A stretch of DNA of 52,012 nucleotides from NCBI GenBank assembly GCA_021734525.1, contig JAIPIW010000004.1, forward strand, positions 1-52,012, written 5' to 3'. Of this stretch, positions 1 through 52,012 are shown piece by piece. Every line of letters begins with the position of its first letter. Position 1 is the first letter of the stretch. The notes beneath the pieces are model-generated. The model saw nothing but the letters and a program-made list of their open reading frames with translations, ran no database searches and was not told the origin of the DNA. The position numbers and the translations under genes are program-made. The DNA is from Candidatus Altimarinota bacterium. GTDB lineage: Bacteria > Patescibacteriota > Gracilibacteria > UBA4473.

Positions 1-1
1 A

Positions 2-496
2 GAGCCAGAGGACATGTTTGAGGCCTTAAAGAGAATGATTGCTGCAGGAGAAACGTTCGACACAATCTATGGGTTATCTGTTTTTCACTATTTCGATGAT
101 GCTAGGTTTAAGGAGTTATTTGAATTAATGCATAGTTGCTTAAGACCAGGAGGATATGTAGCTTTTGCAGTGAAGGCACCTGGAACAACTTTTGATGGAG
201 TAGGAATACCTTTGATTACCAGAGAGGAAAATTATGAATCAAGTATTGGCGAACCAGGAACACATAGAATATATGAAAAATATGTTTTAAATCTAGATGG
301 TCAATACAGAAACTTTAGAGATGTGGGAGCTTTAACAAATCTTGTGGAAGGACTTGGTTTTGATGTAATTCATTCATCTCTTGATGGAGTAGAACAAGAT
401 TATGAGTTTTCTAATCAGGGTTCACAAAAATTTATTAAATTTGTCATACAAAAACCACAAGCTGTGGTTGAAAATATTGATAGTGAAAAAAAATAA
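2..496 (+). CDS. SAM-dependent methyltransferase, C-terminal part (5' truncated by window)
   Basis: The reading frame is open to the window edge, so the N-terminus, with the SAM-binding GxGxG loop, lies outside; the ATG at 14 is probably internal. What remains resembles the second half of a class I Rossmann methyltransferase: a strand and helix ending in FHYFD, then the LRPGG turn that usually precedes strand 5, then a closing domain with a GFDVI strand. The substrate cannot be told. The C-terminal tail is Lys/Glu-rich. The next gene is convergent, 24 nt away. Confidence 0.7.
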   Translation, partial: EPEDMFEALKRMIAAGETFDTIYGLSVFHYFDDARFKELFELMHSCLRPGGYVAFAVKAPGTTFDGVGIPLITREENYESSIGEPGTHRIYEKYVLNLDGQYRNFRDVGALTNLVEGLGFDVIHSSLDGVEQDYEFSNQGSQKFIKFVIQKPQAVVENIDSEKK

Positions 497-520
497 AAAT
501 TTATTGGAGAAATTTTTATG

Positions 521-1291
521 CTACTTTAAGTTTTTCCATTGGCTTTCGAAGATTGCCTTAAATAAGGAGGTAATTATTTCGCCTTGAAAAACAAAACCTA
601 CTGGGTTTTTTCTATCAAAAGTGATGACTGCTACCTTGTTTCCAAAAATACGTATTTCACCTTTTATCGGTAGATTATCAACGAATTTAATTTTTCGTTT
701 TTCTTTTTGATTCGCATGTCTTTTATTTATTGCGTTTTTAGGGACTATATCGTGTGAAGTGATACCTAGCCTCATTCTATCTTTTATGTATTCATAAAGA
801 TAATCACCTAAAACCTTTTTAATAACTGGTATATCTAGCCAACTGTAAATGTTCTTATCTGCTTTTGCAGCAGTTTCTAGCATGTCTTTGTAAATTTCTA
901 CAATTCCTTCTTTTCCTTCATAATACAATACTTCTGGTTTCCAAGAGATTCCTTCTATTGCAGATATAAATGAGTGAATATTTTTCTTAGCATTTTCATA
1001 GACATTCTGATTATTTTTTTTCTGTTCTTCTATCCATCTAAAAAAATATTTTTCTGAACAAATTTGAAAAAAATCTTCTTTTCCAGGAAGACAGCTTATG
1101 ATCTCACTGGAAGTAAGGTTCGAGAGACAGTATTGTACAGAACTAAAAGAAATAGTTGTTATTTGGCTTATTTCCCTAGCGGTAGCTTTTTTTTGTCTAA
1201 AAAGAAAACTTATAACCTTGATTTCGTTCTCTGAGAATCCTAATGATCTCAATGATTGTCTGGCTTGAAGGGAAGAGAGGTGGGCAACCAT
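521..1291 (-). CDS. TrmB-family-like winged-helix transcriptional regulator
   Basis: This 256-residue protein has an N-terminal winged helix-turn-helix (residues 8-70: LGFSENEIKVISFL, then AREISQITTIS) of the TrmB/SpoVE type. It is followed by a charged linker helix and a C-terminal domain (about 110-250) resembling the phospholipase-D-like effector domain of TrmB regulators (EGKEGIVEIYKDML; FGNKVAVITFD). TrmB proteins bind DNA as dimers and sense sugars or other ligands; the ligand here is unknown. No SD precedes the ATG. The start of the HD-protein gene lies upstream on the same strand with a 10-nt gap, so the two are probably co-transcribed. Confidence 0.7.
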   Translation of the reverse strand: MVAHLSSLQARQSLRSLGFSENEIKVISFLFRQKKATAREISQITTISFSSVQYCLSNLTSSEIISCLPGKEDFFQICSEKYFFRWIEEQKKNNQNVYENAKKNIHSFISAIEGISWKPEVLYYEGKEGIVEIYKDMLETAAKADKNIYSWLDIPVIKKVLGDYLYEYIKDRMRLGITSHDIVPKNAINKRHANQKEKRKIKFVDNLPIKGEIRIFGNKVAVITFDRKNPVGFVFQGEIITSLFKAIFESQWKNLK

Positions 1292-1301
1292 ATTTTATAT
1301 T

Positions 1302-1919
1302 TTAAGTGGTTATTTTTTGTTTAGCATATTCCTCAATAACAGATTCTAATTTATTCATCAAATTTAAATATATATTCTGATGATATAAAGAAACATGATG
1401 AAAATTTCGTGATAACATAGGCATGTACTTGTTTTGCAAGCGATGTAACCAATCTTTTCTTTTTTTAGGTTCTAGTCCTGATATCGTTTGCATGTTGTGA
1501 ATCATATCTGCCATTTTTAAGAAGAAAACAGCAGAGTCTAGATGAAGGGATTCTTCCATTCGTTCACAATATTCATTTTGTTTTTCATCCTTGTTTTTAA
1601 TGCGACCGTCTTTTGACATTGCTTGAACTAAAAAGAAAACATCACTACCGAATTTTTCACATATCTTATCTCCTAAATATTTTTCATCATGACCGTCTTC
1701 TAACACATCATGGAGTAGCGCTGCACAAATCATATTCTCATCTCCACCAATTTCTAGAATGATTTGGGCAACTTCAAGAGGATGGAAGATATACATTTCT
1801 CCAGATTTTCTTTTGACTTCCTTATGAACTTCATAAGCTAACTCATAAGCTTTTTTTATTCGCTCTAAATCAAAATCAGCTTTCTTTTTAATATTTTTTT
1901 CAAGGTTTCTAAAAGGCAT
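1302..1919 (-). CDS. Stand-alone HD-domain hydrolase (SpoT/Mesh1-like alarmone hydrolase)
   Basis: This 205-residue protein matches the N-terminal hydrolase domain of RelA/SpoT enzymes. The metal and active-site motifs are present in order: H in HPLEVAQI, HD and ED in HDVLED, and D and N in KMADMIHN. No (p)ppGpp synthetase or TGS/ACT domain follows, so the length fits a small alarmone hydrolase that would degrade (p)ppGpp. No synthetase is seen in this window. It is possibly co-transcribed with the TrmB-like regulator downstream. Another nucleotide substrate for the HD domain remains possible. Confidence 0.75.
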   Translation of the reverse strand: MPFRNLEKNIKKKADFDLERIKKAYELAYEVHKEVKRKSGEMYIFHPLEVAQIILEIGGDENMICAALLHDVLEDGHDEKYLGDKICEKFGSDVFFLVQAMSKDGRIKNKDEKQNEYCERMEESLHLDSAVFFLKMADMIHNMQTISGLEPKKRKDWLHRLQNKYMPMLSRNFHHVSLYHQNIYLNLMNKLESVIEEYAKQKITT

Positions 1920-2016
1920 ATTTTGACTATTATTTGAAATTATTTCTCTCCATTTGTAAAAAACAAAACAGAGTAAGTTAAACTCTATCAGGATTTATAT
2001 TTTGGGCAAATTTTTA

Positions 2017-2745
2017 TCAAATTTCCCAATTAATAGGATTTTTTTCTAGTTTTTTGAGAATCTCATTTGTCTGGGAAAAATGCTTACAACCAAAAAATCC
2101 ACTGTGAACAGAAAATGGAGAAGGATGCGGAGCGGTAAGGACAGAATGTTTATTGCGGTCAATGTTTTGCCCTTTGGTTTGGGCATGTCGTCCCCAGAGA
2201 AGGAAAACAACTCCTTCTTTCCTATCAGAAATTTCTTGAATTACGCGATCAGTGAATTCTTCCCATCCTTTACCAGCATGGGACATGGGATTAGATTTTT
2301 GAACAGTAAGGGTAGTGTTGAGCAGCAGAACTCCTTGGCGAGCCCAAGATTCTAAGTTGCCGTGACTAGGAATAGGAAGACCTAAGTCATCATGAATTTC
2401 CTTATAGATGTTTTGTAGGGAAGGAGGGATAGGGACTTGCTTGTTAACGGAAAAACAAAGTCCATGAGCTTGACCGGTACCGTGATAAGGATCCTGTCCC
2501 AGAATAACAACTTTGACGTTATCAAAAGGACAGAAATCAAAAGCACTAAAAATCTGACTGGGAGGAGGAAAGATTTTTTTCCCAGATTTTATTTCTTGCA
2601 CTAAAAACTCTTTTAGTTCTTGAAAATAAGGTTTCTGGAATTCATCCTGCAACACTTTTAACCAACTGGCTTCTATTTTAGGGGTAGCAGGTTTTTTTTC
2701 TATCTCCTGAGGGGAATCAAAAAGCGAACAAGATTGGGAATTCAT
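2017..2745 (-). CDS. ung: Uracil-DNA glycosylase, family 1
   Basis: Removes uracil from DNA as the first step of base-excision repair. Family 1 motifs are clear: GQDPYHG water-activating loop with catalytic Asp, LLLNTTLTV, and HPSPFS Leu-loop region ending in GFFGCKHF. The length (about 242 residues) is normal. The frame can start at a TTG at 2763, which has AAGG upstream at usable spacing, or at the ATG at 2745 used here. The extreme N-terminus reads NSQSCSLFDSP, resembling a sliding-clamp-binding peptide. dut, the enzyme limiting uracil incorporation, is also in this window. Confidence 0.93.
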   Translation of the reverse strand: MNSQSCSLFDSPQEIEKKPATPKIEASWLKVLQDEFQKPYFQELKEFLVQEIKSGKKIFPPPSQIFSAFDFCPFDNVKVVILGQDPYHGTGQAHGLCFSVNKQVPIPPSLQNIYKEIHDDLGLPIPSHGNLESWARQGVLLLNTTLTVQKSNPMSHAGKGWEEFTDRVIQEISDRKEGVVFLLWGRHAQTKGQNIDRNKHSVLTAPHPSPFSVHSGFFGCKHFSQTNEILKKLEKNPINWEI

Positions 2746-2784
2746 TCGTTTCGTATCTTCCAAAACTAAGACCTTTTGTCAAAA

Positions 2785-4386
2785 CTACTTTCCCGGACAC
2801 TGGTTACGTAATTTCTCACTGACTTGAGCGAAGTTATTATCAAAGAAGGTGGAGAATTCTTGAGCGAGTTTGTCTGCTCTGGATTCGTAAGCTTCTTGGT
2901 CAGACCAAGTGTTTTTAGGATCTAAGATACTGGATTCTACGTTTGGACAAGAAAGGGGAACCGAAACATGAAATCTATCATCCTCCCTATACTCCACCTT
3001 TTCTAAATCACCATTAAGACAAGCATCAATAATACTTCTAGTAACCATAATATCTATTCTTTTTCCCGTTCCGTACGGACCACCAGTCCAGCCAGTGTTA
3101 ACTAGGTAGGCGTTAGTATTATGTTGAACAATTTTTTTGTTCAATAATTCTGTATAATCTTCTGGATTTCGGGGCATAAATGGCGCACCAAAGAACCGAG
3201 AGAAAGCACTCTTTGGTTCGGTAATACCGGTTTCTGTTCCAGCTAGTTTGCTGGTGTAACCCATAAGGAACCAGAGCATAGCTTGATCAGAATTGAGTTT
3301 GCTTACTGGAGGAAGAACACCATTAGCATCTGCTGTTAGAAAAATAATACTGCAGGGGTGATCACTACAAGAAGAAGGTTTATAGTTTTTGAGAGCGGTT
3401 AGGGGATAGGAACAACGAGAATTAGCGGTGAGTCTTTCATCATCAACATCAAAATAACCATCGGGGTACATCATGGCGTTTTCGATAATCACGGTGTTAG
3501 GATTAAATTGTTCTTCGAAAGCAATACGGTAAATTTCTGGTTCTTTATCTTTCCGAAGATTAATTAGTTTGGCATAACAACCATTCTCGAAGTTAGCTAC
3601 ACCGTTATCTGACCAACCGTGTTCATCATCTCCTAGGAGTGGTCTTTTTTCGTCAGCAGAAAGAGTTGTTTTTCCCGTTCCAGAAAGTCCTAGAATTACG
3701 GCACTTTTACCATCCACTCCCTCGTTAGCAGAACAATGTAAGGGTAGAATACCTTTTTCTGGGGTGAGATAATTCATAACGGTAAACATTAGTTTTTTGA
3801 CACTACCGCAGTAGTTAGATCCATAAACCAAACCTAGCTTGCGGTCTAAATCAATACTAATAGTCATTTCTGAATCATAACTTTTACTTTTAATTTTATC
3901 CTGTGGAAGAACTAAAAGAGTAAAACCATTTTCTGCCAAAATACTACTATTTATTCCTTCTGGGACAGGACGAAACATATTATCTGCAAACAGAGTTGTC
4001 AGAGCATTATCGGTTACAAGTTTCACCGGTAAGGCGTAGCTTGGATCGGCACCAATAACTCTATCTGAAACATAAAGATGTTCTTTCTTTCCTAAAACCT
4101 CTAAAGCACTATTCCAGAGCTCAGCAAAGACCTCTGGAGACATTGCTTTATTATTCGGAGCAGTCCAATCGATGTTTGCCTCACTTTCTCCACTGCGGAC
4201 AAGATAAGTATCTCCCGGACTTCTCCCAGTAGATTTTGGTTCGGTCCAAGTGACTAGGGCTTTGGTAGGAGAAAGAATAGCTCTTTTTTCTGAAACAACA
4301 TTTTTGGTTAAGTCAGAAGAAGGTAGATTAGACAAAATTCTCTCCTGGGATTGGTTGAGGAGTTTATTTAGTGATTCCAGTAACAT
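2785..4386 (-). CDS. pckA: Phosphoenolpyruvate carboxykinase (ATP)
   Basis: Converts oxaloacetate and ATP to PEP, CO2 and ADP (gluconeogenesis, or the reverse anaplerotic reaction). At 533 residues it has normal length for the ATP-dependent family. It contains the kinase-type P-loop GLSGTGKTTLSAD, the following GDDEHGW metal-binding segment, and the conserved FGAPFMPR and NTGWTGGPYGTGKR motifs near the C-terminus. No SD precedes the ATG. It is separated by 21 nt from ung downstream on the same strand. Confidence 0.95.
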   Translation of the reverse strand: MLLESLNKLLNQSQERILSNLPSSDLTKNVVSEKRAILSPTKALVTWTEPKSTGRSPGDTYLVRSGESEANIDWTAPNNKAMSPEVFAELWNSALEVLGKKEHLYVSDRVIGADPSYALPVKLVTDNALTTLFADNMFRPVPEGINSSILAENGFTLLVLPQDKIKSKSYDSEMTISIDLDRKLGLVYGSNYCGSVKKLMFTVMNYLTPEKGILPLHCSANEGVDGKSAVILGLSGTGKTTLSADEKRPLLGDDEHGWSDNGVANFENGCYAKLINLRKDKEPEIYRIAFEEQFNPNTVIIENAMMYPDGYFDVDDERLTANSRCSYPLTALKNYKPSSCSDHPCSIIFLTADANGVLPPVSKLNSDQAMLWFLMGYTSKLAGTETGITEPKSAFSRFFGAPFMPRNPEDYTELLNKKIVQHNTNAYLVNTGWTGGPYGTGKRIDIMVTRSIIDACLNGDLEKVEYREDDRFHVSVPLSCPNVESSILDPKNTWSDQEAYESRADKLAQEFSTFFDNNFAQVSEKLRNQCPGK

Positions 4387-4457
4387 TTTAAGGGAAACAG
4401 TTAAGAATTAATTTTCTTTATTATCCAAATTTTTAATGGGGTGTCCATTATTCAGTT

Positions 4458-5366
4458 TTATTCTCTACTGTCACTCCAATTCTTCCAGCTCACCAGTAAA
4501 GGAGCAGCGAGAAAAATAGAAGAGTAGGTTCCAATAGCAATACCTAACGTCAAAGCGAGAACAAAATAGAAAATAGAATCTGCCCCTAAAAATAACAATG
4601 CTAGGAGCGGAAGTAAGGTAGAAACAGAGGTATTGATAGATCTAAGTAAGGTTTGTTCGACAGATCTCTCTATAGAATCTTCAAAGGTCTCATTAGCTTT
4701 TTGGAGACGGATGTTTTCTCTGACACGGTCCAGAATAACGATAGTATCGTTAACCGAGAATCCGAGAGTAGCTAGTAAGGCGGTAATAAAAGCTAGATCT
4801 AGTTCTATTCCAGATACAGCACTAAGAGTAACAAAGACTCCTAGAATGATTACAACATCATGAAATAATGCTGCTACGGCCACACTTCCAAATCGCCAAG
4901 GATTAACAGCTTTAGGAATTTTACGAAACGCAAAAGCAACAAAAAGAATAATTCCAATTAAGGCTACTACTATGGCGTACACTGCTTTTTTCTTAAAACT
5001 CTCCCCAATAGTACTATCTACTTTACGGTAACTGACTTCTTCAAATTCTCCTACCTCTTCATACATTCGGTCGGAAATAGCTTGGAGATTTTCATCATCC
5101 ATGTCTTGGATGGTGATTAGAAAATTACCACTTTCGGTCATTTGTATTTGTGGTTCTTGAGTTAATTCTTCTACAGAACCTAGGAAAGTTTCCACCCGCT
5201 CTCGTTCCATAGGATTTTCATCAAAATCTACTTCCCAACGGGCTCCTCCAGTAAAATCTAGTCCTAACTTGAAGCCGAAGATTATGACGGCTATGACACT
5301 TAAGGAGACTAGAACTCCAGAGATAGAGAACCATAGTTTACGACGAGCGGTGATGTTTATATTCAT
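4458..5366 (-). CDS. secF: Protein translocase subunit SecF
   Basis: SecF forms the SecDF complex that uses the proton gradient to help pull exported proteins through SecYEG. The 302 residues contain an N-terminal TM segment, the GLDFTGG motif after TM1, a short periplasmic domain, and five further TM helices with the conserved TLGFSVNDTIVILDRVREN segment (residues about 200-220). It follows secD by 21 nt. An 18-bp palindrome overlaps the base just before the ATG, and there is no SD. Confidence 0.95.
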   Translation of the reverse strand: MNINITARRKLWFSISGVLVSLSVIAVIIFGFKLGLDFTGGARWEVDFDENPMERERVETFLGSVEELTQEPQIQMTESGNFLITIQDMDDENLQAISDRMYEEVGEFEEVSYRKVDSTIGESFKKKAVYAIVVALIGIILFVAFAFRKIPKAVNPWRFGSVAVAALFHDVVIILGVFVTLSAVSGIELDLAFITALLATLGFSVNDTIVILDRVRENIRLQKANETFEDSIERSVEQTLLRSINTSVSTLLPLLALLFLGADSIFYFVLALTLGIAIGTYSSIFLAAPLLVSWKNWSDSRE

Positions 5367-5382
5367 TATATTATAATATAAT
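5365..5382. repeat. Dispersed AT palindrome, copy 1 (secD-secF junction)
   Basis: Perfect 18-bp palindrome ATTATATTATAATATAAT. On the minus strand its last two bases are the first two of the secF ATG. Its centre holds TATAAT on both strands. One of eight intergenic copies. Confidence 0.8.
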
Positions 5383-5387
5383 ATTAA

Positions 5388-7526
5388 TTATTTTCTTTTA
5401 CGAATTTTGGCGCCTACTTTCTGATTACCAGCCAATTCTTCTTTCTTAATACCGTAGAGACTAAGGTTTTGGGCCCAGTCAAAAAGAAGAGAGAAGCGTA
5501 GCAAGTTGCGAGAAACAGTAATGGCGGTGAACATGGAAAGCAGAGTTCCCACGATTAGGGTAATAGCAAATCCTTTGATAATAGAGCTACCAAAAGAAAA
5601 GAGGATAATACAAGTGAGTAGAGTAGTGAGATTGGAATCTCGGATAGCTGTCCAAGCTCTTTCAAAACCAAGATCTATAGCTTGAGGTAGAGATCTTCCT
5701 CGCTTAATTTCTTCTTTGAATCTTTCAAAAATTAAGATATTACCGTCAACCGCTAGTCCAATAGAAAGCACAATTCCAGCAATTCCAGCGAGAGTCAAAA
5801 CAATTGGTCCACCAAAACTTGGTGGCCAAATTTTTAAGATGGTAATAAATAATCCAGCATAAAGTGCTAAAGAAAAAGCAGCAATTACTCCAGCAAACCG
5901 GTAGATAATAATCATGAAGAGCATGGTTGTTAAGAATCCATAGATTCCAGCCTTCAGACTCTTTGCTAATTGGTCATGTCCTAGTTCCGGTGTAATCGTT
6001 GTTTGTCCACTGAGGATTACTGGAGCATCTATAGCTCCTAAGTTTAGTCCATCTGCTAACTCTTTAGCAGAATCAAAAGTGAAGTTTCCGGTAATAATAG
6101 AAGTTCGACCAACAATTTTTTCTCTGACGGTAGGAGTTGTAATCCACTGTCCACCAACTTTTATCCCGAGACGACAAGGGCCACCATTACAAGTTTTGGC
6201 AGCGACTCTTCCAGTGAGTTCGGCAAACATATCTCCTCCTTCTTTATCGAAAAGAAGATTAACTACTGGTTGACCAATCTCATCATAACCAACCATAGCG
6301 TTTTCTAATTGTCGTCCACCAAGTTCTGTTTCTATCCAAGGTAGTTCATTCTTATCCCAAGCGAGCATTTCCCAGAAGACTTTTTCTTCGTAGACAGTTT
6401 CTTCTGATTCGGGAGTTAGTTTGAGAACTTCAATAACATGAAATCCAAAAGGACTTTCTACTACTTCTGGCAGTAGTCCTGGTTCTTCGGCACCAAAAAC
6501 TGCATCTGAAAACTCCTGGACCATTCGTCCTGGTTCAAAATCTCCTAGGTCTCCGCCAGTTTCTTGGGCAGCACTCTCGGTAGAATGTTCTTTAGCTAGT
6601 TCAGCAAAATTATCAGTACCTTCTTCTTTCAGTTGATTAAGTAAGGCGGTGGCTTTTTCTTTTGCTTCCTCTTTATTCTTATATTTCACATCTTCTCCGG
6701 CTCGACGTGCTCCTGGATAGGCAAAAAGAATATGACGAGCATTAGCGCTAGGAGGAATGTATTTTTCTCGAGCTTCTTCCTTTTTATCAGTTACACGGAC
6801 AATACCAATAACTTCTTTAGCGAAAGATTTAACAATAAGATTACCGTCTTCGACGGTATATTCTGGTTCCGTTTGGGTTTCGATAATTTCATTCAGGAAA
6901 GTGTTTTTACCTGCTAGAAATAACTTGTCTGCTAAAACTGGATCATTAATCTCGTCCTTAAACCGTCCGTCTGTTTCTACAAAGAAAATACCAGGATCTA
7001 AAGTTAATTCGTTTATTTTATTCTTCCAGTTCCAAGGAGTTACGGTTGTTAAGTGAGAAGCAATTTTCACTCTTTCGCCGGCCTCTTTAGTAGGATCTTC
7101 TTCAAAGAATTCTAGACGATTATCTCTTTCCGCGTCTCGTTTAGCTTTATCGACACTGGCACTTGGTGGCATTTGGATAATAATGTGTTCTTCGTCTTTA
7201 ACTTGAGAACGTTTTACAATTATTTCTCCCACTCCCGCCGGATTTACCCGAGCTTCAAGAGCGTCTCGAACAGATTCGGAAATAGAACTAAGACTAACAT
7301 CATTAGTAGGATCATCGTCACTGTTTTGGGCAATAGCATCTGATAGATCTATCCGGTAATCTAGTTCAGATCCTCCTGCTAAATCTAACCCGAGAGTTAT
7401 TTTGAGATTAGAAAGTTTATTACTCAGAGCATTGTTACCCAACCAAGAAGAGGGGACAGCAACAAGAAAAGAGAAGATCGCTAGGGCGATGATAAAGATG
7501 AAACGATTAATGATTTGTTTTTTCAT
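5388..7526 (-). CDS. secD: Protein translocase subunit SecD with an inserted parvulin-type PPIase domain
   Basis: SecD half of the SecDF export motor. At 712 residues it is about 100 longer than E. coli SecD. It starts with TM1 and LGLDLAGGSELDY, continues with the periplasmic P1 region, and ends with five TM helices containing SIGLAVDGNILIFERFKEE. The extra length is a well-preserved parvulin/PpiC rotamase domain at about residues 262-370: ARHILFAYPGA, a helical EEAKEKATALLNQL, FAELAKEHSTES, GGDLGDFEPGRMV and SPFGFHVIEVL. It would sit outside the membrane within P1, where it could act on emerging exported chains. secF follows in the same operon. Confidence 0.95.
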   Translation of the reverse strand: MKKQIINRFIFIIALAIFSFLVAVPSSWLGNNALSNKLSNLKITLGLDLAGGSELDYRIDLSDAIAQNSDDDPTNDVSLSSISESVRDALEARVNPAGVGEIIVKRSQVKDEEHIIIQMPPSASVDKAKRDAERDNRLEFFEEDPTKEAGERVKIASHLTTVTPWNWKNKINELTLDPGIFFVETDGRFKDEINDPVLADKLFLAGKNTFLNEIIETQTEPEYTVEDGNLIVKSFAKEVIGIVRVTDKKEEAREKYIPPSANARHILFAYPGARRAGEDVKYKNKEEAKEKATALLNQLKEEGTDNFAELAKEHSTESAAQETGGDLGDFEPGRMVQEFSDAVFGAEEPGLLPEVVESPFGFHVIEVLKLTPESEETVYEEKVFWEMLAWDKNELPWIETELGGRQLENAMVGYDEIGQPVVNLLFDKEGGDMFAELTGRVAAKTCNGGPCRLGIKVGGQWITTPTVREKIVGRTSIITGNFTFDSAKELADGLNLGAIDAPVILSGQTTITPELGHDQLAKSLKAGIYGFLTTMLFMIIIYRFAGVIAAFSLALYAGLFITILKIWPPSFGGPIVLTLAGIAGIVLSIGLAVDGNILIFERFKEEIKRGRSLPQAIDLGFERAWTAIRDSNLTTLLTCIILFSFGSSIIKGFAITLIVGTLLSMFTAITVSRNLLRFSLLFDWAQNLSLYGIKKEELAGNQKVGAKIRKRK

Positions 7527-7589
7527 TACTTGTAAATTTACAAATTCTGCGAGATTCTAAATGAAGAGCAGAAATTGTCAAAATTGTAA

Positions 7590-9632
<2,043 letters not shown>

Positions 9633-9671
9633 TTAATTATGGTACAATTACTTGATTTATCCAATACTTTC

Positions 9672-9851
9672 ATGTGGTTTTCTAGTCGTAATCAGAAAAA
9701 GAAAAAGTCTCGTAGAAGTGCTTTTGGGGGACAAGTGAAAACAAAAGAAGAAGTACAGGCTCTTAATGAGCGGATAAAACTTGCCGAACAAGCCGAACTT
9801 GAGAAGTTTGAAAAAGAGTTCGAAAACAAGGCTAAAGACTTGTGGAAATAG
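9672..9851 (+). CDS. Small basic protein, unknown function
   Basis: This 59-residue protein has a Lys/Arg-rich start (NQKKKKSRRSAFGG) and an amphipathic Glu/Lys helix at the end. It matches no family I recognise; nucleic-acid or ribosome binding is only a guess from charge. An upstream in-frame ATG at 9639 overlaps a likely extended -10 element (TGGTACAAT, 9636-9644), so the ATG at 9672 is the more likely start. The gene is divergent from ligA. Confidence 0.55.
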   Translation: MWFSSRNQKKKKSRRSAFGGQVKTKEEVQALNERIKLAEQAELEKFEKEFENKAKDLWK

Positions 9852-9868
9852 GTTTTTCGTGATATAAT
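9840..9868 (+). promoter_or_regulatory. Sigma70-type promoter for the 9886 gene cluster
   Basis: TTGTGG (9840-9845), 17-nt spacer, perfect TATAAT (9863-9868). It lies across the end of the preceding small gene. The predicted start site is about 10 nt upstream of the ATG at 9886. Confidence 0.55.
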
Positions 9869-9885
9869 ACCCAGAATTATTTAAC

Positions 9886-10005
9886 ATGAATACTAGTGTT
9901 GTCGCCATCGCTCCACAGGAGAAACTAAGAATGCTATCTAAACTGCAAGTTCGTTTGCAGGAGTTAATTGATCAGCGAAAGAATTCCTTAAAATCTAAAA
10001 AATAA
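9886..10005 (+). CDS. 39-residue microprotein upstream of the large charged protein
   Basis: The short open frame runs from ATG to TAA (MNTSVVAIAPQEKLRML to a Lys-rich tail). It lies between a good promoter and the ATG of the 732-residue gene, only 1 nt away, so the two would be translated in tandem. It predicts one amphipathic helix (LRMLSKLQVRLQELIDQRK). It could be a real small protein or a translation-coupling leader; no family is recognised. Confidence 0.45.
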   Translation: MNTSVVAIAPQEKLRMLSKLQVRLQELIDQRKNSLKSKK

Positions 10006-10006
10006 A

Positions 10007-12205
10007 ATGAGTATTCCAGAAGGACAAGAAACACCAAAAATTTCTGAAAGTATCAGAGGAATTGATATAAAAGAGAAAACTCAAGAAGAACTTAATACTC
10101 TCAAAACTTATATTGAAAATACGGAAGAAACAGCGGAAGCTCCAGATAAAATAGAAAATGCTGCAGAAATAAAAACTAATATTTTAGCCACTAAGGGAAA
10201 AATAGAAGAGCTTAGAGGGTTAGATGATGGTAGTGGTGAACCAGAGGCGGTAATTCTAGAGGCTCTGAAAGAAATGGCTGGTGAGGATTCAGAGGGAGTA
10301 AAACTAGCTTGGTTAGCAGAAGTGTTAGGAGTTAATTTAGAGTCTTTGCAAAATGCAGAAGGTGTCGGAGATGAAGATGAGACTTTTGATAAGAAAGACC
10401 TATTAACAGAAATAGAACCAAAGACAGATGATTCCGATCCCGAATCAATGACTGCTGAAGAATGGTTAGAAGTAAGGAATCAGGCGGTTACAAATCTAGA
10501 AGCACTAAAAGCAGATCTTTTGGCTAAATTGGATATTGAAGACTGTAAAATTAAAAAGGAGCATAGGGATAATGTTAAACAGGCTATTGAAGCAGTTTTC
10601 CCTAAATTAGTAGAAGAAATAAAAGACGAAGAGAAAGGGGTTTTAATCACTGAAGAGATTTTACACAACCGGTTTGATACTGCTATCAGAGGTACCTTTG
10701 AAAATAGTTTGGAGGGATTATCATTTGTAACTCCTTTTACCGGCAAAAAAGCAGAAAAAGAATTAACAGATTCTATTAACGCCTTTTTAGAAAAAAATGA
10801 GTTTTCCAGTAGATATGAAGCTATAGACAAAGAATTAGTTACTGCGTCGGAAAATAGTGGGAGAACTAAAGAGCAAATAGAGAATATCAAGAATGGAATA
10901 TCTCTTGATGCGGTAGATATGAACAATAAAGAAATTCCTCTAGCAGAAAGAAAAGAGAGAGCTGCAAAGATACAGGAATTGATAGAAACTATCGATCCAC
11001 ATGCTTCAAAAGAAAGACAATCTAAATATAATGATTATCTGCAAAATGATGGGGGAACTTATGATTATGAAACTTGGTCATCTGGACAAAAAGATAAAGA
11101 ATCAAAACTTACAGGTTTAATAGCTATGTTTTCAAGACTTGCAGAAGCTTTCAAATTAATTATGGGTGATTCTACTTGGGAAGAGAAAGGAGAAGCACTA
11201 AGTGAGATTTTTAATGGAAAAAATTACTTCCTAAAAGATGCTCAAGAACAATTAGATGCCCTAGAGAATGAATCAAAAACTAGGGCTACTAGAGTTGAAA
11301 AGTGGAATTCGGAGACATATAAGGATTTGAGAGTAGATTTTGGGGAATTTCGGGATAATAACAAAGATATTTTCTCATTTTTACGTGGAGAAGATGAAAA
11401 AAATTCTCTGGAATTAATAGATCCAGAAGAATTTAAACAATGGCAACTTAAGTTGCAAAATCCGGGACTTAAAGGATTGTTAGAGTGGGCTCATGTTCAG
11501 GAGAACAAAGAACAGATTAGTAAAAATACTTGGGATTTTATTGTAGAACAAGCAGATAACATAGAAGGTACTGTTGAGTCAGGATTTTCTATCAAGGGAG
11601 GGGATAAGATTTTGCAATGGACGGAAACATCCATTAAGGAAGCATTGCCTCGTGCTTCAGTAGTTGAAAAACTTTCAAAAGAACGAAGAGAAGAGTTAAT
11701 AAACTCTTTTGAGAAGGCTCAAACAGAGGGAGGGTTTGAATTTCCTCTAGAAAATGTACCAGATAATTGTATTGGATATGGTGGTAGTTATTGGAAAAAT
11801 ATTTTTGTTGAATTATTAAATTTGCCAAAAGAATTTTGGAATGGTTATCGGGTAACAGAAGGAGATAGTATAGGATTAGGAAAAGTTAGATTTGCTAATC
11901 ATCCAATGTGGTCAATGAATGGTATCAACAAAAGCACCAGAACTTTTGCCAGTTTTTCCGTTATTGATGGCGGTAAAGTTGAAGTTAATGGATCAACACC
12001 CTTGTTTAGAGATGATTTTCAATTTAAAAATGCCCAAGAGTTTTTTAGATGGGTTAGAGGGGAAATAAATGCTCCAGAAGGATGGGATGGATGGAAAAGT
12101 GATAAAATGGAAAAGACAGTAGAACCTGTAGGTGTTTCAGAAACAGTAAATACAGAACCTAATACGGATGAGACTGAACTAGATACAGAAGCTGATAATA
12201 GTTAA
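10007..12205 (+). CDS. Large acidic cytoplasmic protein, unknown function
   Basis: This 732-residue, strongly acidic protein has no signal peptide or TM segment. Residues 1-330 are mostly helical and Glu/Lys-rich. The middle has Trp-containing segments (EEWLEVRNQ, LLEWAHVQENKEQ). The C-terminal part (about 560-690) looks globular, with YGGSYWKNIFVELLNLP, GLGKVRFANHPMW and FFRWVRGEINAPEGW, followed by an acidic tail. No known domain is recognised. It follows the microprotein by 1 nt and precedes another coiled-coil gene by 7 nt, so it is probably an operon. There is no SD. Confidence 0.75.
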   Translation: MSIPEGQETPKISESIRGIDIKEKTQEELNTLKTYIENTEETAEAPDKIENAAEIKTNILATKGKIEELRGLDDGSGEPEAVILEALKEMAGEDSEGVKLAWLAEVLGVNLESLQNAEGVGDEDETFDKKDLLTEIEPKTDDSDPESMTAEEWLEVRNQAVTNLEALKADLLAKLDIEDCKIKKEHRDNVKQAIEAVFPKLVEEIKDEEKGVLITEEILHNRFDTAIRGTFENSLEGLSFVTPFTGKKAEKELTDSINAFLEKNEFSSRYEAIDKELVTASENSGRTKEQIENIKNGISLDAVDMNNKEIPLAERKERAAKIQELIETIDPHASKERQSKYNDYLQNDGGTYDYETWSSGQKDKESKLTGLIAMFSRLAEAFKLIMGDSTWEEKGEALSEIFNGKNYFLKDAQEQLDALENESKTRATRVEKWNSETYKDLRVDFGEFRDNNKDIFSFLRGEDEKNSLELIDPEEFKQWQLKLQNPGLKGLLEWAHVQENKEQISKNTWDFIVEQADNIEGTVESGFSIKGGDKILQWTETSIKEALPRASVVEKLSKERREELINSFEKAQTEGGFEFPLENVPDNCIGYGGSYWKNIFVELLNLPKEFWNGYRVTEGDSIGLGKVRFANHPMWSMNGINKSTRTFASFSVIDGGKVEVNGSTPLFRDDFQFKNAQEFFRWVRGEINAPEGWDGWKSDKMEKTVEPVGVSETVNTEPNTDETELDTEADNS

Positions 12206-12212
12206 TAAAGAA

Positions 12213-12620
12213 ATGGACATTCAAGCTATAAAAACAAAATCAGGAAAAACAATTAAGGACTTCACCGTTCCGGAGAAACTTGTAACAGGAGATCCAGAAC
12301 TAGTGATGTTAATCATGCAGTCAGAGTCTATGGATGATGGGGAGAAACAATATTGGTTCAATCTCACCGAAGCTATGAGTAAAGAGCAAGTAGAAAAATT
12401 AAGAGATATTTTAGTTAGAGAAAAACAGAAATTAGCAGAAATAGATACTAAATATGGTAAGAAAGAAAAAGAAGATCCGGCAGTAGCTAAACTAAGAATA
12501 GAGAAAACTGCAGAAAGACAAGCTGCCCAAAGAGAAAGATTAAGATCTCAAGAAAGAGCAGTAGAAGAGCAAGAACAAAAGGAAGAAGAAGAAATCCTCA
12601 AAGAGTTAGAAACTCTTTAA
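12213..12620 (+). CDS. Coiled-coil protein of unknown function
   Basis: This 135-residue protein has a small N-terminal region (MDIQAIKTKSGKTIKDFTVP) and a long charged coiled coil in the second half, rich in Glu, Lys, Gln and Arg. It lies 7 nt after the large acidic protein and its composition is similar, so the two may act together. No domain is recognised. The stop codon is directly followed by a 24-bp palindrome at the convergent junction with the glycosyltransferase gene. Confidence 0.7.
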   Translation: MDIQAIKTKSGKTIKDFTVPEKLVTGDPELVMLIMQSESMDDGEKQYWFNLTEAMSKEQVEKLRDILVREKQKLAEIDTKYGKKEKEDPAVAKLRIEKTAERQAAQRERLRSQERAVEEQEQKEEEEILKELETL

Positions 12621-12644
12621 ATCATTATATTATAATATAATGAT
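12621..12644. repeat. Dispersed AT palindrome, copy 2 (convergent junction)
   Basis: Perfect 24-bp palindrome: the core ATTATATTATAATATAAT flanked by ATC and GAT. It sits between two convergent genes, the only copy not upstream of a start codon. Here it could only act as a terminator or spacer. Confidence 0.8.
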
Positions 12645-13360
12645 TACTGAGGATAAATTCGTTCCTTAATCATTAGAATTGGGAAGATTATTACAGCAAG
12701 AAAAATTCTTTTTATTCTTCGTGGATAAAGAATCAAACGCCAGAACCATTCCAGTCCCATTTTTTGCATTATCTGGGGTGCTCGTTTAGCTTTACCGGCC
12801 CAAAAATCAAAAGTTCCACCAACTCCTATTCCTATTTTTAAGCTATTTATCTGCCTTCCCTTATCTACTAACCAGTATTCTTGTTTAGGAGCGCCAAAGG
12901 CCACTAGTATGGCATCTGGACTTGTTTTTTCTACATCGAGAAGAGTATTCTCATCTCCATCAAAAGTCTCTGCAACTCTTAGATGAGGATATTTTTTCTT
13001 CATCTTAGCAGCAGCTTTATCTGCTACTCCAAATCCTCCCAAAAAGAATAAGGACTTGTTTTGCTCTGCACAGACTTCACAAAGAGTTTCTGCTACCTCT
13101 ACCCCAGAAATACGAACAATTTTTTTGTTCATAAGTAATCTAGCTAAGATAGATATTCCTGCTCCATCACAGACTTTTAAGTCGCAATTCTGCAAAACTT
13201 GTTGAAACTTTTTATTTCTACTGGCTTCGACTAAAAATTCTGGATTGACTGTCGCAATCTGGAAGAGTTTCTGTTGTTGGAGTTGCTCTTTAAGGATTTC
13301 ACGTAAGTCGGATCGTGATACTTGATCTATTTCAACACCTAGTATTTTTAATGAAGACAT
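12644..13360 (-). CDS. WecG/TagA/CpsF-family glycosyltransferase (GT26)
   Basis: The family transfers an N-acetyl-hexosamine type sugar onto a lipid-linked acceptor in cell-surface polymer synthesis. The 238 residues carry the expected motifs: TVNPEFLVEA, CDGAGI, FLGGFGVADKAA, FGAPKQEYW and GVGGTFDFWAGKAKRAP, then the membrane-associating GLEWFWRLILYPRR end. The exact donor and acceptor cannot be inferred. It is not in an obvious polysaccharide cluster. Confidence 0.9.
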   Translation of the reverse strand: MSSLKILGVEIDQVSRSDLREILKEQLQQQKLFQIATVNPEFLVEASRNKKFQQVLQNCDLKVCDGAGISILARLLMNKKIVRISGVEVAETLCEVCAEQNKSLFFLGGFGVADKAAAKMKKKYPHLRVAETFDGDENTLLDVEKTSPDAILVAFGAPKQEYWLVDKGRQINSLKIGIGVGGTFDFWAGKAKRAPQIMQKMGLEWFWRLILYPRRIKRIFLAVIIFPILMIKERIYPQ

Positions 13361-13428
13361 TTTATTAATTTCAGGCTCATGATAAGATTTCCCTAGTTAG
13401 CCGACAAGTCAGAATTACAATTATAAAA

Positions 13429-13746
13429 ATGAAAAGATTTACTCATCGCAACGAAGAATTTATTTGCGAAGTTTGTGGAGTAAAAAATCCCCCCGTCAAA
13501 GAAACTTGCCGTAATCACTGCCGGAAGTGCCTTCATTCTAAACATGTAGATGTAAATCCGGGAGATAGAAAGGAGCAATGTGGTGGAATAATGGAACCAC
13601 TATTTATTGAGGTTGGTGGTAGCGAAATGAAAGCTATTATCTTTAAATGCCAAAAATGTGGGATTAAGAGGAAAAACAGGATTGCTCCAGATGATGATCG
13701 CGAAAAACTACTGGAAACTATTGAAAAAAATAGGAATTTGTGTTAA
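13429..13746 (+). CDS. RNHCP zinc-ribbon-like domain protein
   Basis: This 105-residue protein carries the RNHCP domain signature: CEVCG, then RNHCRKCLHSKHVD, NPGDR, CGGIMEP, and a C-terminal CQKCG pair, giving two or three likely zinc-binding Cys/His sites. The family is widespread in small-genome bacteria and its biochemical role is not established; nucleic-acid binding is inference from the zinc-ribbon look. The GH73 gene follows 21 nt downstream. Confidence 0.85.
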   Translation: MKRFTHRNEEFICEVCGVKNPPVKETCRNHCRKCLHSKHVDVNPGDRKEQCGGIMEPLFIEVGGSEMKAIIFKCQKCGIKRKNRIAPDDDREKLLETIEKNRNLC

Positions 13747-13767
13747 AATAACAAGAATATTTGAACC

Positions 13768-14880
13768 ATGTTTGCTAAACCAGATAATTTTGAAGTTTCC
13801 GAACAACAGGAAAAAAAGGATATAGATCCGGTGGATTCATCTAATAATTTTGAAAAACAAGAAGAAGCAGCAGAAAACAGAAATCACAGGAAAACTATTA
13901 ACGAGATGGTTGAATGGGTGGAAGCTAGAAATGAAGGAATTGAAAAAGAAAAACCAGAAGGATTTGAAGAAATTCCAGGATCTGAATTTCTGAAAAGAAC
14001 TCCAGAGGAATTAAGTACATTATTCTTAATAGACGGGGTTATTGATTTTCATGGAAATGAAGACGCTCGGCAGTATATTGGAGCGGGGGATCTTCTGTCT
14101 TTCGAACAGAAATTTGTCAAAATAGACGGAGTTGTAGGGAAGAGGTCGTCCTTTAATGGTAAAGTAGGTTATCTAACCAAGGAAGGAGACTATTTGCCTA
14201 TTTATGGGGGAGAAGATATCACCTTAGAGGTTTCTGAAAAAGAGCAACAAGGTTTTGAAGAAGTGCCAGAACTTTCTATGGAAGACGAACAACAATCAAA
14301 GGATGATTTTCTAGAAAAAGTACAAAGAGAAGAAAAAGCTTTAGTAGAAATGAGGCAAGAAATGAACGAACTCTTAATAGGACAGGGACTTTCTATGGAT
14401 GAGATTGAGAATTTGAGTTCAGAAGAGCTTTTTAAAAGAGCTGGAAGGATGTTAGCCCAAAAGGTAGAAGCAACTTACGGTGTTCCTTGGGAAGTTTGTT
14501 TAGCTCAATCATCATTAGAGTCTAATTTTGGTAGTCGAGCATTAGGAAAGAACTTTTTTGGAATTAAGGCGATGAAGAATTATCAAGGGGAAACTCAAGA
14601 ATTTTTGACAACTGAGTATTTTGACGAAAGAAAAGAAGTAGCTACTCGAATGGTCGATAAATTTAGAGCCTATGATTCTATGGCGGATTCCTTTAATGAT
14701 TATGGAAGGTTTTTAGCTAATAATTCAAGATATCGAGTGGCTTTTCAGTATAAAAATAATCCAAGAGCTTTTTTAGAGACGGTTATTGCTTCTGGTTATG
14801 CAACAGATCCAAATTACGTATCTAAAGCGGAACAAAAATTAGGGATGTTAGGATATTCCCTTGATAAAAGGCACAAGTAG
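13768..14880 (+). CDS. GH73-type N-acetylglucosaminidase domain protein without signal peptide
   Basis: The C-terminal third (about residues 240-365) is a glucosaminidase (LYZ2/FlgJ C-domain) fold that cleaves peptidoglycan: CLAQSSLESNFGSRALGKNFFGIKA includes the catalytic Glu, followed by FRAYDSMADSFNDYGRFL and GYATDPNYVSKAEQKLG. The first 230 residues are acidic, hydrophilic and probably partly disordered, with no signal peptide or TM segment. How the enzyme would reach the wall is unclear; a non-classical route, lysis-dependent release or a phage-derived origin are possibilities. Confidence 0.85.
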   Translation: MFAKPDNFEVSEQQEKKDIDPVDSSNNFEKQEEAAENRNHRKTINEMVEWVEARNEGIEKEKPEGFEEIPGSEFLKRTPEELSTLFLIDGVIDFHGNEDARQYIGAGDLLSFEQKFVKIDGVVGKRSSFNGKVGYLTKEGDYLPIYGGEDITLEVSEKEQQGFEEVPELSMEDEQQSKDDFLEKVQREEKALVEMRQEMNELLIGQGLSMDEIENLSSEELFKRAGRMLAQKVEATYGVPWEVCLAQSSLESNFGSRALGKNFFGIKAMKNYQGETQEFLTTEYFDERKEVATRMVDKFRAYDSMADSFNDYGRFLANNSRYRVAFQYKNNPRAFLETVIASGYATDPNYVSKAEQKLGMLGYSLDKRHK

Positions 14881-14978
14881 GTGCTAGCTGCTTAAAAAAC
14901 ACTGCTAGAGCGGTTATTTTAGTGTACTACTTTTTAATATTTTACACTTTAAAGCAACCCGAATTTGCAGTAAAACGC

Positions 14979-15008
14979 TTGTCAAAAGGAAATCGGAGCG
15001 CCTACAAT
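14979..15008 (+). promoter_or_regulatory. Sigma70-type promoter of the HU gene
   Basis: TTGTCA (14979-14984), 18-nt spacer, TACAAT (15003-15008). The predicted leader to the HU ATG is about 30 nt. The rest of the 166-nt gap from 14881 shows only a weak CTAGC/GCTAG inverted repeat. Confidence 0.6.
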
Positions 15009-15046
15009 CCCTACAGCTTTTTTGTATATCTTAACCCCATTCTAAA

Positions 15047-15328
15047 ATGGCTATGTCAAAAGGCGATCTCGTTAGCGCAGTCGCAAAATCTTGCGGATGC
15101 ACCAAAAAGTGCGCAGGTGATGCACTTGAAGCAGTTCTAGGTACTGTTGGAAAGGAACTTTCCAAGGGAGGAACTGTTACTCTTACTGGATTCGGAACTT
15201 TTCGTGTTTCACACCGAAAAGCTCGAGTTGGTGTAAACCCACAGAATCCATCTCAGAAGATTCAGATCCCAGCTACTAAGGTACCAACCTTCAAAGCTGG
15301 AAAGAACTTGAAGGAAATGGTTCGATAG
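15047..15328 (+). CDS. HU-family histone-like DNA-binding protein
   Basis: Nucleoid-associated protein that bends and compacts DNA. The 93 residues follow the HU pattern: N-terminal helices (MSKGDLVSAVAKS), the GFGTFRVSHRKARVGVNPQNP arm with the Pro that intercalates at DNA kinks, and the closing PTFKAGKNLKEMV. Three Cys residues lie in the N-terminal helical part (CGCTKKC), which is unusual for HU. The gene has its own promoter and a strong terminator, so it is monocistronic. The codon choice is more GC-rich than its neighbours, as expected for high expression. Confidence 0.95.
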   Translation: MAMSKGDLVSAVAKSCGCTKKCAGDALEAVLGTVGKELSKGGTVTLTGFGTFRVSHRKARVGVNPQNPSQKIQIPATKVPTFKAGKNLKEMVR

Positions 15329-15349
15329 TTCTAAATCTTAAGTTTATTA

Positions 15350-15376
15350 AAAAAACCCGCATTTGCGGGTTTTTTT
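15350..15376. terminator. Bidirectional intrinsic terminator
   Basis: Six A's, CCCGCA/TGCGGG stem, then seven T's, so it can terminate HU on the plus strand and the convergent acidic protein gene on the minus strand. Confidence 0.9.
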
Positions 15377-15393
15377 AATTGTATTTTATTTCC

Positions 15394-16329
15394 TTAATTA
15401 TTTTGGTTCTGAGGTTTGTGTTTTGGTTTATTGTGTTTTGGACTGCTTCCTCCTTGTCCATTACCGTTATCATTACCATTGAAATCTTTAGTTAGATTTT
15501 CCATATCTCTAATCATAGTAGAGAACTCGTTTTGCTTATTACGTAATTCTTTCTTCTCGTTCTGGATTTTTTGTTCTAAATCTTGGATTTGGTTCTGTAG
15601 ATTCTTGATATTGTCCTTATGGTTTTTTACATAACCTTCGATCTCAGTTTTTACTTGTTTGAGAGTAACTAGAGGATCTCCACTAGAAGAACTAGTGCTT
15701 GTGGTAGAAGAGCTATTTCCATTATCTCCACCAAAAGTAATAGGAGTAGGAGAAACTTCTTCAGTAATAATTTCTGGAGTAGGTTCGGGAGAAAGTTCAA
15801 TTATAGGAGGAGCTTCGGTAACAAGTGGTTCAGGAACAACAGGGGTTGCTTCTTCTGTAGTAGGTTTGACATCTCCGCCAAAACTAGAATTAGCAAAAGG
15901 ATTTAGATTAGAATCTGGGGTAGCCTCTGCAACTATTGGTTCTGTAGGTACTTCCGGTGTTATTTCTGCAACTGGAGAAGCTGTTAATTCTACGACAGGT
16001 TCTGTAGGAGTTTCTGCTACTGGTTCTACTTCTGTTTCCATAGGAGCAGGTTCTGCAGAAGTGGTTTCTTCAGTAGTGTTTTCTGTTTCAGTTGTTTCAG
16101 ACCACTCTGGTTTAATTTCGGTGGTACTTGGCACGGGAGTTTCTTGCACAATCGGAGCAGGTGCTTCGGTCTGTACAGGAGTACTTGAGTCGTCCATAGT
16201 TACTGATGTGTCATCAGTGGTAGCTGCATCATCACCAGTGCTTCCTTGAGTTTGTGCAGGATCCGCGGTTTGACTATCGTCTTTAGCAGCATCATCGTCA
16301 TGTCCGAGACCGAAGTGAAATTTTACCAT
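15394..16329 (-). CDS. Low-complexity acidic Thr/Pro/Glu-rich protein with C-terminal coiled coil
   Basis: This 311-residue protein begins MVKFHFGLGHDDD and continues with about 200 residues of Thr, Pro, Glu, Val and Ala repeats, a Ser/Thr patch, then a coiled coil (about 225-290, IKNLQNQIQDLEQKIQNEKK) and a basic Asn/Lys/Pro tail. No signal peptide or TM segment is visible. It resembles disordered spacer proteins of Patescibacteria, but no function can be assigned. It is divergent from pheS and has no SD. Confidence 0.7.
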   Translation of the reverse strand: MVKFHFGLGHDDDAAKDDSQTADPAQTQGSTGDDAATTDDTSVTMDDSSTPVQTEAPAPIVQETPVPSTTEIKPEWSETTETENTTEETTSAEPAPMETEVEPVAETPTEPVVELTASPVAEITPEVPTEPIVAEATPDSNLNPFANSSFGGDVKPTTEEATPVVPEPLVTEAPPIIELSPEPTPEIITEEVSPTPITFGGDNGNSSSTTSTSSSSGDPLVTLKQVKTEIEGYVKNHKDNIKNLQNQIQDLEQKIQNEKKELRNKQNEFSTMIRDMENLTKDFNGNDNGNGQGGSSPKHNKPKHKPQNQNN

Positions 16330-16347
16330 TTTTGGGGAAATTTAAAT

Positions 16348-16375
16348 TTGACTTTTTTAAAGTCTTCGCTACATT
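16348..16375 (+). promoter_or_regulatory. Promoter of pheS
   Basis: TTGACT (16348-16353), 16-nt spacer, TACATT (16370-16375). The predicted start site near 16382 leaves almost no 5' leader before the GTG at 16388. Confidence 0.55.
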
Positions 16376-16387
16376 TTACACGATTTT

Positions 16388-17471
16388 GTGAGAGAAATCA
16401 AGCTTTTTTGTCCCCTTTTTCTTTTGAAAACATTGGTTGAACGTGTTTCCGAATTTTCTAAAAAAGCCAATGAAGCTTTTGATAAGGTCAAAACATCTGA
16501 GGATTTGAAGAAGTTCTATGCAGATTTCTTGTCCAAGAAAAGTGAGTTGGGGGTTATTTTGCAAGAACTAAAATCTTTACCTGGTTTTGAAAAAAAAAAC
16601 AATAGGACCAGAAGTCCAAAAAGTAAGAGAAAGTCTTTTTGCTTCTTTTGAAGAGAAAAAGAAAGAATTAGAAGACTCTGCCTTAGATGAAAAATTAAAT
16701 TCTGGTTGGATAGACGTGACCAAGAATTACCCAAGAACACATGGGTCCATCCATCCTCTTTCTCGAGTGCAGAAAAGGGTGGAAGAGATTTTTACTTCCA
16801 TGGGTTTTGAGATTTATGAAGGACCAGAAGTAGAGACAGAATGGCGTAATTTTGATGCTCTAAATATCCCATCTACTCATCCTGCTCGGGATATGCAGGA
16901 TACTTTTTTCATTAATAGTAAAAACGATGATCCGCACAAAAATACTGTCCTTAGAACTCATACCTCTAATAATCAGATTCGGAGGATGATGGAAGGGGGT
17001 GTACCGGTAAGGGTAGCAGTTCCGGGAAGATGTTATCGTAATGAGGCTATAGATGCCTCTCATGATGCTATTTTCTATCAGGTGGAAGGACTAATGGTCG
17101 ACAAAGGTATTTCTCTCGCACACCTTAAAGGAACAATTCAGACCATGCTTTCTGAACTTTTTGAAAGAGAAGTTACTATTCGTTTCCGTCCTGGATATTT
17201 TCCCTTTGTAGAACCAGGACTAGAAGTAGATTTCTCTTGTCTTATTTGTAATGGCAAAGGATGTAAAACCTGCAAAAATTCCGGTTGGATTGAATTTATG
17301 GGAGCGGGGATGGTTCATCCTAACGTCTTGCGTAACTGTGGTGTGGATCCAGAAGAATATTCTGGTTTTGCCTTTGGATTTGGGTTAACTAGACTGGCTA
17401 TGATGAAGTACGGAATAGACGATATTAGACTACTTTTCTCACAAAAGAAGGAGTTCTTAGCACAATTTTAA
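16388..17471 (+). CDS. pheS: Phenylalanyl-tRNA synthetase alpha subunit, reading frame interrupted at an A10 run
   Basis: Charges tRNA-Phe together with PheT (not in this window). The N-terminal coiled coil is read in one frame from about 16388-16427 to 16590. The rest (from [15 protein letters not shown]) is read in another frame. The switch is at ten A's (16590-16599), where nine A's would give one continuous protein. Catalytic motifs are intact: [23 protein letters not shown], and [19 protein letters not shown] zinc ribbon (CLIC, CKTC) is present before [12 protein letters not shown]. Start codons are GTG 16388 or TTG 16427 or 16436. Either transcriptional slippage restores the frame or this is a sequencing error; a real loss is unlikely for an essential gene. 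Confidence 0.9.
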
Positions 17472-17489
17472 ATTACATTATAATATAAT
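17472..17489. repeat. Dispersed AT palindrome, copy 3 (upstream of rpoD)
   Basis: ATTACATTATAATATAAT, one mismatch from the consensus, 7 nt before the rpoD ATG. The embedded TATAAT is about 12 nt from the start codon. Confidence 0.75.
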
Positions 17490-17496
17490 ACAAAAA

Positions 17497-18711
17497 ATGA
17501 CTAAAAAAGAAGATCTCGGAATGGGAAAGTTCCAACAACGGATTATGAACTTTCCGAAGGAAGTCCAAAAGTTGATCCAGAAAGGGAAAGAACAGCGATT
17601 TATTACGGAGCAAGAACTGATGAAAGTAGTTCCCAATATTGAAGAGAATCTGCTTCTTTTAGATGATCTTTACGAACTTCTTTTTGATTTAGGAGTTGAA
17701 GTCATTGATGTCCGAGAAGAAAAAATCTGGAAAGAGAAATTAGAAGAAGCGGAAAAAGAAATTGAAATAGAAGATGAGGAAGGACCAACAGAGGTGCAGA
17801 TTGAAATTATTGGTGAGAAGAAAGAAGGGGATGATGCCGAGGAACCAGAAAAAGATGAAGAGGAAGAGCCAAAAAGTGTTGATTTATCTGAAATCTCTAA
17901 TGACTCGGTTCGGATGTACCTCAATGAAATTGGACGTATTCCGCTTCTGACAGCAGACCAAGAAGTAGAACTTGCTAAACGAATAGAAATGGGAGATTTA
18001 TCTGCGAAACAAAAATTAGCAGAGTCTAACCTTCGTTTAGTGGTTTCTATCGCTAAACGTTATATTGGACGAGGACTTCCTTTCTTAGACTTAATGCAGG
18101 AAGGAAACTTTGGACTACTGCGAGCAGTGGAGAAATTTGATTACCGCAAAGGATTCAAATTTTCTACATATGCTACCTGGTGGATTAGACAAGCTATTAC
18201 TAGAGCCATAGCAGACCAGGCGAGAACTATTCGTATTCCGGTACATATGGTGGAAACCATTAATAAATTGCGTTATACCCAACGTCGTCTCCAACAAGAA
18301 CTAGGACGAGAACCATTACCGGAAGAACTGGCGGCAGAAATGAATTTAGATATTAAGAAGATTAATTATATCCTCAAAATATCACAGGATATTGTGTCTT
18401 TAGAGGCTCCCGTGGGAACCGAAGAAGACTCTAAGCTTTCTGACTTTATCGAAGATGAGTCAGCAGTTTCTCCTTTTGAAACTGCTCATCGCAAGATGAT
18501 TAAGGAAAACATTGAAGGACTTTTAGAATACTTATCTGCTCGAGAACAAAAGATTATTAAAATGAGATTTGGTATTGAAGATGGTATTCCACACACCTTG
18601 GAAGAAGTAGGACGAGAGTTCAATGTTACTCGTGAAAGAATTCGTCAGATAGAAGGAAAAGTTTTGGAAAAACTCAGGGATCATCCAATGGCTATAAAAA
18701 TAGAAGCTTAA
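17497..18711 (+). CDS. rpoD: Principal sigma factor (sigma70/RpoD)
   Basis: Primary promoter-recognition subunit of RNA polymerase. The 404 residues comprise a short region 1.1-like N-terminus, an acidic linker, region 1.2 ([15 protein letters not shown]), region 2 ([15 protein letters not shown], then the melting segment [13 protein letters not shown] and IRIPVHM), region 3, and region 4 ([20 protein letters not shown]). It predicts recognition of TTGACA/TATAAT promoters, which matches the consensus promoters seen near 40.6 and 41.2 kb. No SD precedes the ATG; palindrome copy 3 lies 7 nt upstream. Confidence 0.97.
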
Positions 18712-18772
18712 ATTTCGCTTGCTTTTTTGCGTTAAAAAAGTAGTTTTCTCTCCGCAATTATTCACCTCTCAT

Positions 18773-19264
18773 ATGGTAAAAAAAGATGACAAACAACCGG
18801 CAAAAAAGATTCTAGTAACCAAGGAAGGATTAGCTAAATTAGAATTGGAATTGGAAGAACTAAAGACCGTTAAGAGAAAAGAAGTAGCCTCTAGATTGCA
18901 AGAAGCAATTTCTTACGGAGATTTGTCAGAGAATGCGGAATACGATGAAGCCAAGAATGAACAAGCCTTTGTTGAAGCTCGTATCTCAGAATTGGAAGAG
19001 CAGATTAAGATGGCCGAGATTATTAAGGAATCTAAAGATAAGAAAGGAACGATAGAAATCGGTTCTACAGTGAAATTAAAGATTCCAGGTGGAGAAGAAC
19101 ATGAATATGAGATAGTGGGGTCGACAGAATCTGACCCGGCCATGCATAAGATTTCTAATGAATCTCCAGTGGGAGAGGCGATACTTGGAAAAAAAGCTAA
19201 AGATATCGTGGAAGTAATGGCTCCAGGAGGGAAGTTTAAGTATGAGATCCTAAAGGTCTCGTAA
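18773..19264 (+). CDS. greA: Transcription elongation factor GreA
   Basis: Rescues backtracked RNA polymerase by stimulating transcript cleavage. The N-terminal coiled coil (ILVTKEGLAKLELELEELK) carries the acidic tip loop in YGDLSENAEYDEAKNEQ, and the C-terminal FKBP-like domain ends with APGGKFKYEI. The ATG at 18773 (MVKKDDKQ) is chosen because the longer frame from 18719 adds 18 residues unlike the family. It lies 61 nt after rpoD. Confidence 0.95.
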   Translation: MVKKDDKQPAKKILVTKEGLAKLELELEELKTVKRKEVASRLQEAISYGDLSENAEYDEAKNEQAFVEARISELEEQIKMAEIIKESKDKKGTIEIGSTVKLKIPGGEEHEYEIVGSTESDPAMHKISNESPVGEAILGKKAKDIVEVMAPGGKFKYEILKVS

Positions 19265-19267
19265 AAT

Positions 19268-19288
19268 CTAAGAGAGATTTGCTCTTAG
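19268..19288 (+). terminator. Weak stem-loop after greA
   Basis: CTAAGAG / CTCTTAG stem of 7 bp with a 7-nt loop immediately after the greA stop. It lacks a proper T tract, so termination is uncertain. Confidence 0.35.
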
Positions 19289-19297
19289 TTAAAGATA

Positions 19298-19753
19298 ATG
19301 AATATATTATTGAGTTTTAAGTTGCGTCTGCTGGATTTAGTCGGAAAATTACGTAAAGTTTCTGCTATTATTGTAGAAAAGGATGAGAAGGTTCTCATTG
19401 TAAAAAAACCAAGAGAAAATCACGCTTGGCAATTTCCTCAAGGAGGAAGGGAAAAGGACGAAAGTGTTCTAGAAGCGGCACAAAGAGAGATAAAGGAAGA
19501 ATGTGGAGCAGGTTTAGAAATAGAATTTAATAGTGTTCCAAAAGGTGAATACCTGTATTTATTTCCTACAAACTTTAAAAGACATAAACCAGGAATTAGG
19601 GGGGCTAGAGTAGTATTTCTGACGGCCCAATTTAAGTCTGGCGAAGTGAAGATAAACAAGGAAGAATTAGATGATTTCAAGTGGGTAGAAAAAGAAGAAC
19701 TACCGCAATACTTTGAGGGAGAATACCTAGAAGCTGTCTCTAGGTTTGTATAA
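19298..19753 (+). CDS. Nudix hydrolase, RppH/Ap4A-hydrolase-like
   Basis: This 151-residue protein has a complete Nudix box (GGREKDESVLEAAQREIKEE) preceded by WQFPQGG, the arrangement of RppH and diadenosine-polyphosphate hydrolases. It could remove pyrophosphate from mRNA 5' ends or hydrolyse nucleotide polyphosphates; sequence alone does not choose. It ends exactly where the convergent tilS ends, with no spacer. Confidence 0.85.
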   Translation: MNILLSFKLRLLDLVGKLRKVSAIIVEKDEKVLIVKKPRENHAWQFPQGGREKDESVLEAAQREIKEECGAGLEIEFNSVPKGEYLYLFPTNFKRHKPGIRGARVVFLTAQFKSGEVKINKEELDDFKWVEKEELPQYFEGEYLEAVSRFV

Positions 19754-20653
19754 CTACCAGGAGATATTTTTGTTTTGGAAGTAGATAGTTGTGCCCCCAA
19801 TCTTTTTAGAGGAATTGCCTTTAGGGTTACCAAGAAGCCACTTGAGACAATCTTGGGTTTCGTCAAAACTAGGAGTTTTAGTGCTAATTAAGCGTAGAAA
19901 TTCGGCTTGAAGAATTATGGGGAGGGTGATGAATTCAGAAAGGGGAATATTTTTCTCCTTTAAGGATCTAGCATATTTATTTTTTACAGAGTTAAACAGA
20001 AAAGAGTTTATTTCTGCAAAAATCTCACTCTCGGTTACGAATACTTTTTCTAAATTTGGAGTAATACTTCGCAAAACAGGAATGATCTTATGTCGGATTA
20101 AATTACGGTCATACTTAATATCAGTATTTGATTTATCTGTGACAAATTTTAATTTATGTGTTTTGGCGTATTGTTCAATTTCAGAACGTGGTACATTCCA
20201 GAATGGCTTGGTAGAAGTGTTAAAAGGGGAAAGTCCGCCAGCGCCACACCCCTTTGTTAGTCTAAATAGCATGGTTTCTACTAAGTCTGTGGCATGGTGA
20301 GCGGTTATAATCCGATTTGCTCCAAAATCTTTAGCGACCTTTTGGGCTAGTTTTTTTCTTTGATCTCTCCAGAATTCTTCTTTGTTTTTGGCAGGAGCTT
20401 TAGTTAGTTTTTCTCCATAGAATTTGATTCCTTTTTCTGAACAAATTTTTTGTACAAAGTCTAAATCTCGAGAAGATTCTTTCCTAGATCCATGATTGAG
20501 ATGAAAGACTGCTAAATTCTTGGTATCTACTGTTTTAGACGCTACTTCCAGTAGCACGGTAGAATCTACTCCACCAGATACAGCGAGTAATAACTTTTTA
20601 CCAACAAGTTTTTCTTGTTTGAGAAAATCAACAAAGATTTTTTTTAGGTTCAT
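19754..20653 (-). CDS. tilS: tRNA(Ile)-lysidine synthase
   Basis: Converts the wobble C of tRNA-Ile(CAU) to lysidine so that it reads AUA. The PP-loop SGGVDSTVLL is at residues 25-34, followed by FHLNHGSR, ITAHHATDLVETMLFRL and the conserved YDRNLIRHKIIP. At 299 residues it is shorter than E. coli TilS, with a reduced C-terminal domain, as in many small genomes. Its ATG overlaps the hicA stop (ATGA), implying translational coupling to the toxin-antitoxin genes upstream. Confidence 0.92.
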   Translation of the reverse strand: MNLKKIFVDFLKQEKLVGKKLLLAVSGGVDSTVLLEVASKTVDTKNLAVFHLNHGSRKESSRDLDFVQKICSEKGIKFYGEKLTKAPAKNKEEFWRDQRKKLAQKVAKDFGANRIITAHHATDLVETMLFRLTKGCGAGGLSPFNTSTKPFWNVPRSEIEQYAKTHKLKFVTDKSNTDIKYDRNLIRHKIIPVLRSITPNLEKVFVTESEIFAEINSFLFNSVKNKYARSLKEKNIPLSEFITLPIILQAEFLRLISTKTPSFDETQDCLKWLLGNPKGNSSKKIGGTTIYFQNKNISW

Positions 20654-20868
20654 AATTCTTTTTTATATGTTTTTTTTGAAATATCACAATCTTTTAAAAT
20701 CTTTAAAATAGTTCCTCTTGGAAGATCTTTATTATGAATAGGGACGGTGGTAAAAAATTCTTCTTTTTGCAAAAAAACATGACTTCCTTTTTGACGGATG
20801 GTTTTGAATCCCTTTTCCTCAAGCCACTTGATAATTTTTTTGGCTGGTACTATTTTCAGCTTGGTCAT
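20650..20868 (-). CDS. hicA: HicA-family mRNA interferase toxin
   Basis: This 72-residue protein of the double-stranded-RNA-binding-like HicA fold has the catalytic His in QKGSHVFLQ and the typical VPIHNKDLPRGTILKILKDC end. HicA cleaves mRNA when not bound by HicB. It overlaps hicB by 50 nt upstream and tilS by 4 nt downstream. Confidence 0.88.
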   Translation of the reverse strand: MTKLKIVPAKKIIKWLEEKGFKTIRQKGSHVFLQKEEFFTTVPIHNKDLPRGTILKILKDCDISKKTYKKEL

Positions 20869-21070
20869 TAATATTTAGGATTTGAAAGTAATAATGAGTT
20901 TGAAGAGGAGGTGTTTTTTCTACTTCTAGATACAATTGCACTACTTCTTCTAAATTTTTATAGAGTTCTTTTAGTGTTTTTCCATAAGTATGTACCCCTT
21001 TTAGGGTTGGTACTTCGCCAATAAAAACACCATCTTCATCTTGATAAATTAAGACTGGGAATTGCATCAT
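20819..21070 (-). CDS. hicB: HicB-family antitoxin
   Basis: Partial RNase-H-like HicB domain: FPVLIYQDEDGVFIGEVPTL, then GVHTYGKTLKELYKNLEEVV. At 83 residues it has no C-terminal DNA-binding domain, so it may neutralise HicA without autoregulating through that domain. Tandem ATGs at 21070 and 21067 are the likely starts; a longer frame begins with TTG at 21091. The order antitoxin-toxin is the reverse of the common hicAB order. Confidence 0.85.
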   Translation of the reverse strand: MMQFPVLIYQDEDGVFIGEVPTLKGVHTYGKTLKELYKNLEEVVQLYLEVEKTPPLQTHYYFQILNINDQAENSTSQKNYQVA

Positions 21071-21140
21071 TTTAATATTAAGAAACAACAATAGAGTAGG
21101 TTAATTCGTAATGCATGTAAATGTATAACTATTATTTTTC

Positions 21141-21575
21141 CTATTTTCCTGTACTGCCAAATCCTCCCCGAGATATTTCTCCAGGACTATGAACCTCGTC
21201 TAGTTCTATACTCTCTGTTTTGACGAACAGTCCTTGGGCAATTCTTTCTCCTTTTTCTACTATTACAGGTGTTTTGCCAACATTCATTACTTGGATAAGT
21301 ATTTCGTCTTTTTCTCCATGATAATCTCCATCTATTAGACCAACAGAATGAGGAAAAATTAGTGATTTCTTTTTTGGCATAGAACTTCTCGGTAAAACAA
21401 GTAGAGCTAGGTTTTTAGGGCATTTAACAATTACATTCCCGGGGACTAGTTTTATTTCCTGGGGTTTTATTGCTGTTTCCTCTCTGGCTAGAAAATCAAA
21501 GGCAAAGGAACCGGAGGTTTCGTATTTGGGTAGTGGTAAGGATTTATCTATCCGGAAAATTTCTACTTTCATCAT
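21141..21575 (-). CDS. dut: dUTP diphosphatase
   Basis: Hydrolyses dUTP to dUMP, keeping uracil out of DNA and supplying dTMP precursor. The trimeric dUTPase motifs are all present in 144 residues: FDFLAREE, PRSSMPKK, GLIDGDYHGE, GERIAQGLF and the C-terminal P-loop-like RGGFGSTGK. It begins with tandem ATGs and is divergent from the 7TM gene across the 30-bp palindrome. Confidence 0.93.
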   Translation of the reverse strand: MMKVEIFRIDKSLPLPKYETSGSFAFDFLAREETAIKPQEIKLVPGNVIVKCPKNLALLVLPRSSMPKKKSLIFPHSVGLIDGDYHGEKDEILIQVMNVGKTPVIVEKGERIAQGLFVKTESIELDEVHSPGEISRGGFGSTGK

Positions 21576-21615
21576 TTTGGATGATGCCGGAAGAAGGGGG
21601 AATTATCAATAGTTT

Positions 21616-21645
21616 CTCTTTATTATATTATAATATAATAAAGAG
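21616..21645. repeat. Dispersed AT palindrome, copy 4 (dut / 7TM divergent junction)
   Basis: Perfect 30-bp palindrome: the 18-bp core extended by CTCTTT and AAAGAG arms. It lies between the divergent starts of dut and the 7TM gene and is the longest copy in the window. Confidence 0.85.
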
Positions 21646-21690
21646 GGTTAAAAGGTTGCAAAAAATGAGGATTTCGCCACAATTTTTTAG

Positions 21691-23214
21691 ATGAAAAAAT
21701 TACTATTACTACTTACTTTATTATCTTTCTCAGTTGGGGCGCAGAATGCAGTAGAAGTTACGGAAAATGATACCGAACAAACCTTTGAACAAGAAAGAAT
21801 AATTCCCCTCATCGATTCAGATGACTTTGTGGAATTTGGTAAAAGAATGCTTTTTGATGCTTCTCGTACCAAAAAAATTGCTCCCTCCTATGGAGCACCA
21901 GTATTTTCTTGGGATTTTGGAGATGAAACTAGGATGCAATGGGGAGAACAAATTGCTCATTCTTTTGTTCGTCCAGGACGTTATACGGTAACTTTAAAGG
22001 TTAGACAGGGGAGAGAAAGAGAAGAGCTAACTAAAGAAGTAATTGTTTTTGATACCCAAGGAATTCTAGTAGCAGATTCTAAAGTAGATGCGGAAGAGGT
22101 AGTCTTACAAGCTGGAGAGCATGGGATTTGGCTCAAAAGTATTCCCTACGAAAAAGCCGAAACTGGATTTTCCGCGGAAGAAGAATTTATTCGTCTAATG
22201 CAGGAGAATCTGGAATTTGTCCAAGAATCTAATGTCATCCTTTTTTATACTAAATCTGCAGCAGCCTTACAGGATTTTGCTCAGTTTTGGCGCAGATTAT
22301 CCCCAGAAAAGAAATTTGATGTCAAAGAGAAGCTCTGGGTGCAGATATTTCCTGCTTCTCTAGATAAGGCGGCTAAGCTTACTCAGCCAATCTTCAAGAT
22401 TCTTAAGCCAGATTACATTCTACTGACTCGCCCAGAAGCTTTAAATCCTATTTTTGAACAAACTAAAGATGGAGGAGGAATTATCGAAAAACTTAAATCA
22501 CGGGAAATAGAATTCTGGATTATTGATGAAAGAACTTCTTCTTCTCCCTTACTAGTTTTTTCTAATCTAACTACCTACTTTGTTTCTAATGGAGTTTCCC
22601 AAAACGTAATTTACTTACTATTTGTAGTCCCTTTTATTGTTTTTGTTATTGCCTTTTTACGTCAGTTTGTTGGTGTTGCTACCTTCGGAGTCTATTCACC
22701 TCTAATGTTAGCTTTAAGCTTCTTGGTGTTAGGTCTTAAGTTTGGAGTGATCGTGTTTCTGATAGTAATGCTAGTTAGTTATCTAATTCGGATCTTTTTC
22801 GAAAAAGTAGAACTTTTATATATTCCCAAAGTTTCCTTACTTTTGAGCATGCTTTCTTTATCTTTCTTCTTAGTACTGGGATTAATGATTTATTTTGATT
22901 CTTCTCTTAATCTTACCCTGACCATCTTTCCAATGCTAGTGATGGCCACTTTGTCAGAAAAGTTCTTAGCTGCACAAGCTTCAGAGGGTATGCGTTATGC
23001 CCTTATTATCGCTGGGAAGACGGTAATTGTTTCTTTACTGGCCTATTTCTTAGTTACTTGGGGTTGGTTAGAGAATGCAATTTTGGCTCTACCAGAGATA
23101 ATTCTTTTACCTATTTTGGGAAACGTTTGGTTGGGAAGATTTACGGGGTTACGACTAACAGAGTACTTTAAGTTTAGAGCTTTGTTTCGGGAGGATTCTT
23201 ATGAAGAAGAATAA
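21691..23214 (+). CDS. PKD-domain protein with 7TM region related to the inactive-transglutaminase-7TM family
   Basis: This 507-residue protein has a Sec signal peptide (KKLLLLLTLLSFSVGA), a PKD-like beta domain (about 45-130; FSWDFGDETRMQWGE, SFVRPGRYTVTLKV), a second extracytoplasmic domain (about 135-300), and a block of seven TM helices ending GRFTGLRLTEYFKFRAL. The 7TM block resembles the domain normally fused to an inactive transglutaminase and encoded next to RimK-like ATP-grasp ligases. Here PKD replaces the transglutaminase. The stop is 3 nt before the ATP-grasp gene, so the two should form one operon. A membrane sensor or transporter role is inference. Confidence 0.8.
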   Translation: MKKLLLLLTLLSFSVGAQNAVEVTENDTEQTFEQERIIPLIDSDDFVEFGKRMLFDASRTKKIAPSYGAPVFSWDFGDETRMQWGEQIAHSFVRPGRYTVTLKVRQGREREELTKEVIVFDTQGILVADSKVDAEEVVLQAGEHGIWLKSIPYEKAETGFSAEEEFIRLMQENLEFVQESNVILFYTKSAAALQDFAQFWRRLSPEKKFDVKEKLWVQIFPASLDKAAKLTQPIFKILKPDYILLTRPEALNPIFEQTKDGGGIIEKLKSREIEFWIIDERTSSSPLLVFSNLTTYFVSNGVSQNVIYLLFVVPFIVFVIAFLRQFVGVATFGVYSPLMLALSFLVLGLKFGVIVFLIVMLVSYLIRIFFEKVELLYIPKVSLLLSMLSLSFFLVLGLMIYFDSSLNLTLTIFPMLVMATLSEKFLAAQASEGMRYALIIAGKTVIVSLLAYFLVTWGWLENAILALPEIILLPILGNVWLGRFTGLRLTEYFKFRALFREDSYEEE

Positions 23215-23217
23215 ACT

Positions 23218-25530
23218 ATGAATTTTATAAAAAAAGCTAGTGGTATTTTAGGAATAAATTCGCGCAACTTAGACTATATTGCGCGGTACAATTCTACGTC
23301 TCAAAAAAAACTGGCAGATGATAAAGTATTTACGAAACACTTTTTGGAGTCTCGGGGGATAGGAGTCGCTAAGTTATATAATGTTGTTCATAAGTATACC
23401 CAACTAACACCAGAATTCTTTAAGGCACTACCAGATGCTTTTGTGATTAAACCAAATAGGGGACTAGCGGGAGGGGGAATTATTGTTATTACCAGAAAGA
23501 AAGGAAAGTATTGGTATACCATTCAAGATAAGAGAATAGATGAAGAATTTCTGTATCGGCATTGTAGTGCTATTTTAGATGGAAAATATTCTATTTCCGG
23601 TGCTTACGACAAAGTCGTTTTCGAAGAACGTTTAGAATCACATCCAGACTTTCGGAAACTAACTGGATTTGGTTTACCAGATGTCAGGGTAATTGTCTTC
23701 AATATGGTACCAGTGTTAGCCATGCTTCGTGTTCCAACCTATGAGTCAGAAGGGAAAGCCAATATGGAATTAGGAGCAATTGGACTAGGAGTAGATATTG
23801 GTACTGGTCGAACGACCGGTGGAGCACATCATGATAACTTTGTTACCAAACTTCCCAATGGACAATCAGCTATTGGATTTAAGGTTCCTTTTTGGGATGA
23901 GATATTACTAGCTGCTTCTAAGATTCAACAGACCACTAAAGTTGGTTTCTTAGGTGCAGATTTGGGTATTTCTAAGACTGGAGTAAAGGTTTTAGAAATG
24001 AATGCTCGTTCTGGATTAAAGGTTCAGATTGCCAACCGTATTCCGCTCAAGACTAGATTAGAAAAGGTCGCAGACCTCAAGGTTCTAACCCCAGAAGATG
24101 GTGTGGAAATAGCTAAAACTCTTTTTTCCCAAACATCCAAATCCAGCAAAGCGGTGGATAATCACAGTGGAGCAAAACCAGTAGTTGGTATTACAGAATC
24201 TGTGGTTCTTAATTCAGAAAAACCACAAAATTTACTAGCTAGAATAGATCTAGCAGCCGAAACTAATATAATTAAGGATGAATTTTGTACAGGTTCTATT
24301 TTGGATGTTTCCATTCAGGGGAAAAGAGTGAAGCTTCCAGTAGAAAAGGGAGAAACTGGTGAAGTTGACTTGGTTCTAGCTGGACGATTCTTAACAGATT
24401 TCTTAATAGATCCGAACAAAAAAAGTGTTCATACAGAGTCACATGTCTTGTCTTCCCAATTAGACGAGCGGGTGATGCGTAATATTGATGAAAAACTTTG
24501 TGAGATAGATGAGCAAATAAAGCTCCTTTCTTATATTAATCCACGCAATCTAGAAGAACAGAAAGAACTGTTCTTATCTAATCCAGAATTTTCTCCCCGA
24601 TTTTCCTACCGAGAATGTGATTTGAATTTAGAACAAATGCAACGGGACTTAAAAAGAATACCAGAGGTAGATCAGGAACTATTTTCTCTTTTTACGGGGA
24701 AAATACAGGAATTAGAGAATAAGATTTCTTTGATTCAATCTGTGGGGACAGGAGATTTTCAAAAATTCTCTGAGAAAACTTTTGTTAATGTTGGACAGCA
24801 GACCTATCGTTCGGCCTTAACCTTCCTAAAAAAAGAATCTCATAACCTAAAACTAGATGAGAGTGAAGAATTAGATTTAAAGGCGTCTATAGAAGTACTG
24901 CAGGATTTTCTCAAAAAACATAAGCTGTCTTTCTGGAAGATAAAAATCTTGGAGGACGGGGTAGTGGATATCCAGGTTACTAAACACAATACTATTCTTC
25001 TTAAGAAGGGAGCAACCTTTCGTTTAAATAGACTAAAGGCACTACTAGTTCATGAAATAGGGACACATGTTTTCCGTTTTGAAAATGGAAAACTCCAACC
25101 CTTCCGTATTTTTGAAAGAGGTACAGCCGGATATTTAAGAACAGAAGAAGGATTAGCTATTTGGAACCAGAATCAGTTGGGGTTAACCTTGGGAGAAAAA
25201 TTTTTAAGACCAGCTTACCAGGTAGTAGCAATTCATTTAGCAAAACAAATGTCTTTTTGTGATTTGTTTCACTACCTAAAAAATACTTATGATTTAGAGG
25301 ATGAGTTTGTTTGGCAAATGTGTGTGCGGGCCAAAAGAGGACTGCAAGATACTACGCATAAGGGAGCTTTTACCAAGGATGCTGTTTATTTTTTAGGACA
25401 TCAGGACATCGAAAAGTTTGTAGAAGATAAAGGAAATATAGCAGACCTCTATGTCGGTAAAATTACAATAAAAGACTTAAAACTAGTTAAAAAAATCGAG
25501 AATCTAAAACCTGCTAAGTTTTTGTTGTAG
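23218..25530 (+). CDS. Three-domain fusion: RimK-like ATP-grasp ligase, retropepsin-like domain, MATCAP/DUF1704-like metallopeptidase
   Basis: The first ~300 of 770 residues are an ATP-grasp ligase resembling alpha-L-glutamate ligases (FVIKPNRGLAGGGI nucleotide loop; metal ligands in VLEMNARSG at E260 and N262). Residues ~322-405 resemble the RimK-associated retropepsin-like protease (RIDLAAETN, VLAGRFLTDFLIDP), but the catalytic DTG is changed to DLA at D344. Residues ~420-770 match the DUF1704 (QEGLA-motif) metallopeptidase family that includes the tubulin carboxypeptidase MATCAP: HEIGTH (H612, E613, H617) and TEEGLA (E644). The protein could thus ligate and remove amino acids on a peptide or protein target. 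The target is unknown. It follows the 7TM gene by 3 nt. Confidence 0.82.
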   Translation: MNFIKKASGILGINSRNLDYIARYNSTSQKKLADDKVFTKHFLESRGIGVAKLYNVVHKYTQLTPEFFKALPDAFVIKPNRGLAGGGIIVITRKKGKYWYTIQDKRIDEEFLYRHCSAILDGKYSISGAYDKVVFEERLESHPDFRKLTGFGLPDVRVIVFNMVPVLAMLRVPTYESEGKANMELGAIGLGVDIGTGRTTGGAHHDNFVTKLPNGQSAIGFKVPFWDEILLAASKIQQTTKVGFLGADLGISKTGVKVLEMNARSGLKVQIANRIPLKTRLEKVADLKVLTPEDGVEIAKTLFSQTSKSSKAVDNHSGAKPVVGITESVVLNSEKPQNLLARIDLAAETNIIKDEFCTGSILDVSIQGKRVKLPVEKGETGEVDLVLAGRFLTDFLIDPNKKSVHTESHVLSSQLDERVMRNIDEKLCEIDEQIKLLSYINPRNLEEQKELFLSNPEFSPRFSYRECDLNLEQMQRDLKRIPEVDQELFSLFTGKIQELENKISLIQSVGTGDFQKFSEKTFVNVGQQTYRSALTFLKKESHNLKLDESEELDLKASIEVLQDFLKKHKLSFWKIKILEDGVVDIQVTKHNTILLKKGATFRLNRLKALLVHEIGTHVFRFENGKLQPFRIFERGTAGYLRTEEGLAIWNQNQLGLTLGEKFLRPAYQVVAIHLAKQMSFCDLFHYLKNTYDLEDEFVWQMCVRAKRGLQDTTHKGAFTKDAVYFLGHQDIEKFVEDKGNIADLYVGKITIKDLKLVKKIENLKPAKFLL

Positions 25531-27282
25531 CTACATTTGTTCTGGAATTTCTATCCCCAAAATTCCTAGTCCTTTTTCCAGTACTTCTAATACTTTTTGG
25601 GCCAAAGCGAGACGAGCTTGTTTGAGGTCATCTGTTTCGGCATTAAGAACAGAATTTTCGGCATAGAAGCTGGACCATTCTTGCGCTAGTTCTAAGAGAT
25701 AAGTGACTAAGTAGGTAGGGTTCTTATTTTCTGCTGCTCTGTTTAATACTTCTGGAAATTCTAATACTTTAACTCCTAAAGGTTTTTCTGCTGTCCCTGG
25801 TACTCCATATCCAGCTCCAGGTTTTTCTTTCTTAAGGATCGATTTAGTTCTTACTCCGGCATATTGTAAATAAGGACCCGTGGCTCCTTCAAAGGCAAGA
25901 GATTTTTCCGGATCATAGGTAATAGTTTTTTTAGGAGTGGTGGTCAGTAGGGCGAATTTCCAAGCGGCATTCATGATTTGTTCTGCAGTAGCTTGGGATT
26001 TTTCTTTAGTAGTTTCTGGATTTCGTTTCTGGATTTCCTTTAGGGCTAAGGCAGAAAGAGTGTTCATGAGCATGTCTGCATCTACCACTGTTCCTTCTCG
26101 GGATTTCATTCGTCCGTGGGGGAGATTAACTAGTCCATAACTTAGGTGGCAAAGTTTATTTCTATCCAAAATTCCCAACTTCTCCAAACACAAGAATAGA
26201 ACCTTGAAGTGGTAATTTTGTTCATCTGCTACGGTATAGATTAATTCATCTGGATGATTAAAGTCTTGATCACGAAGTGTAGCTACAGCTAAGTCTTGGG
26301 TAAGGTACACACTAGTACCATCTGCTCGCATGATTATCTTCTCATCTAAGCCTTCGTCACTAAGATCAATGGCGATAGAGCCATCTTCTTTCTTAAAAAA
26401 CACTCCTTTACTTAGTCCTTCTTCGGCAATATCTTTCCCTTGCTGATAAGTTTCGGATTCGTAGTAGGATTTTTCAAATTTAATACCCTGTCTTTCGTAA
26501 GTTTTAGCATGTCCAGCTAAAGTCCAGCCATTCATTTTTTTCCACAATTTATGCACTTCTGTGTCTCCATCTTCCCATTTAACCAGCATCTCTTGGATTT
26601 GTTCTTTAAGGGAAGGATCTTTTTTTAATTCTTCTTCAAATTTTATGTAATAACGTCCTACAAAAAAGTCTGGACTTTCATCAGTTTGTTCTGGAGTCTC
26701 ATTATTACCCCATTTTTGGTAAGCCAGCATACTTTTACAGATGTGTACTCCTCGGTCATTGATAATATTTACCCGATGTACTTTAGCTCCTACTGCTTCT
26801 AGTAAGTTACTCATAGAAATACCTAGGGCATGATTACGCATATGTCCGAGGTGTAAGGGTTTATTAGTATTGGGACCAGAAAACTCTACGACAATATTCT
26901 TATTCTTTAGGAGGTCTGTAGAAAGGGGAGTTTTGAATACTTCATCAAAAAAAACCTCGTTTTTGAAGAACAGATTAAGGTAGGGACCGACAATTTTGGT
27001 TTTTTCTACTAAGGGGCATTTGTTTAGTAGACGATCGACTTCTTTAACCATGCTTTTGATATGCATACCTTTTTGAGACCCTCTTACTACTTTATGTATA
27101 TCTGTTTCTTCAAAAACTTTTGGTTTAGATATATTTTCTTGAGCAGATTTCAATACGGGAGAATTTTTAGATAGCTTGAAGACATTTATAGCCAAATCTC
27201 CATCTTGTCCTTTCGGGACAGGAGAAAATTGAATATTAGCATATTCTTTTCCGAGGAATTTTAGTATTAAGTCTTGCATCAT
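25531..27282 (-). CDS. argS: Arginyl-tRNA synthetase
   Basis: Class I aminoacyl-tRNA synthetase of 583 residues. It contains an N-terminal Add-1 domain, the HIGH-type HLGHMRNH after EFSGPNTNKP, the KMSKS-equivalent GRMKSREGT, and a helical C-terminal anticodon-binding domain (ATGPYLQYAGVRTKSI onward). It starts with tandem ATGs and no SD. It lies 54 nt after argG, from which it is separated by a strong terminator with little room for a promoter. It abuts the fusion gene at its 3' end without spacer. Confidence 0.95.
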   Translation of the reverse strand: MMQDLILKFLGKEYANIQFSPVPKGQDGDLAINVFKLSKNSPVLKSAQENISKPKVFEETDIHKVVRGSQKGMHIKSMVKEVDRLLNKCPLVEKTKIVGPYLNLFFKNEVFFDEVFKTPLSTDLLKNKNIVVEFSGPNTNKPLHLGHMRNHALGISMSNLLEAVGAKVHRVNIINDRGVHICKSMLAYQKWGNNETPEQTDESPDFFVGRYYIKFEEELKKDPSLKEQIQEMLVKWEDGDTEVHKLWKKMNGWTLAGHAKTYERQGIKFEKSYYESETYQQGKDIAEEGLSKGVFFKKEDGSIAIDLSDEGLDEKIIMRADGTSVYLTQDLAVATLRDQDFNHPDELIYTVADEQNYHFKVLFLCLEKLGILDRNKLCHLSYGLVNLPHGRMKSREGTVVDADMLMNTLSALALKEIQKRNPETTKEKSQATAEQIMNAAWKFALLTTTPKKTITYDPEKSLAFEGATGPYLQYAGVRTKSILKKEKPGAGYGVPGTAEKPLGVKVLEFPEVLNRAAENKNPTYLVTYLLELAQEWSSFYAENSVLNAETDDLKQARLALAQKVLEVLEKGLGILGIEIPEQM

Positions 27283-27304
27283 TAGGGAGTTTAGTGATTT
27301 TAAG

Positions 27305-27341
27305 AAAAAAGGGTAGGGGCGCTTTGTAAAGCGCCTCTACC
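27305..27341 (-). terminator. Intrinsic terminator between argG and argS
   Basis: Minus-strand stem of 14 bp with one mismatch (GGTAG and GGCGCTTT arms against AAAGCGCC and CTACC), followed by six T's (27310-27305). It overlaps the argG stop codon. argS begins only about 20 nt beyond. Confidence 0.85.
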
Positions 27342-28605
27342 AAAGTTCTTCATGTTTTTTTTGGTGTTGGAAAGAAATCTTTTGTGCCAGATTATAGATT
27401 TCTATAAATCCAGCGGAAGCATTTTGATTAAAAGTTCCATTTTTATCAAAAGTAGCTAAGTTTTTATCCAGAAGAGAATACTTAGATTCAAGAGTTATTA
27501 TCTCGATGTTTCCCTTATAAAGTTTTACTTTTACAGTTCCAGACACCTTATTGTTTTGACTTTCTATGTAATATTTTAGGTGTTGCATGATAGGATCGTA
27601 CCATTTAGCAGTATAGGTTAAATAAGCCCATTTACTATCTATGAAGTTTTTCATTTCGTTTTCTTCTATGGTGGACACAAGCTGTTCCAAATTCTTATGA
27701 GCGGCAACTAAAATACTGGCAGCTGGTTGTTCATAGACACCCCTTACTTTTAAGCCAGTTATTCTGTCTTCGATCATATGTAGAATTCCTACTCCATGAG
27801 CTGCACCAATTGTATTAAGCTCTGAGATAATATCTATCAAGGATTTATTCTTATCATTGAGAGCAATAGGGATTCCTTTATAGAACTCAATTTTTATGAC
27901 CTGATTTCGGTAGCAAGCCTTTTCGGGGACAGTGCACCATTTAAGGATCCTTTCAATAATAGGAATCTTTTCGGTTTCTTCTATTTCGGCACCCTCTGAG
28001 GTATTACCCCAGATATTCTCGTCATGGGAGTAAGGAGATTCGTCATTTTGGGTAATAGGAATATTGTTCTTTTTGGCGTATTTTATTTGCTCATTTCTGC
28101 CCATAGACCATTCTCTCACAGGAGCAATGGTTTTTAGAGTGGGATTAAGCGTGGTAATGTAGCTTTCAAATCTAACCTGATCATTTCCTTTTCCCGTGCA
28201 GCCATGGGCAATAACTGGACAGTTATGTTCTTTAGCCATTTGAACGGCAATTTTGGCAATGATTACTCTTCCCAGAGGGCAACTGAGAGCATATCCTCCC
28301 TGATAATCTGCATTGGCTTTGATAGCTAAAGAAAGCAATTCATTAGCAAATTCTTCTTTGGCGTCATAGAGGATTATTTTCGTTGCTCCAAGGTCTGTGG
28401 CCTTTTTAAGAATTTCAGCAAAGTTATTATTTTTCTTTCCAAGATCAACAGTTAGGGTAATAACCTCGCATTGGTAGTGTTCCTGAATCCATTTCAGTAG
28501 AATACTGGAATCAAGTCCGCCGGAGTAAAGAAGAATACATTTCTTGAATTCTCCTTTATGAGCTTCATGTGAAGCGATTTTTTTATAATCGGTAGTAGTT
28601 TTCAT
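27337..28605 (-). CDS. argG: Argininosuccinate synthase
   Basis: Joins citrulline and aspartate with ATP to argininosuccinate, the penultimate step of arginine synthesis. The PP-loop YSGGLDSSILL is at about residues 27-37, with HGCTGKGNDQVRFE, APVREWSMGRNEQ and YSHDENIWGNTSEG following. At 422 residues it is of normal length. No argH or other arg gene is in the window. It is preceded by an Arg-codon leader peptide and an attenuator, so its transcription should respond to arginyl-tRNA charging. argS follows. Confidence 0.95.
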   Translation of the reverse strand: MKTTTDYKKIASHEAHKGEFKKCILLYSGGLDSSILLKWIQEHYQCEVITLTVDLGKKNNNFAEILKKATDLGATKIILYDAKEEFANELLSLAIKANADYQGGYALSCPLGRVIIAKIAVQMAKEHNCPVIAHGCTGKGNDQVRFESYITTLNPTLKTIAPVREWSMGRNEQIKYAKKNNIPITQNDESPYSHDENIWGNTSEGAEIEETEKIPIIERILKWCTVPEKACYRNQVIKIEFYKGIPIALNDKNKSLIDIISELNTIGAAHGVGILHMIEDRITGLKVRGVYEQPAASILVAAHKNLEQLVSTIEENEMKNFIDSKWAYLTYTAKWYDPIMQHLKYYIESQNNKVSGTVKVKLYKGNIEIITLESKYSLLDKNLATFDKNGTFNQNASAGFIEIYNLAQKISFQHQKKHEELW

Positions 28606-28628
28606 GATTTAGAGTTTTTAGAAAATAT

Positions 28629-28649
28629 CCCGCTCAAGATTCGAGCGGG
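28629..28649 (-). promoter_or_regulatory. Second leader hairpin upstream of argG
   Basis: CCCGCTC/GAGCGGG stem of 7 bp with 7-nt loop between the attenuator and the argG ATG. Its 3' arm repeats that of the attenuator (GAGCGGG), so the two stems can exchange partners. The following run is ATATTTTC, a poor T tract, so it is more likely a structural element than a terminator. Confidence 0.6.
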
Positions 28650-28655
28650 TCGTAT

Positions 28656-28683
28656 AAAAAAATCCCGCTCGGAGTTAAGCGGG
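28656..28683 (-). terminator. Attenuator (intrinsic terminator) in the argG leader
   Basis: On the minus strand CCCGCT/AGCGGG stem (28683-28664), then ATTTTTTT. The 5' arm together with TTA just before it (TTACCCGC, 28686-28679) is complementary to GCGGGTAA at the end of the leader-peptide gene (28720-28713). This makes terminator and antiterminator mutually exclusive. Confidence 0.85.
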
Positions 28684-28712
28684 TAAGTTATTAATTTTAT
28701 GATTCAAAAGTA

Positions 28713-28772
28713 TTACCCGCGTTGCGGGCGCCGACGAAGATTAATAATTACGTTAACTTTTGAATTCATCAT
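28713..28772 (-). CDS. Arginine-codon leader peptide of the argG attenuator
   Basis: The 19-codon frame encodes MMNSKVNVIINLRRRPQRG. Four Arg codons (CGT, CGG, CGC, CGC) lie just before the stop, three of them consecutive. The last two codons plus the stop form the GCGGGTAA antiterminator arm. A ribosome waiting at the Arg codons leaves that arm free to pair with the terminator's 5' arm. A ribosome that reaches the stop covers it and lets the terminator form. A further 10-bp inverted repeat (28756-28765 with 28702-28711) can enclose the Arg region when translation fails. The logic matches classical his/trp attenuation. Confidence 0.85.
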   Translation of the reverse strand: MMNSKVNVIINLRRRPQRG

Positions 28773-28777
28773 TAGGA

Positions 28778-28805
28778 AACTTAAGCAGGGAAATTCTTTT
28801 GTCAA
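28778..28805 (-). promoter_or_regulatory. Promoter of the argG leader transcript
   Basis: Consensus -35 TTGACA (28805-28800), 16-nt spacer, weak -10 TAAGTT (28783-28778). The predicted start site falls at or within a few nt of the leader-peptide ATGs, so the leader mRNA may be leaderless. Confidence 0.6.
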
Positions 28806-28823
28806 ATTTTTTTTAATTATCAC

Positions 28824-29156
28824 TTAAATTTTTAGTAGCTCTTCAATTACTTTATCAAAATAGAATTTTAATTCTCTTTCGGTAATAGTTTCTTTTTGGC
28901 TTTTGTGATAAATGCACAAAGGGACTATTAGATTTTTTTTCTTATACAAATAAAAATAGGACCGAAATCCTCCGGATTTCCCTTTTGGATAATCAGAGCT
29001 TTTAATTCTAACCTTATAAATTCCTTTTCCAATATGTACTTCGTTATCTAAATCCAGGATTTTAAATTTATCTAATAAATCATTTTTTACATTGGGGAAT
29101 TTTTTCTTTAATTTTTTTAGTTGTTTCTTAAATATATTTGTAAAAAATATTTTCAT
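28824..29156 (-). CDS. RelE/ParE-superfamily toxin
   Basis: This 110-residue basic protein resembles RelE-type mRNA interferases: N-terminal helices rich in Lys (FKKQLKKLKKKFP), a central GIYKVRIKSSD strand, then GGFRSYFYLYKKKNLIVPLCIYHKSQKE with the Arg and Lys positions typical of the family. The antitoxin-like gene lies 9 nt upstream. The gene ends just before the argG leader promoter. Confidence 0.75.
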   Translation of the reverse strand: MKIFFTNIFKKQLKKLKKKFPNVKNDLLDKFKILDLDNEVHIGKGIYKVRIKSSDYPKGKSGGFRSYFYLYKKKNLIVPLCIYHKSQKETITERELKFYFDKVIEELLKI

Positions 29157-29165
29157 ACTATTAGT

Positions 29166-29396
29166 TTAGATTTCCTTTAATTGTTCTTCTGCAGAAGGTA
29201 AATCACCTAAGTCGGTTTTATCTAGTAGTTTATTTAGTACTTCTATGGAATTGTCTAAAAAATTTTGCTTGGTAAGTAGGTAATATTTAATCAGAAAATT
29301 AAAAGTAGCAGTTCTATTACCCAGTCCTTCATATTCTTTGATTAAATCTAATTCTTGAGGAATTTTTTCGTTTACTTTCATAATGAGAGTTTTCAT
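29166..29396 (-). CDS. Antitoxin partner of the RelE-like toxin
   Basis: This 76-residue acidic protein precedes the toxin by 9 nt. The N-terminal KVNEKIPQELDLIKEYEGLGNRT stretch looks like a ribbon-helix-helix type DNA-binding fold; the acidic C-terminus would wrap the toxin. An alternative start is the ATG at codon 6 (MKVNEK). The assignment rests mainly on size and position. Confidence 0.6.
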   Translation of the reverse strand: MKTLIMKVNEKIPQELDLIKEYEGLGNRTATFNFLIKYYLLTKQNFLDNSIEVLNKLLDKTDLGDLPSAEEQLKEI

Positions 29397-29453
29397 GATT
29401 TTTTATTAAATCACCTTAATTATATATTTTTTATATAAATAAGGCAAATAAAA

Positions 29454-29477
29454 ATTATTCTAATCTTTTAGAATAAT
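29454..29477 (-). terminator. Terminator of the CaCA antiporter gene
   Basis: ATTATTCTA/TAGAATAAT stem of 9 bp overlapping the stop codon region. On the minus strand it is followed by TTTTTATTTG. Confidence 0.6.
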
Positions 29478-30556
29478 AATTCGGGAGAGGTTACTTTTAA
29501 TACAGTATAACACACATAGGCAAGATATAGCATAATAAAGAAATAACCAGTTTTCTTGTGAATCGTAAATCTATTAACTAAAAATATTAACAAAACAAGA
29601 ATAACACTTAAAAACAGGAAGATACTAGATGACCAAAGAGATCCTTTTTCTACGGTAAAATCCTTACCACTAAAAATAATCCAAATCAGCCAAGGGCATC
29701 CCAGACCAATGAGGATATTAAAAGTATTGCTTCCTAGGGCATTACTTACAGCCATATTCTTATACCCGTGACGAGCGGCAACAATGGAGGATAGTAAGTC
29801 TGGGACGGAAGTCCCTACGGCTAAAATTGTTAGGGCAATAATTGCTTCTGGAACATGTAGGCCTCGGGCTATAAAAACTCCTAAATCCACCATTATCCAA
29901 CTCAAAGCAGCGATATATACTAAGGAGAGAAGGAATGTTATAATATAACGATTTGGGTGTTTTTGAAGGTTGGGAAGAAGATAGGACAAAATTAGTAATA
30001 CAATTTTTCTTATTTGTCTCCACAGCCAATTATTTTTTGAAGATTGTTCCTCGGTAGTTTTTTCTGGTGAAGAAAAAGCAGCATCATTGGTAGGTACCCA
30101 TTTTTTCCAATTCATTAAAACCCAAAGGTAGAGACCATAGACTATGACATACAAGAGGGCTTCATTTTGGGTAATTGTTCCATCTGAAAAAGTAAATAAC
30201 AAAACGATTAGGGAAATTATATAAAATCCTAGATCACGAATAATTATCCGCCAACTTAGAATTGCTTTAGCCACTAAAGCAGAGGCACCGATAATAACTA
30301 AAAGGTTAAAGAGTGCAGATCCGACAATTGTCCCTACACCGACACTCTCTGCACCCACCTTGAAGAGTGCAATAATAGCGGTAAAGAATTCTGGAGCACT
30401 AGATCCTGCAGCCATTAAGGTTGCTCCGGCTACATCATCTGGAATATTTAGTTTTTTTCCAATAGAAGCTAAACTTTCTATGAAATATTTATCACATATT
30501 TCGGACATAACATAGAAAATCAAAACAAGAAGAACAAAGGCTAGGGTAATAATCAT
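29468..30556 (-). CDS. CaCA-family Na+/Ca2+ (cation) antiporter
   Basis: Membrane antiporter of 362 residues with about ten TM helices arranged as two inverted repeats, each with an alpha motif: GATLMAAGSSAPEFFTAIIALF near residue 44, and LTILAVGTSVPDLLSSIVA with SNALGSNTFNILIGLG in the second half. A charged cytoplasmic loop (about 155-190) separates the halves. The YrbG-like group exchanges Na+ or K+ for Ca2+. Three tRNA-rich non-coding segments begin 45 nt upstream. Confidence 0.9.
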   Translation of the reverse strand: MIITLAFVLLVLIFYVMSEICDKYFIESLASIGKKLNIPDDVAGATLMAAGSSAPEFFTAIIALFKVGAESVGVGTIVGSALFNLLVIIGASALVAKAILSWRIIIRDLGFYIISLIVLLFTFSDGTITQNEALLYVIVYGLYLWVLMNWKKWVPTNDAAFSSPEKTTEEQSSKNNWLWRQIRKIVLLILSYLLPNLQKHPNRYIITFLLSLVYIAALSWIMVDLGVFIARGLHVPEAIIALTILAVGTSVPDLLSSIVAARHGYKNMAVSNALGSNTFNILIGLGCPWLIWIIFSGKDFTVEKGSLWSSSIFLFLSVILVLLIFLVNRFTIHKKTGYFFIMLYLAYVCYTVLKVTSPELLF

Positions 30557-30600
30557 TAGAAGTGATAAGTTTGTGACAATAAAGGTATCATGAATATTAA

Positions 30601-30688
30601 TGGTGCTCGGGGCGGGACTTGAACCCGCACGTCCTTAAAGGGACAAAGGATTTTAAGTCCTTCGTGTCTACCATTCCACCACCCGAGC
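30601..30688 (-). tRNA. tRNA-Leu (anticodon UAA)
   Basis: 88 nt including an encoded CCA. The acceptor is GCTCGGG/CCCGAGC, the anticodon loop CTTAAAA between AAGGA and TCCTT gives UAA, a long variable arm fits a class II tRNA, and the T-loop is GGTTCAAGTCC. Confidence 0.95.
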
Positions 30689-30707
30689 AAATAAGGACTA
30701 GTTAATT

Positions 30708-30782
30708 TGGAGGCGCCACCCGGAATCGAACCGGGGTAAAAGGCTTTGCAGGCCTCTGCGTCAGCCACTCCGCCATGGCGCC
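30708..30782 (-). tRNA. tRNA-Cys (anticodon GCA)
   Basis: 75 nt including encoded CCA. The acceptor is GGCGCC, the anticodon loop CTGCAAA gives GCA, and the T-arm is CCGGTTCGATTCCGG. It lies 19 nt upstream of tRNA-Leu(UAA) and is probably co-transcribed with it. Confidence 0.95.
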
Positions 30783-30858
30783 GGATTTTTAAAAAGCGTG
30801 GGAAGTTTATGTTTCTTAGGCCTTTTTGTCTAGTTCAAAAAGTGATAGGTTATTTTCG

Positions 30859-31311
30859 ATGAAAATAAGATTATTTTTCTTTGGTAAACAAACGGAAATC
30901 ACTGAACGAGAACAGGAACTTATTAAAAGAATTGGTTTTCGGTCTCAGATAGAAGTGGTAGCCATTCCTCAAGCTGGTATTAAAGAAGACAAGAAGTGTA
31001 AAGAAAAAGAAGCAGAGAAATTATTAGAGAAAATAGATAACAAGGATTTTGTTATTGCTTTGGATGAAAAAGGAATAGAAATAGATTCTTTATCTTTCTC
31101 TAAAAAACTAAAAGATTATTTAGTGGAGCAGGGGACGGTTAATCTAGTCATTGGGGGAGCTTATGGTTTAGATCAGAAAATCATAGATAGAGCTAATCGA
31201 AATCTTTCTTTAGGAAAGATGACTTGGACTAGAGACTTAGCTCGTCTAATGACTCTAGAACAGCTTTATAGAGCTTTAGAGATAGATGGAGGAGGGAATT
31301 TTCATAAGTGA
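30859..31311 (+). CDS. rlmH: 23S rRNA (pseudouridine1915-N3)-methyltransferase RlmH
   Basis: SPOUT-class methyltransferase acting on helix 69 of 23S rRNA. The trefoil-knot signatures are present: FVIALDEKG, LVIGGAYGLD and the C-terminal LSLGKMTWTRDLARLMTLEQLYRALEI. The ATG at 30859 (MKIRLFFFG) fits the family's start; an upstream in-frame ATG at 30826 would add 11 atypical residues. It ends with TGA. Confidence 0.93.
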   Translation: MKIRLFFFGKQTEITEREQELIKRIGFRSQIEVVAIPQAGIKEDKKCKEKEAEKLLEKIDNKDFVIALDEKGIEIDSLSFSKKLKDYLVEQGTVNLVIGGAYGLDQKIIDRANRNLSLGKMTWTRDLARLMTLEQLYRALEIDGGGNFHK

Positions 31312-31317
31312 CCCATA

Positions 31318-31345
31318 TTGACTTTTATTAAAAAATGTATATTTA
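31318..31345 (+). promoter_or_regulatory. Promoter of the 31390 small gene
   Basis: TTGACT (31318-31323), 16-nt spacer, TATTTA (31340-31345). It overlaps the end of rlmH by a few bases downstream. Confidence 0.5.
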
Positions 31346-31389
31346 AGAGTAAACTGTTCTTTTTAACTTTATGATGAAAGGGATATATC

Positions 31390-31521
31390 GTGAGATATCT
31401 GATGGCTGTTGTTGTAATATTGTTAACGTTTGCAGATTGTGATAATGCTGTAAAAGATAAGGTAATATTTGAAAAAGAGGTGGTGTATCAAGGTATATAT
31501 CCATCTTCCCCTGTAGAATAG
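31390..31521 (+). CDS. 43-residue small membrane or lipoprotein-like peptide (GTG start)
   Basis: The frame encodes a hydrophobic N-terminal stretch (VRYLMAVVVILLTFADC), then a short polar tail ending PSSPVE. The Cys after the hydrophobic run recalls a lipobox, but Asp at -1 is not permitted, so lipidation is doubtful. GGGA lies 6 nt before the GTG. The start is inside a GATAT/ATATC hairpin. The gene has its own promoter and a terminator hairpin, like the three small genes near 41-42 kb. Confidence 0.45.
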   Translation: MRYLMAVVVILLTFADCDNAVKDKVIFEKEVVYQGIYPSSPVE

Positions 31522-31570
31522 ATGATGAGGTTAGTTTTAATCCTCATTATCTAAATTGTAGAGCAGTTCG

Positions 31571-31597
31571 GGCGACTTTAATCGGTCGCCTATTTTT
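31571..31597 (+). terminator. Intrinsic terminator after the 31390 small gene
   Basis: GGCGAC/GTCGCC stem followed by TATTTTTTT on the plus strand. The T tract overlaps the end of the convergent prfB. A second hairpin (GATGAGG/CCTCATT) lies just after the small gene's stop. Confidence 0.75.
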
Positions 31598-32663
31598 TTA
31601 AGAAAGCTTCTATAAAGATTTCTATATCTCCATCAAAGACCTTATCAGGATTATTATGTTCTGTATTTGTACGATGATCCTTCACTAGCTTGTATGGTTG
31701 GAGAGTATAAGTTCTAATTTGCGAACCAAAAGAGTTTTCCATGAGTTCACCACGTAACTCTTCGAGTTTTTCGGCTTGTTGTTCTAGTTTTAATTGTAAT
31801 AAACGAGATTTCAAAACTTTCATAGCACTCTGTTTATTTTGTAGTTGAGATTTTTCATTTTGACAGGTAACCACAATATCTAGGGGTAGGTAGGTAATAC
31901 GTACCGCACTATCTGTGGTATTTACACTTTGACCTCCGCAACCAGAAGCACGGAAAACATCTACTCTGAGGTCTGTTTCTGCTATCTCTAATTCAGTATC
32001 ATCTTCCACTTCTGGTAGAATTTCTACTCTAGCAAAAGATGTTTGCCGGAGGTTTTTAGCATTAAAAGGGGAGAGGCGGATAAGACGATGGACCCCATGT
32101 TCTGATTTCATCATTCCGTAAGCCATTGGGCCAGAGATTTCTATCGTGGCGGATTTTAGACCAGATTCAGAAGGGGACTCATCTAGGATTTGGGTTTTCC
32201 AGCCTTTATTTTCTACAAAGCGTAAATACATTCTTTCTAATATCTGTGTAAAGTCTTCTGCATCTTGTCCACCATTACCAACGTGTAGGGAAAGAATAAC
32301 GTTACCATGATCATATGGCCCAGAGAGTAATAATTCAGTTTCTCCTTGAATAAATTTTTTGTTCAAGAAATCTATTTCTTTTTCTAATTCACTTAGTTCT
32401 TGGTCACTAGCAATTTCTATTAGCTCTGGGATATCTGAGAGAGAATTAGCCACTTCCTCCCAATTTTTAATGAATGTTTCTAGATGAGAAGCTTTTTGTG
32501 ATACCTTTTGTGCCTTATCTGAATCATCCCAGAAGCCACTTTCTTCCATTTGTGCTTGTAGCTCTTTGAGTTTTTGGCGTTTGCTATCTAAGTTTAAAGT
32601 AGATTTTATACTTTGAAATTTTTCTTGGAGTTCTTTAGTAATATCTAAAAGGTCTTTTTTCAT
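31590..32663 (-). CDS. prfB: Peptide chain release factor 2
   Basis: Terminates translation at UGA and UAA. The 357-residue protein has the stop-codon-recognition tripeptide SPF (in RLSPFNAKN) and the catalytic GGQ (ASGCGGQSVNTTDSAVR). It is a single uninterrupted frame, so it lacks the programmed +1 frameshift that autoregulates many prfB genes. Its presence shows that UGA is a stop codon here. It lies downstream of ftsZ, separated by a terminator. Confidence 0.96.
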   Translation of the reverse strand: MKKDLLDITKELQEKFQSIKSTLNLDSKRQKLKELQAQMEESGFWDDSDKAQKVSQKASHLETFIKNWEEVANSLSDIPELIEIASDQELSELEKEIDFLNKKFIQGETELLLSGPYDHGNVILSLHVGNGGQDAEDFTQILERMYLRFVENKGWKTQILDESPSESGLKSATIEISGPMAYGMMKSEHGVHRLIRLSPFNAKNLRQTSFARVEILPEVEDDTELEIAETDLRVDVFRASGCGGQSVNTTDSAVRITYLPLDIVVTCQNEKSQLQNKQSAMKVLKSRLLQLKLEQQAEKLEELRGELMENSFGSQIRTYTLQPYKLVKDHRTNTEHNNPDKVFDGDIEIFIEAFLKK

Positions 32664-32695
32664 TATTCTAATTTTAGAGAATAGTTTTTAATTTT

Positions 32696-32725
32696 AAAAG
32701 AAGCACCCTTAAAGGCGCTTCTTTT
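32696..32725 (-). terminator. Terminator after ftsZ
   Basis: AAAAGAAGC/GCTTCTTTT stem of 9 bp with a 12-nt loop between ftsZ and prfB. The stem's own T-rich arm acts as the T tract on the minus strand. Confidence 0.7.
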
Positions 32726-32742
32726 AGTTTTGTTATTAATTA

Positions 32743-33879
32743 TCAACGTAGTTTCTTTCGCAAGAAAGCAGGAGTCTCTAAATCATTTACTTCTTCCCTT
32801 TCTCCGCCAATGGAGAAAGCCTGACGCATTAGAGAGGCATGTCCTGGTTTCTTTTTGTCAGTTTCAGAAAATCCAGTAGCAATTACGGTAATTTTCATTT
32901 CTCCGGTGTAGTTTTCGTTGATTACGGCACCAAAGATGATGTTGGCATCTGGGTCGGCAGCTTCGGTAATTACCTTAGCAGCTTCATCTACTTCGTACAT
33001 AGAAAGATCATCTCCGCCAGTAACATTAAATAGAATTCCTTTAGCACCTCTAATTGACTGATCTAGTAACGGAGATTCAATAGCAGCTTTAGCAGCATCT
33101 GTGGCTCTGTTTTCTCCAGCACCGTAACCAATACCCATTAGAGAAGTACCAGCTTCTTTCATAATGGTTCTGACGTCAGCAAAGTCCACGTTAATTAGTC
33201 CGTGGAGAGTAATTAAGTCGGCAATACCTTGAACTCCTTGTCTCAATACCTCGTCTACTACAGAGAAGGCATCTGTTAGAGGAGTTTTACGATCAATAAT
33301 AGAAAGGATTCTGTCGTTAGGAATGGTAATTAGGGTATCAACATTTCTTTTTAGTTCTTCAAAACCAGCTTCGGCTTTCTTCATTCGTTGGGCACCTTCA
33401 AAGGAGAAAGGCTTAGTAACTACAGCCACTGTCAAAGCACCAAGTTCCTTGGCAACACTAGCGACAATAGGAGCTGCTCCAGTACCTGTTCCTCCCCCAA
33501 GACCACAAGTAATGAAGACCATGTCTGCTCCCTTAAGAGATAGTTTTATTTCATCAAGAGATTCTTCAGCAGAACTTTTACCAATTTCTGGATTAGATCC
33601 AGCCCCCAACCCTCGTGTTGCATCTCGTCCAATGTGGACTTTAGCTTCGGCTTTATTGTGGTATAGAGCTTGGGCATCCGTGTTGATAGAAATAAAATCA
33701 ACATTAGCAAAATCAGAAGAGATCATGCGGTTGATAGCATTGTTACCCCCTCCACCAATACCAACTACCTTGATAGTAGCTACAGGAGATATCTCAGGGG
33801 TATTTTCCTGAGATTGAGAACGAACTTCCGTTCTTGCTTCTTTCTGGATATCGACAGCCGATTGTAGGAGGTCTTTCAT
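32743..33879 (-). CDS. ftsZ: Cell division protein FtsZ
   Basis: Tubulin-like GTPase that assembles the division ring. The GTP-binding motifs are [13 protein letters not shown] and [10 protein letters not shown]; the catalytic T7 loop [11 protein letters not shown] is present. The C-terminus ends PAFLRKKLR, matching the conserved tail peptide that binds FtsA. Length is 378 residues. ftsA lies directly upstream, with palindrome copy 5 between them. Confidence 0.97.
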
Positions 33880-33922
33880 GGGAAAGGGTGGGTTAAGAGG
33901 GAAAAATTTAAGGGGTCAATTT

Positions 33923-33940
33923 ATTATATTATAATATGCT
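33923..33940. repeat. Dispersed AT palindrome, degenerate copy 5 (ftsA-ftsZ junction)
   Basis: ATTATATTATAATATGCT, two mismatches from the 18-bp consensus, overlapping the ftsA stop codon and 44 nt upstream of the ftsZ start. Confidence 0.65.
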
Positions 33941-35168
33941 AAGGAATTAGCTTCTTAAAGAACTTAGGTAAAGAACCAAAAATCTTTTTGAAATCAAAAT
34001 CTAAGAAATTATTAGTAGTTCCATAACGATGACCAAAATGTAGTAAGCCAATAGCATTAGCAAAACTAGGATCATCTACACGATCTACCAAACCTTCTAT
34101 ATCTCTTGGAAAACCAAGTTGGACCGGAAGTTGTAATGAGTCTCGGGCTAGATCTACTACGCCAGGAATCTTTACCGATCCACCACAAAGAACAGCACCT
34201 GCTGGCAACATGCCATCTCGGCCAATATTCATTAGCTCTTCTCTGACCATACTAAAGATTTCGTGGTAACGAGCTTCAATAATAGTGGCCACTTGTTTTT
34301 TAGAGACAACGTGAGCATCTGTCTTAGAAATTTGAGATAAATCTATTTCTTCGCGATCACTAATGTCTTTAGGTAAACAAGTACCATATTCTATTTTTAC
34401 TTTTTCTGCAGTGTCGATAGCGCATCGCAGTCCAATGGCTAAGTCGTTAGTAACATGTTCTCCACCAATAGGAATTACTGAAGAGTAGAGGACAGTACCT
34501 TCTTCAAAAACAGCAATGTTGGTGGAACCAGAAGCAATTTCAATAAGAACTACTCCCAATTCTTTTTGTTTCTTGTCGAGTACTGCTTCGCTACAAGCTA
34601 AACTTGAAGGAACTATTTCTTCGGTATCTACACCAGTTTCATATAAACATTTTTCTAGGTTCTTAATAGCTGATGTGTGTCCGGCAATGATATGAGCTTC
34701 TACTTCTAATCTAATTCCAGACATTCCTACTGGGTATTTAATTCCGTGCTGAGAATCAATGGAAAAACTCTTAGGGATAATTCGTAATATTTCTCTATTA
34801 GCAGGAAGAGAAACTGCTTTAGCAGCATCTAAAACTCGATCAACATCTTCTTCTCTAATTTCTGATCCAGATCCGTTTATGGCTATTACTCCTTTAGAGT
34901 TATAAGTTTCTACATGTGGTCCGGAAAAACCAACGAATACTCGGTGAATAGGTTCTCCACTCATTCTCTCTGCGTCTTCTAAGCTAGTGGTGATATTAGA
35001 AATAGCTTCATCAATATCAGTAACTAGTCCTTTACGTATTCCTCCAGAAGGGGAAATACCAGCTCCGATGATATTTATAAGGTTTTTCTTGTCTTCGACT
35101 AGACCTACAATAGTTCGGATCTTGGATGACCCGATATCTAGGGAAACGATTGTTTTTTGGTTACTCAT
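33939..35168 (-). CDS. ftsA: Cell division protein FtsA
   Basis: Actin-like protein that anchors FtsZ to the membrane. It has 409 residues from the ATG at 35168 (MSNQKTIVSLDIGSSKIRTIVG). The phosphate-1 motif LDIGSSKIRT, the FVGFSGPHVETYNSKG 1C-domain segment, the VLIEIASGSTNIAVF phosphate-2 loop and AVLCGGSVKIPG are visible. The C-terminal FKKIFGSLPKFFKKLI is an amphipathic membrane-targeting helix. The frame extends upstream to 35363, but those 65 residues are unlike the family. Confidence 0.94.
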   Translation of the reverse strand: MSNQKTIVSLDIGSSKIRTIVGLVEDKKNLINIIGAGISPSGGIRKGLVTDIDEAISNITTSLEDAERMSGEPIHRVFVGFSGPHVETYNSKGVIAINGSGSEIREEDVDRVLDAAKAVSLPANREILRIIPKSFSIDSQHGIKYPVGMSGIRLEVEAHIIAGHTSAIKNLEKCLYETGVDTEEIVPSSLACSEAVLDKKQKELGVVLIEIASGSTNIAVFEEGTVLYSSVIPIGGEHVTNDLAIGLRCAIDTAEKVKIEYGTCLPKDISDREEIDLSQISKTDAHVVSKKQVATIIEARYHEIFSMVREELMNIGRDGMLPAGAVLCGGSVKIPGVVDLARDSLQLPVQLGFPRDIEGLVDRVDDPSFANAIGLLHFGHRYGTTNNFLDFDFKKIFGSLPKFFKKLIP

Positions 35169-35446
35169 GGGGATGAAATTCCTAAAAAAGAAGAGCTTCG
35201 TATCAAGGTTGAGATTATCAAACAAAAATAAATCGTGCAAATATTTTTTTCTACTAAGGCACTCTGGAACTATTTTTTTGAACAATCTTAATGGCTTTTT
35301 GATTGACTTCCTATTCTTGTGTAAGCAAATAAAAAAAGTCCAAGAAACAAAAAATGTGTTCAACGGGAAAGCGATAAGTTCGTTAAAAAATAAGTACTTT
35401 TATTAAAATAATCTGTTTTTTAAAAAAACAAGGTTAATTAAAATAA

Positions 35447-36379
35447 TCAAAAAAGACACATTTGGTCTTCTAGAGTGTCTTTTTTAGAGTCCTTTTTTTG
35501 TTCTATGTGTCTTGGTTGATCAAAATTTGTGATCAATTTTTGATAACGATTTAACAGAGAAGAGAACTTCATCTTTTCAAAAAAAGCAGTGGTGATTTCT
35601 TCCTGGAAGGAAAATTTTGGGGCACTCAGATCTAATGGTACATCTGTTTTTATGGTAGCTAATTTACGACATTTTGTAGCTTGTTCTCTGTGGTCCTGAA
35701 ATTTTTCTCTTACCTTTTCTGGGAGGTCGTCTAGATGTTCGTAGATACCATCTAGGTTCTTGAATTCTTGCAGGAGTTTACTGGCAGTTTTAGGGCCAAT
35801 ACCGGGTACTCCTTTGTAGTTGTCAGAGCTATCACCAATAATGGCTTTGTAGTCAATTATCTGATCAGGATCAATTCCATAACGAGCTTTGGTTTCTGCT
35901 GGTCCATAAAGGATAGGAATTTTGCCGTTAAATTTTAGAAGTGTAATGTGGTCAGAGACAAGTTGCAGAAAATCTAAATCAGCACTTAATATCTTCACTT
36001 CGCCTTCCTTAGCTAATTTGGTAGCTAGTGTGCCAATAAGATCGTCTGACTCGTAACCATCTAGTTTAAGAGCCGGAATATTAAAACTGGCTAGTAGTTC
36101 GTCTATATAAGGAATTTGAGCATAAAAGTCGTCAGGGGCTTTTTCTCGTTGTGATTTATATTCTTCGTCTAATTCATGACGGAAAGTTTTAGCACGGGTG
36201 TCGAAAGTAACTAGTAAAGTATCTGGACGGAAATTATCTATGACATTCAGAAGAGAAGAAGCAAATCCGTAGACCATTCCAATAGGAATTCCTTCCCAAA
36301 CAGGAATAAAGCCCTTAGCTATACCATGGTAGGCACGGTGCATCAGAGAATTTCCATCGATTAAAATAATAGTTTTCAT
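35447..36379 (-). CDS. 5'-3' exonuclease (PolI N-terminal/FEN-like domain)
   Basis: Stand-alone flap/5' nuclease of 310 residues, equivalent to the N-terminal domain of DNA polymerase I. Motifs: LIDGNSLMHRAYHG, TFDTRAKTFRHE, GYESDDLIGTLA, SADLDFLQL and the H3TH segment GVPGIGPKTASKLL. No polymerase domain follows. The extreme C-terminus is QMCLF, a good match to the beta-clamp-binding consensus QLSLF. The ATG at 36379 (MKTIILIDGN) is preferred over the frame starting 16 codons upstream. Confidence 0.9.
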   Translation of the reverse strand: MKTIILIDGNSLMHRAYHGIAKGFIPVWEGIPIGMVYGFASSLLNVIDNFRPDTLLVTFDTRAKTFRHELDEEYKSQREKAPDDFYAQIPYIDELLASFNIPALKLDGYESDDLIGTLATKLAKEGEVKILSADLDFLQLVSDHITLLKFNGKIPILYGPAETKARYGIDPDQIIDYKAIIGDSSDNYKGVPGIGPKTASKLLQEFKNLDGIYEHLDDLPEKVREKFQDHREQATKCRKLATIKTDVPLDLSAPKFSFQEEITTAFFEKMKFSSLLNRYQKLITNFDQPRHIEQKKDSKKDTLEDQMCLF

Positions 36380-36452
36380 GGGTTGGCAATAGATGTTGCT
36401 CGACTTTTCCTTTTTTCTCAGGTACAATACCTCGATTTAATTTTTGCTTCAA

Positions 36453-36986
36453 ATGAGTTCTACCTTGAGTCCTAAAAATCATAATTGCATGGCTTCTAAA
36501 ACTAAGTTGTTTCAGGTGGGGATGATCCTCCCAATTACTAAGGATAAGAATTCAGAACTCTTTTTGAGATCTTTGGAAGCAATGTGTGAACTTGGTTTCC
36601 AAGTTTCAGCGTTAGCGGAAGGAGACATGGAGGCCCAAAGTATTTGTTTCGAAATTGCCCAAAAGTATCCCGCCAATTTCCAGATTGTAGAAAGTCTACC
36701 TAAAAATAGAGAACAAATTATGAAGAAAGTAAACATTCTACTATTTCCAGATTTTCCTAGTGATAAGGTTCTGAAAGAAGTCGTAAAGGAAGGTATTATT
36801 CCTGTGCTTCCTAAAGGGGGTAAATTTCAGAATTTTGATCCCCAAAAGGAAAGTGGTAATGCTTTTACATTCTCTAAGAATAATTTTTGGGAATTTTTAG
36901 CGGCAATAATTAGAGCTTCTGAAAACTTTAAGTTCTCTTATGATTGGCAGAATTTACAGAAGAACATCAAAGAAACAGAAGTTTAA
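36453..36986 (+). CDS. Truncated glycogen/starch-synthase-like (GT-B) C-terminal domain protein
   Basis: This 177-residue protein resembles only the second Rossmann domain of GT5 glycogen synthases: VGMILPITKDKNSELFL, then VNILLFPDFP, EGIIPVLPKGGKFQNFDPQ (counterpart of the GAIPVVRATGGLADTV loop), GNAFTF, and a closing SYDWQNLQKN. The catalytic Arg and Lys region and the whole N-terminal domain are missing. It may have a regulatory or scaffold role, or be a remnant. Starts are the ATG at 36453 or a TTG 9 nt earlier. Confidence 0.6.
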   Translation: MSSTLSPKNHNCMASKTKLFQVGMILPITKDKNSELFLRSLEAMCELGFQVSALAEGDMEAQSICFEIAQKYPANFQIVESLPKNREQIMKKVNILLFPDFPSDKVLKEVVKEGIIPVLPKGGKFQNFDPQKESGNAFTFSKNNFWEFLAAIIRASENFKFSYDWQNLQKNIKETEV

Positions 36987-36998
36987 ATCTGTTCTTAC

Positions 36999-37083
36999 TG
37001 GTGCACGAGGAGAGACTCGAACTCTCACGCCTTATCAGCACTAGTTCCTAAGACTAGCGTGTCTACCATTCCACCACTCGTGC
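36999..37083 (-). tRNA. tRNA-Leu (anticodon UAG)
   Basis: 85 nt with encoded CCA. The acceptor is GCACGAG/CTCGTGC, the anticodon loop CTTAGGA gives UAG (reads CUA), and a long class II variable arm and T-loop GTTCGAGTC are present. Confidence 0.95.
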
Positions 37084-37129
37084 TAAACTTCAAAAAGCGC
37101 GAGCATTGTAAGACAGAATAATAAAAATA

Positions 37130-37891
37130 TCAATCTAGAGTTCCATCAAGTCTTTCACCTTTCCAACCTCGCCTATTAGTTATTTCGTGTTTAACCTTAA
37201 CTCTTTTCTGTGATTGAAATTCTCGCCAGTATCTGACTTCGCCTGGATCATTTTTTACTGGACGTTGATTCCAGAAACTTTCTCCAGATAAGTATCCTTC
37301 TCTATCCATTTCGGTGGAGCCCATGATGGGAGTTCGACGACGACCAGTTTCAGCAATCCTGCTCTGATACTTTTCTACTCTAGTTGGACCTTGCTTTAAG
37401 GCACCTTTGTTAGCTACTCGTGCTTTATATCTAGCATAAGACTGTTTATTGTCGTAGTTTGGTAGTTTGGAAACAGCTCTTATACTAAAGAAAGAAGTTC
37501 TATTTTTTTCATCTACTTCGGATCGAGAATCATCACTTTCTTCTTTTATAAATTCAGTTTTTCCAAGTCTAAGGTTACCAGATTGTTTTCCTTTACGACG
37601 TGGAGCTTGTATTTGGGCTTTTTTTCTTAACGTTTCTGCTCGCATTTTACTTCTTCTATCTATTACGTCACTAAGACTCTGACCAAAACTTTTTGGTTTT
37701 ATGAGATCACAGGAAGAGATGGTTTTCCAATTAGAAGGAATATCACAGGGGGTGGAGAACACCTGACATACTCCCAATGGACTAACAGCAGGAGTCATAA
37801 CTTGGATACAATAATCAGAAAGGGGTTCATCATCGGCAGCAAAAGCTGGAGAAAATAAAACGAGACCGAGAAGGATAGCTAATTTTTTTAT
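37130..37891 (-). CDS. Secreted basic protein of unknown function, apparent AUA start
   Basis: From 37891 the frame reads as a textbook signal peptide (xKKLAILLGLVLFSPAFA, cleavage before ADDE) but its first codon is ATA. No ATG, GTG or TTG lies between the upstream in-frame stop and the signal peptide. The first ATG, at 37798, would delete the signal sequence. The mature part is hydrophilic and Arg/Lys-rich, with four Cys near its N-terminus (DYCIQVM, GVCQVF, PCDIP, SSCDL). No family is recognised. Palindrome copy 6 lies 9 nt upstream of the ATA. The start is either a rare AUA initiation or a G-to-A change. Confidence 0.6.
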   Translation of the reverse strand: MKKLAILLGLVLFSPAFAADDEPLSDYCIQVMTPAVSPLGVCQVFSTPCDIPSNWKTISSCDLIKPKSFGQSLSDVIDRRSKMRAETLRKKAQIQAPRRKGKQSGNLRLGKTEFIKEESDDSRSEVDEKNRTSFFSIRAVSKLPNYDNKQSYARYKARVANKGALKQGPTRVEKYQSRIAETGRRRTPIMGSTEMDREGYLSGESFWNQRPVKNDPGEVRYWREFQSQKRVKVKHEITNRRGWKGERLDGTLD

Positions 37892-37900
37892 GTTTGTTTT

Positions 37901-37918
37901 ATTATATTATAATGTAGT
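37901..37918. repeat. Dispersed AT palindrome, degenerate copy 6
   Basis: ATTATATTATAATGTAGT; the left half matches the consensus, the right half has decayed. It lies between the fibronectin-like secreted protein gene and the AUA-start gene. Confidence 0.6.
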
Positions 37919-37924
37919 AGTAAT

Positions 37925-39097
37925 TTATTTGAAACGATCACAATTGCCACGACCAAGTTTCATGCATATGCGATACTTTAAGCTAGATCCGGATGATGAT
38001 GAGGAGCTACTAGAATTGGAAACAGAGGAGCTATTACTTCCGCCTTCCTTTTCCCTTAAACGATTTTGCCAAAGGCTCAGTTCGCTTTGTAGATCCCTAA
38101 TCTTATTTTTTATTTCTGTTAATGACCAAGAAGTAGAAGAGGAGGAGGTAGTAGTACTTGAACTACTAGAGCTACTAGAACTTGAAGTACTACTGGAAGA
38201 AGTGGTATCTGTCGTACTACTTGTGGTATCTTCCTCTGGCTGAGTATTTGTACCTCCTACATAGGCGGTTACAAAAGAATGATCTTTAATTAGGCCTCTT
38301 TCTTGGAGACGTTCTATTCTAGCTATCTGGGAAGCGGAAAACTTTTTCTTGGTGGTGAAAGTTTCCATAGCTGAATCGCCAAAATTTTGTTGTTCTCCGG
38401 CTACATTTTTGTAGAAATATGGTTTAGCATAGTAAGTTTTTTCTGGGGTTAATCCGGCAACTTTACCACTGGTAATATCTTGTCCTGTTTTAAGTTCTAC
38501 GAGTGGATTAGAGAAACTTGCTGTTTCTGAAACAAGAATCTTTATACCATCAAATTCACTCTTGATTAAGTCTGGTCTAGACCAAGAGAAGGTAGCGTAG
38601 GTGTCATAGGGAGCTACTCTGAGTTTTCCAAATTCAAAACTAGATCCATCACTAGAATTGTTAGCAATGATTGGATCATTAGATTCCAAAACTTCTACGT
38701 CTCCATCTAATTGATCGTGTTTGAATTTAAATTTATAAAGCTTGGAACCATTAGATAAAATAGTAGTACGTCCATCTTTGAGGTAAGTGTAAACCCTAAG
38801 ATAATAAACTTCATTAGGTTCGAAGGTCGCAGTTCTTACATTCAGAAAATTCGTACTAGTTTTAGTATACTGTCTGATGTTAGCTATATCTTGGTTAGTC
38901 ATTTTATTTTGATTTGAATCCCACTGAATGGCGTAACCATTTGTCTGATATAAAATAGTATCACTAAGAGCGTCCCATTCAATAATGGTAGTACTTTCGG
39001 CTGGACGAATCTCCACATTTGTAATTTCTGCTGCCTGAGTATTAAAAATAGGCCAGAAAGTGGCTGCTACGATACCGAGAAATAGAAATCGCTTCAT
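37925..39097 (-). CDS. Secreted fibronectin-type-III-like protein with Ser/Thr-rich linker
   Basis: This 390-residue protein has a signal peptide (MKRFLFLGIVAATFWPIFNTQA), two FnIII-like beta domains (about 24-125, EVYYLRVYTYLKDG; and 155-255, TYATFSWSRPD with GLTPEKTYYAKPY), a Ser/Thr-rich low-complexity stretch (about 285-325), a short coiled coil (SLTEIKNKIRDLQSELSLWQ) and a second Ser tract. It ends with a conserved-looking Cys-containing tail (YRICMKLGRGNCDRFK). It is likely a surface or extracellular protein; no enzymatic motif is seen. Confidence 0.7.
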   Translation of the reverse strand: MKRFLFLGIVAATFWPIFNTQAAEITNVEIRPAESTTIIEWDALSDTILYQTNGYAIQWDSNQNKMTNQDIANIRQYTKTSTNFLNVRTATFEPNEVYYLRVYTYLKDGRTTILSNGSKLYKFKFKHDQLDGDVEVLESNDPIIANNSSDGSSFEFGKLRVAPYDTYATFSWSRPDLIKSEFDGIKILVSETASFSNPLVELKTGQDITSGKVAGLTPEKTYYAKPYFYKNVAGEQQNFGDSAMETFTTKKKFSASQIARIERLQERGLIKDHSFVTAYVGGTNTQPEEDTTSSTTDTTSSSSTSSSSSSSSSSTTTSSSSTSWSLTEIKNKIRDLQSELSLWQNRLREKEGGSNSSSVSNSSSSSSSSGSSLKYRICMKLGRGNCDRFK

Positions 39098-39203
39098 TTT
39101 TATTTTTGTTTAAGAAGTATCACTTAATTATTATCGAACATATCGAAAAAACGTGACATAAGAAATTTAGTTTTTTTAAAGAGAATCGTCAAATTCTTTT
39201 CTT

Positions 39204-39833
39204 TTAGTTGGACAGAAGAAAATTATTGTCTAACCAACGTGCTTTCCAAAAAGGCCAGATAACAAATTCGGCTTTTCCTTTAATAAATTTTTTGGGAACA
39301 AAGGGGGTGTGGGCTCCATCACATCCAGAGACACTATAGCATTGACGGGCATCGAGACTTTCTGGTCTATTGTCTCCGAAGAGCAAATAGTGTCCTTCAG
39401 GAACTATAAATTTATCTTTTCCCTTACTTCTAGTCCGACCTTGGTCTTTAGGATAGAGATACGGTTCGTCTAATTTTTGTCTAGTGACTTCTTCATTAGT
39501 GAGATAAATTTTCCCTTCTTCTATTTCTATAATATCTCCTGGAACACCTAGAATTCGTTTAATGTAGTGGATTTTTTTATGTGGTGGACGAAAGACGGTA
39601 ATTTCTCCTCTTTTTGGCTCTCTAATGAAGTTAAAAACAAATTCGTTTACAAAGATAAATTCACCTTTACCATATTCACATTTATCTTGCAGAACATTAA
39701 GAGTGGGGCACATAGAAGGTCCGGAAACTCGGAAAAACTGGAAGATATAAAATCTAATGAATAATACCAGACCAATTAGAATTAGGGTCTCAATAATAAA
39801 ACTCGTCCAAGTTTGATCTTTATCTTTAATCAT
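39204..39833 (-). CDS. lepB: Signal peptidase I
   Basis: Membrane serine protease that removes signal peptides. It has 209 residues from the ATG at 39833 (MIKDKDQTWTSF). One TM helix (FIIETLILIGLVLFIRFYIF) is followed by the catalytic Ser in SGPSMCPTL, the catalytic Lys region YIKRILGVPGD and the GDNRPESLDARQ box. The frame extends to 39992, but the added 53 residues overlap the divergent PH-domain gene and its promoter and are not family-like. Confidence 0.94.
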   Translation of the reverse strand: MIKDKDQTWTSFIIETLILIGLVLFIRFYIFQFFRVSGPSMCPTLNVLQDKCEYGKGEFIFVNEFVFNFIREPKRGEITVFRPPHKKIHYIKRILGVPGDIIEIEEGKIYLTNEEVTRQKLDEPYLYPKDQGRTRSKGKDKFIVPEGHYLLFGDNRPESLDARQCYSVSGCDGAHTPFVPKKFIKGKAEFVIWPFWKARWLDNNFLLSN

Positions 39834-39881
39834 TTTCTGGCGGAGTGTACTTGAAAACTTTTTCTGGTACAATATTTTTAG

Positions 39882-40634
39882 ATGCACATTACAAAATTCA
39901 GTACTTGGAAGAGACTTGGATTTGGTAGTTTCCTTCAGGAAGATGAAGGGGTAGCCAAAGTATTTCGTCGCCCCTTGTTTTTTGTTGTCCAAAGAATGAT
40001 TTTGTGGGGAGCTTTGTTGGGAGGACTTACTTGGGGTGCTTGGTTTTTTTTACCACCGGATCTGTTTTGGGCTTGGTGGGGACTTGGGGCACTGACAGGT
40101 TATAAGTTGTTAGCAATTTTTTGTCATTGGTACGTAAATGGTATTGTGATGACTACCGACAATGTTATTGATGTGGAATGGCCCCGCTTTTTTGAGAGAC
40201 GCTGTACTAGGGTAGACTATTGGGATTTGGATGAAATAGAGGTGGAGAGGGTCGGCATAAAATCCTTCATCTATAACTATGGTACTTTGAGATTACAGAA
40301 ATATGGGGGAGAACTTCATGCTATCCATATGATTTATCGACCAAATAAAGCAGCAAGAATTATAGAGAAATATAGAGAGCAGATGGTAGATGCTAAAAAC
40401 TTTACCGAAGAATCAGCTCTCAAAGACCTTATTACTAAACTAGTGAGAACTCATGTCCGAGATCATGGGCAACCAGAACGTCCGGATAAAGAAGGCAGAA
40501 GATCAAATAAAGAAGAAATACCAAAGAAATCTTTTATAAAGAATGTCTTTAAACCGCAAACAACTTCGATAGAAGTTGAGAAGGAATTAGATGATGAAGG
40601 GGGAATAGAGATTGATTTAGATAGTGATAAATAG
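39882..40634 (+). CDS. Membrane protein with bacterial PH-like domain
   Basis: This 250-residue protein has two TM helices (about 37-57 and 62-85), followed by a bPH-like beta domain: GIVMTTDNVIDVEWPRFFERRCTRVDYWDLDEIEVERVG, then NYGTLRLQKYGGELHAIHMIYRP. An acidic/basic tail follows. Such domains sit on the inner membrane; the role is unknown. An extended -10 (TGGTACAAT, ending 39873) lies 8 nt before the ATG, so the mRNA is probably leaderless. Confidence 0.7.
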   Translation: MHITKFSTWKRLGFGSFLQEDEGVAKVFRRPLFFVVQRMILWGALLGGLTWGAWFFLPPDLFWAWWGLGALTGYKLLAIFCHWYVNGIVMTTDNVIDVEWPRFFERRCTRVDYWDLDEIEVERVGIKSFIYNYGTLRLQKYGGELHAIHMIYRPNKAARIIEKYREQMVDAKNFTEESALKDLITKLVRTHVRDHGQPERPDKEGRRSNKEEIPKKSFIKNVFKPQTTSIEVEKELDDEGGIEIDLDSDK

Positions 40635-40637
40635 ATT

Positions 40638-40666
40638 TTGACTTAAAACAAGTTTTAGTATATAAT
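40638..40666 (+). promoter_or_regulatory. Near-perfect sigma70 promoter, leader A unit
   Basis: TTGACT (40638-40643), exactly 17-nt spacer, TATAAT (40661-40666). The predicted transcript starts near 40673, leaving a ~210-nt leader. Confidence 0.85.
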
Positions 40667-40671
40667 TACAA

Positions 40672-40886
40672 ATCCTTTCGTTTTTTCTAAACTTATAACT
40701 TTCGGTTATCAAGTTGGAAAGGAAAGGATCAGCTCTTTTAGTTCTCTTACATTACTTTATTCACGTTTTACCTCTATTAAATTTAATATTTGCGGTTGAT
40801 GTCCGAAATGAGTTTTCTTAAGAATAAGGAAGTTTTTATCGGACATTAATTCAAATGAAATTAAATTTAATCTATAGAGGATTATC
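40672..40886 (+). promoter_or_regulatory. Structured mRNA leader A with SD-sequestering stem
   Basis: First a long hairpin: ATCCTTTC (40672-40679) pairs with GAAAGGAT (40722-40729), enclosing AACTTATAAC / GTTATcAAGTT (40690-40715). Then an outer stem: CCTCTAT plus TAAATTTAAT (40771-40787) pairs with ATTAAATTTA (40860-40869) and ATAGAGG (40874-40880), which contains the SD GAGG. Inside it lies ATGTCCG/CGGACAT (40799-40805, 40840-40846). The 24-nt segment 40796-40819 recurs in leader B with one mismatch. Confidence 0.7.
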
Positions 40887-41150
40887 ATGAAAAAGAGAAT
40901 TTGGACATCTGCTTTACGTTTTATTTTATGGCCATCTTTATACTTTCTTGCCCCAGAGATTGGGGAATTTGTAGAAAATATATGGTTAGGCACGGATCCC
41001 TCATTGCTTGATCGCGTTGTGGGTCGTGTTGTACACAATGAAGCGTACTATCAGATCATATCATGGTCCCATGCTGCACTAGGAGCAATGTGCTACGAAG
41101 CAGTAATCCTTGTTTCAAGGATTTGGGGGCGTTTGACGAAGAGAAGCTAA
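40887..41150 (+). CDS. Small two-TM membrane protein, paralogue 1
   Basis: This 87-residue protein has a basic N-terminus (MKKRIWTSALRF), TM1 about 9-27, an extracytoplasmic loop with DPSLLDRVVG, TM2 about 57-77 (HAALGAMCYEAVILVSRIW) and a basic tail. It shares with the next gene the pattern K-[RK]-[IV]-W-x3-[LV]-R at the start, the SLLD tetrapeptide in the loop, and GxMxxE-like residues in TM2. A clear SD (GAGG) lies 6 nt before the ATG. Function unknown; holin-like size and topology are noted but not evidence enough. Confidence 0.7.
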   Translation: MKKRIWTSALRFILWPSLYFLAPEIGEFVENIWLGTDPSLLDRVVGRVVHNEAYYQIISWSHAALGAMCYEAVILVSRIWGRLTKRS

Positions 41151-41167
41151 ATAAGCTGTTAAGTGGC

Positions 41168-41197
41168 GCCGGATTTATAATCCGGCTCCCTCTTTTT
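41168..41197 (+). terminator. Intrinsic terminator after paralogue 1
   Basis: GCCGGATT/AATCCGGC 8-bp stem with 3-nt loop, then TCCCTCTTTTTATT. Confidence 0.9.
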
Positions 41198-41213
41198 ATT
41201 TTAGCAAATAAGA

Positions 41214-41242
41214 TTGACAAAACAAATAAAAGTTATTATAAT
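41214..41242 (+). promoter_or_regulatory. Perfect consensus sigma70 promoter, leader B unit
   Basis: TTGACA (41214-41219), 17-nt spacer, TATAAT (41237-41242). The leader to the next ATG is about 168 nt. Confidence 0.9.
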
Positions 41243-41248
41243 CTAATT

Positions 41249-41417
41249 ATTCTTTTATTCCTTCTAAATTTGTGATTTTATTCAATGAGTTTAGGGAAAG
41301 AAGAATAAGCTCTTTTACTCTCTTATTTATTTTTCTTCGGATTCCTTTTTGATGTCCGCAATGAGTTTTCTTTATTCCTGAAGAAGACTCTTCGGGGACA
41401 TCAAATATGAGGGAAAC
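41249..41417 (+). promoter_or_regulatory. Structured mRNA leader B, homologous to leader A
   Basis: A first imperfect hairpin is formed by TATTCTTTTATTCC near 41250 and GGAAAGAAGAAT near 41296. It is followed by a pyrimidine-rich stretch with AGCTCTTTTACTCTCTTA, similar to leader A. A second stem TTGATGTCC (41349-41357) / GGACATCAA (41396-41404) is extended by TTCC (41342-41345) to GGAA (41412-41415), which overlaps the SD GAGGG. Segment 41349-41372 matches leader A at 23 of 24 positions. Confidence 0.7.
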
Positions 41418-41732
41418 ATGAAGAAAAAATCTAGACAGCAAAAAGTTTGGATTGCTGTTGTTCGGTTGAGCTGGGTTTTTCTGTTTGCTTTAGTAGAGAT
41501 ATTCTTCTTTGATTCATCTTTACTAGATGCGACAGTTCAGAGTCAACTTCCAACAACCGTTCCAGACTTTGATTCCCTCAAAATGACACTTGAAATAAGT
41601 GTTGTATTGATGGGAGTCATGTTTGAGTTTTTCCGTTTTGCTCTTCTGCAGAAACAATTGCAGAGAAATAAACGGAAAAGAAAAATAGTCCTTCGGACTA
41701 TTGTTATAAAAAGAGCAGTGAGAGCATACTAA
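41418..41732 (+). CDS. Small two-TM membrane protein, paralogue 2
   Basis: This 104-residue protein has the same layout as the preceding paralogue: basic start (MKKKSRQQKVWIAVVRLSW), TM1 about 11-31, loop with DSSLLDATV, TM2 about 60-80 (ISVVLMGVMFEFFRFAL), and a longer, strongly basic tail (KQLQRNKRKRKIV). SD GAGGG lies 5 nt before the ATG. Its own promoter, leader and terminator make it a separate transcription unit arising by tandem duplication. No known family is recognised. Confidence 0.7.
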   Translation: MKKKSRQQKVWIAVVRLSWVFLFALVEIFFFDSSLLDATVQSQLPTTVPDFDSLKMTLEISVVLMGVMFEFFRFALLQKQLQRNKRKRKIVLRTIVIKRAVRAY

Positions 41733-41734
41733 AA

Positions 41735-41770
41735 GTCAGCAGATCACTATTACGACCTGCTGGCTTTTTT
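41735..41770 (+). terminator. Intrinsic terminator after paralogue 2
   Basis: GTCAGCAG/CTGCTGGC stem (one G-U pair), 14-nt loop, then TTTTTT. Confidence 0.8.
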
Positions 41771-41801
41771 CCTATTTAAATTAAAATTATCTTAAAAATA
41801 T

Positions 41802-41829
41802 TTGACCTCCTTCTTGTTTTGACTAATAC
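41802..41829 (+). promoter_or_regulatory. Probable promoter of the lipoprotein gene
   Basis: TTGACC (41802-41807), 16-nt spacer, TAATAC (41824-41829). The -10 match is moderate. Confidence 0.45.
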
Positions 41830-41835
41830 AGGAAC

Positions 41836-41995
41836 GCTCTTTTTTAGAGCCTGATCCGCATAATACGCATTTATTGCAGTAGGTGTGGCAGAAATAGCTC
41901 TTTGAGAAATTCCTAATAAAACGAATTAGATTGTTTTGTTTCTTTATTTAGGAGGCAGGATAATCTAATTCGTTTACAAAAAACTGAGGTGATAC
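41836..41995 (+). promoter_or_regulatory. Structured leader C with 13-bp stem and a looped AGGAGG
   Basis: GCTCTTTTTTAGAGC forms a small hairpin near the 5' end. A perfect 13-bp stem AACGAATTAGATT (41920-41932) / AATCTAATTCGTT (41962-41974) presents a loop containing AGGAGG (41950-41955), a consensus SD with no start codon nearby. The real SD GAGGTGA (41986-41992) is unpaired, 3 nt before the ATG. Confidence 0.6.
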
Positions 41996-42427
41996 ATGAA
42001 ACGTAGTTTATGTTTTATGCTCTTATTGTTAATCTTCTTGGGATGTGCTCCCAATCCTTTAATGAAGGATGAAGGAGTAGACCGAGAAGATAATCTTTGG
42101 GAGCAAAGAGAGTCTATAGTCCTAGATATTTCGCAAAGAGAAAGTCAGGATCGTAGGCTAATTGACCTTACAAATGCTCTTTGGGTAGAGGTCAAAAAAG
42201 AGAGGCTGAAGACTTGGGATATTAAGGATCTCATTGCCTTAAGAGATATGGTGGAAGAAAGGGATTCTTTATATAACGATTTAATAGCGTTGAAACAAAA
42301 TGAATCTCGCAAAAGGAGAGATCTGACAAAATCTATTATGGAAATAGATCGTGGTATAGAGAATTTCGTTAATACAAAGGATATGGAATACGAAATCAAG
42401 AGACTCATGGAGGGAAGTTCTCGATAA
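41996..42427 (+). CDS. Small lipoprotein with coiled-coil region
   Basis: This 143-residue protein has a lipoprotein-type signal: MKRSLCFMLLLLIFLGC, Cys at residue 17 (Phe at -3 is a weaker lipobox residue). The mature part is highly charged and helical (WEQRESIVLDISQRESQDRR, KDLIALRDMVEERDS), consistent with a coiled coil at the outer face of the membrane. The strong SD GAGGTGA contrasts with neighbouring genes. It is a third small single-gene unit in the 40.6-42.5 kb cluster. Function unknown. Confidence 0.7.
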   Translation: MKRSLCFMLLLLIFLGCAPNPLMKDEGVDREDNLWEQRESIVLDISQRESQDRRLIDLTNALWVEVKKERLKTWDIKDLIALRDMVEERDSLYNDLIALKQNESRKRRDLTKSIMEIDRGIENFVNTKDMEYEIKRLMEGSSR

Positions 42428-42431
42428 GAGT

Positions 42432-42455
42432 GTGGCCGGAATTTATTCCGGCCAC
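42432..42455 (+). terminator. Terminator hairpin after the lipoprotein gene
   Basis: GTGGCCGGAA/TTCCGGCCAC perfect 10-bp stem with TTTA loop, followed by a short T stretch. Confidence 0.7.
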
Positions 42456-42491
42456 TTTGATATCCTTATAAAACTACCTAGAATATAGAAG

Positions 42492-43262
42492 ATGGAATTT
42501 ATACAATCTATTTTCTTAGGAATCTTGCAGGGATTTACAGAGTTTTTACCAATTTCTTCTAGTGGACATTTGTTTTTGGCAGAAGAGTTTTTGGGACTGG
42601 TTCCAGATCTTCATTTTGAGATTTCCTTGCATGTCGCCTCTTTGGTAGCGGTACTGATTATATTTCGTCATCGGATTTGGTCTATATTGAGAGGACTTGG
42701 TTCGACATGTCTTATTTGCGTCGGAGATAAAAAAGAGGGGGTATTGGGATGGAAGTTATTTGTAGCTTCGCTAACGACAGTTCCTGTTGCACTACTTCTT
42801 AAGTCTCAATTCGAATTCTTTCGGACGGTGGAGATGGTGGGAATAACCTTAATTATTACCGGAATTTTGATTTTCTTTTCCGAGAAATTTCGGCCAGAGA
42901 AAATCAGGGATTTTTCCTGGTGGATAGTTGTTATTTTAGGTCTGGTGCAGGGGATTGCGGTCTTGCCTGGTATTTCTCGGGCCGGTGTTACTATTTCTTT
43001 TCTTATTCTTTTGGGAATAAATAGAAAACATGCCGCCGAAATTTCTTTCCTACTAGCAATTCCCACTATCATTGGTGCACTAGTATTTTCTTTAGGAGAA
43101 GGCGGATTTATGTTTAGTTCGGCGCAGTTTATTGGTTGTCTAGCTTCTTTAGTGGCTGCAATTCTGGCTATAAAATGGATGATGAAATTAGTACAAAAGA
43201 ATTGGATTTGGTTTGCACCATACTGCGTGGTAGCAGGAATAGTAGTTTCACTGCTTGTTTAG
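42492..43262 (+). CDS. uppP: Undecaprenyl-diphosphatase
   Basis: Membrane phosphatase (BacA) recycling the C55 lipid carrier for peptidoglycan and surface polymers. The 256 residues with about eight TM helices carry both signature loops: GFTEFLPISSSGHLFLAEE near the N-terminus and VLPGISRAGVTIS at about 158-170. No SD. The start follows the terminator of the small-gene cluster by about 36 nt. Confidence 0.93.
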   Translation: MEFIQSIFLGILQGFTEFLPISSSGHLFLAEEFLGLVPDLHFEISLHVASLVAVLIIFRHRIWSILRGLGSTCLICVGDKKEGVLGWKLFVASLTTVPVALLLKSQFEFFRTVEMVGITLIITGILIFFSEKFRPEKIRDFSWWIVVILGLVQGIAVLPGISRAGVTISFLILLGINRKHAAEISFLLAIPTIIGALVFSLGEGGFMFSSAQFIGCLASLVAAILAIKWMMKLVQKNWIWFAPYCVVAGIVVSLLV

Positions 43263-43264
43263 TT

Positions 43265-43282
43265 AGTATGTTATAATATAAC
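43265..43282. repeat. Dispersed AT palindrome, degenerate copy 7 (upstream of maf)
   Basis: AGTATGTTATAATATAAC, three mismatches from consensus, ending 1 nt before the maf ATG; the TATAAT lies 6 nt upstream of the remaining spacer. The 18-mer ATGTTATAATATAACGAT here also occurs inside the CaCA antiporter gene near 29934-29951. Confidence 0.55.
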
Positions 43283-43283
43283 G

Positions 43284-43898
43284 ATGAAAATAGTTTTAGC
43301 TTCGAGTTCGGAAAATAGAAGACGTCTTTTTGATCGGATGGGTTTTGTTTATGAAATAGCTCCTCCTGCCTTTGAAGAACTAACTAATCAGAAGTTGTCA
43401 CCTAAAGCGCAAGTCCAAGAATTTGCCCTAGAAAAAGCTCGTTCTGTTTTCCACAAGTTTTCCACAGAGAAAGATGTTTTAATCATGGGTTTTGATTCTC
43501 TTATTGATTTCCAAGGAACTTCAGTGGGTAAGCCTCGTACTAAAAAAGACGCTTTAGAGATGATTCAGAAGTTTAAGGGAAAAGAGCAGGCAGTTGTAAC
43601 TGGAATAGCTATGGTAGGAAATTTTAAGGGAAAGTATTTTGAAGCTACTGAACAAGAAACTACCAAAGTAAAATTTCGTTCTGACATTACTAACTGTCAG
43701 ATTAGAAAGTATCTGGAGTTTGGAGATTGGGCAGGGAAGTGTGGTTCTTATTCTATTTTAGGAACGGGGATATTTTTTCTAGAACCTTTTAATGGAGATT
43801 TTCAAAATATCGTAGGAGTGCCAATATTTAAGATGCACGAAATGATTAGAGCCATCACTAAAAAATCTCCCATCTCTGTTTTAACTCCTAAGAAGTAG
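43284..43898 (+). CDS. Maf-family nucleotide pyrophosphatase
   Basis: House-cleaning enzyme family that hydrolyses non-canonical or surplus nucleoside triphosphates. The 204 residues begin with the signature LASSSENRRRLFDRMGF, with the catalytic Asp region GFDSLIDFQG, KPRTKKDALEMIQKFKG and a C-terminal FQNIVGVPIF. The usual GKCG(S)Y motif is present as WAGKCGSYSI. The transcript is probably leaderless, given TATAAT a few nt before the ATG. Confidence 0.88.
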   Translation: MKIVLASSSENRRRLFDRMGFVYEIAPPAFEELTNQKLSPKAQVQEFALEKARSVFHKFSTEKDVLIMGFDSLIDFQGTSVGKPRTKKDALEMIQKFKGKEQAVVTGIAMVGNFKGKYFEATEQETTKVKFRSDITNCQIRKYLEFGDWAGKCGSYSILGTGIFFLEPFNGDFQNIVGVPIFKMHEMIRAITKKSPISVLTPKK

Positions 43899-43900
43899 GA

Positions 43901-44248
43901 TTATTTTCCTAAATATTTTTCTAGTTTTTGTTGCATTCCGGAATTCATTCCTCCTTCCATTAGACTAGAAAGGTCGAAGTTTTCCATGTTAGGAAGTCCA
44001 CCAGTAATTCCTCCCAACATATTATTCATTAGCTTCTGGGTGAACATGAAAGACCAGAGGATAACTACGACCCAGAAGATGTATTTAATAATAGTAATCC
44101 AGACTTTTCTTTTATCCCTTTTCTGGCGGTTTTTTTCGTATTCTAGTAAGAGGGCTTGTCCGGCAACTAATTCCTTTAATAATTCCTGATTCTGTTTCTG
44201 AATCGTAATTAAATCGTTACTGGGTAATTGTTCATCCATTGAGTTCAT
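43901..44248 (-). CDS. Small single-TM protein, unknown function
   Basis: This 115-residue protein has an N-terminal cytoplasmic helix (SNDLITIQKQNQELLKELV), a basic juxtamembrane stretch (KNRQKRDKRK), one TM helix (about 50-70, WITIIKYIFWVVVILWSFMF) and a Met/Gly/Asn-rich tail. It ends 2 nt from the convergent maf. No family is recognised. Confidence 0.65.
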   Translation of the reverse strand: MNSMDEQLPSNDLITIQKQNQELLKELVAGQALLLEYEKNRQKRDKRKVWITIIKYIFWVVVILWSFMFTQKLMNNMLGGITGGLPNMENFDLSSLMEGGMNSGMQQKLEKYLGK

Positions 44249-44333
44249 TATCTAGGAAAAAAATAGATTCGGAAAGAGATAATGACAAAAATTAAAAAAA
44301 CATTATAAATCTGAGTAGAAAATAAAACTAACT

Positions 44334-44657
44334 ATGCCTTTTGAACAAGCTAAAGACTTTCTTTTTACTGCTACCAAGAAGTACAACTTGCATCGTCAAG
44401 CGCAGGCTTCACTGGTTTGTGAAAGAGTGAAAAATATTTTTAACACGAAATATCCAGAATTTACTGGATCTTGGATTCCGACTAAATTTGAAAATGGCAA
44501 TCTAGTGATTGAAGTAACAGACTCTGCGGCTAGTTCCGAACTTTATCTCCGGACGATGGAATTAACAGATATTTTCGAACAGGATGAGACTTTGTCGGTG
44601 GTAGAGGAAGTAAGAATTGTTAGGAAAAGGGAAGAGTATATTGACAAAATGTTATAA
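44334..44657 (+). CDS. DciA/DUF721-like protein
   Basis: This 107-residue protein fits the DUF721 fold: a helical start, then WIPTKFENGNLVIEVTDSAASSELYLRTMEL, matching the KH-like strand-helix of DciA, the ancestral loader of the replicative helicase DnaB. The sequence is short and divergent, so the replication role is inference from family. It is followed 37 nt later by an unknown gene on the same strand. Confidence 0.6.
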   Translation: MPFEQAKDFLFTATKKYNLHRQAQASLVCERVKNIFNTKYPEFTGSWIPTKFENGNLVIEVTDSAASSELYLRTMELTDIFEQDETLSVVEEVRIVRKREEYIDKML

Positions 44658-44694
44658 AATGTATATATTATAAAAAATTTATCATAAATTTAAG

Positions 44695-45381
44695 ATGAGT
44701 GATTTTAATAACCCAGAGAAAAAGGAATCAGGTTCTATAGTTCCAGTAGGAAATCCGGACAAATCTGATTTGTCAGGTAAAACGGAAAAAGTTTCAACTG
44801 AAGTTAACACAGCATTGTCCGTGGCAGGAGAAATGGATCTTCCAGAGGAGTTAAAAGGTTTTCCAGCAAGGATGGAGGAAATAAGATCTTTTTTGGATGA
44901 TCTACCAAAAAAAGATCCTCCAGTAAATAACACTAAATTTAGTGGTGAATCCCTAGGAGAAGATAATTTTCATCTACTCCTTCATGCTGTTAAGCATATT
45001 TTGGGAGAGTTGAGACAAGAAATAGAGACGAAAATAGCTAATGGTGAAAGTGACGAGGATATAAAAATGAGTCTTGCTATTGATGTTGATAATTATGCCG
45101 CTATTTACTTTCCGATATGTTGGGATAAGAAAGAGGTTTGGGATAGTTTTTTTAAAGAATTAGGAGAGTATGATGTACAGATACTGTCTCTCATGGATAA
45201 ATGGCGGGAATTAGGAGGTATGTGGACAGAAGCGGACTTTCAAATAAAGGAATATCCCGACTGTGGTAATTTAATTAAAAAAATAACTAATTTGCAATCA
45301 AAATTAATAAATTGTTTTGTCCCTTGGTTGCCATACTTTGCAGAAAAAATAGAAGAGAAAGGAATAGATTTAAAGAAATAA
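44695..45381 (+). CDS. Acidic cytoplasmic protein, unknown function
   Basis: This 228-residue protein has no signal peptide or TM segment. The first 70 residues are polar and probably disordered. The rest is helical with Trp/Phe-rich positions (FHLLLHAVKHILGELRQEIE, AAIYFPICWDKKEVWDSFFKEL). No domain is recognised. It lies between the DciA-like gene and the M23 gene. Confidence 0.6.
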   Translation: MSDFNNPEKKESGSIVPVGNPDKSDLSGKTEKVSTEVNTALSVAGEMDLPEELKGFPARMEEIRSFLDDLPKKDPPVNNTKFSGESLGEDNFHLLLHAVKHILGELRQEIETKIANGESDEDIKMSLAIDVDNYAAIYFPICWDKKEVWDSFFKELGEYDVQILSLMDKWRELGGMWTEADFQIKEYPDCGNLIKKITNLQSKLINCFVPWLPYFAEKIEEKGIDLKK

Positions 45382-45461
45382 TTTAAGTGGCAGGATAAAT
45401 AAAATAGAAGAAGACCTTTATTGTTTTTATTAAGAGAAGTTCTACGTTAGAATTCAAAGGA

Positions 45462-46829
45462 ATGAAACGACTCCTTTTAGTTATTATTCTTATTCCACAA
45501 CTAGCTCTGGCTGGTTTTGGAGATCAGGTTAATAGTCTTCTTAAGTCCTTCTTCGCCCCTCACAATGCAGAAGAAGTAGAAGAACAAAAGAAAATAGAAT
45601 TCACAACTCCAGAATTAGATATTCCAGAAGTAGAAGTACCGGAAAATCCTACTACAAAGGATCTACAAGACTTCAGAAAGAAAGTTCAGTTAGAAGAAGA
45701 GGCATTAGATAATTTTGATAAAGAAATATCAGAATCACAAAGCAGACTATGGGATTTAGAAACCAAGAAACGTTCTTTTACCAAGGAGTTACGACTTTTA
45801 GATCAGGAGCTTAGTTTGGTAACAGAAAAACTAACTAAACTAGAAGAACAAGAAGCAAAGTGGCAAAAAGACTTAGAGGTCATCACCAAAGAAAAATCTA
45901 ATCTCAAAGCTCTCATCCGAGTAAAAGATGAAGAGCTAGAAGAATTTCTCCAAAAAAACTATCTGCAAGAGGAGAATTTTGGCTTGTCAGGAGCAGACCA
46001 AAAGAAAGGAGTTCTCAAGTGGCTTTTTTCCTCTAAATCTATTGGAAAAATTCTCCAAGAACAAGAATTGAACAAAAAATTTGTTCAAATTAAATCTGGT
46101 AAATTAGCGGAACTAGAGCAGTTAAAGTCTCGTTTAGAAACAAAGGAACAGCACGCTTCATTCCTATTTAATGAAGTCTCCATACTTAAACAACGGATTA
46201 TCACAGAAAAGAAATATATTTCAGATATGGCAGAAGCGAAAGCTAGGCTAATTGCTCGCTTAGAATTTTCTCAGGGAAAAATAGAAAAAGAAATGGAAAA
46301 TTTCTATCGTCAGAAATTAGAATCGACAGTCCTATTACAGAATCTGCGTTTGGCACTAGAGGAGGTGCAAGAGAAGGTAGGAACAGAAGAGGTTGTAGTA
46401 GAGGCGGAAGAGGAGGAAAGCATCTTATCTTTCCCCCTTAAAATTCCACTACGGGTTACCGCTCACTTCCGTTCTCCAGAATACGTTCAGGAATTTGGTC
46501 AGGAACATTTTGGGACTGACTTCTTTGCCCCCCAAGGAACACCTATCTATGCCCCTCGAGACGGAATAGTCAAAAAGATTGGTAATAATGGTTATAACTA
46601 TTCCTACTTTATTGTGGATCACGGCGATGACTTATTTACCGTTTACGGTCATGTTTCAGAAATATTTGTTAATGAAGGCCAAGTAGTACAGAAAGGAGAA
46701 CAGATTGCTTTGAGTGGAGGAACCCCAGGTATGAGAGGTTCTGGATTCCTAACTTCTGGCCCGCATCTGCACTTAGAAGTTTTCTATCAGGGGCAACACG
46801 TAGACCCATTGAGTATGATTAATAATTAA
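45462..46829 (+). CDS. Murein hydrolase activator/M23 peptidase with coiled coil (EnvC/NlpD-like)
   Basis: This 455-residue exported protein has a signal peptide (KRLLLVIILIPQLALA), a long coiled coil (about 60-310) and a C-terminal LytM/M23 domain. The zinc-binding residues are intact: HFGTDFF (HxxxD), YGHVS, and HLHLE (HxH), so it should be an active endopeptidase rather than a degenerate activator. The layout equals EnvC, which works at the division septum; ftsZ and ftsA are elsewhere in the window. Palindrome copy 8 begins at the stop codon. Confidence 0.9.
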   Translation: MKRLLLVIILIPQLALAGFGDQVNSLLKSFFAPHNAEEVEEQKKIEFTTPELDIPEVEVPENPTTKDLQDFRKKVQLEEEALDNFDKEISESQSRLWDLETKKRSFTKELRLLDQELSLVTEKLTKLEEQEAKWQKDLEVITKEKSNLKALIRVKDEELEEFLQKNYLQEENFGLSGADQKKGVLKWLFSSKSIGKILQEQELNKKFVQIKSGKLAELEQLKSRLETKEQHASFLFNEVSILKQRIITEKKYISDMAEAKARLIARLEFSQGKIEKEMENFYRQKLESTVLLQNLRLALEEVQEKVGTEEVVVEAEEEESILSFPLKIPLRVTAHFRSPEYVQEFGQEHFGTDFFAPQGTPIYAPRDGIVKKIGNNGYNYSYFIVDHGDDLFTVYGHVSEIFVNEGQVVQKGEQIALSGGTPGMRGSGFLTSGPHLHLEVFYQGQHVDPLSMINN

Positions 46830-46853
46830 GTATTACATTATAATATAATACTT
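46828..46853. repeat. Dispersed AT palindrome, copy 8 (upstream of pyrD)
   Basis: A 26-bp inverted repeat AAGTATTA...TAATACTT with one mismatched pair around the core, between the M23 gene stop and pyrD, 40 nt upstream of the pyrD ATG. Confidence 0.75.
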
Positions 46854-46893
46854 ATAATTTGCTCTCTCGCTGTATTTTATTAGAATCACTGGG

Positions 46894-47814
46894 ATGGCAA
46901 ATCTGGCGGTAGAGTTCTGCGGGGTCAAATTCCAAAACCCACTGGTCTTGGCCAGCGGTATTTTAGGGGTGACCAGTAAAGGACTACTACGGGTCATAGA
47001 TCTTGGAGCGGGAGGAATTACCACGAAATCACTGTGGCTGGAGTCTCATCCCGGACACAAAAACCCCACCATGTTTGGTAACGAGCATTACTTTATGAAT
47101 GCAGTGGGATTGTCGGATGCGGGAATAGACAAAGCTAAAGAAGAACTTGGGGATTATGTAAAAAATAAAACAGCTCCTCTAATCGCCAATATTGTGGGAG
47201 CAAAGAAAAAAGACTTTGGCATTATCGCCGAAAGCATTGATGAACTAAAACCAGATCTTATCGAAGTAAATATCTCCTGTCCTAATGTAGAAGACGAACT
47301 TGGTAAACCATTTGCTTGTGACAGGGCTTCGGCAGCAGAAATAACAAAACTAGTGAAGTCTAAGACTTCTGTCCCGGTAGTAGTAAAACTTTCTCCCAAT
47401 GTCGAAAACCTAGTAAGTATCGCAAAATCTGTAGAGGATGCGGGAGCAGATGGAATCACGGCTATTAACACCGTTGGACCTGGGATGCGGTGGAACATAG
47501 ACTTAAAGACACCACTACTGGCTAATAAGGTGGGGGGGGTTTCTGGACCCGCTATTTTTCCAATAGCAGTCAAAGCGGTTTACGATATCTATCGGGCAGT
47601 AAAGATTCCCATTATTGCCACTGGTGGAATTTGTACCGGGCGTGAAGCCTTAGAGATTATGATGGCTGGTGGAACTTTGTGTGGAATTGGAACGGCAGTT
47701 TATTATTCTGGGGACAAAACTTGGCAGAATATTACTCAGGAAATGAATAACTGGTTAGATGAACAGGGGATTAAGAACGTAACAGAAATTATTGGTGCTT
47801 TTCACAATAAATAA
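46894..47814 (+). CDS. pyrD: Dihydroorotate dehydrogenase B (NAD+), catalytic subunit
   Basis: Oxidises dihydroorotate to orotate in pyrimidine synthesis. The 306-residue TIM barrel binds FMN: NPLVLASGILG, the catalytic Cys loop NISCPNVED (Cys marks class 1B), VKLSPNV, and the phosphate-binding ATGGICTGREALEIMMAG and GIGTAVYY. The electron-transfer subunit PyrK follows 2 nt later, confirming the heterotetrameric NAD+-linked type. No other pyr gene is in the window. Confidence 0.95.
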   Translation: MANLAVEFCGVKFQNPLVLASGILGVTSKGLLRVIDLGAGGITTKSLWLESHPGHKNPTMFGNEHYFMNAVGLSDAGIDKAKEELGDYVKNKTAPLIANIVGAKKKDFGIIAESIDELKPDLIEVNISCPNVEDELGKPFACDRASAAEITKLVKSKTSVPVVVKLSPNVENLVSIAKSVEDAGADGITAINTVGPGMRWNIDLKTPLLANKVGGVSGPAIFPIAVKAVYDIYRAVKIPIIATGGICTGREALEIMMAGGTLCGIGTAVYYSGDKTWQNITQEMNNWLDEQGIKNVTEIIGAFHNK

Positions 47815-47816
47815 AA

Positions 47817-48644
47817 ATGGGTTGTAATAATTGTCCGGGACTTCATCACCAAATAAATACAGAACCTGCCGTCTTTACAATTGCAGATATGTGGGAGGAA
47901 GCTAAGGATATTAGGACATATGTTTTCAAGGGAACCTTAAATTCTAAACCTGGTCAATTTTGTATGCTCTGGGTGCCAGGAGTTAACGAGAAACCTTTTT
48001 CTATCGCCCGAGATTATGACAACGAACTTTGGCTTACTATTTGCAAAGTGGGTCCTTTTACAGAACAACTATTCCAATTACAGAAAGGAGATAAGGTTGG
48101 TATCCGAGGGGCTTTTGGACATGGATTTTCTACTGTAAAGAACAAGAAGGTAGTTTTAGTTGGTGGTGGATATGGTACGGCTCCTTTACACTTCACGGCT
48201 TATAGACATATGCAAGAAGGAAGTGAAGTAACTATGATTATTGGAGCGAGAAATAAAGATCTTCTAATTTGGGAGAAGTTTTGTAAAGATACTGGTATAC
48301 GAACCTTACTAGCTACTAATGATGGTTCTAAAGGAGAAAAAGGATTTACTACGGATATTCTTCTGAGACTCCTAAAAGAAGAGCAAATAGATTTGGTTCA
48401 GACTTGCGGTCCAGAGAAGATGATGAAGGCGGTAGCGGAAATGTGCCTAGAGAATAAGGTGTCTTGTGAAGTTTCTATTGAACGCTATATGAAATGTGGT
48501 TTTGGTGTTTGTGGACAATGTGTAACCGAATCTGGGGAGAATATGTGTCAAACAGGTCCGGTAGTGACGGCAGAAAAAGCCTTAAGTTATCCAGACTTTG
48601 GGTTGTATCATCGGGGGAGTGAGGGGCAGAAGATTTCTTGGTAA
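47817..48644 (+). CDS. pyrK: Dihydroorotate dehydrogenase electron-transfer subunit (PyrK)
   Basis: Passes electrons from PyrD's FMN through FAD and a 2Fe-2S cluster to NAD+. The 275 residues contain a ferredoxin-reductase-like beta barrel with PFSIARDY (FAD), the NAD-binding GGGYGTAPLHF, and the C-terminal cluster ligands CGFGVCGQC plus a downstream Cys in NMCQTG. An extra N-terminal CNNC lies before the FAD domain. It starts 2 nt after the pyrD stop. Confidence 0.94.
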   Translation: MGCNNCPGLHHQINTEPAVFTIADMWEEAKDIRTYVFKGTLNSKPGQFCMLWVPGVNEKPFSIARDYDNELWLTICKVGPFTEQLFQLQKGDKVGIRGAFGHGFSTVKNKKVVLVGGGYGTAPLHFTAYRHMQEGSEVTMIIGARNKDLLIWEKFCKDTGIRTLLATNDGSKGEKGFTTDILLRLLKEEQIDLVQTCGPEKMMKAVAEMCLENKVSCEVSIERYMKCGFGVCGQCVTESGENMCQTGPVVTAEKALSYPDFGLYHRGSEGQKISW

Positions 48645-48660
48645 AAAATTAGGTATTAAA

Positions 48661-48684
48661 AAACCCCTGCAAGAGCAAGGGTTT
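48661..48684 (-). terminator. Terminator between convergent pyrK and the secreted-protein gene
   Basis: AAACCC / GGGTTT with inner TGC/GCA. On the minus strand it is followed by TTTTTT, so it best serves the 48707 gene; it may also help to stop pyrK transcription. Confidence 0.7.
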
Positions 48685-48706
48685 CTAGTTTTGTTAATAA
48701 CCTTTT

Positions 48707-49366
48707 TTAGTATTTAAATTCTGGATCATTACTCATGTAAGGGTGACTGAAGTTGCGATACATGTTGTTAGGAAGTGCTCGAATAGCTCTTTGTTTAGCA
48801 GACGCACTCCAAGAAGCAGAATCACCTTTACCAGAGATGTTTTTCTGGACTGTACGAATAGTCTTTATTGTGTATGGATCTCCAGAAGACCAAGCTGGAA
48901 ACATGGTTGGTACTTTGTGAGTTGATCCAAAAATAACTCCTTCCTTAAGAGAATCTGTTCCCGCGTCACCACCTTCTACATAATAGTCGTAAGCCCTAGC
49001 TCTAAAGTTTCTATTAGCATTGTTAACATAGTAAGCATTTTTGGTTGTTGGTTGAGTTCTAGAAAAATCAGTTAGTTCTCCAGAACGACGAACTGATGTA
49101 GATTGCTCATTAACATTGTTATCTTTCAAAGATAAACGGTGAAGCATTCGTTGAAACAAAGTATTTTTTTCTTCCAAACCTCTTTGTTCTTCTGAATTAT
49201 AACGACCCCAACGTAAACGAACAGCCTTATTTAATTGTTCTTGAGAATCCTGCTTGTTAGCATAACTATAAGGGGCTTCATCTGCCTCTGCCTTGTAAGC
49301 GTCAACACTGCCTACAAAACCCATTCCTATTCCGATAGCTAGAGAAACCAAAAGTGTTTTTTTCAT
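48707..49366 (-). CDS. Secreted protein of unknown function
   Basis: This 219-residue protein has a signal peptide (MKKTLLVSLAIGIGMGFVGSVDA, cleavage near YKAEADE). The mature part is polar, rich in Asn, Ser, Arg and Tyr, without Cys and with no recognised fold. It resembles in composition the 37130 secreted protein (Arg/Ser-rich, unknown). Its 243-nt upstream region is AT-rich and contains a long inverted repeat. Confidence 0.65.
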   Translation of the reverse strand: MKKTLLVSLAIGIGMGFVGSVDAYKAEADEAPYSYANKQDSQEQLNKAVRLRWGRYNSEEQRGLEEKNTLFQRMLHRLSLKDNNVNEQSTSVRRSGELTDFSRTQPTTKNAYYVNNANRNFRARAYDYYVEGGDAGTDSLKEGVIFGSTHKVPTMFPAWSSGDPYTIKTIRTVQKNISGKGDSASWSASAKQRAIRALPNNMYRNFSHPYMSNDPEFKY

Positions 49367-49494
49367 TTTTCGAGAAATTAAAGATTTAAAAATTTATAAT
49401 TAAAGTCGTTTATACATAGCAATAGAAAGACTTCGCGAGAATTGTAACAAGTTTTAAAACTAGTGCAAACTTTTTTAGGACTTTTTTTGTGTTT

Positions 49495-49533
49495 TCTTAG
49501 GAAAAACTTTTACAACATAAAATTTTTCCTAAG
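49495..49533. repeat. Long inverted repeat upstream of the 49610 gene
   Basis: CTTAGGAAAAA ... TTTTTCCTAAG, an 11-bp perfect outer stem, with a further TTTT/AAAA inner pairing. It lies in the divergent region between two small-protein genes (49367-49609), otherwise AT-rich with nothing else visible. Confidence 0.55.
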
Positions 49534-49609
49534 GCAAATTAAAATTCTTGCTAAATTTAATCTTGTTTCCTAAATTCTTCTCGCTAGTTAATTATTAATT
49601 TCTTTTCCC

Positions 49610-49894
49610 ATGAAAAACCCTTTTCGTATTGCAGATTGGACTGTTTCTAGAATCATCCTAGTTGTTTGGGTGGTGTTCTCTTTAGTTTATGTAGCTAATG
49701 ATCTTAAGAATGGACTTATTACTAGGGTTTATCAGGCTGGACAAGAAGATGGAACCAGAAGTGCAGTTGTCCAGGCAATTAGTCTGGCTCAACAGTGTCA
49801 GCCAGTAGTTCTTAGAGCAGGAGAAACAGCAGTTAATTTACTAAACCCTGCTTGTGGAGCGAAGGCAGAATCAGAGAAAACAATGGAGCAGTAG
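49610..49894 (+). CDS. Small single-TM protein, unknown function
   Basis: This 94-residue protein has one TM helix (about 14-34, SRIILVVWVVFSLVYVANDL), followed by an Ala/Gln-rich region with two Cys (QQCQPVV, NPACGAK). No family is recognised. It is convergent with the following polytopic membrane protein gene, 11 nt apart. Confidence 0.6.
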   Translation: MKNPFRIADWTVSRIILVVWVVFSLVYVANDLKNGLITRVYQAGQEDGTRSAVVQAISLAQQCQPVVLRAGETAVNLLNPACGAKAESEKTMEQ

Positions 49895-49905
49895 TGGGTT
49901 TTGTT

Positions 49906-50661
49906 TTAAATATCAAAATCGCTGGAATTTTTGGTGTCTTTGACACCATAATCTTCGCCGAATTTAGTATCAATATTGAGAAAGTCTGTACCGTAGTTTC
50001 TGCATAACCAAGCGTAAAACAGTTCAGCGATCCTATTTCCTAGGGCAATCATACTAAATAGAAGGGGGAGAACTAGTAATACCATCATGGCGGGGTTGGC
50101 GTTGAGGAACATTAGATTAAGGAAGAAGAAAAGAATAATTCCCAAAACTGTTCCGTATACATTAACAATCAAGTATTTAGACTGATGTAAAGCTTCTAGT
50201 ACAAAGGTACTAAAGAAGGTACTGAGAATTACATGTAGTACTCCACTTACGGCCATGCCGTTGGGACCAAGTTCCCGACTAGCTAAAAGATGTATTGGAA
50301 GCATCAGGAAAAGAATTACTAGATTACCAAAAAAAACTTGAGTTAAGGTCGTAGATCTTCTTTTAAATTTAGCATCGACAATGGTACTCAAAAAAACGTG
50401 ACTCAGATTAGCTACTAAAGTAGAAAGAAAAATGGCTAAGGTAATAATACTCAAGAAGAGGGGATGGGCTTTGTCTTTTTGGAGACCAACACCAAATTCA
50501 CTTTGGGCAACTTCGGTAGCAGAAAGAGTATCTCCCACAATTTCCCACGTGAGGAAAATAATGATTCCTAAGACTACAGTTCCTAAGAATCCGGCTCCAA
50601 AGCCAATAATAAAACGGGAAAAAAGAGAAGCGGTGGAACCGGTAGTGTAATCATTTTGCAT
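49906..50661 (-). CDS. Polytopic membrane protein, unknown function
   Basis: This 251-residue protein has about six TM helices (for instance IIGFGAGFLGTVVLGIIIFLTW and LFLSIITLAIFLSTLVA) and a hydrophilic acidic C-terminus. No transporter or enzyme signature is recognised. trmD lies 69 nt upstream on the same strand, so a shared transcript is possible. Confidence 0.65.
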   Translation of the reverse strand: MQNDYTTGSTASLFSRFIIGFGAGFLGTVVLGIIIFLTWEIVGDTLSATEVAQSEFGVGLQKDKAHPLFLSIITLAIFLSTLVANLSHVFLSTIVDAKFKRRSTTLTQVFFGNLVILFLMLPIHLLASRELGPNGMAVSGVLHVILSTFFSTFVLEALHQSKYLIVNVYGTVLGIILFFFLNLMFLNANPAMMVLLVLPLLFSMIALGNRIAELFYAWLCRNYGTDFLNIDTKFGEDYGVKDTKNSSDFDI

Positions 50662-50730
50662 GTTTATATTTTATTTTCTATGGAAATTCTATCGGAAAAG
50701 AAAATAAACCTCAAAATATTTTATAAAACA

Positions 50731-51405
50731 TTAAAGATTACTTTTCTTGCAGTGCCTTTTTCGCCATTCATTAATTTTCTGGTGGTGACCAGAAATAAGG
50801 ACTTCGGGAACTTTAAGACCTTCAAATTCTTCGGGACGAGTGTAGTGAGGGTATTCTAGTTTTCTTTCTAAAGAGTCGGAAAAACTATCTTCTTGGAAAC
50901 TTTCTTCTTTGCCAAGTACACCTGGGATTAGCCTAGAAATAGCATCTATCATTATTTGAGCTGGTAATTCTCCACCAGTAACAACAAAGTTACCAAGAGA
51001 AATTTCTTGATCTACTAAAGAATCCCTGACCCGTTGATCAATACCTTCATAATGACCACAAAGCAATATTATGCGTTTATTTTTGTAAGTTTTAGCTAGT
51101 TTTTCTACCATCGGTTGGTCAAATGTTTGTCCTTGAGGAGTGAGGAAGATAACCGGAGCTTTATCTTTCTTTAGTTTTTTGACGTGTTTTATGGAAGCAA
51201 AAAGAGGTTGGCACATCATGACCATACCAGCTCCACCGCCATAAGGAATATCATCTACCTTATGATGCTTATTATCTGCAAAGTCTCGGATATTAAAGAG
51301 ATTGACTTCAATCTTCTTTTCCTTAACAGCTCGACCGATTATGGAAGAAGATAGGAAAGAATCAAAAGATTCGGGGAACAAAGTGAGGATATCAAATCTC
51401 ATCAC
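50731..51405 (-). CDS. trmD: tRNA (guanine37-N1)-methyltransferase
   Basis: Methylates G37 next to the anticodon, preventing frameshifting. SPOUT-class trefoil knot: DIPYGGGAGMVM, LLCGHYEGIDQRV, and the knot segment ISLGNFVVTGGELP followed by RLIPGVLGKEES. The length (224 residues) is normal. It lies downstream of a MazEF-type pair with a 50-nt gap. Confidence 0.95.
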   Translation of the reverse strand: MMRFDILTLFPESFDSFLSSSIIGRAVKEKKIEVNLFNIRDFADNKHHKVDDIPYGGGAGMVMMCQPLFASIKHVKKLKKDKAPVIFLTPQGQTFDQPMVEKLAKTYKNKRIILLCGHYEGIDQRVRDSLVDQEISLGNFVVTGGELPAQIMIDAISRLIPGVLGKEESFQEDSFSDSLERKLEYPHYTRPEEFEGLKVPEVLISGHHQKINEWRKRHCKKSNL

Positions 51406-51455
51406 GGGTAATATTTATCTTCGTCCTTTAATTGTCAATGATAATTAACATAAGG

Positions 51456-51788
51456 TTAATACCTTAGTACATCACTAAGTCCAGAAAAAACTTGTTCTAA
51501 TTGTTCTTCTGTTATTTTTCCCAACTTCTTTCCAAATCTTTCTTTAGAAACAGTTCTAACTTGGAATGAAATAATTTCTGAATTAGAAGAAAGGCCATTA
51601 CTTTTTGATTTTTTGATTGGAACACAAGAAGCATATTTTTTCTCTTTAGAAGAAATAGGACAGACAATGCATATTTCTAGTTTTTCATTCATAGTGTTAC
51701 CAGAAACTATAACTACTGGACGAACTCCGGCTTGTTCGGATCCTTTAATAGGATTTAAATTTACTAGATATATGTCTCTTTGTTTCAT
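51456..51788 (-). CDS. MazF/PemK-type endoribonuclease toxin
   Basis: This 110-residue protein has the MazF beta-barrel signature: RDIYLVNLNPIKGSEQAGVRPVVIVSG with the conserved GSEQ-x-G-x-RP loop, ICIVCPISS, and VRTVSKERFGKKLGKI with the catalytic-loop Arg and Thr. It cuts RNA at short sequences when free of antitoxin. It overlaps the antitoxin gene by 4 nt (ATGA). Confidence 0.9.
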   Translation of the reverse strand: MKQRDIYLVNLNPIKGSEQAGVRPVVIVSGNTMNEKLEICIVCPISSKEKKYASCVPIKKSKSNGLSSNSEIISFQVRTVSKERFGKKLGKITEEQLEQVFSGLSDVLRY

Positions 51789-52012
51789 AGGGATAATTTA
51801 TTTATTTGATTCAGGGTATCATCAAGTCCTTCTTCTGCCATAATTTTCATTTCTGGATCCTTAGAGGCTCTTTCAAAACTTTCAGCTAAACTTTCCCTTT
51901 TTATCTGATCTTTATAATTCTCTAGAGCTGTTACAATAATCTCCTTCTTCGTGGATTTGTTCTTTTTGGCTAAATTGTTTATCCACTCCATAAGTGATAT
52001 CGGTAGGGTGCT
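51785..52012 (-). CDS. Ribbon-helix-helix antitoxin, N-terminus truncated by window end
   Basis: The frame stays open to the window edge. The extra residues STLPISL before the first internal Met (51991) look like the DNA-binding beta strand of an RHH fold, followed by EWINNLAKKNKSTKKEIIVTALENY. The true start is therefore beyond 52012. The acidic C-terminal half would bind and block MazF. Translationally coupled to the toxin. Confidence 0.8.
   Translation of the reverse strand, partial: STLPISLMEWINNLAKKNKSTKKEIIVTALENYKDQIKRESLAESFERASKDPEMKIMAEEGLDDTLNQINKLSL

What the first reader, a model, noticed from the sequence alone, without database searches (positions are those of the whole stretch)
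28606..28805. Arginine-codon ribosome-mediated attenuator controlling argG (and probably argS)
Seen: a consensus -35, then a 19-codon ORF (28772-28713, minus) with RRRPQR encoded by CGT CGG CGC CCG CAA CGC. GCGGGTAA at its end is exactly complementary to TTACCCGC, the 5' part of an intrinsic terminator (CCCGCT/AGCGGG plus seven T's). A 10-bp inverted repeat encloses the Arg codons. Known: his, trp, leu and phe operons use this logic. Inference: uncharged tRNA-Arg stalls the ribosome, frees the antiterminator arm and switches on argG-argS. I know of no described Arg-codon attenuator of this kind in Patescibacteria.
Basis: partly seen in the sequence, partly recalled or inferred. Interest (0 to 1): 0.92.

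Follow-up and report, generated by a model that had tools for sequence, protein, structure and literature searches.

The report
Arginine-sensing leader-peptide switch before argG
In front of the arginine-synthesis gene argG of this tiny-genome bacterium lies a short peptide-coding RNA switch with consecutive arginine codons that very probably turns the gene on when charged arginine tRNA runs out; the same switch recurs in front of arginine genes across many related lineages, which lack the usual arginine repressor.

Summary
The leader ORF (19 codons; CGT CGG CGC .. CGC), the terminator and a mutually exclusive antiterminator are all present. Curated leaders, 47 in all, from 15 families of the class plus one outside it, keep a short ORF with consecutive Arg codons, then an intrinsic terminator whose 5' arm pairs with the end of that ORF. 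Peptides, arm sequences and codon choice all differ, yet Arg and the pairing persist. Targets are argG, argF-argG, argC, an argA/argB-like gene and, in one genome, argS. The Arg repressor is absent (0 of 341 genomes over cut-off). Some lineages carry an Arg-specifier T-box before argG instead. The leader ATG usually sits at the expected transcription start (probably leaderless). Leader codons are mostly CGC/CGT, read by tRNA-Arg(GCG). Best explanation: classical ribosome-mediated transcription attenuation sensing charged tRNA-Arg. Control of argS in this genome is uncertain, because a strong terminator-like hairpin separates argG from argS. The mechanism is of a known kind; the arginine specificity and this phylum appear undescribed in the open-access papers searched. 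No experiment supports it yet.

The parts
28800..28805 (-). -35 hexamer TTGACA
   Evidence: Sequence; intact TTGACA upstream of most relatives' leaders
28778..28783 (-). Probable -10 (TAAGTT, 16-nt spacer, weak)
   Evidence: in relatives with an intact TTGACA the -10 usually ends 7-10 nt before the leader ATG
28713..28772 (-). Leader ORF M(M)NSKVNVIINLRRRPQRG*, probably leaderless
   Evidence: conserved as a short Arg-run ORF in 47 leaders
28728..28736 (-). Arg control codons CGT CGG CGC
   Evidence: Arg runs enriched over all other residues and in the leader frame
28719..28721 (-). Fourth Arg codon CGC
28756..28765 (-). 5' arm of the 10-bp stem enclosing the Arg codons
28702..28711 (-). 3' arm of the enclosing stem
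28724..28729 (-). Arm 1 (GCCCGC), pairs with arm 2 when no ribosome is present
   Evidence: P(1:2) = 0.90 without ribosome
28713..28720 (-). Arm 2 (GCGGGTAA), antiterminator 5' arm, includes the stop codon
28679..28686 (-). Arm 3 (TTACCCGC), shared by antiterminator and terminator
28664..28683 (-). Intrinsic terminator hairpin (arms 3:4)
28656..28662 (-). T7 tract, expected end of the attenuated transcript
28629..28649 (-). Second hairpin CCCGCTCGAATCTTGAGCGGG with a weak T tract; a similar one in the congener L002
27337..28605 (-). argG, argininosuccinate synthase (controlled gene)
   Evidence: TIGR00032 and NF001770 above cut-off
27312..27341 (-). Terminator-like hairpin between argG and argS
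   Evidence: -19.5 kcal/mol, z = -4.9, followed by CTTTTTT
25531..27282 (-). argS, arginyl-tRNA synthetase; coupling to the leader uncertain
   Evidence: TIGR00456 above cut-off

Best explanation
A ribosome-mediated transcription attenuator specific for arginine. Transcription from the TTGACA promoter starts at or next to the leader ATG (inferred), and a ribosome translates the leader while RNA polymerase moves on. If charged tRNA-Arg is plentiful, the ribosome reaches the stop codon and covers arm 2 (GCGGGTAA). Arm 3 then pairs with arm 4, the terminator forms, and transcription stops near 28656. If tRNA-Arg, mainly the GCG isoacceptor, is uncharged, the ribosome stalls at the first or second Arg codon. 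Arm 2 stays free and pairs with arm 3 (antiterminator), and polymerase reads on into argG. Without translation, arm 1 pairs with arm 2 and the terminator forms by default. Shown by computation: leader, alternative structures, their conservation, Arg specificity, gene context and absence of ArgR. Inferred: start site, translation, stalling, termination and induction on starvation.
For: (1) Conservation: 47 leaders in 15 families of the class plus one outside, before argG, argF-argG, argC, an argA/argB-like gene and argS. (2) Arg specificity: among 69 argG upstream regions, runs of 3 or more in a short ORF before a terminator occur in 20 loci for Arg, 2 for Lys and at most 1 for any other residue. 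Without the terminator requirement it is 22 for Arg against 0.5 expected from shuffles. (3) Frame: Arg-Arg codon pairs fall 114/8/3 in the leader frame and the other two. (4) Antiterminator: 37 of 47 at p < 0.05, median z -3.3; arm 2 starts a median 18 nt after the first Arg codon and overlaps the stop codon. (5) Each spacer fits its own terminator arm: best of 45 in 25, top three in 36; observed mean -6.3 against a minimum of -1.5 in 5000 permutations. (6) Switch model on the window: P(terminator) 0.03 with the ribosome at Arg codon 1 or 2, and 0.99 or more at the later codons tested, at the stop codon or with no ribosome. Over 47 leaders the median is 0.48 stalled and 1.00 at stop; the effect vanishes when spacers are shuffled (Wilcoxon 6e-11). 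(7) No Arg repressor: 0 of 341 genomes over cut-off, while control genomes ring. (8) In lineages where T-boxes replace it, the T-box lies before the same gene and reads as Arg-specific (CGC, once AGA, my reading). (9) Codon tracking: two TGA-recoded genomes with almost only AGA use AGA runs.
Against: No transcript, start-site, 3'-end or expression data. The -10 of the window is weak. Equilibrium folding switches by more than 0.5 in only 23 of 47 leaders, though equilibrium ignores co-transcriptional order. Ten of 47 antiterminators are not significant alone. About 20 argG loci showed neither leader nor T-box within the stretch searched; some lie inside operons or near contig ends. argH was not found in this genome with PF14698, so whether it makes arginine is unclear. 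Related loci are not statistically independent.
Confidence: 0.9

Rival explanations
1. Nascent-peptide sensing: the RRR peptide in the exit tunnel, with free arginine or a polyamine, arrests the ribosome (as SpeFL or the fungal arginine attenuator peptide do), so the ligand is sensed rather than tRNA charging.
For: Arg-rich stalling peptides exist; a Salmonella leader ORF with two Arg codons controls speF (PMC6386406).
Against: Only the Arg run is conserved; N-terminal residues and length vary freely (14-25 aa, Arg run beginning at codon 3-19). Arrest peptides need specific residues. The geometry frees the antiterminator when the ribosome stalls at the Arg codons, which here means low, not high, arginine. 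T-boxes with Arg specifiers replace it.
Confidence: 0.05
2. The hairpins are an ordinary terminator of the upstream toxin-antitoxin-like genes or plain GC-rich palindromes; the Arg codons are a by-product of GC-rich stems.
For: A RelE-like gene lies upstream on the same strand; CGN codons are GC-rich.
Against: A consensus -35 lies between. Upstream genes differ in relatives. Arg pairs are confined to the leader frame (114/8/3) and persist as AGA runs with AT-rich stems in recoded genomes. Ala, Pro and Gly runs, which GC stems would give in other frames, are not enriched.
Confidence: 0.02
3. The element acts mainly on translation or RNA stability (like the RNase G part of speF control) rather than on intrinsic termination.
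For: Such layers exist for speF; some leaders have weak predicted switching.
Against: Almost every leader is followed by a hairpin with a T tract placed well before the gene start; the window T tract is T7.
Confidence: 0.03

Closest known systems
trp/his/leu/pheA-type ribosome-mediated attenuators
   Same: Short leader ORF with a run of cognate codons, arms 1:2, 2:3 and 3:4, intrinsic terminator before the biosynthetic gene
   Different: Arginine as the sensed residue; leader usually leaderless; found in a Patescibacteria-like class; no dedicated repressor found
Salmonella speF leader orf34 (PMC6386406)
   Same: Two consecutive Arg codons sense low arginine through ribosome position
   Different: Controls ornithine decarboxylase, through Rho, an RNase G site and RBS exposure rather than an intrinsic terminator of an Arg-synthesis gene; conserved peptide domain
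Leaderless leader ORFs: S. meliloti trpL (PMC7298713) and mycobacterial poly-Cys ORFs (Canestrari 2020, seen only as a citation in PMC13236596)
   Same: Leader ORF starts at the transcript 5' end
   Different: Trp and Cys rather than Arg
T-box leader RF00230 with Arg specifier
   Same: Senses uncharged tRNA-Arg and lies before argG in other lineages of this class and phylum
   Different: Binds tRNA directly; no leader peptide. Not present at the window locus
ArgR/AhrC repressor
   Same: Usual arginine feedback control
   Different: Protein repressor; not found in this class

Membership tests
Ribosome-mediated transcription attenuator (trp/his type) | Short translated-type leader ORF with a run of codons for the pathway's amino acid | tested here: met
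Ribosome-mediated transcription attenuator (trp/his type) | Intrinsic terminator between leader ORF and structural gene | tested here: met
Ribosome-mediated transcription attenuator (trp/his type) | Mutually exclusive antiterminator whose 5' arm is free when the ribosome is at the control codons and covered when it is at the stop codon | tested here: met
Ribosome-mediated transcription attenuator (trp/his type) | Located before genes for synthesis or charging of that amino acid | tested here: met
   argG, argF, argC, argA/argB-like, argS
Ribosome-mediated transcription attenuator (trp/his type) | Arrangement conserved with covarying arms in relatives | tested here: met
Ribosome-mediated transcription attenuator (trp/his type) | Read-through rises on starvation for the amino acid | not testable with these tools
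   Needs expression data
T-box leader | RF00230 match with specifier loop and antiterminator bulge | tested here: not met
   No match in the window; matches before argG in nine other loci
SpeFL/orf34 (DUF2618) leader | Conserved HIRRT-type peptide before speF, Rho-dependent | tested here: not met
   Different peptide (no HIRRT core), different gene, T-tract terminator present

The most novel reading that the evidence does not exclude
A whole class of Patescibacteria-like bacteria that lack ArgR controls its arginine genes chiefly by sensing the charging of one isoacceptor, tRNA-Arg(GCG), using two interchangeable RNA devices: leaderless Arg-codon attenuators (some in tandem) and Arg T-boxes, which have replaced each other at the same gene and in one genome (G260) stand side by side.
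Probability: 0.5. Interest if true: 0.75.

Novelty: new member of a known kind. Interest (0 to 1): 0.62.

Why it matters
Ribosome-mediated attenuation is documented mainly in Proteobacteria and Actinobacteria; the open-access papers searched describe no arginine-specific attenuator of arginine-synthesis genes, and nothing of this kind in Patescibacteria. If true, these reduced organisms regulate an amino-acid pathway without its repressor. Their short leaders are ready-made sensors whose codon can be read: the choice of CGC/CGT, and of AGA in recoded lineages, makes theories of selective isoacceptor charging testable by comparison. Leader and T-box exchanging at one gene within one class is also a good case for the evolution of RNA control.

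Tried and rejected
Rfam at gathering threshold: only tRNAs in the window. Genome-contig search with argG: one distant actinobacterial hit without a leader. First T-box scan at gathering threshold gave none among 20 loci; the E-value scan of nine selected loci then showed T-boxes, two above gathering. The class-wide promoter-ATG-CGN3 pattern is mostly chance hits, so only hits with a following terminator and an arg gene were kept. The automatic terminator finder chose the wrong hairpin, or none, in seven leaders; these were set by hand. A MAFFT/RNAalifold covariation test was not made because leaders are too divergent to align; cross-pairing and shuffles were used instead. Considered and rejected: terminator of upstream genes; stem composition producing Arg codons.

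Full report
Observation. The region folds well beyond shuffles (z -4.1). The weak spot is the -10 (TAAGTT, 3 of 6). The neighbours are argG (TIGR00032) and argS (TIGR00456), both above curated cut-offs.

Relatives. argG was sought in the genus, family, class and a sample of the phylum and upstream DNA was fetched. The congener has MNFKVLFTNLRRRP* in the same architecture; family members have MHLFAMVSQLRRRR*, MNIWNLVSQLRRRRL*, MSFSHLIFQLRRRGVTRV*, MKITFFVASFSRRSN* and others. In all, 47 leaders were curated, from 15 of the 34 families listed for the class and one genome outside it. A promoter-ATG-CGNCGNCGN pattern, chosen without regard to the gene downstream, found the argG leader as the only hit in this genome. 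Elsewhere it led to a GNAT-like ORF followed by argF and argG (G002), to argS through one intervening ORF (G005, two leaders in tandem; that genome had no argG hit), to argC (G330), argF (G186) and an amino-acid-kinase/acetyltransferase gene (G237; argA/argB-like, below the curated cut-offs). Most other pattern hits are chance.

Tests of the mechanism. Arg is the only residue enriched in runs: 20 of 69 loci with three or more, next Lys with 2; without the terminator requirement 22, shuffles 0.5. Arg pairs occur 114 times in the leader frame against 8 and 3 in the others, so this is coding, not stem composition. The spacer after the Arg codons pairs with the terminator's 5' arm better than shuffles in 37 of 47 (p < 0.05). 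The pairing arm begins a median 18 nt past the first Arg codon and spans the stop codon, which is where a stalled ribosome leaves it free and a terminating ribosome hides it. Real spacers prefer their own terminator arm over those of other loci far beyond permutation. With a ribosome modelled at Arg codon 1 or 2 of the window the antiterminator dominates (0.95); at Arg codon 3 or 4, at the stop codon, or without ribosome the terminator dominates (0.99 or more). The same contrast holds over the set of leaders and disappears with shuffled spacers. Equilibrium folding is a crude model of a kinetic process.

Sensor. In leaders whose promoter has an intact TTGACA, the -10 usually ends 7-10 nt before the ATG, so these leaders are probably leaderless; some leaders (for example of family f26) have a longer 5' end. 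Leader Arg codons are 76% CGC/CGT against 37% in background ORFs; in the window AGA is commonest. This genome's tRNA-Arg genes found are GCG, TCG, TCT and CCT; the assembly is about 90% complete. PMC8629427 states that Candidate Phyla Radiation bacteria read CGU and CGC with tRNA-Arg(GCG). Two TGA-recoded genomes (G101, G129), whose ORFs use almost only AGA, and a third (G053) that favours AGA, have AGA runs in their leaders. That the GCG isoacceptor is the main sensor is an inference.

Control without ArgR. PF01316 is over cut-off in 0 of 341 genomes; controls ring. In other lineages argG is preceded by T-boxes: nine of nine loci selected for T-box-like terminators match RF00230, two above gathering score. 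My reading of the specifier position is CGC in seven, AGA in one, and unread in L141, where the region is elided. G260 carries a T-box and an Arg leader in tandem.

argS. A hairpin of -19.5 kcal/mol with a T run lies between argG and argS, so joint control here is uncertain. argS also follows argG in G017 and lies nearby in G003.

Known systems. All sequence-level criteria of classical attenuators tested here are met; function is untested. The nearest arginine precedent is the Salmonella speF leader (PMC6386406). A comparative study of Actinobacteria reports no RNA element before arginine operons (PMC1262725). Exchange of leader peptides and T-boxes at one gene is known for hisS (PMC2965389). 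Ten literature searches of open-access papers found no arginine attenuator of arginine-synthesis genes; subscription papers were not searchable. The organism's name is not given by the tools; recoded TGA in some families of the class fits the GTDB class Gracilibacteria, as an inference.

Noticed in passing
L063, L064, L067-L070, L129, L141, L148: T-box leaders (RF00230) before argG in other lineages; specifier reads CGC in seven and AGA in one. Two reach the gathering score.
   Followed up: yes
L063 (G260) 300-785: A T-box followed by an Arg-codon leader (MHNLFSRRNRRRRKKPQKFR) before the same argG.
   Followed up: partly
L182, L184, L185 (family f16): Val-rich leader ORFs (e.g. MQSVRVVVSLVLVAVPRIGA) with terminators before small ORFs of unknown family: possibly branched-chain attenuators.
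   Followed up: partly
L096 (G005), L042 (G313), L037 (G312), L051 (G053): Tandem Arg leaders, two in a row before one gene.
   Followed up: partly
window 27295-27345, minus: Strong terminator-like palindrome between argG and argS.
   Followed up: yes
window 28629-28649, minus: Second hairpin after the attenuator with arms like those of the first, also in the congener; it could pair with the first terminator's 3' arm.
   Followed up: no
own genome: No argH found with PF14698 in this genome; hits in four relatives, mostly below cut-off, suggest a divergent argH in the family.
   Followed up: partly
window 23218-25530, plus: Fusion of a sugar-transfer ATP-grasp domain (PF14397) and a MATCAP-type carboxypeptidase domain (PF08014).
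   Followed up: no
Leaders of family f26 and relatives (e.g. L039, L050, L052, L053): A second Arg cluster (KFRR, ELRR, YRRR) at the very end of the leader, of unknown role.
   Followed up: no
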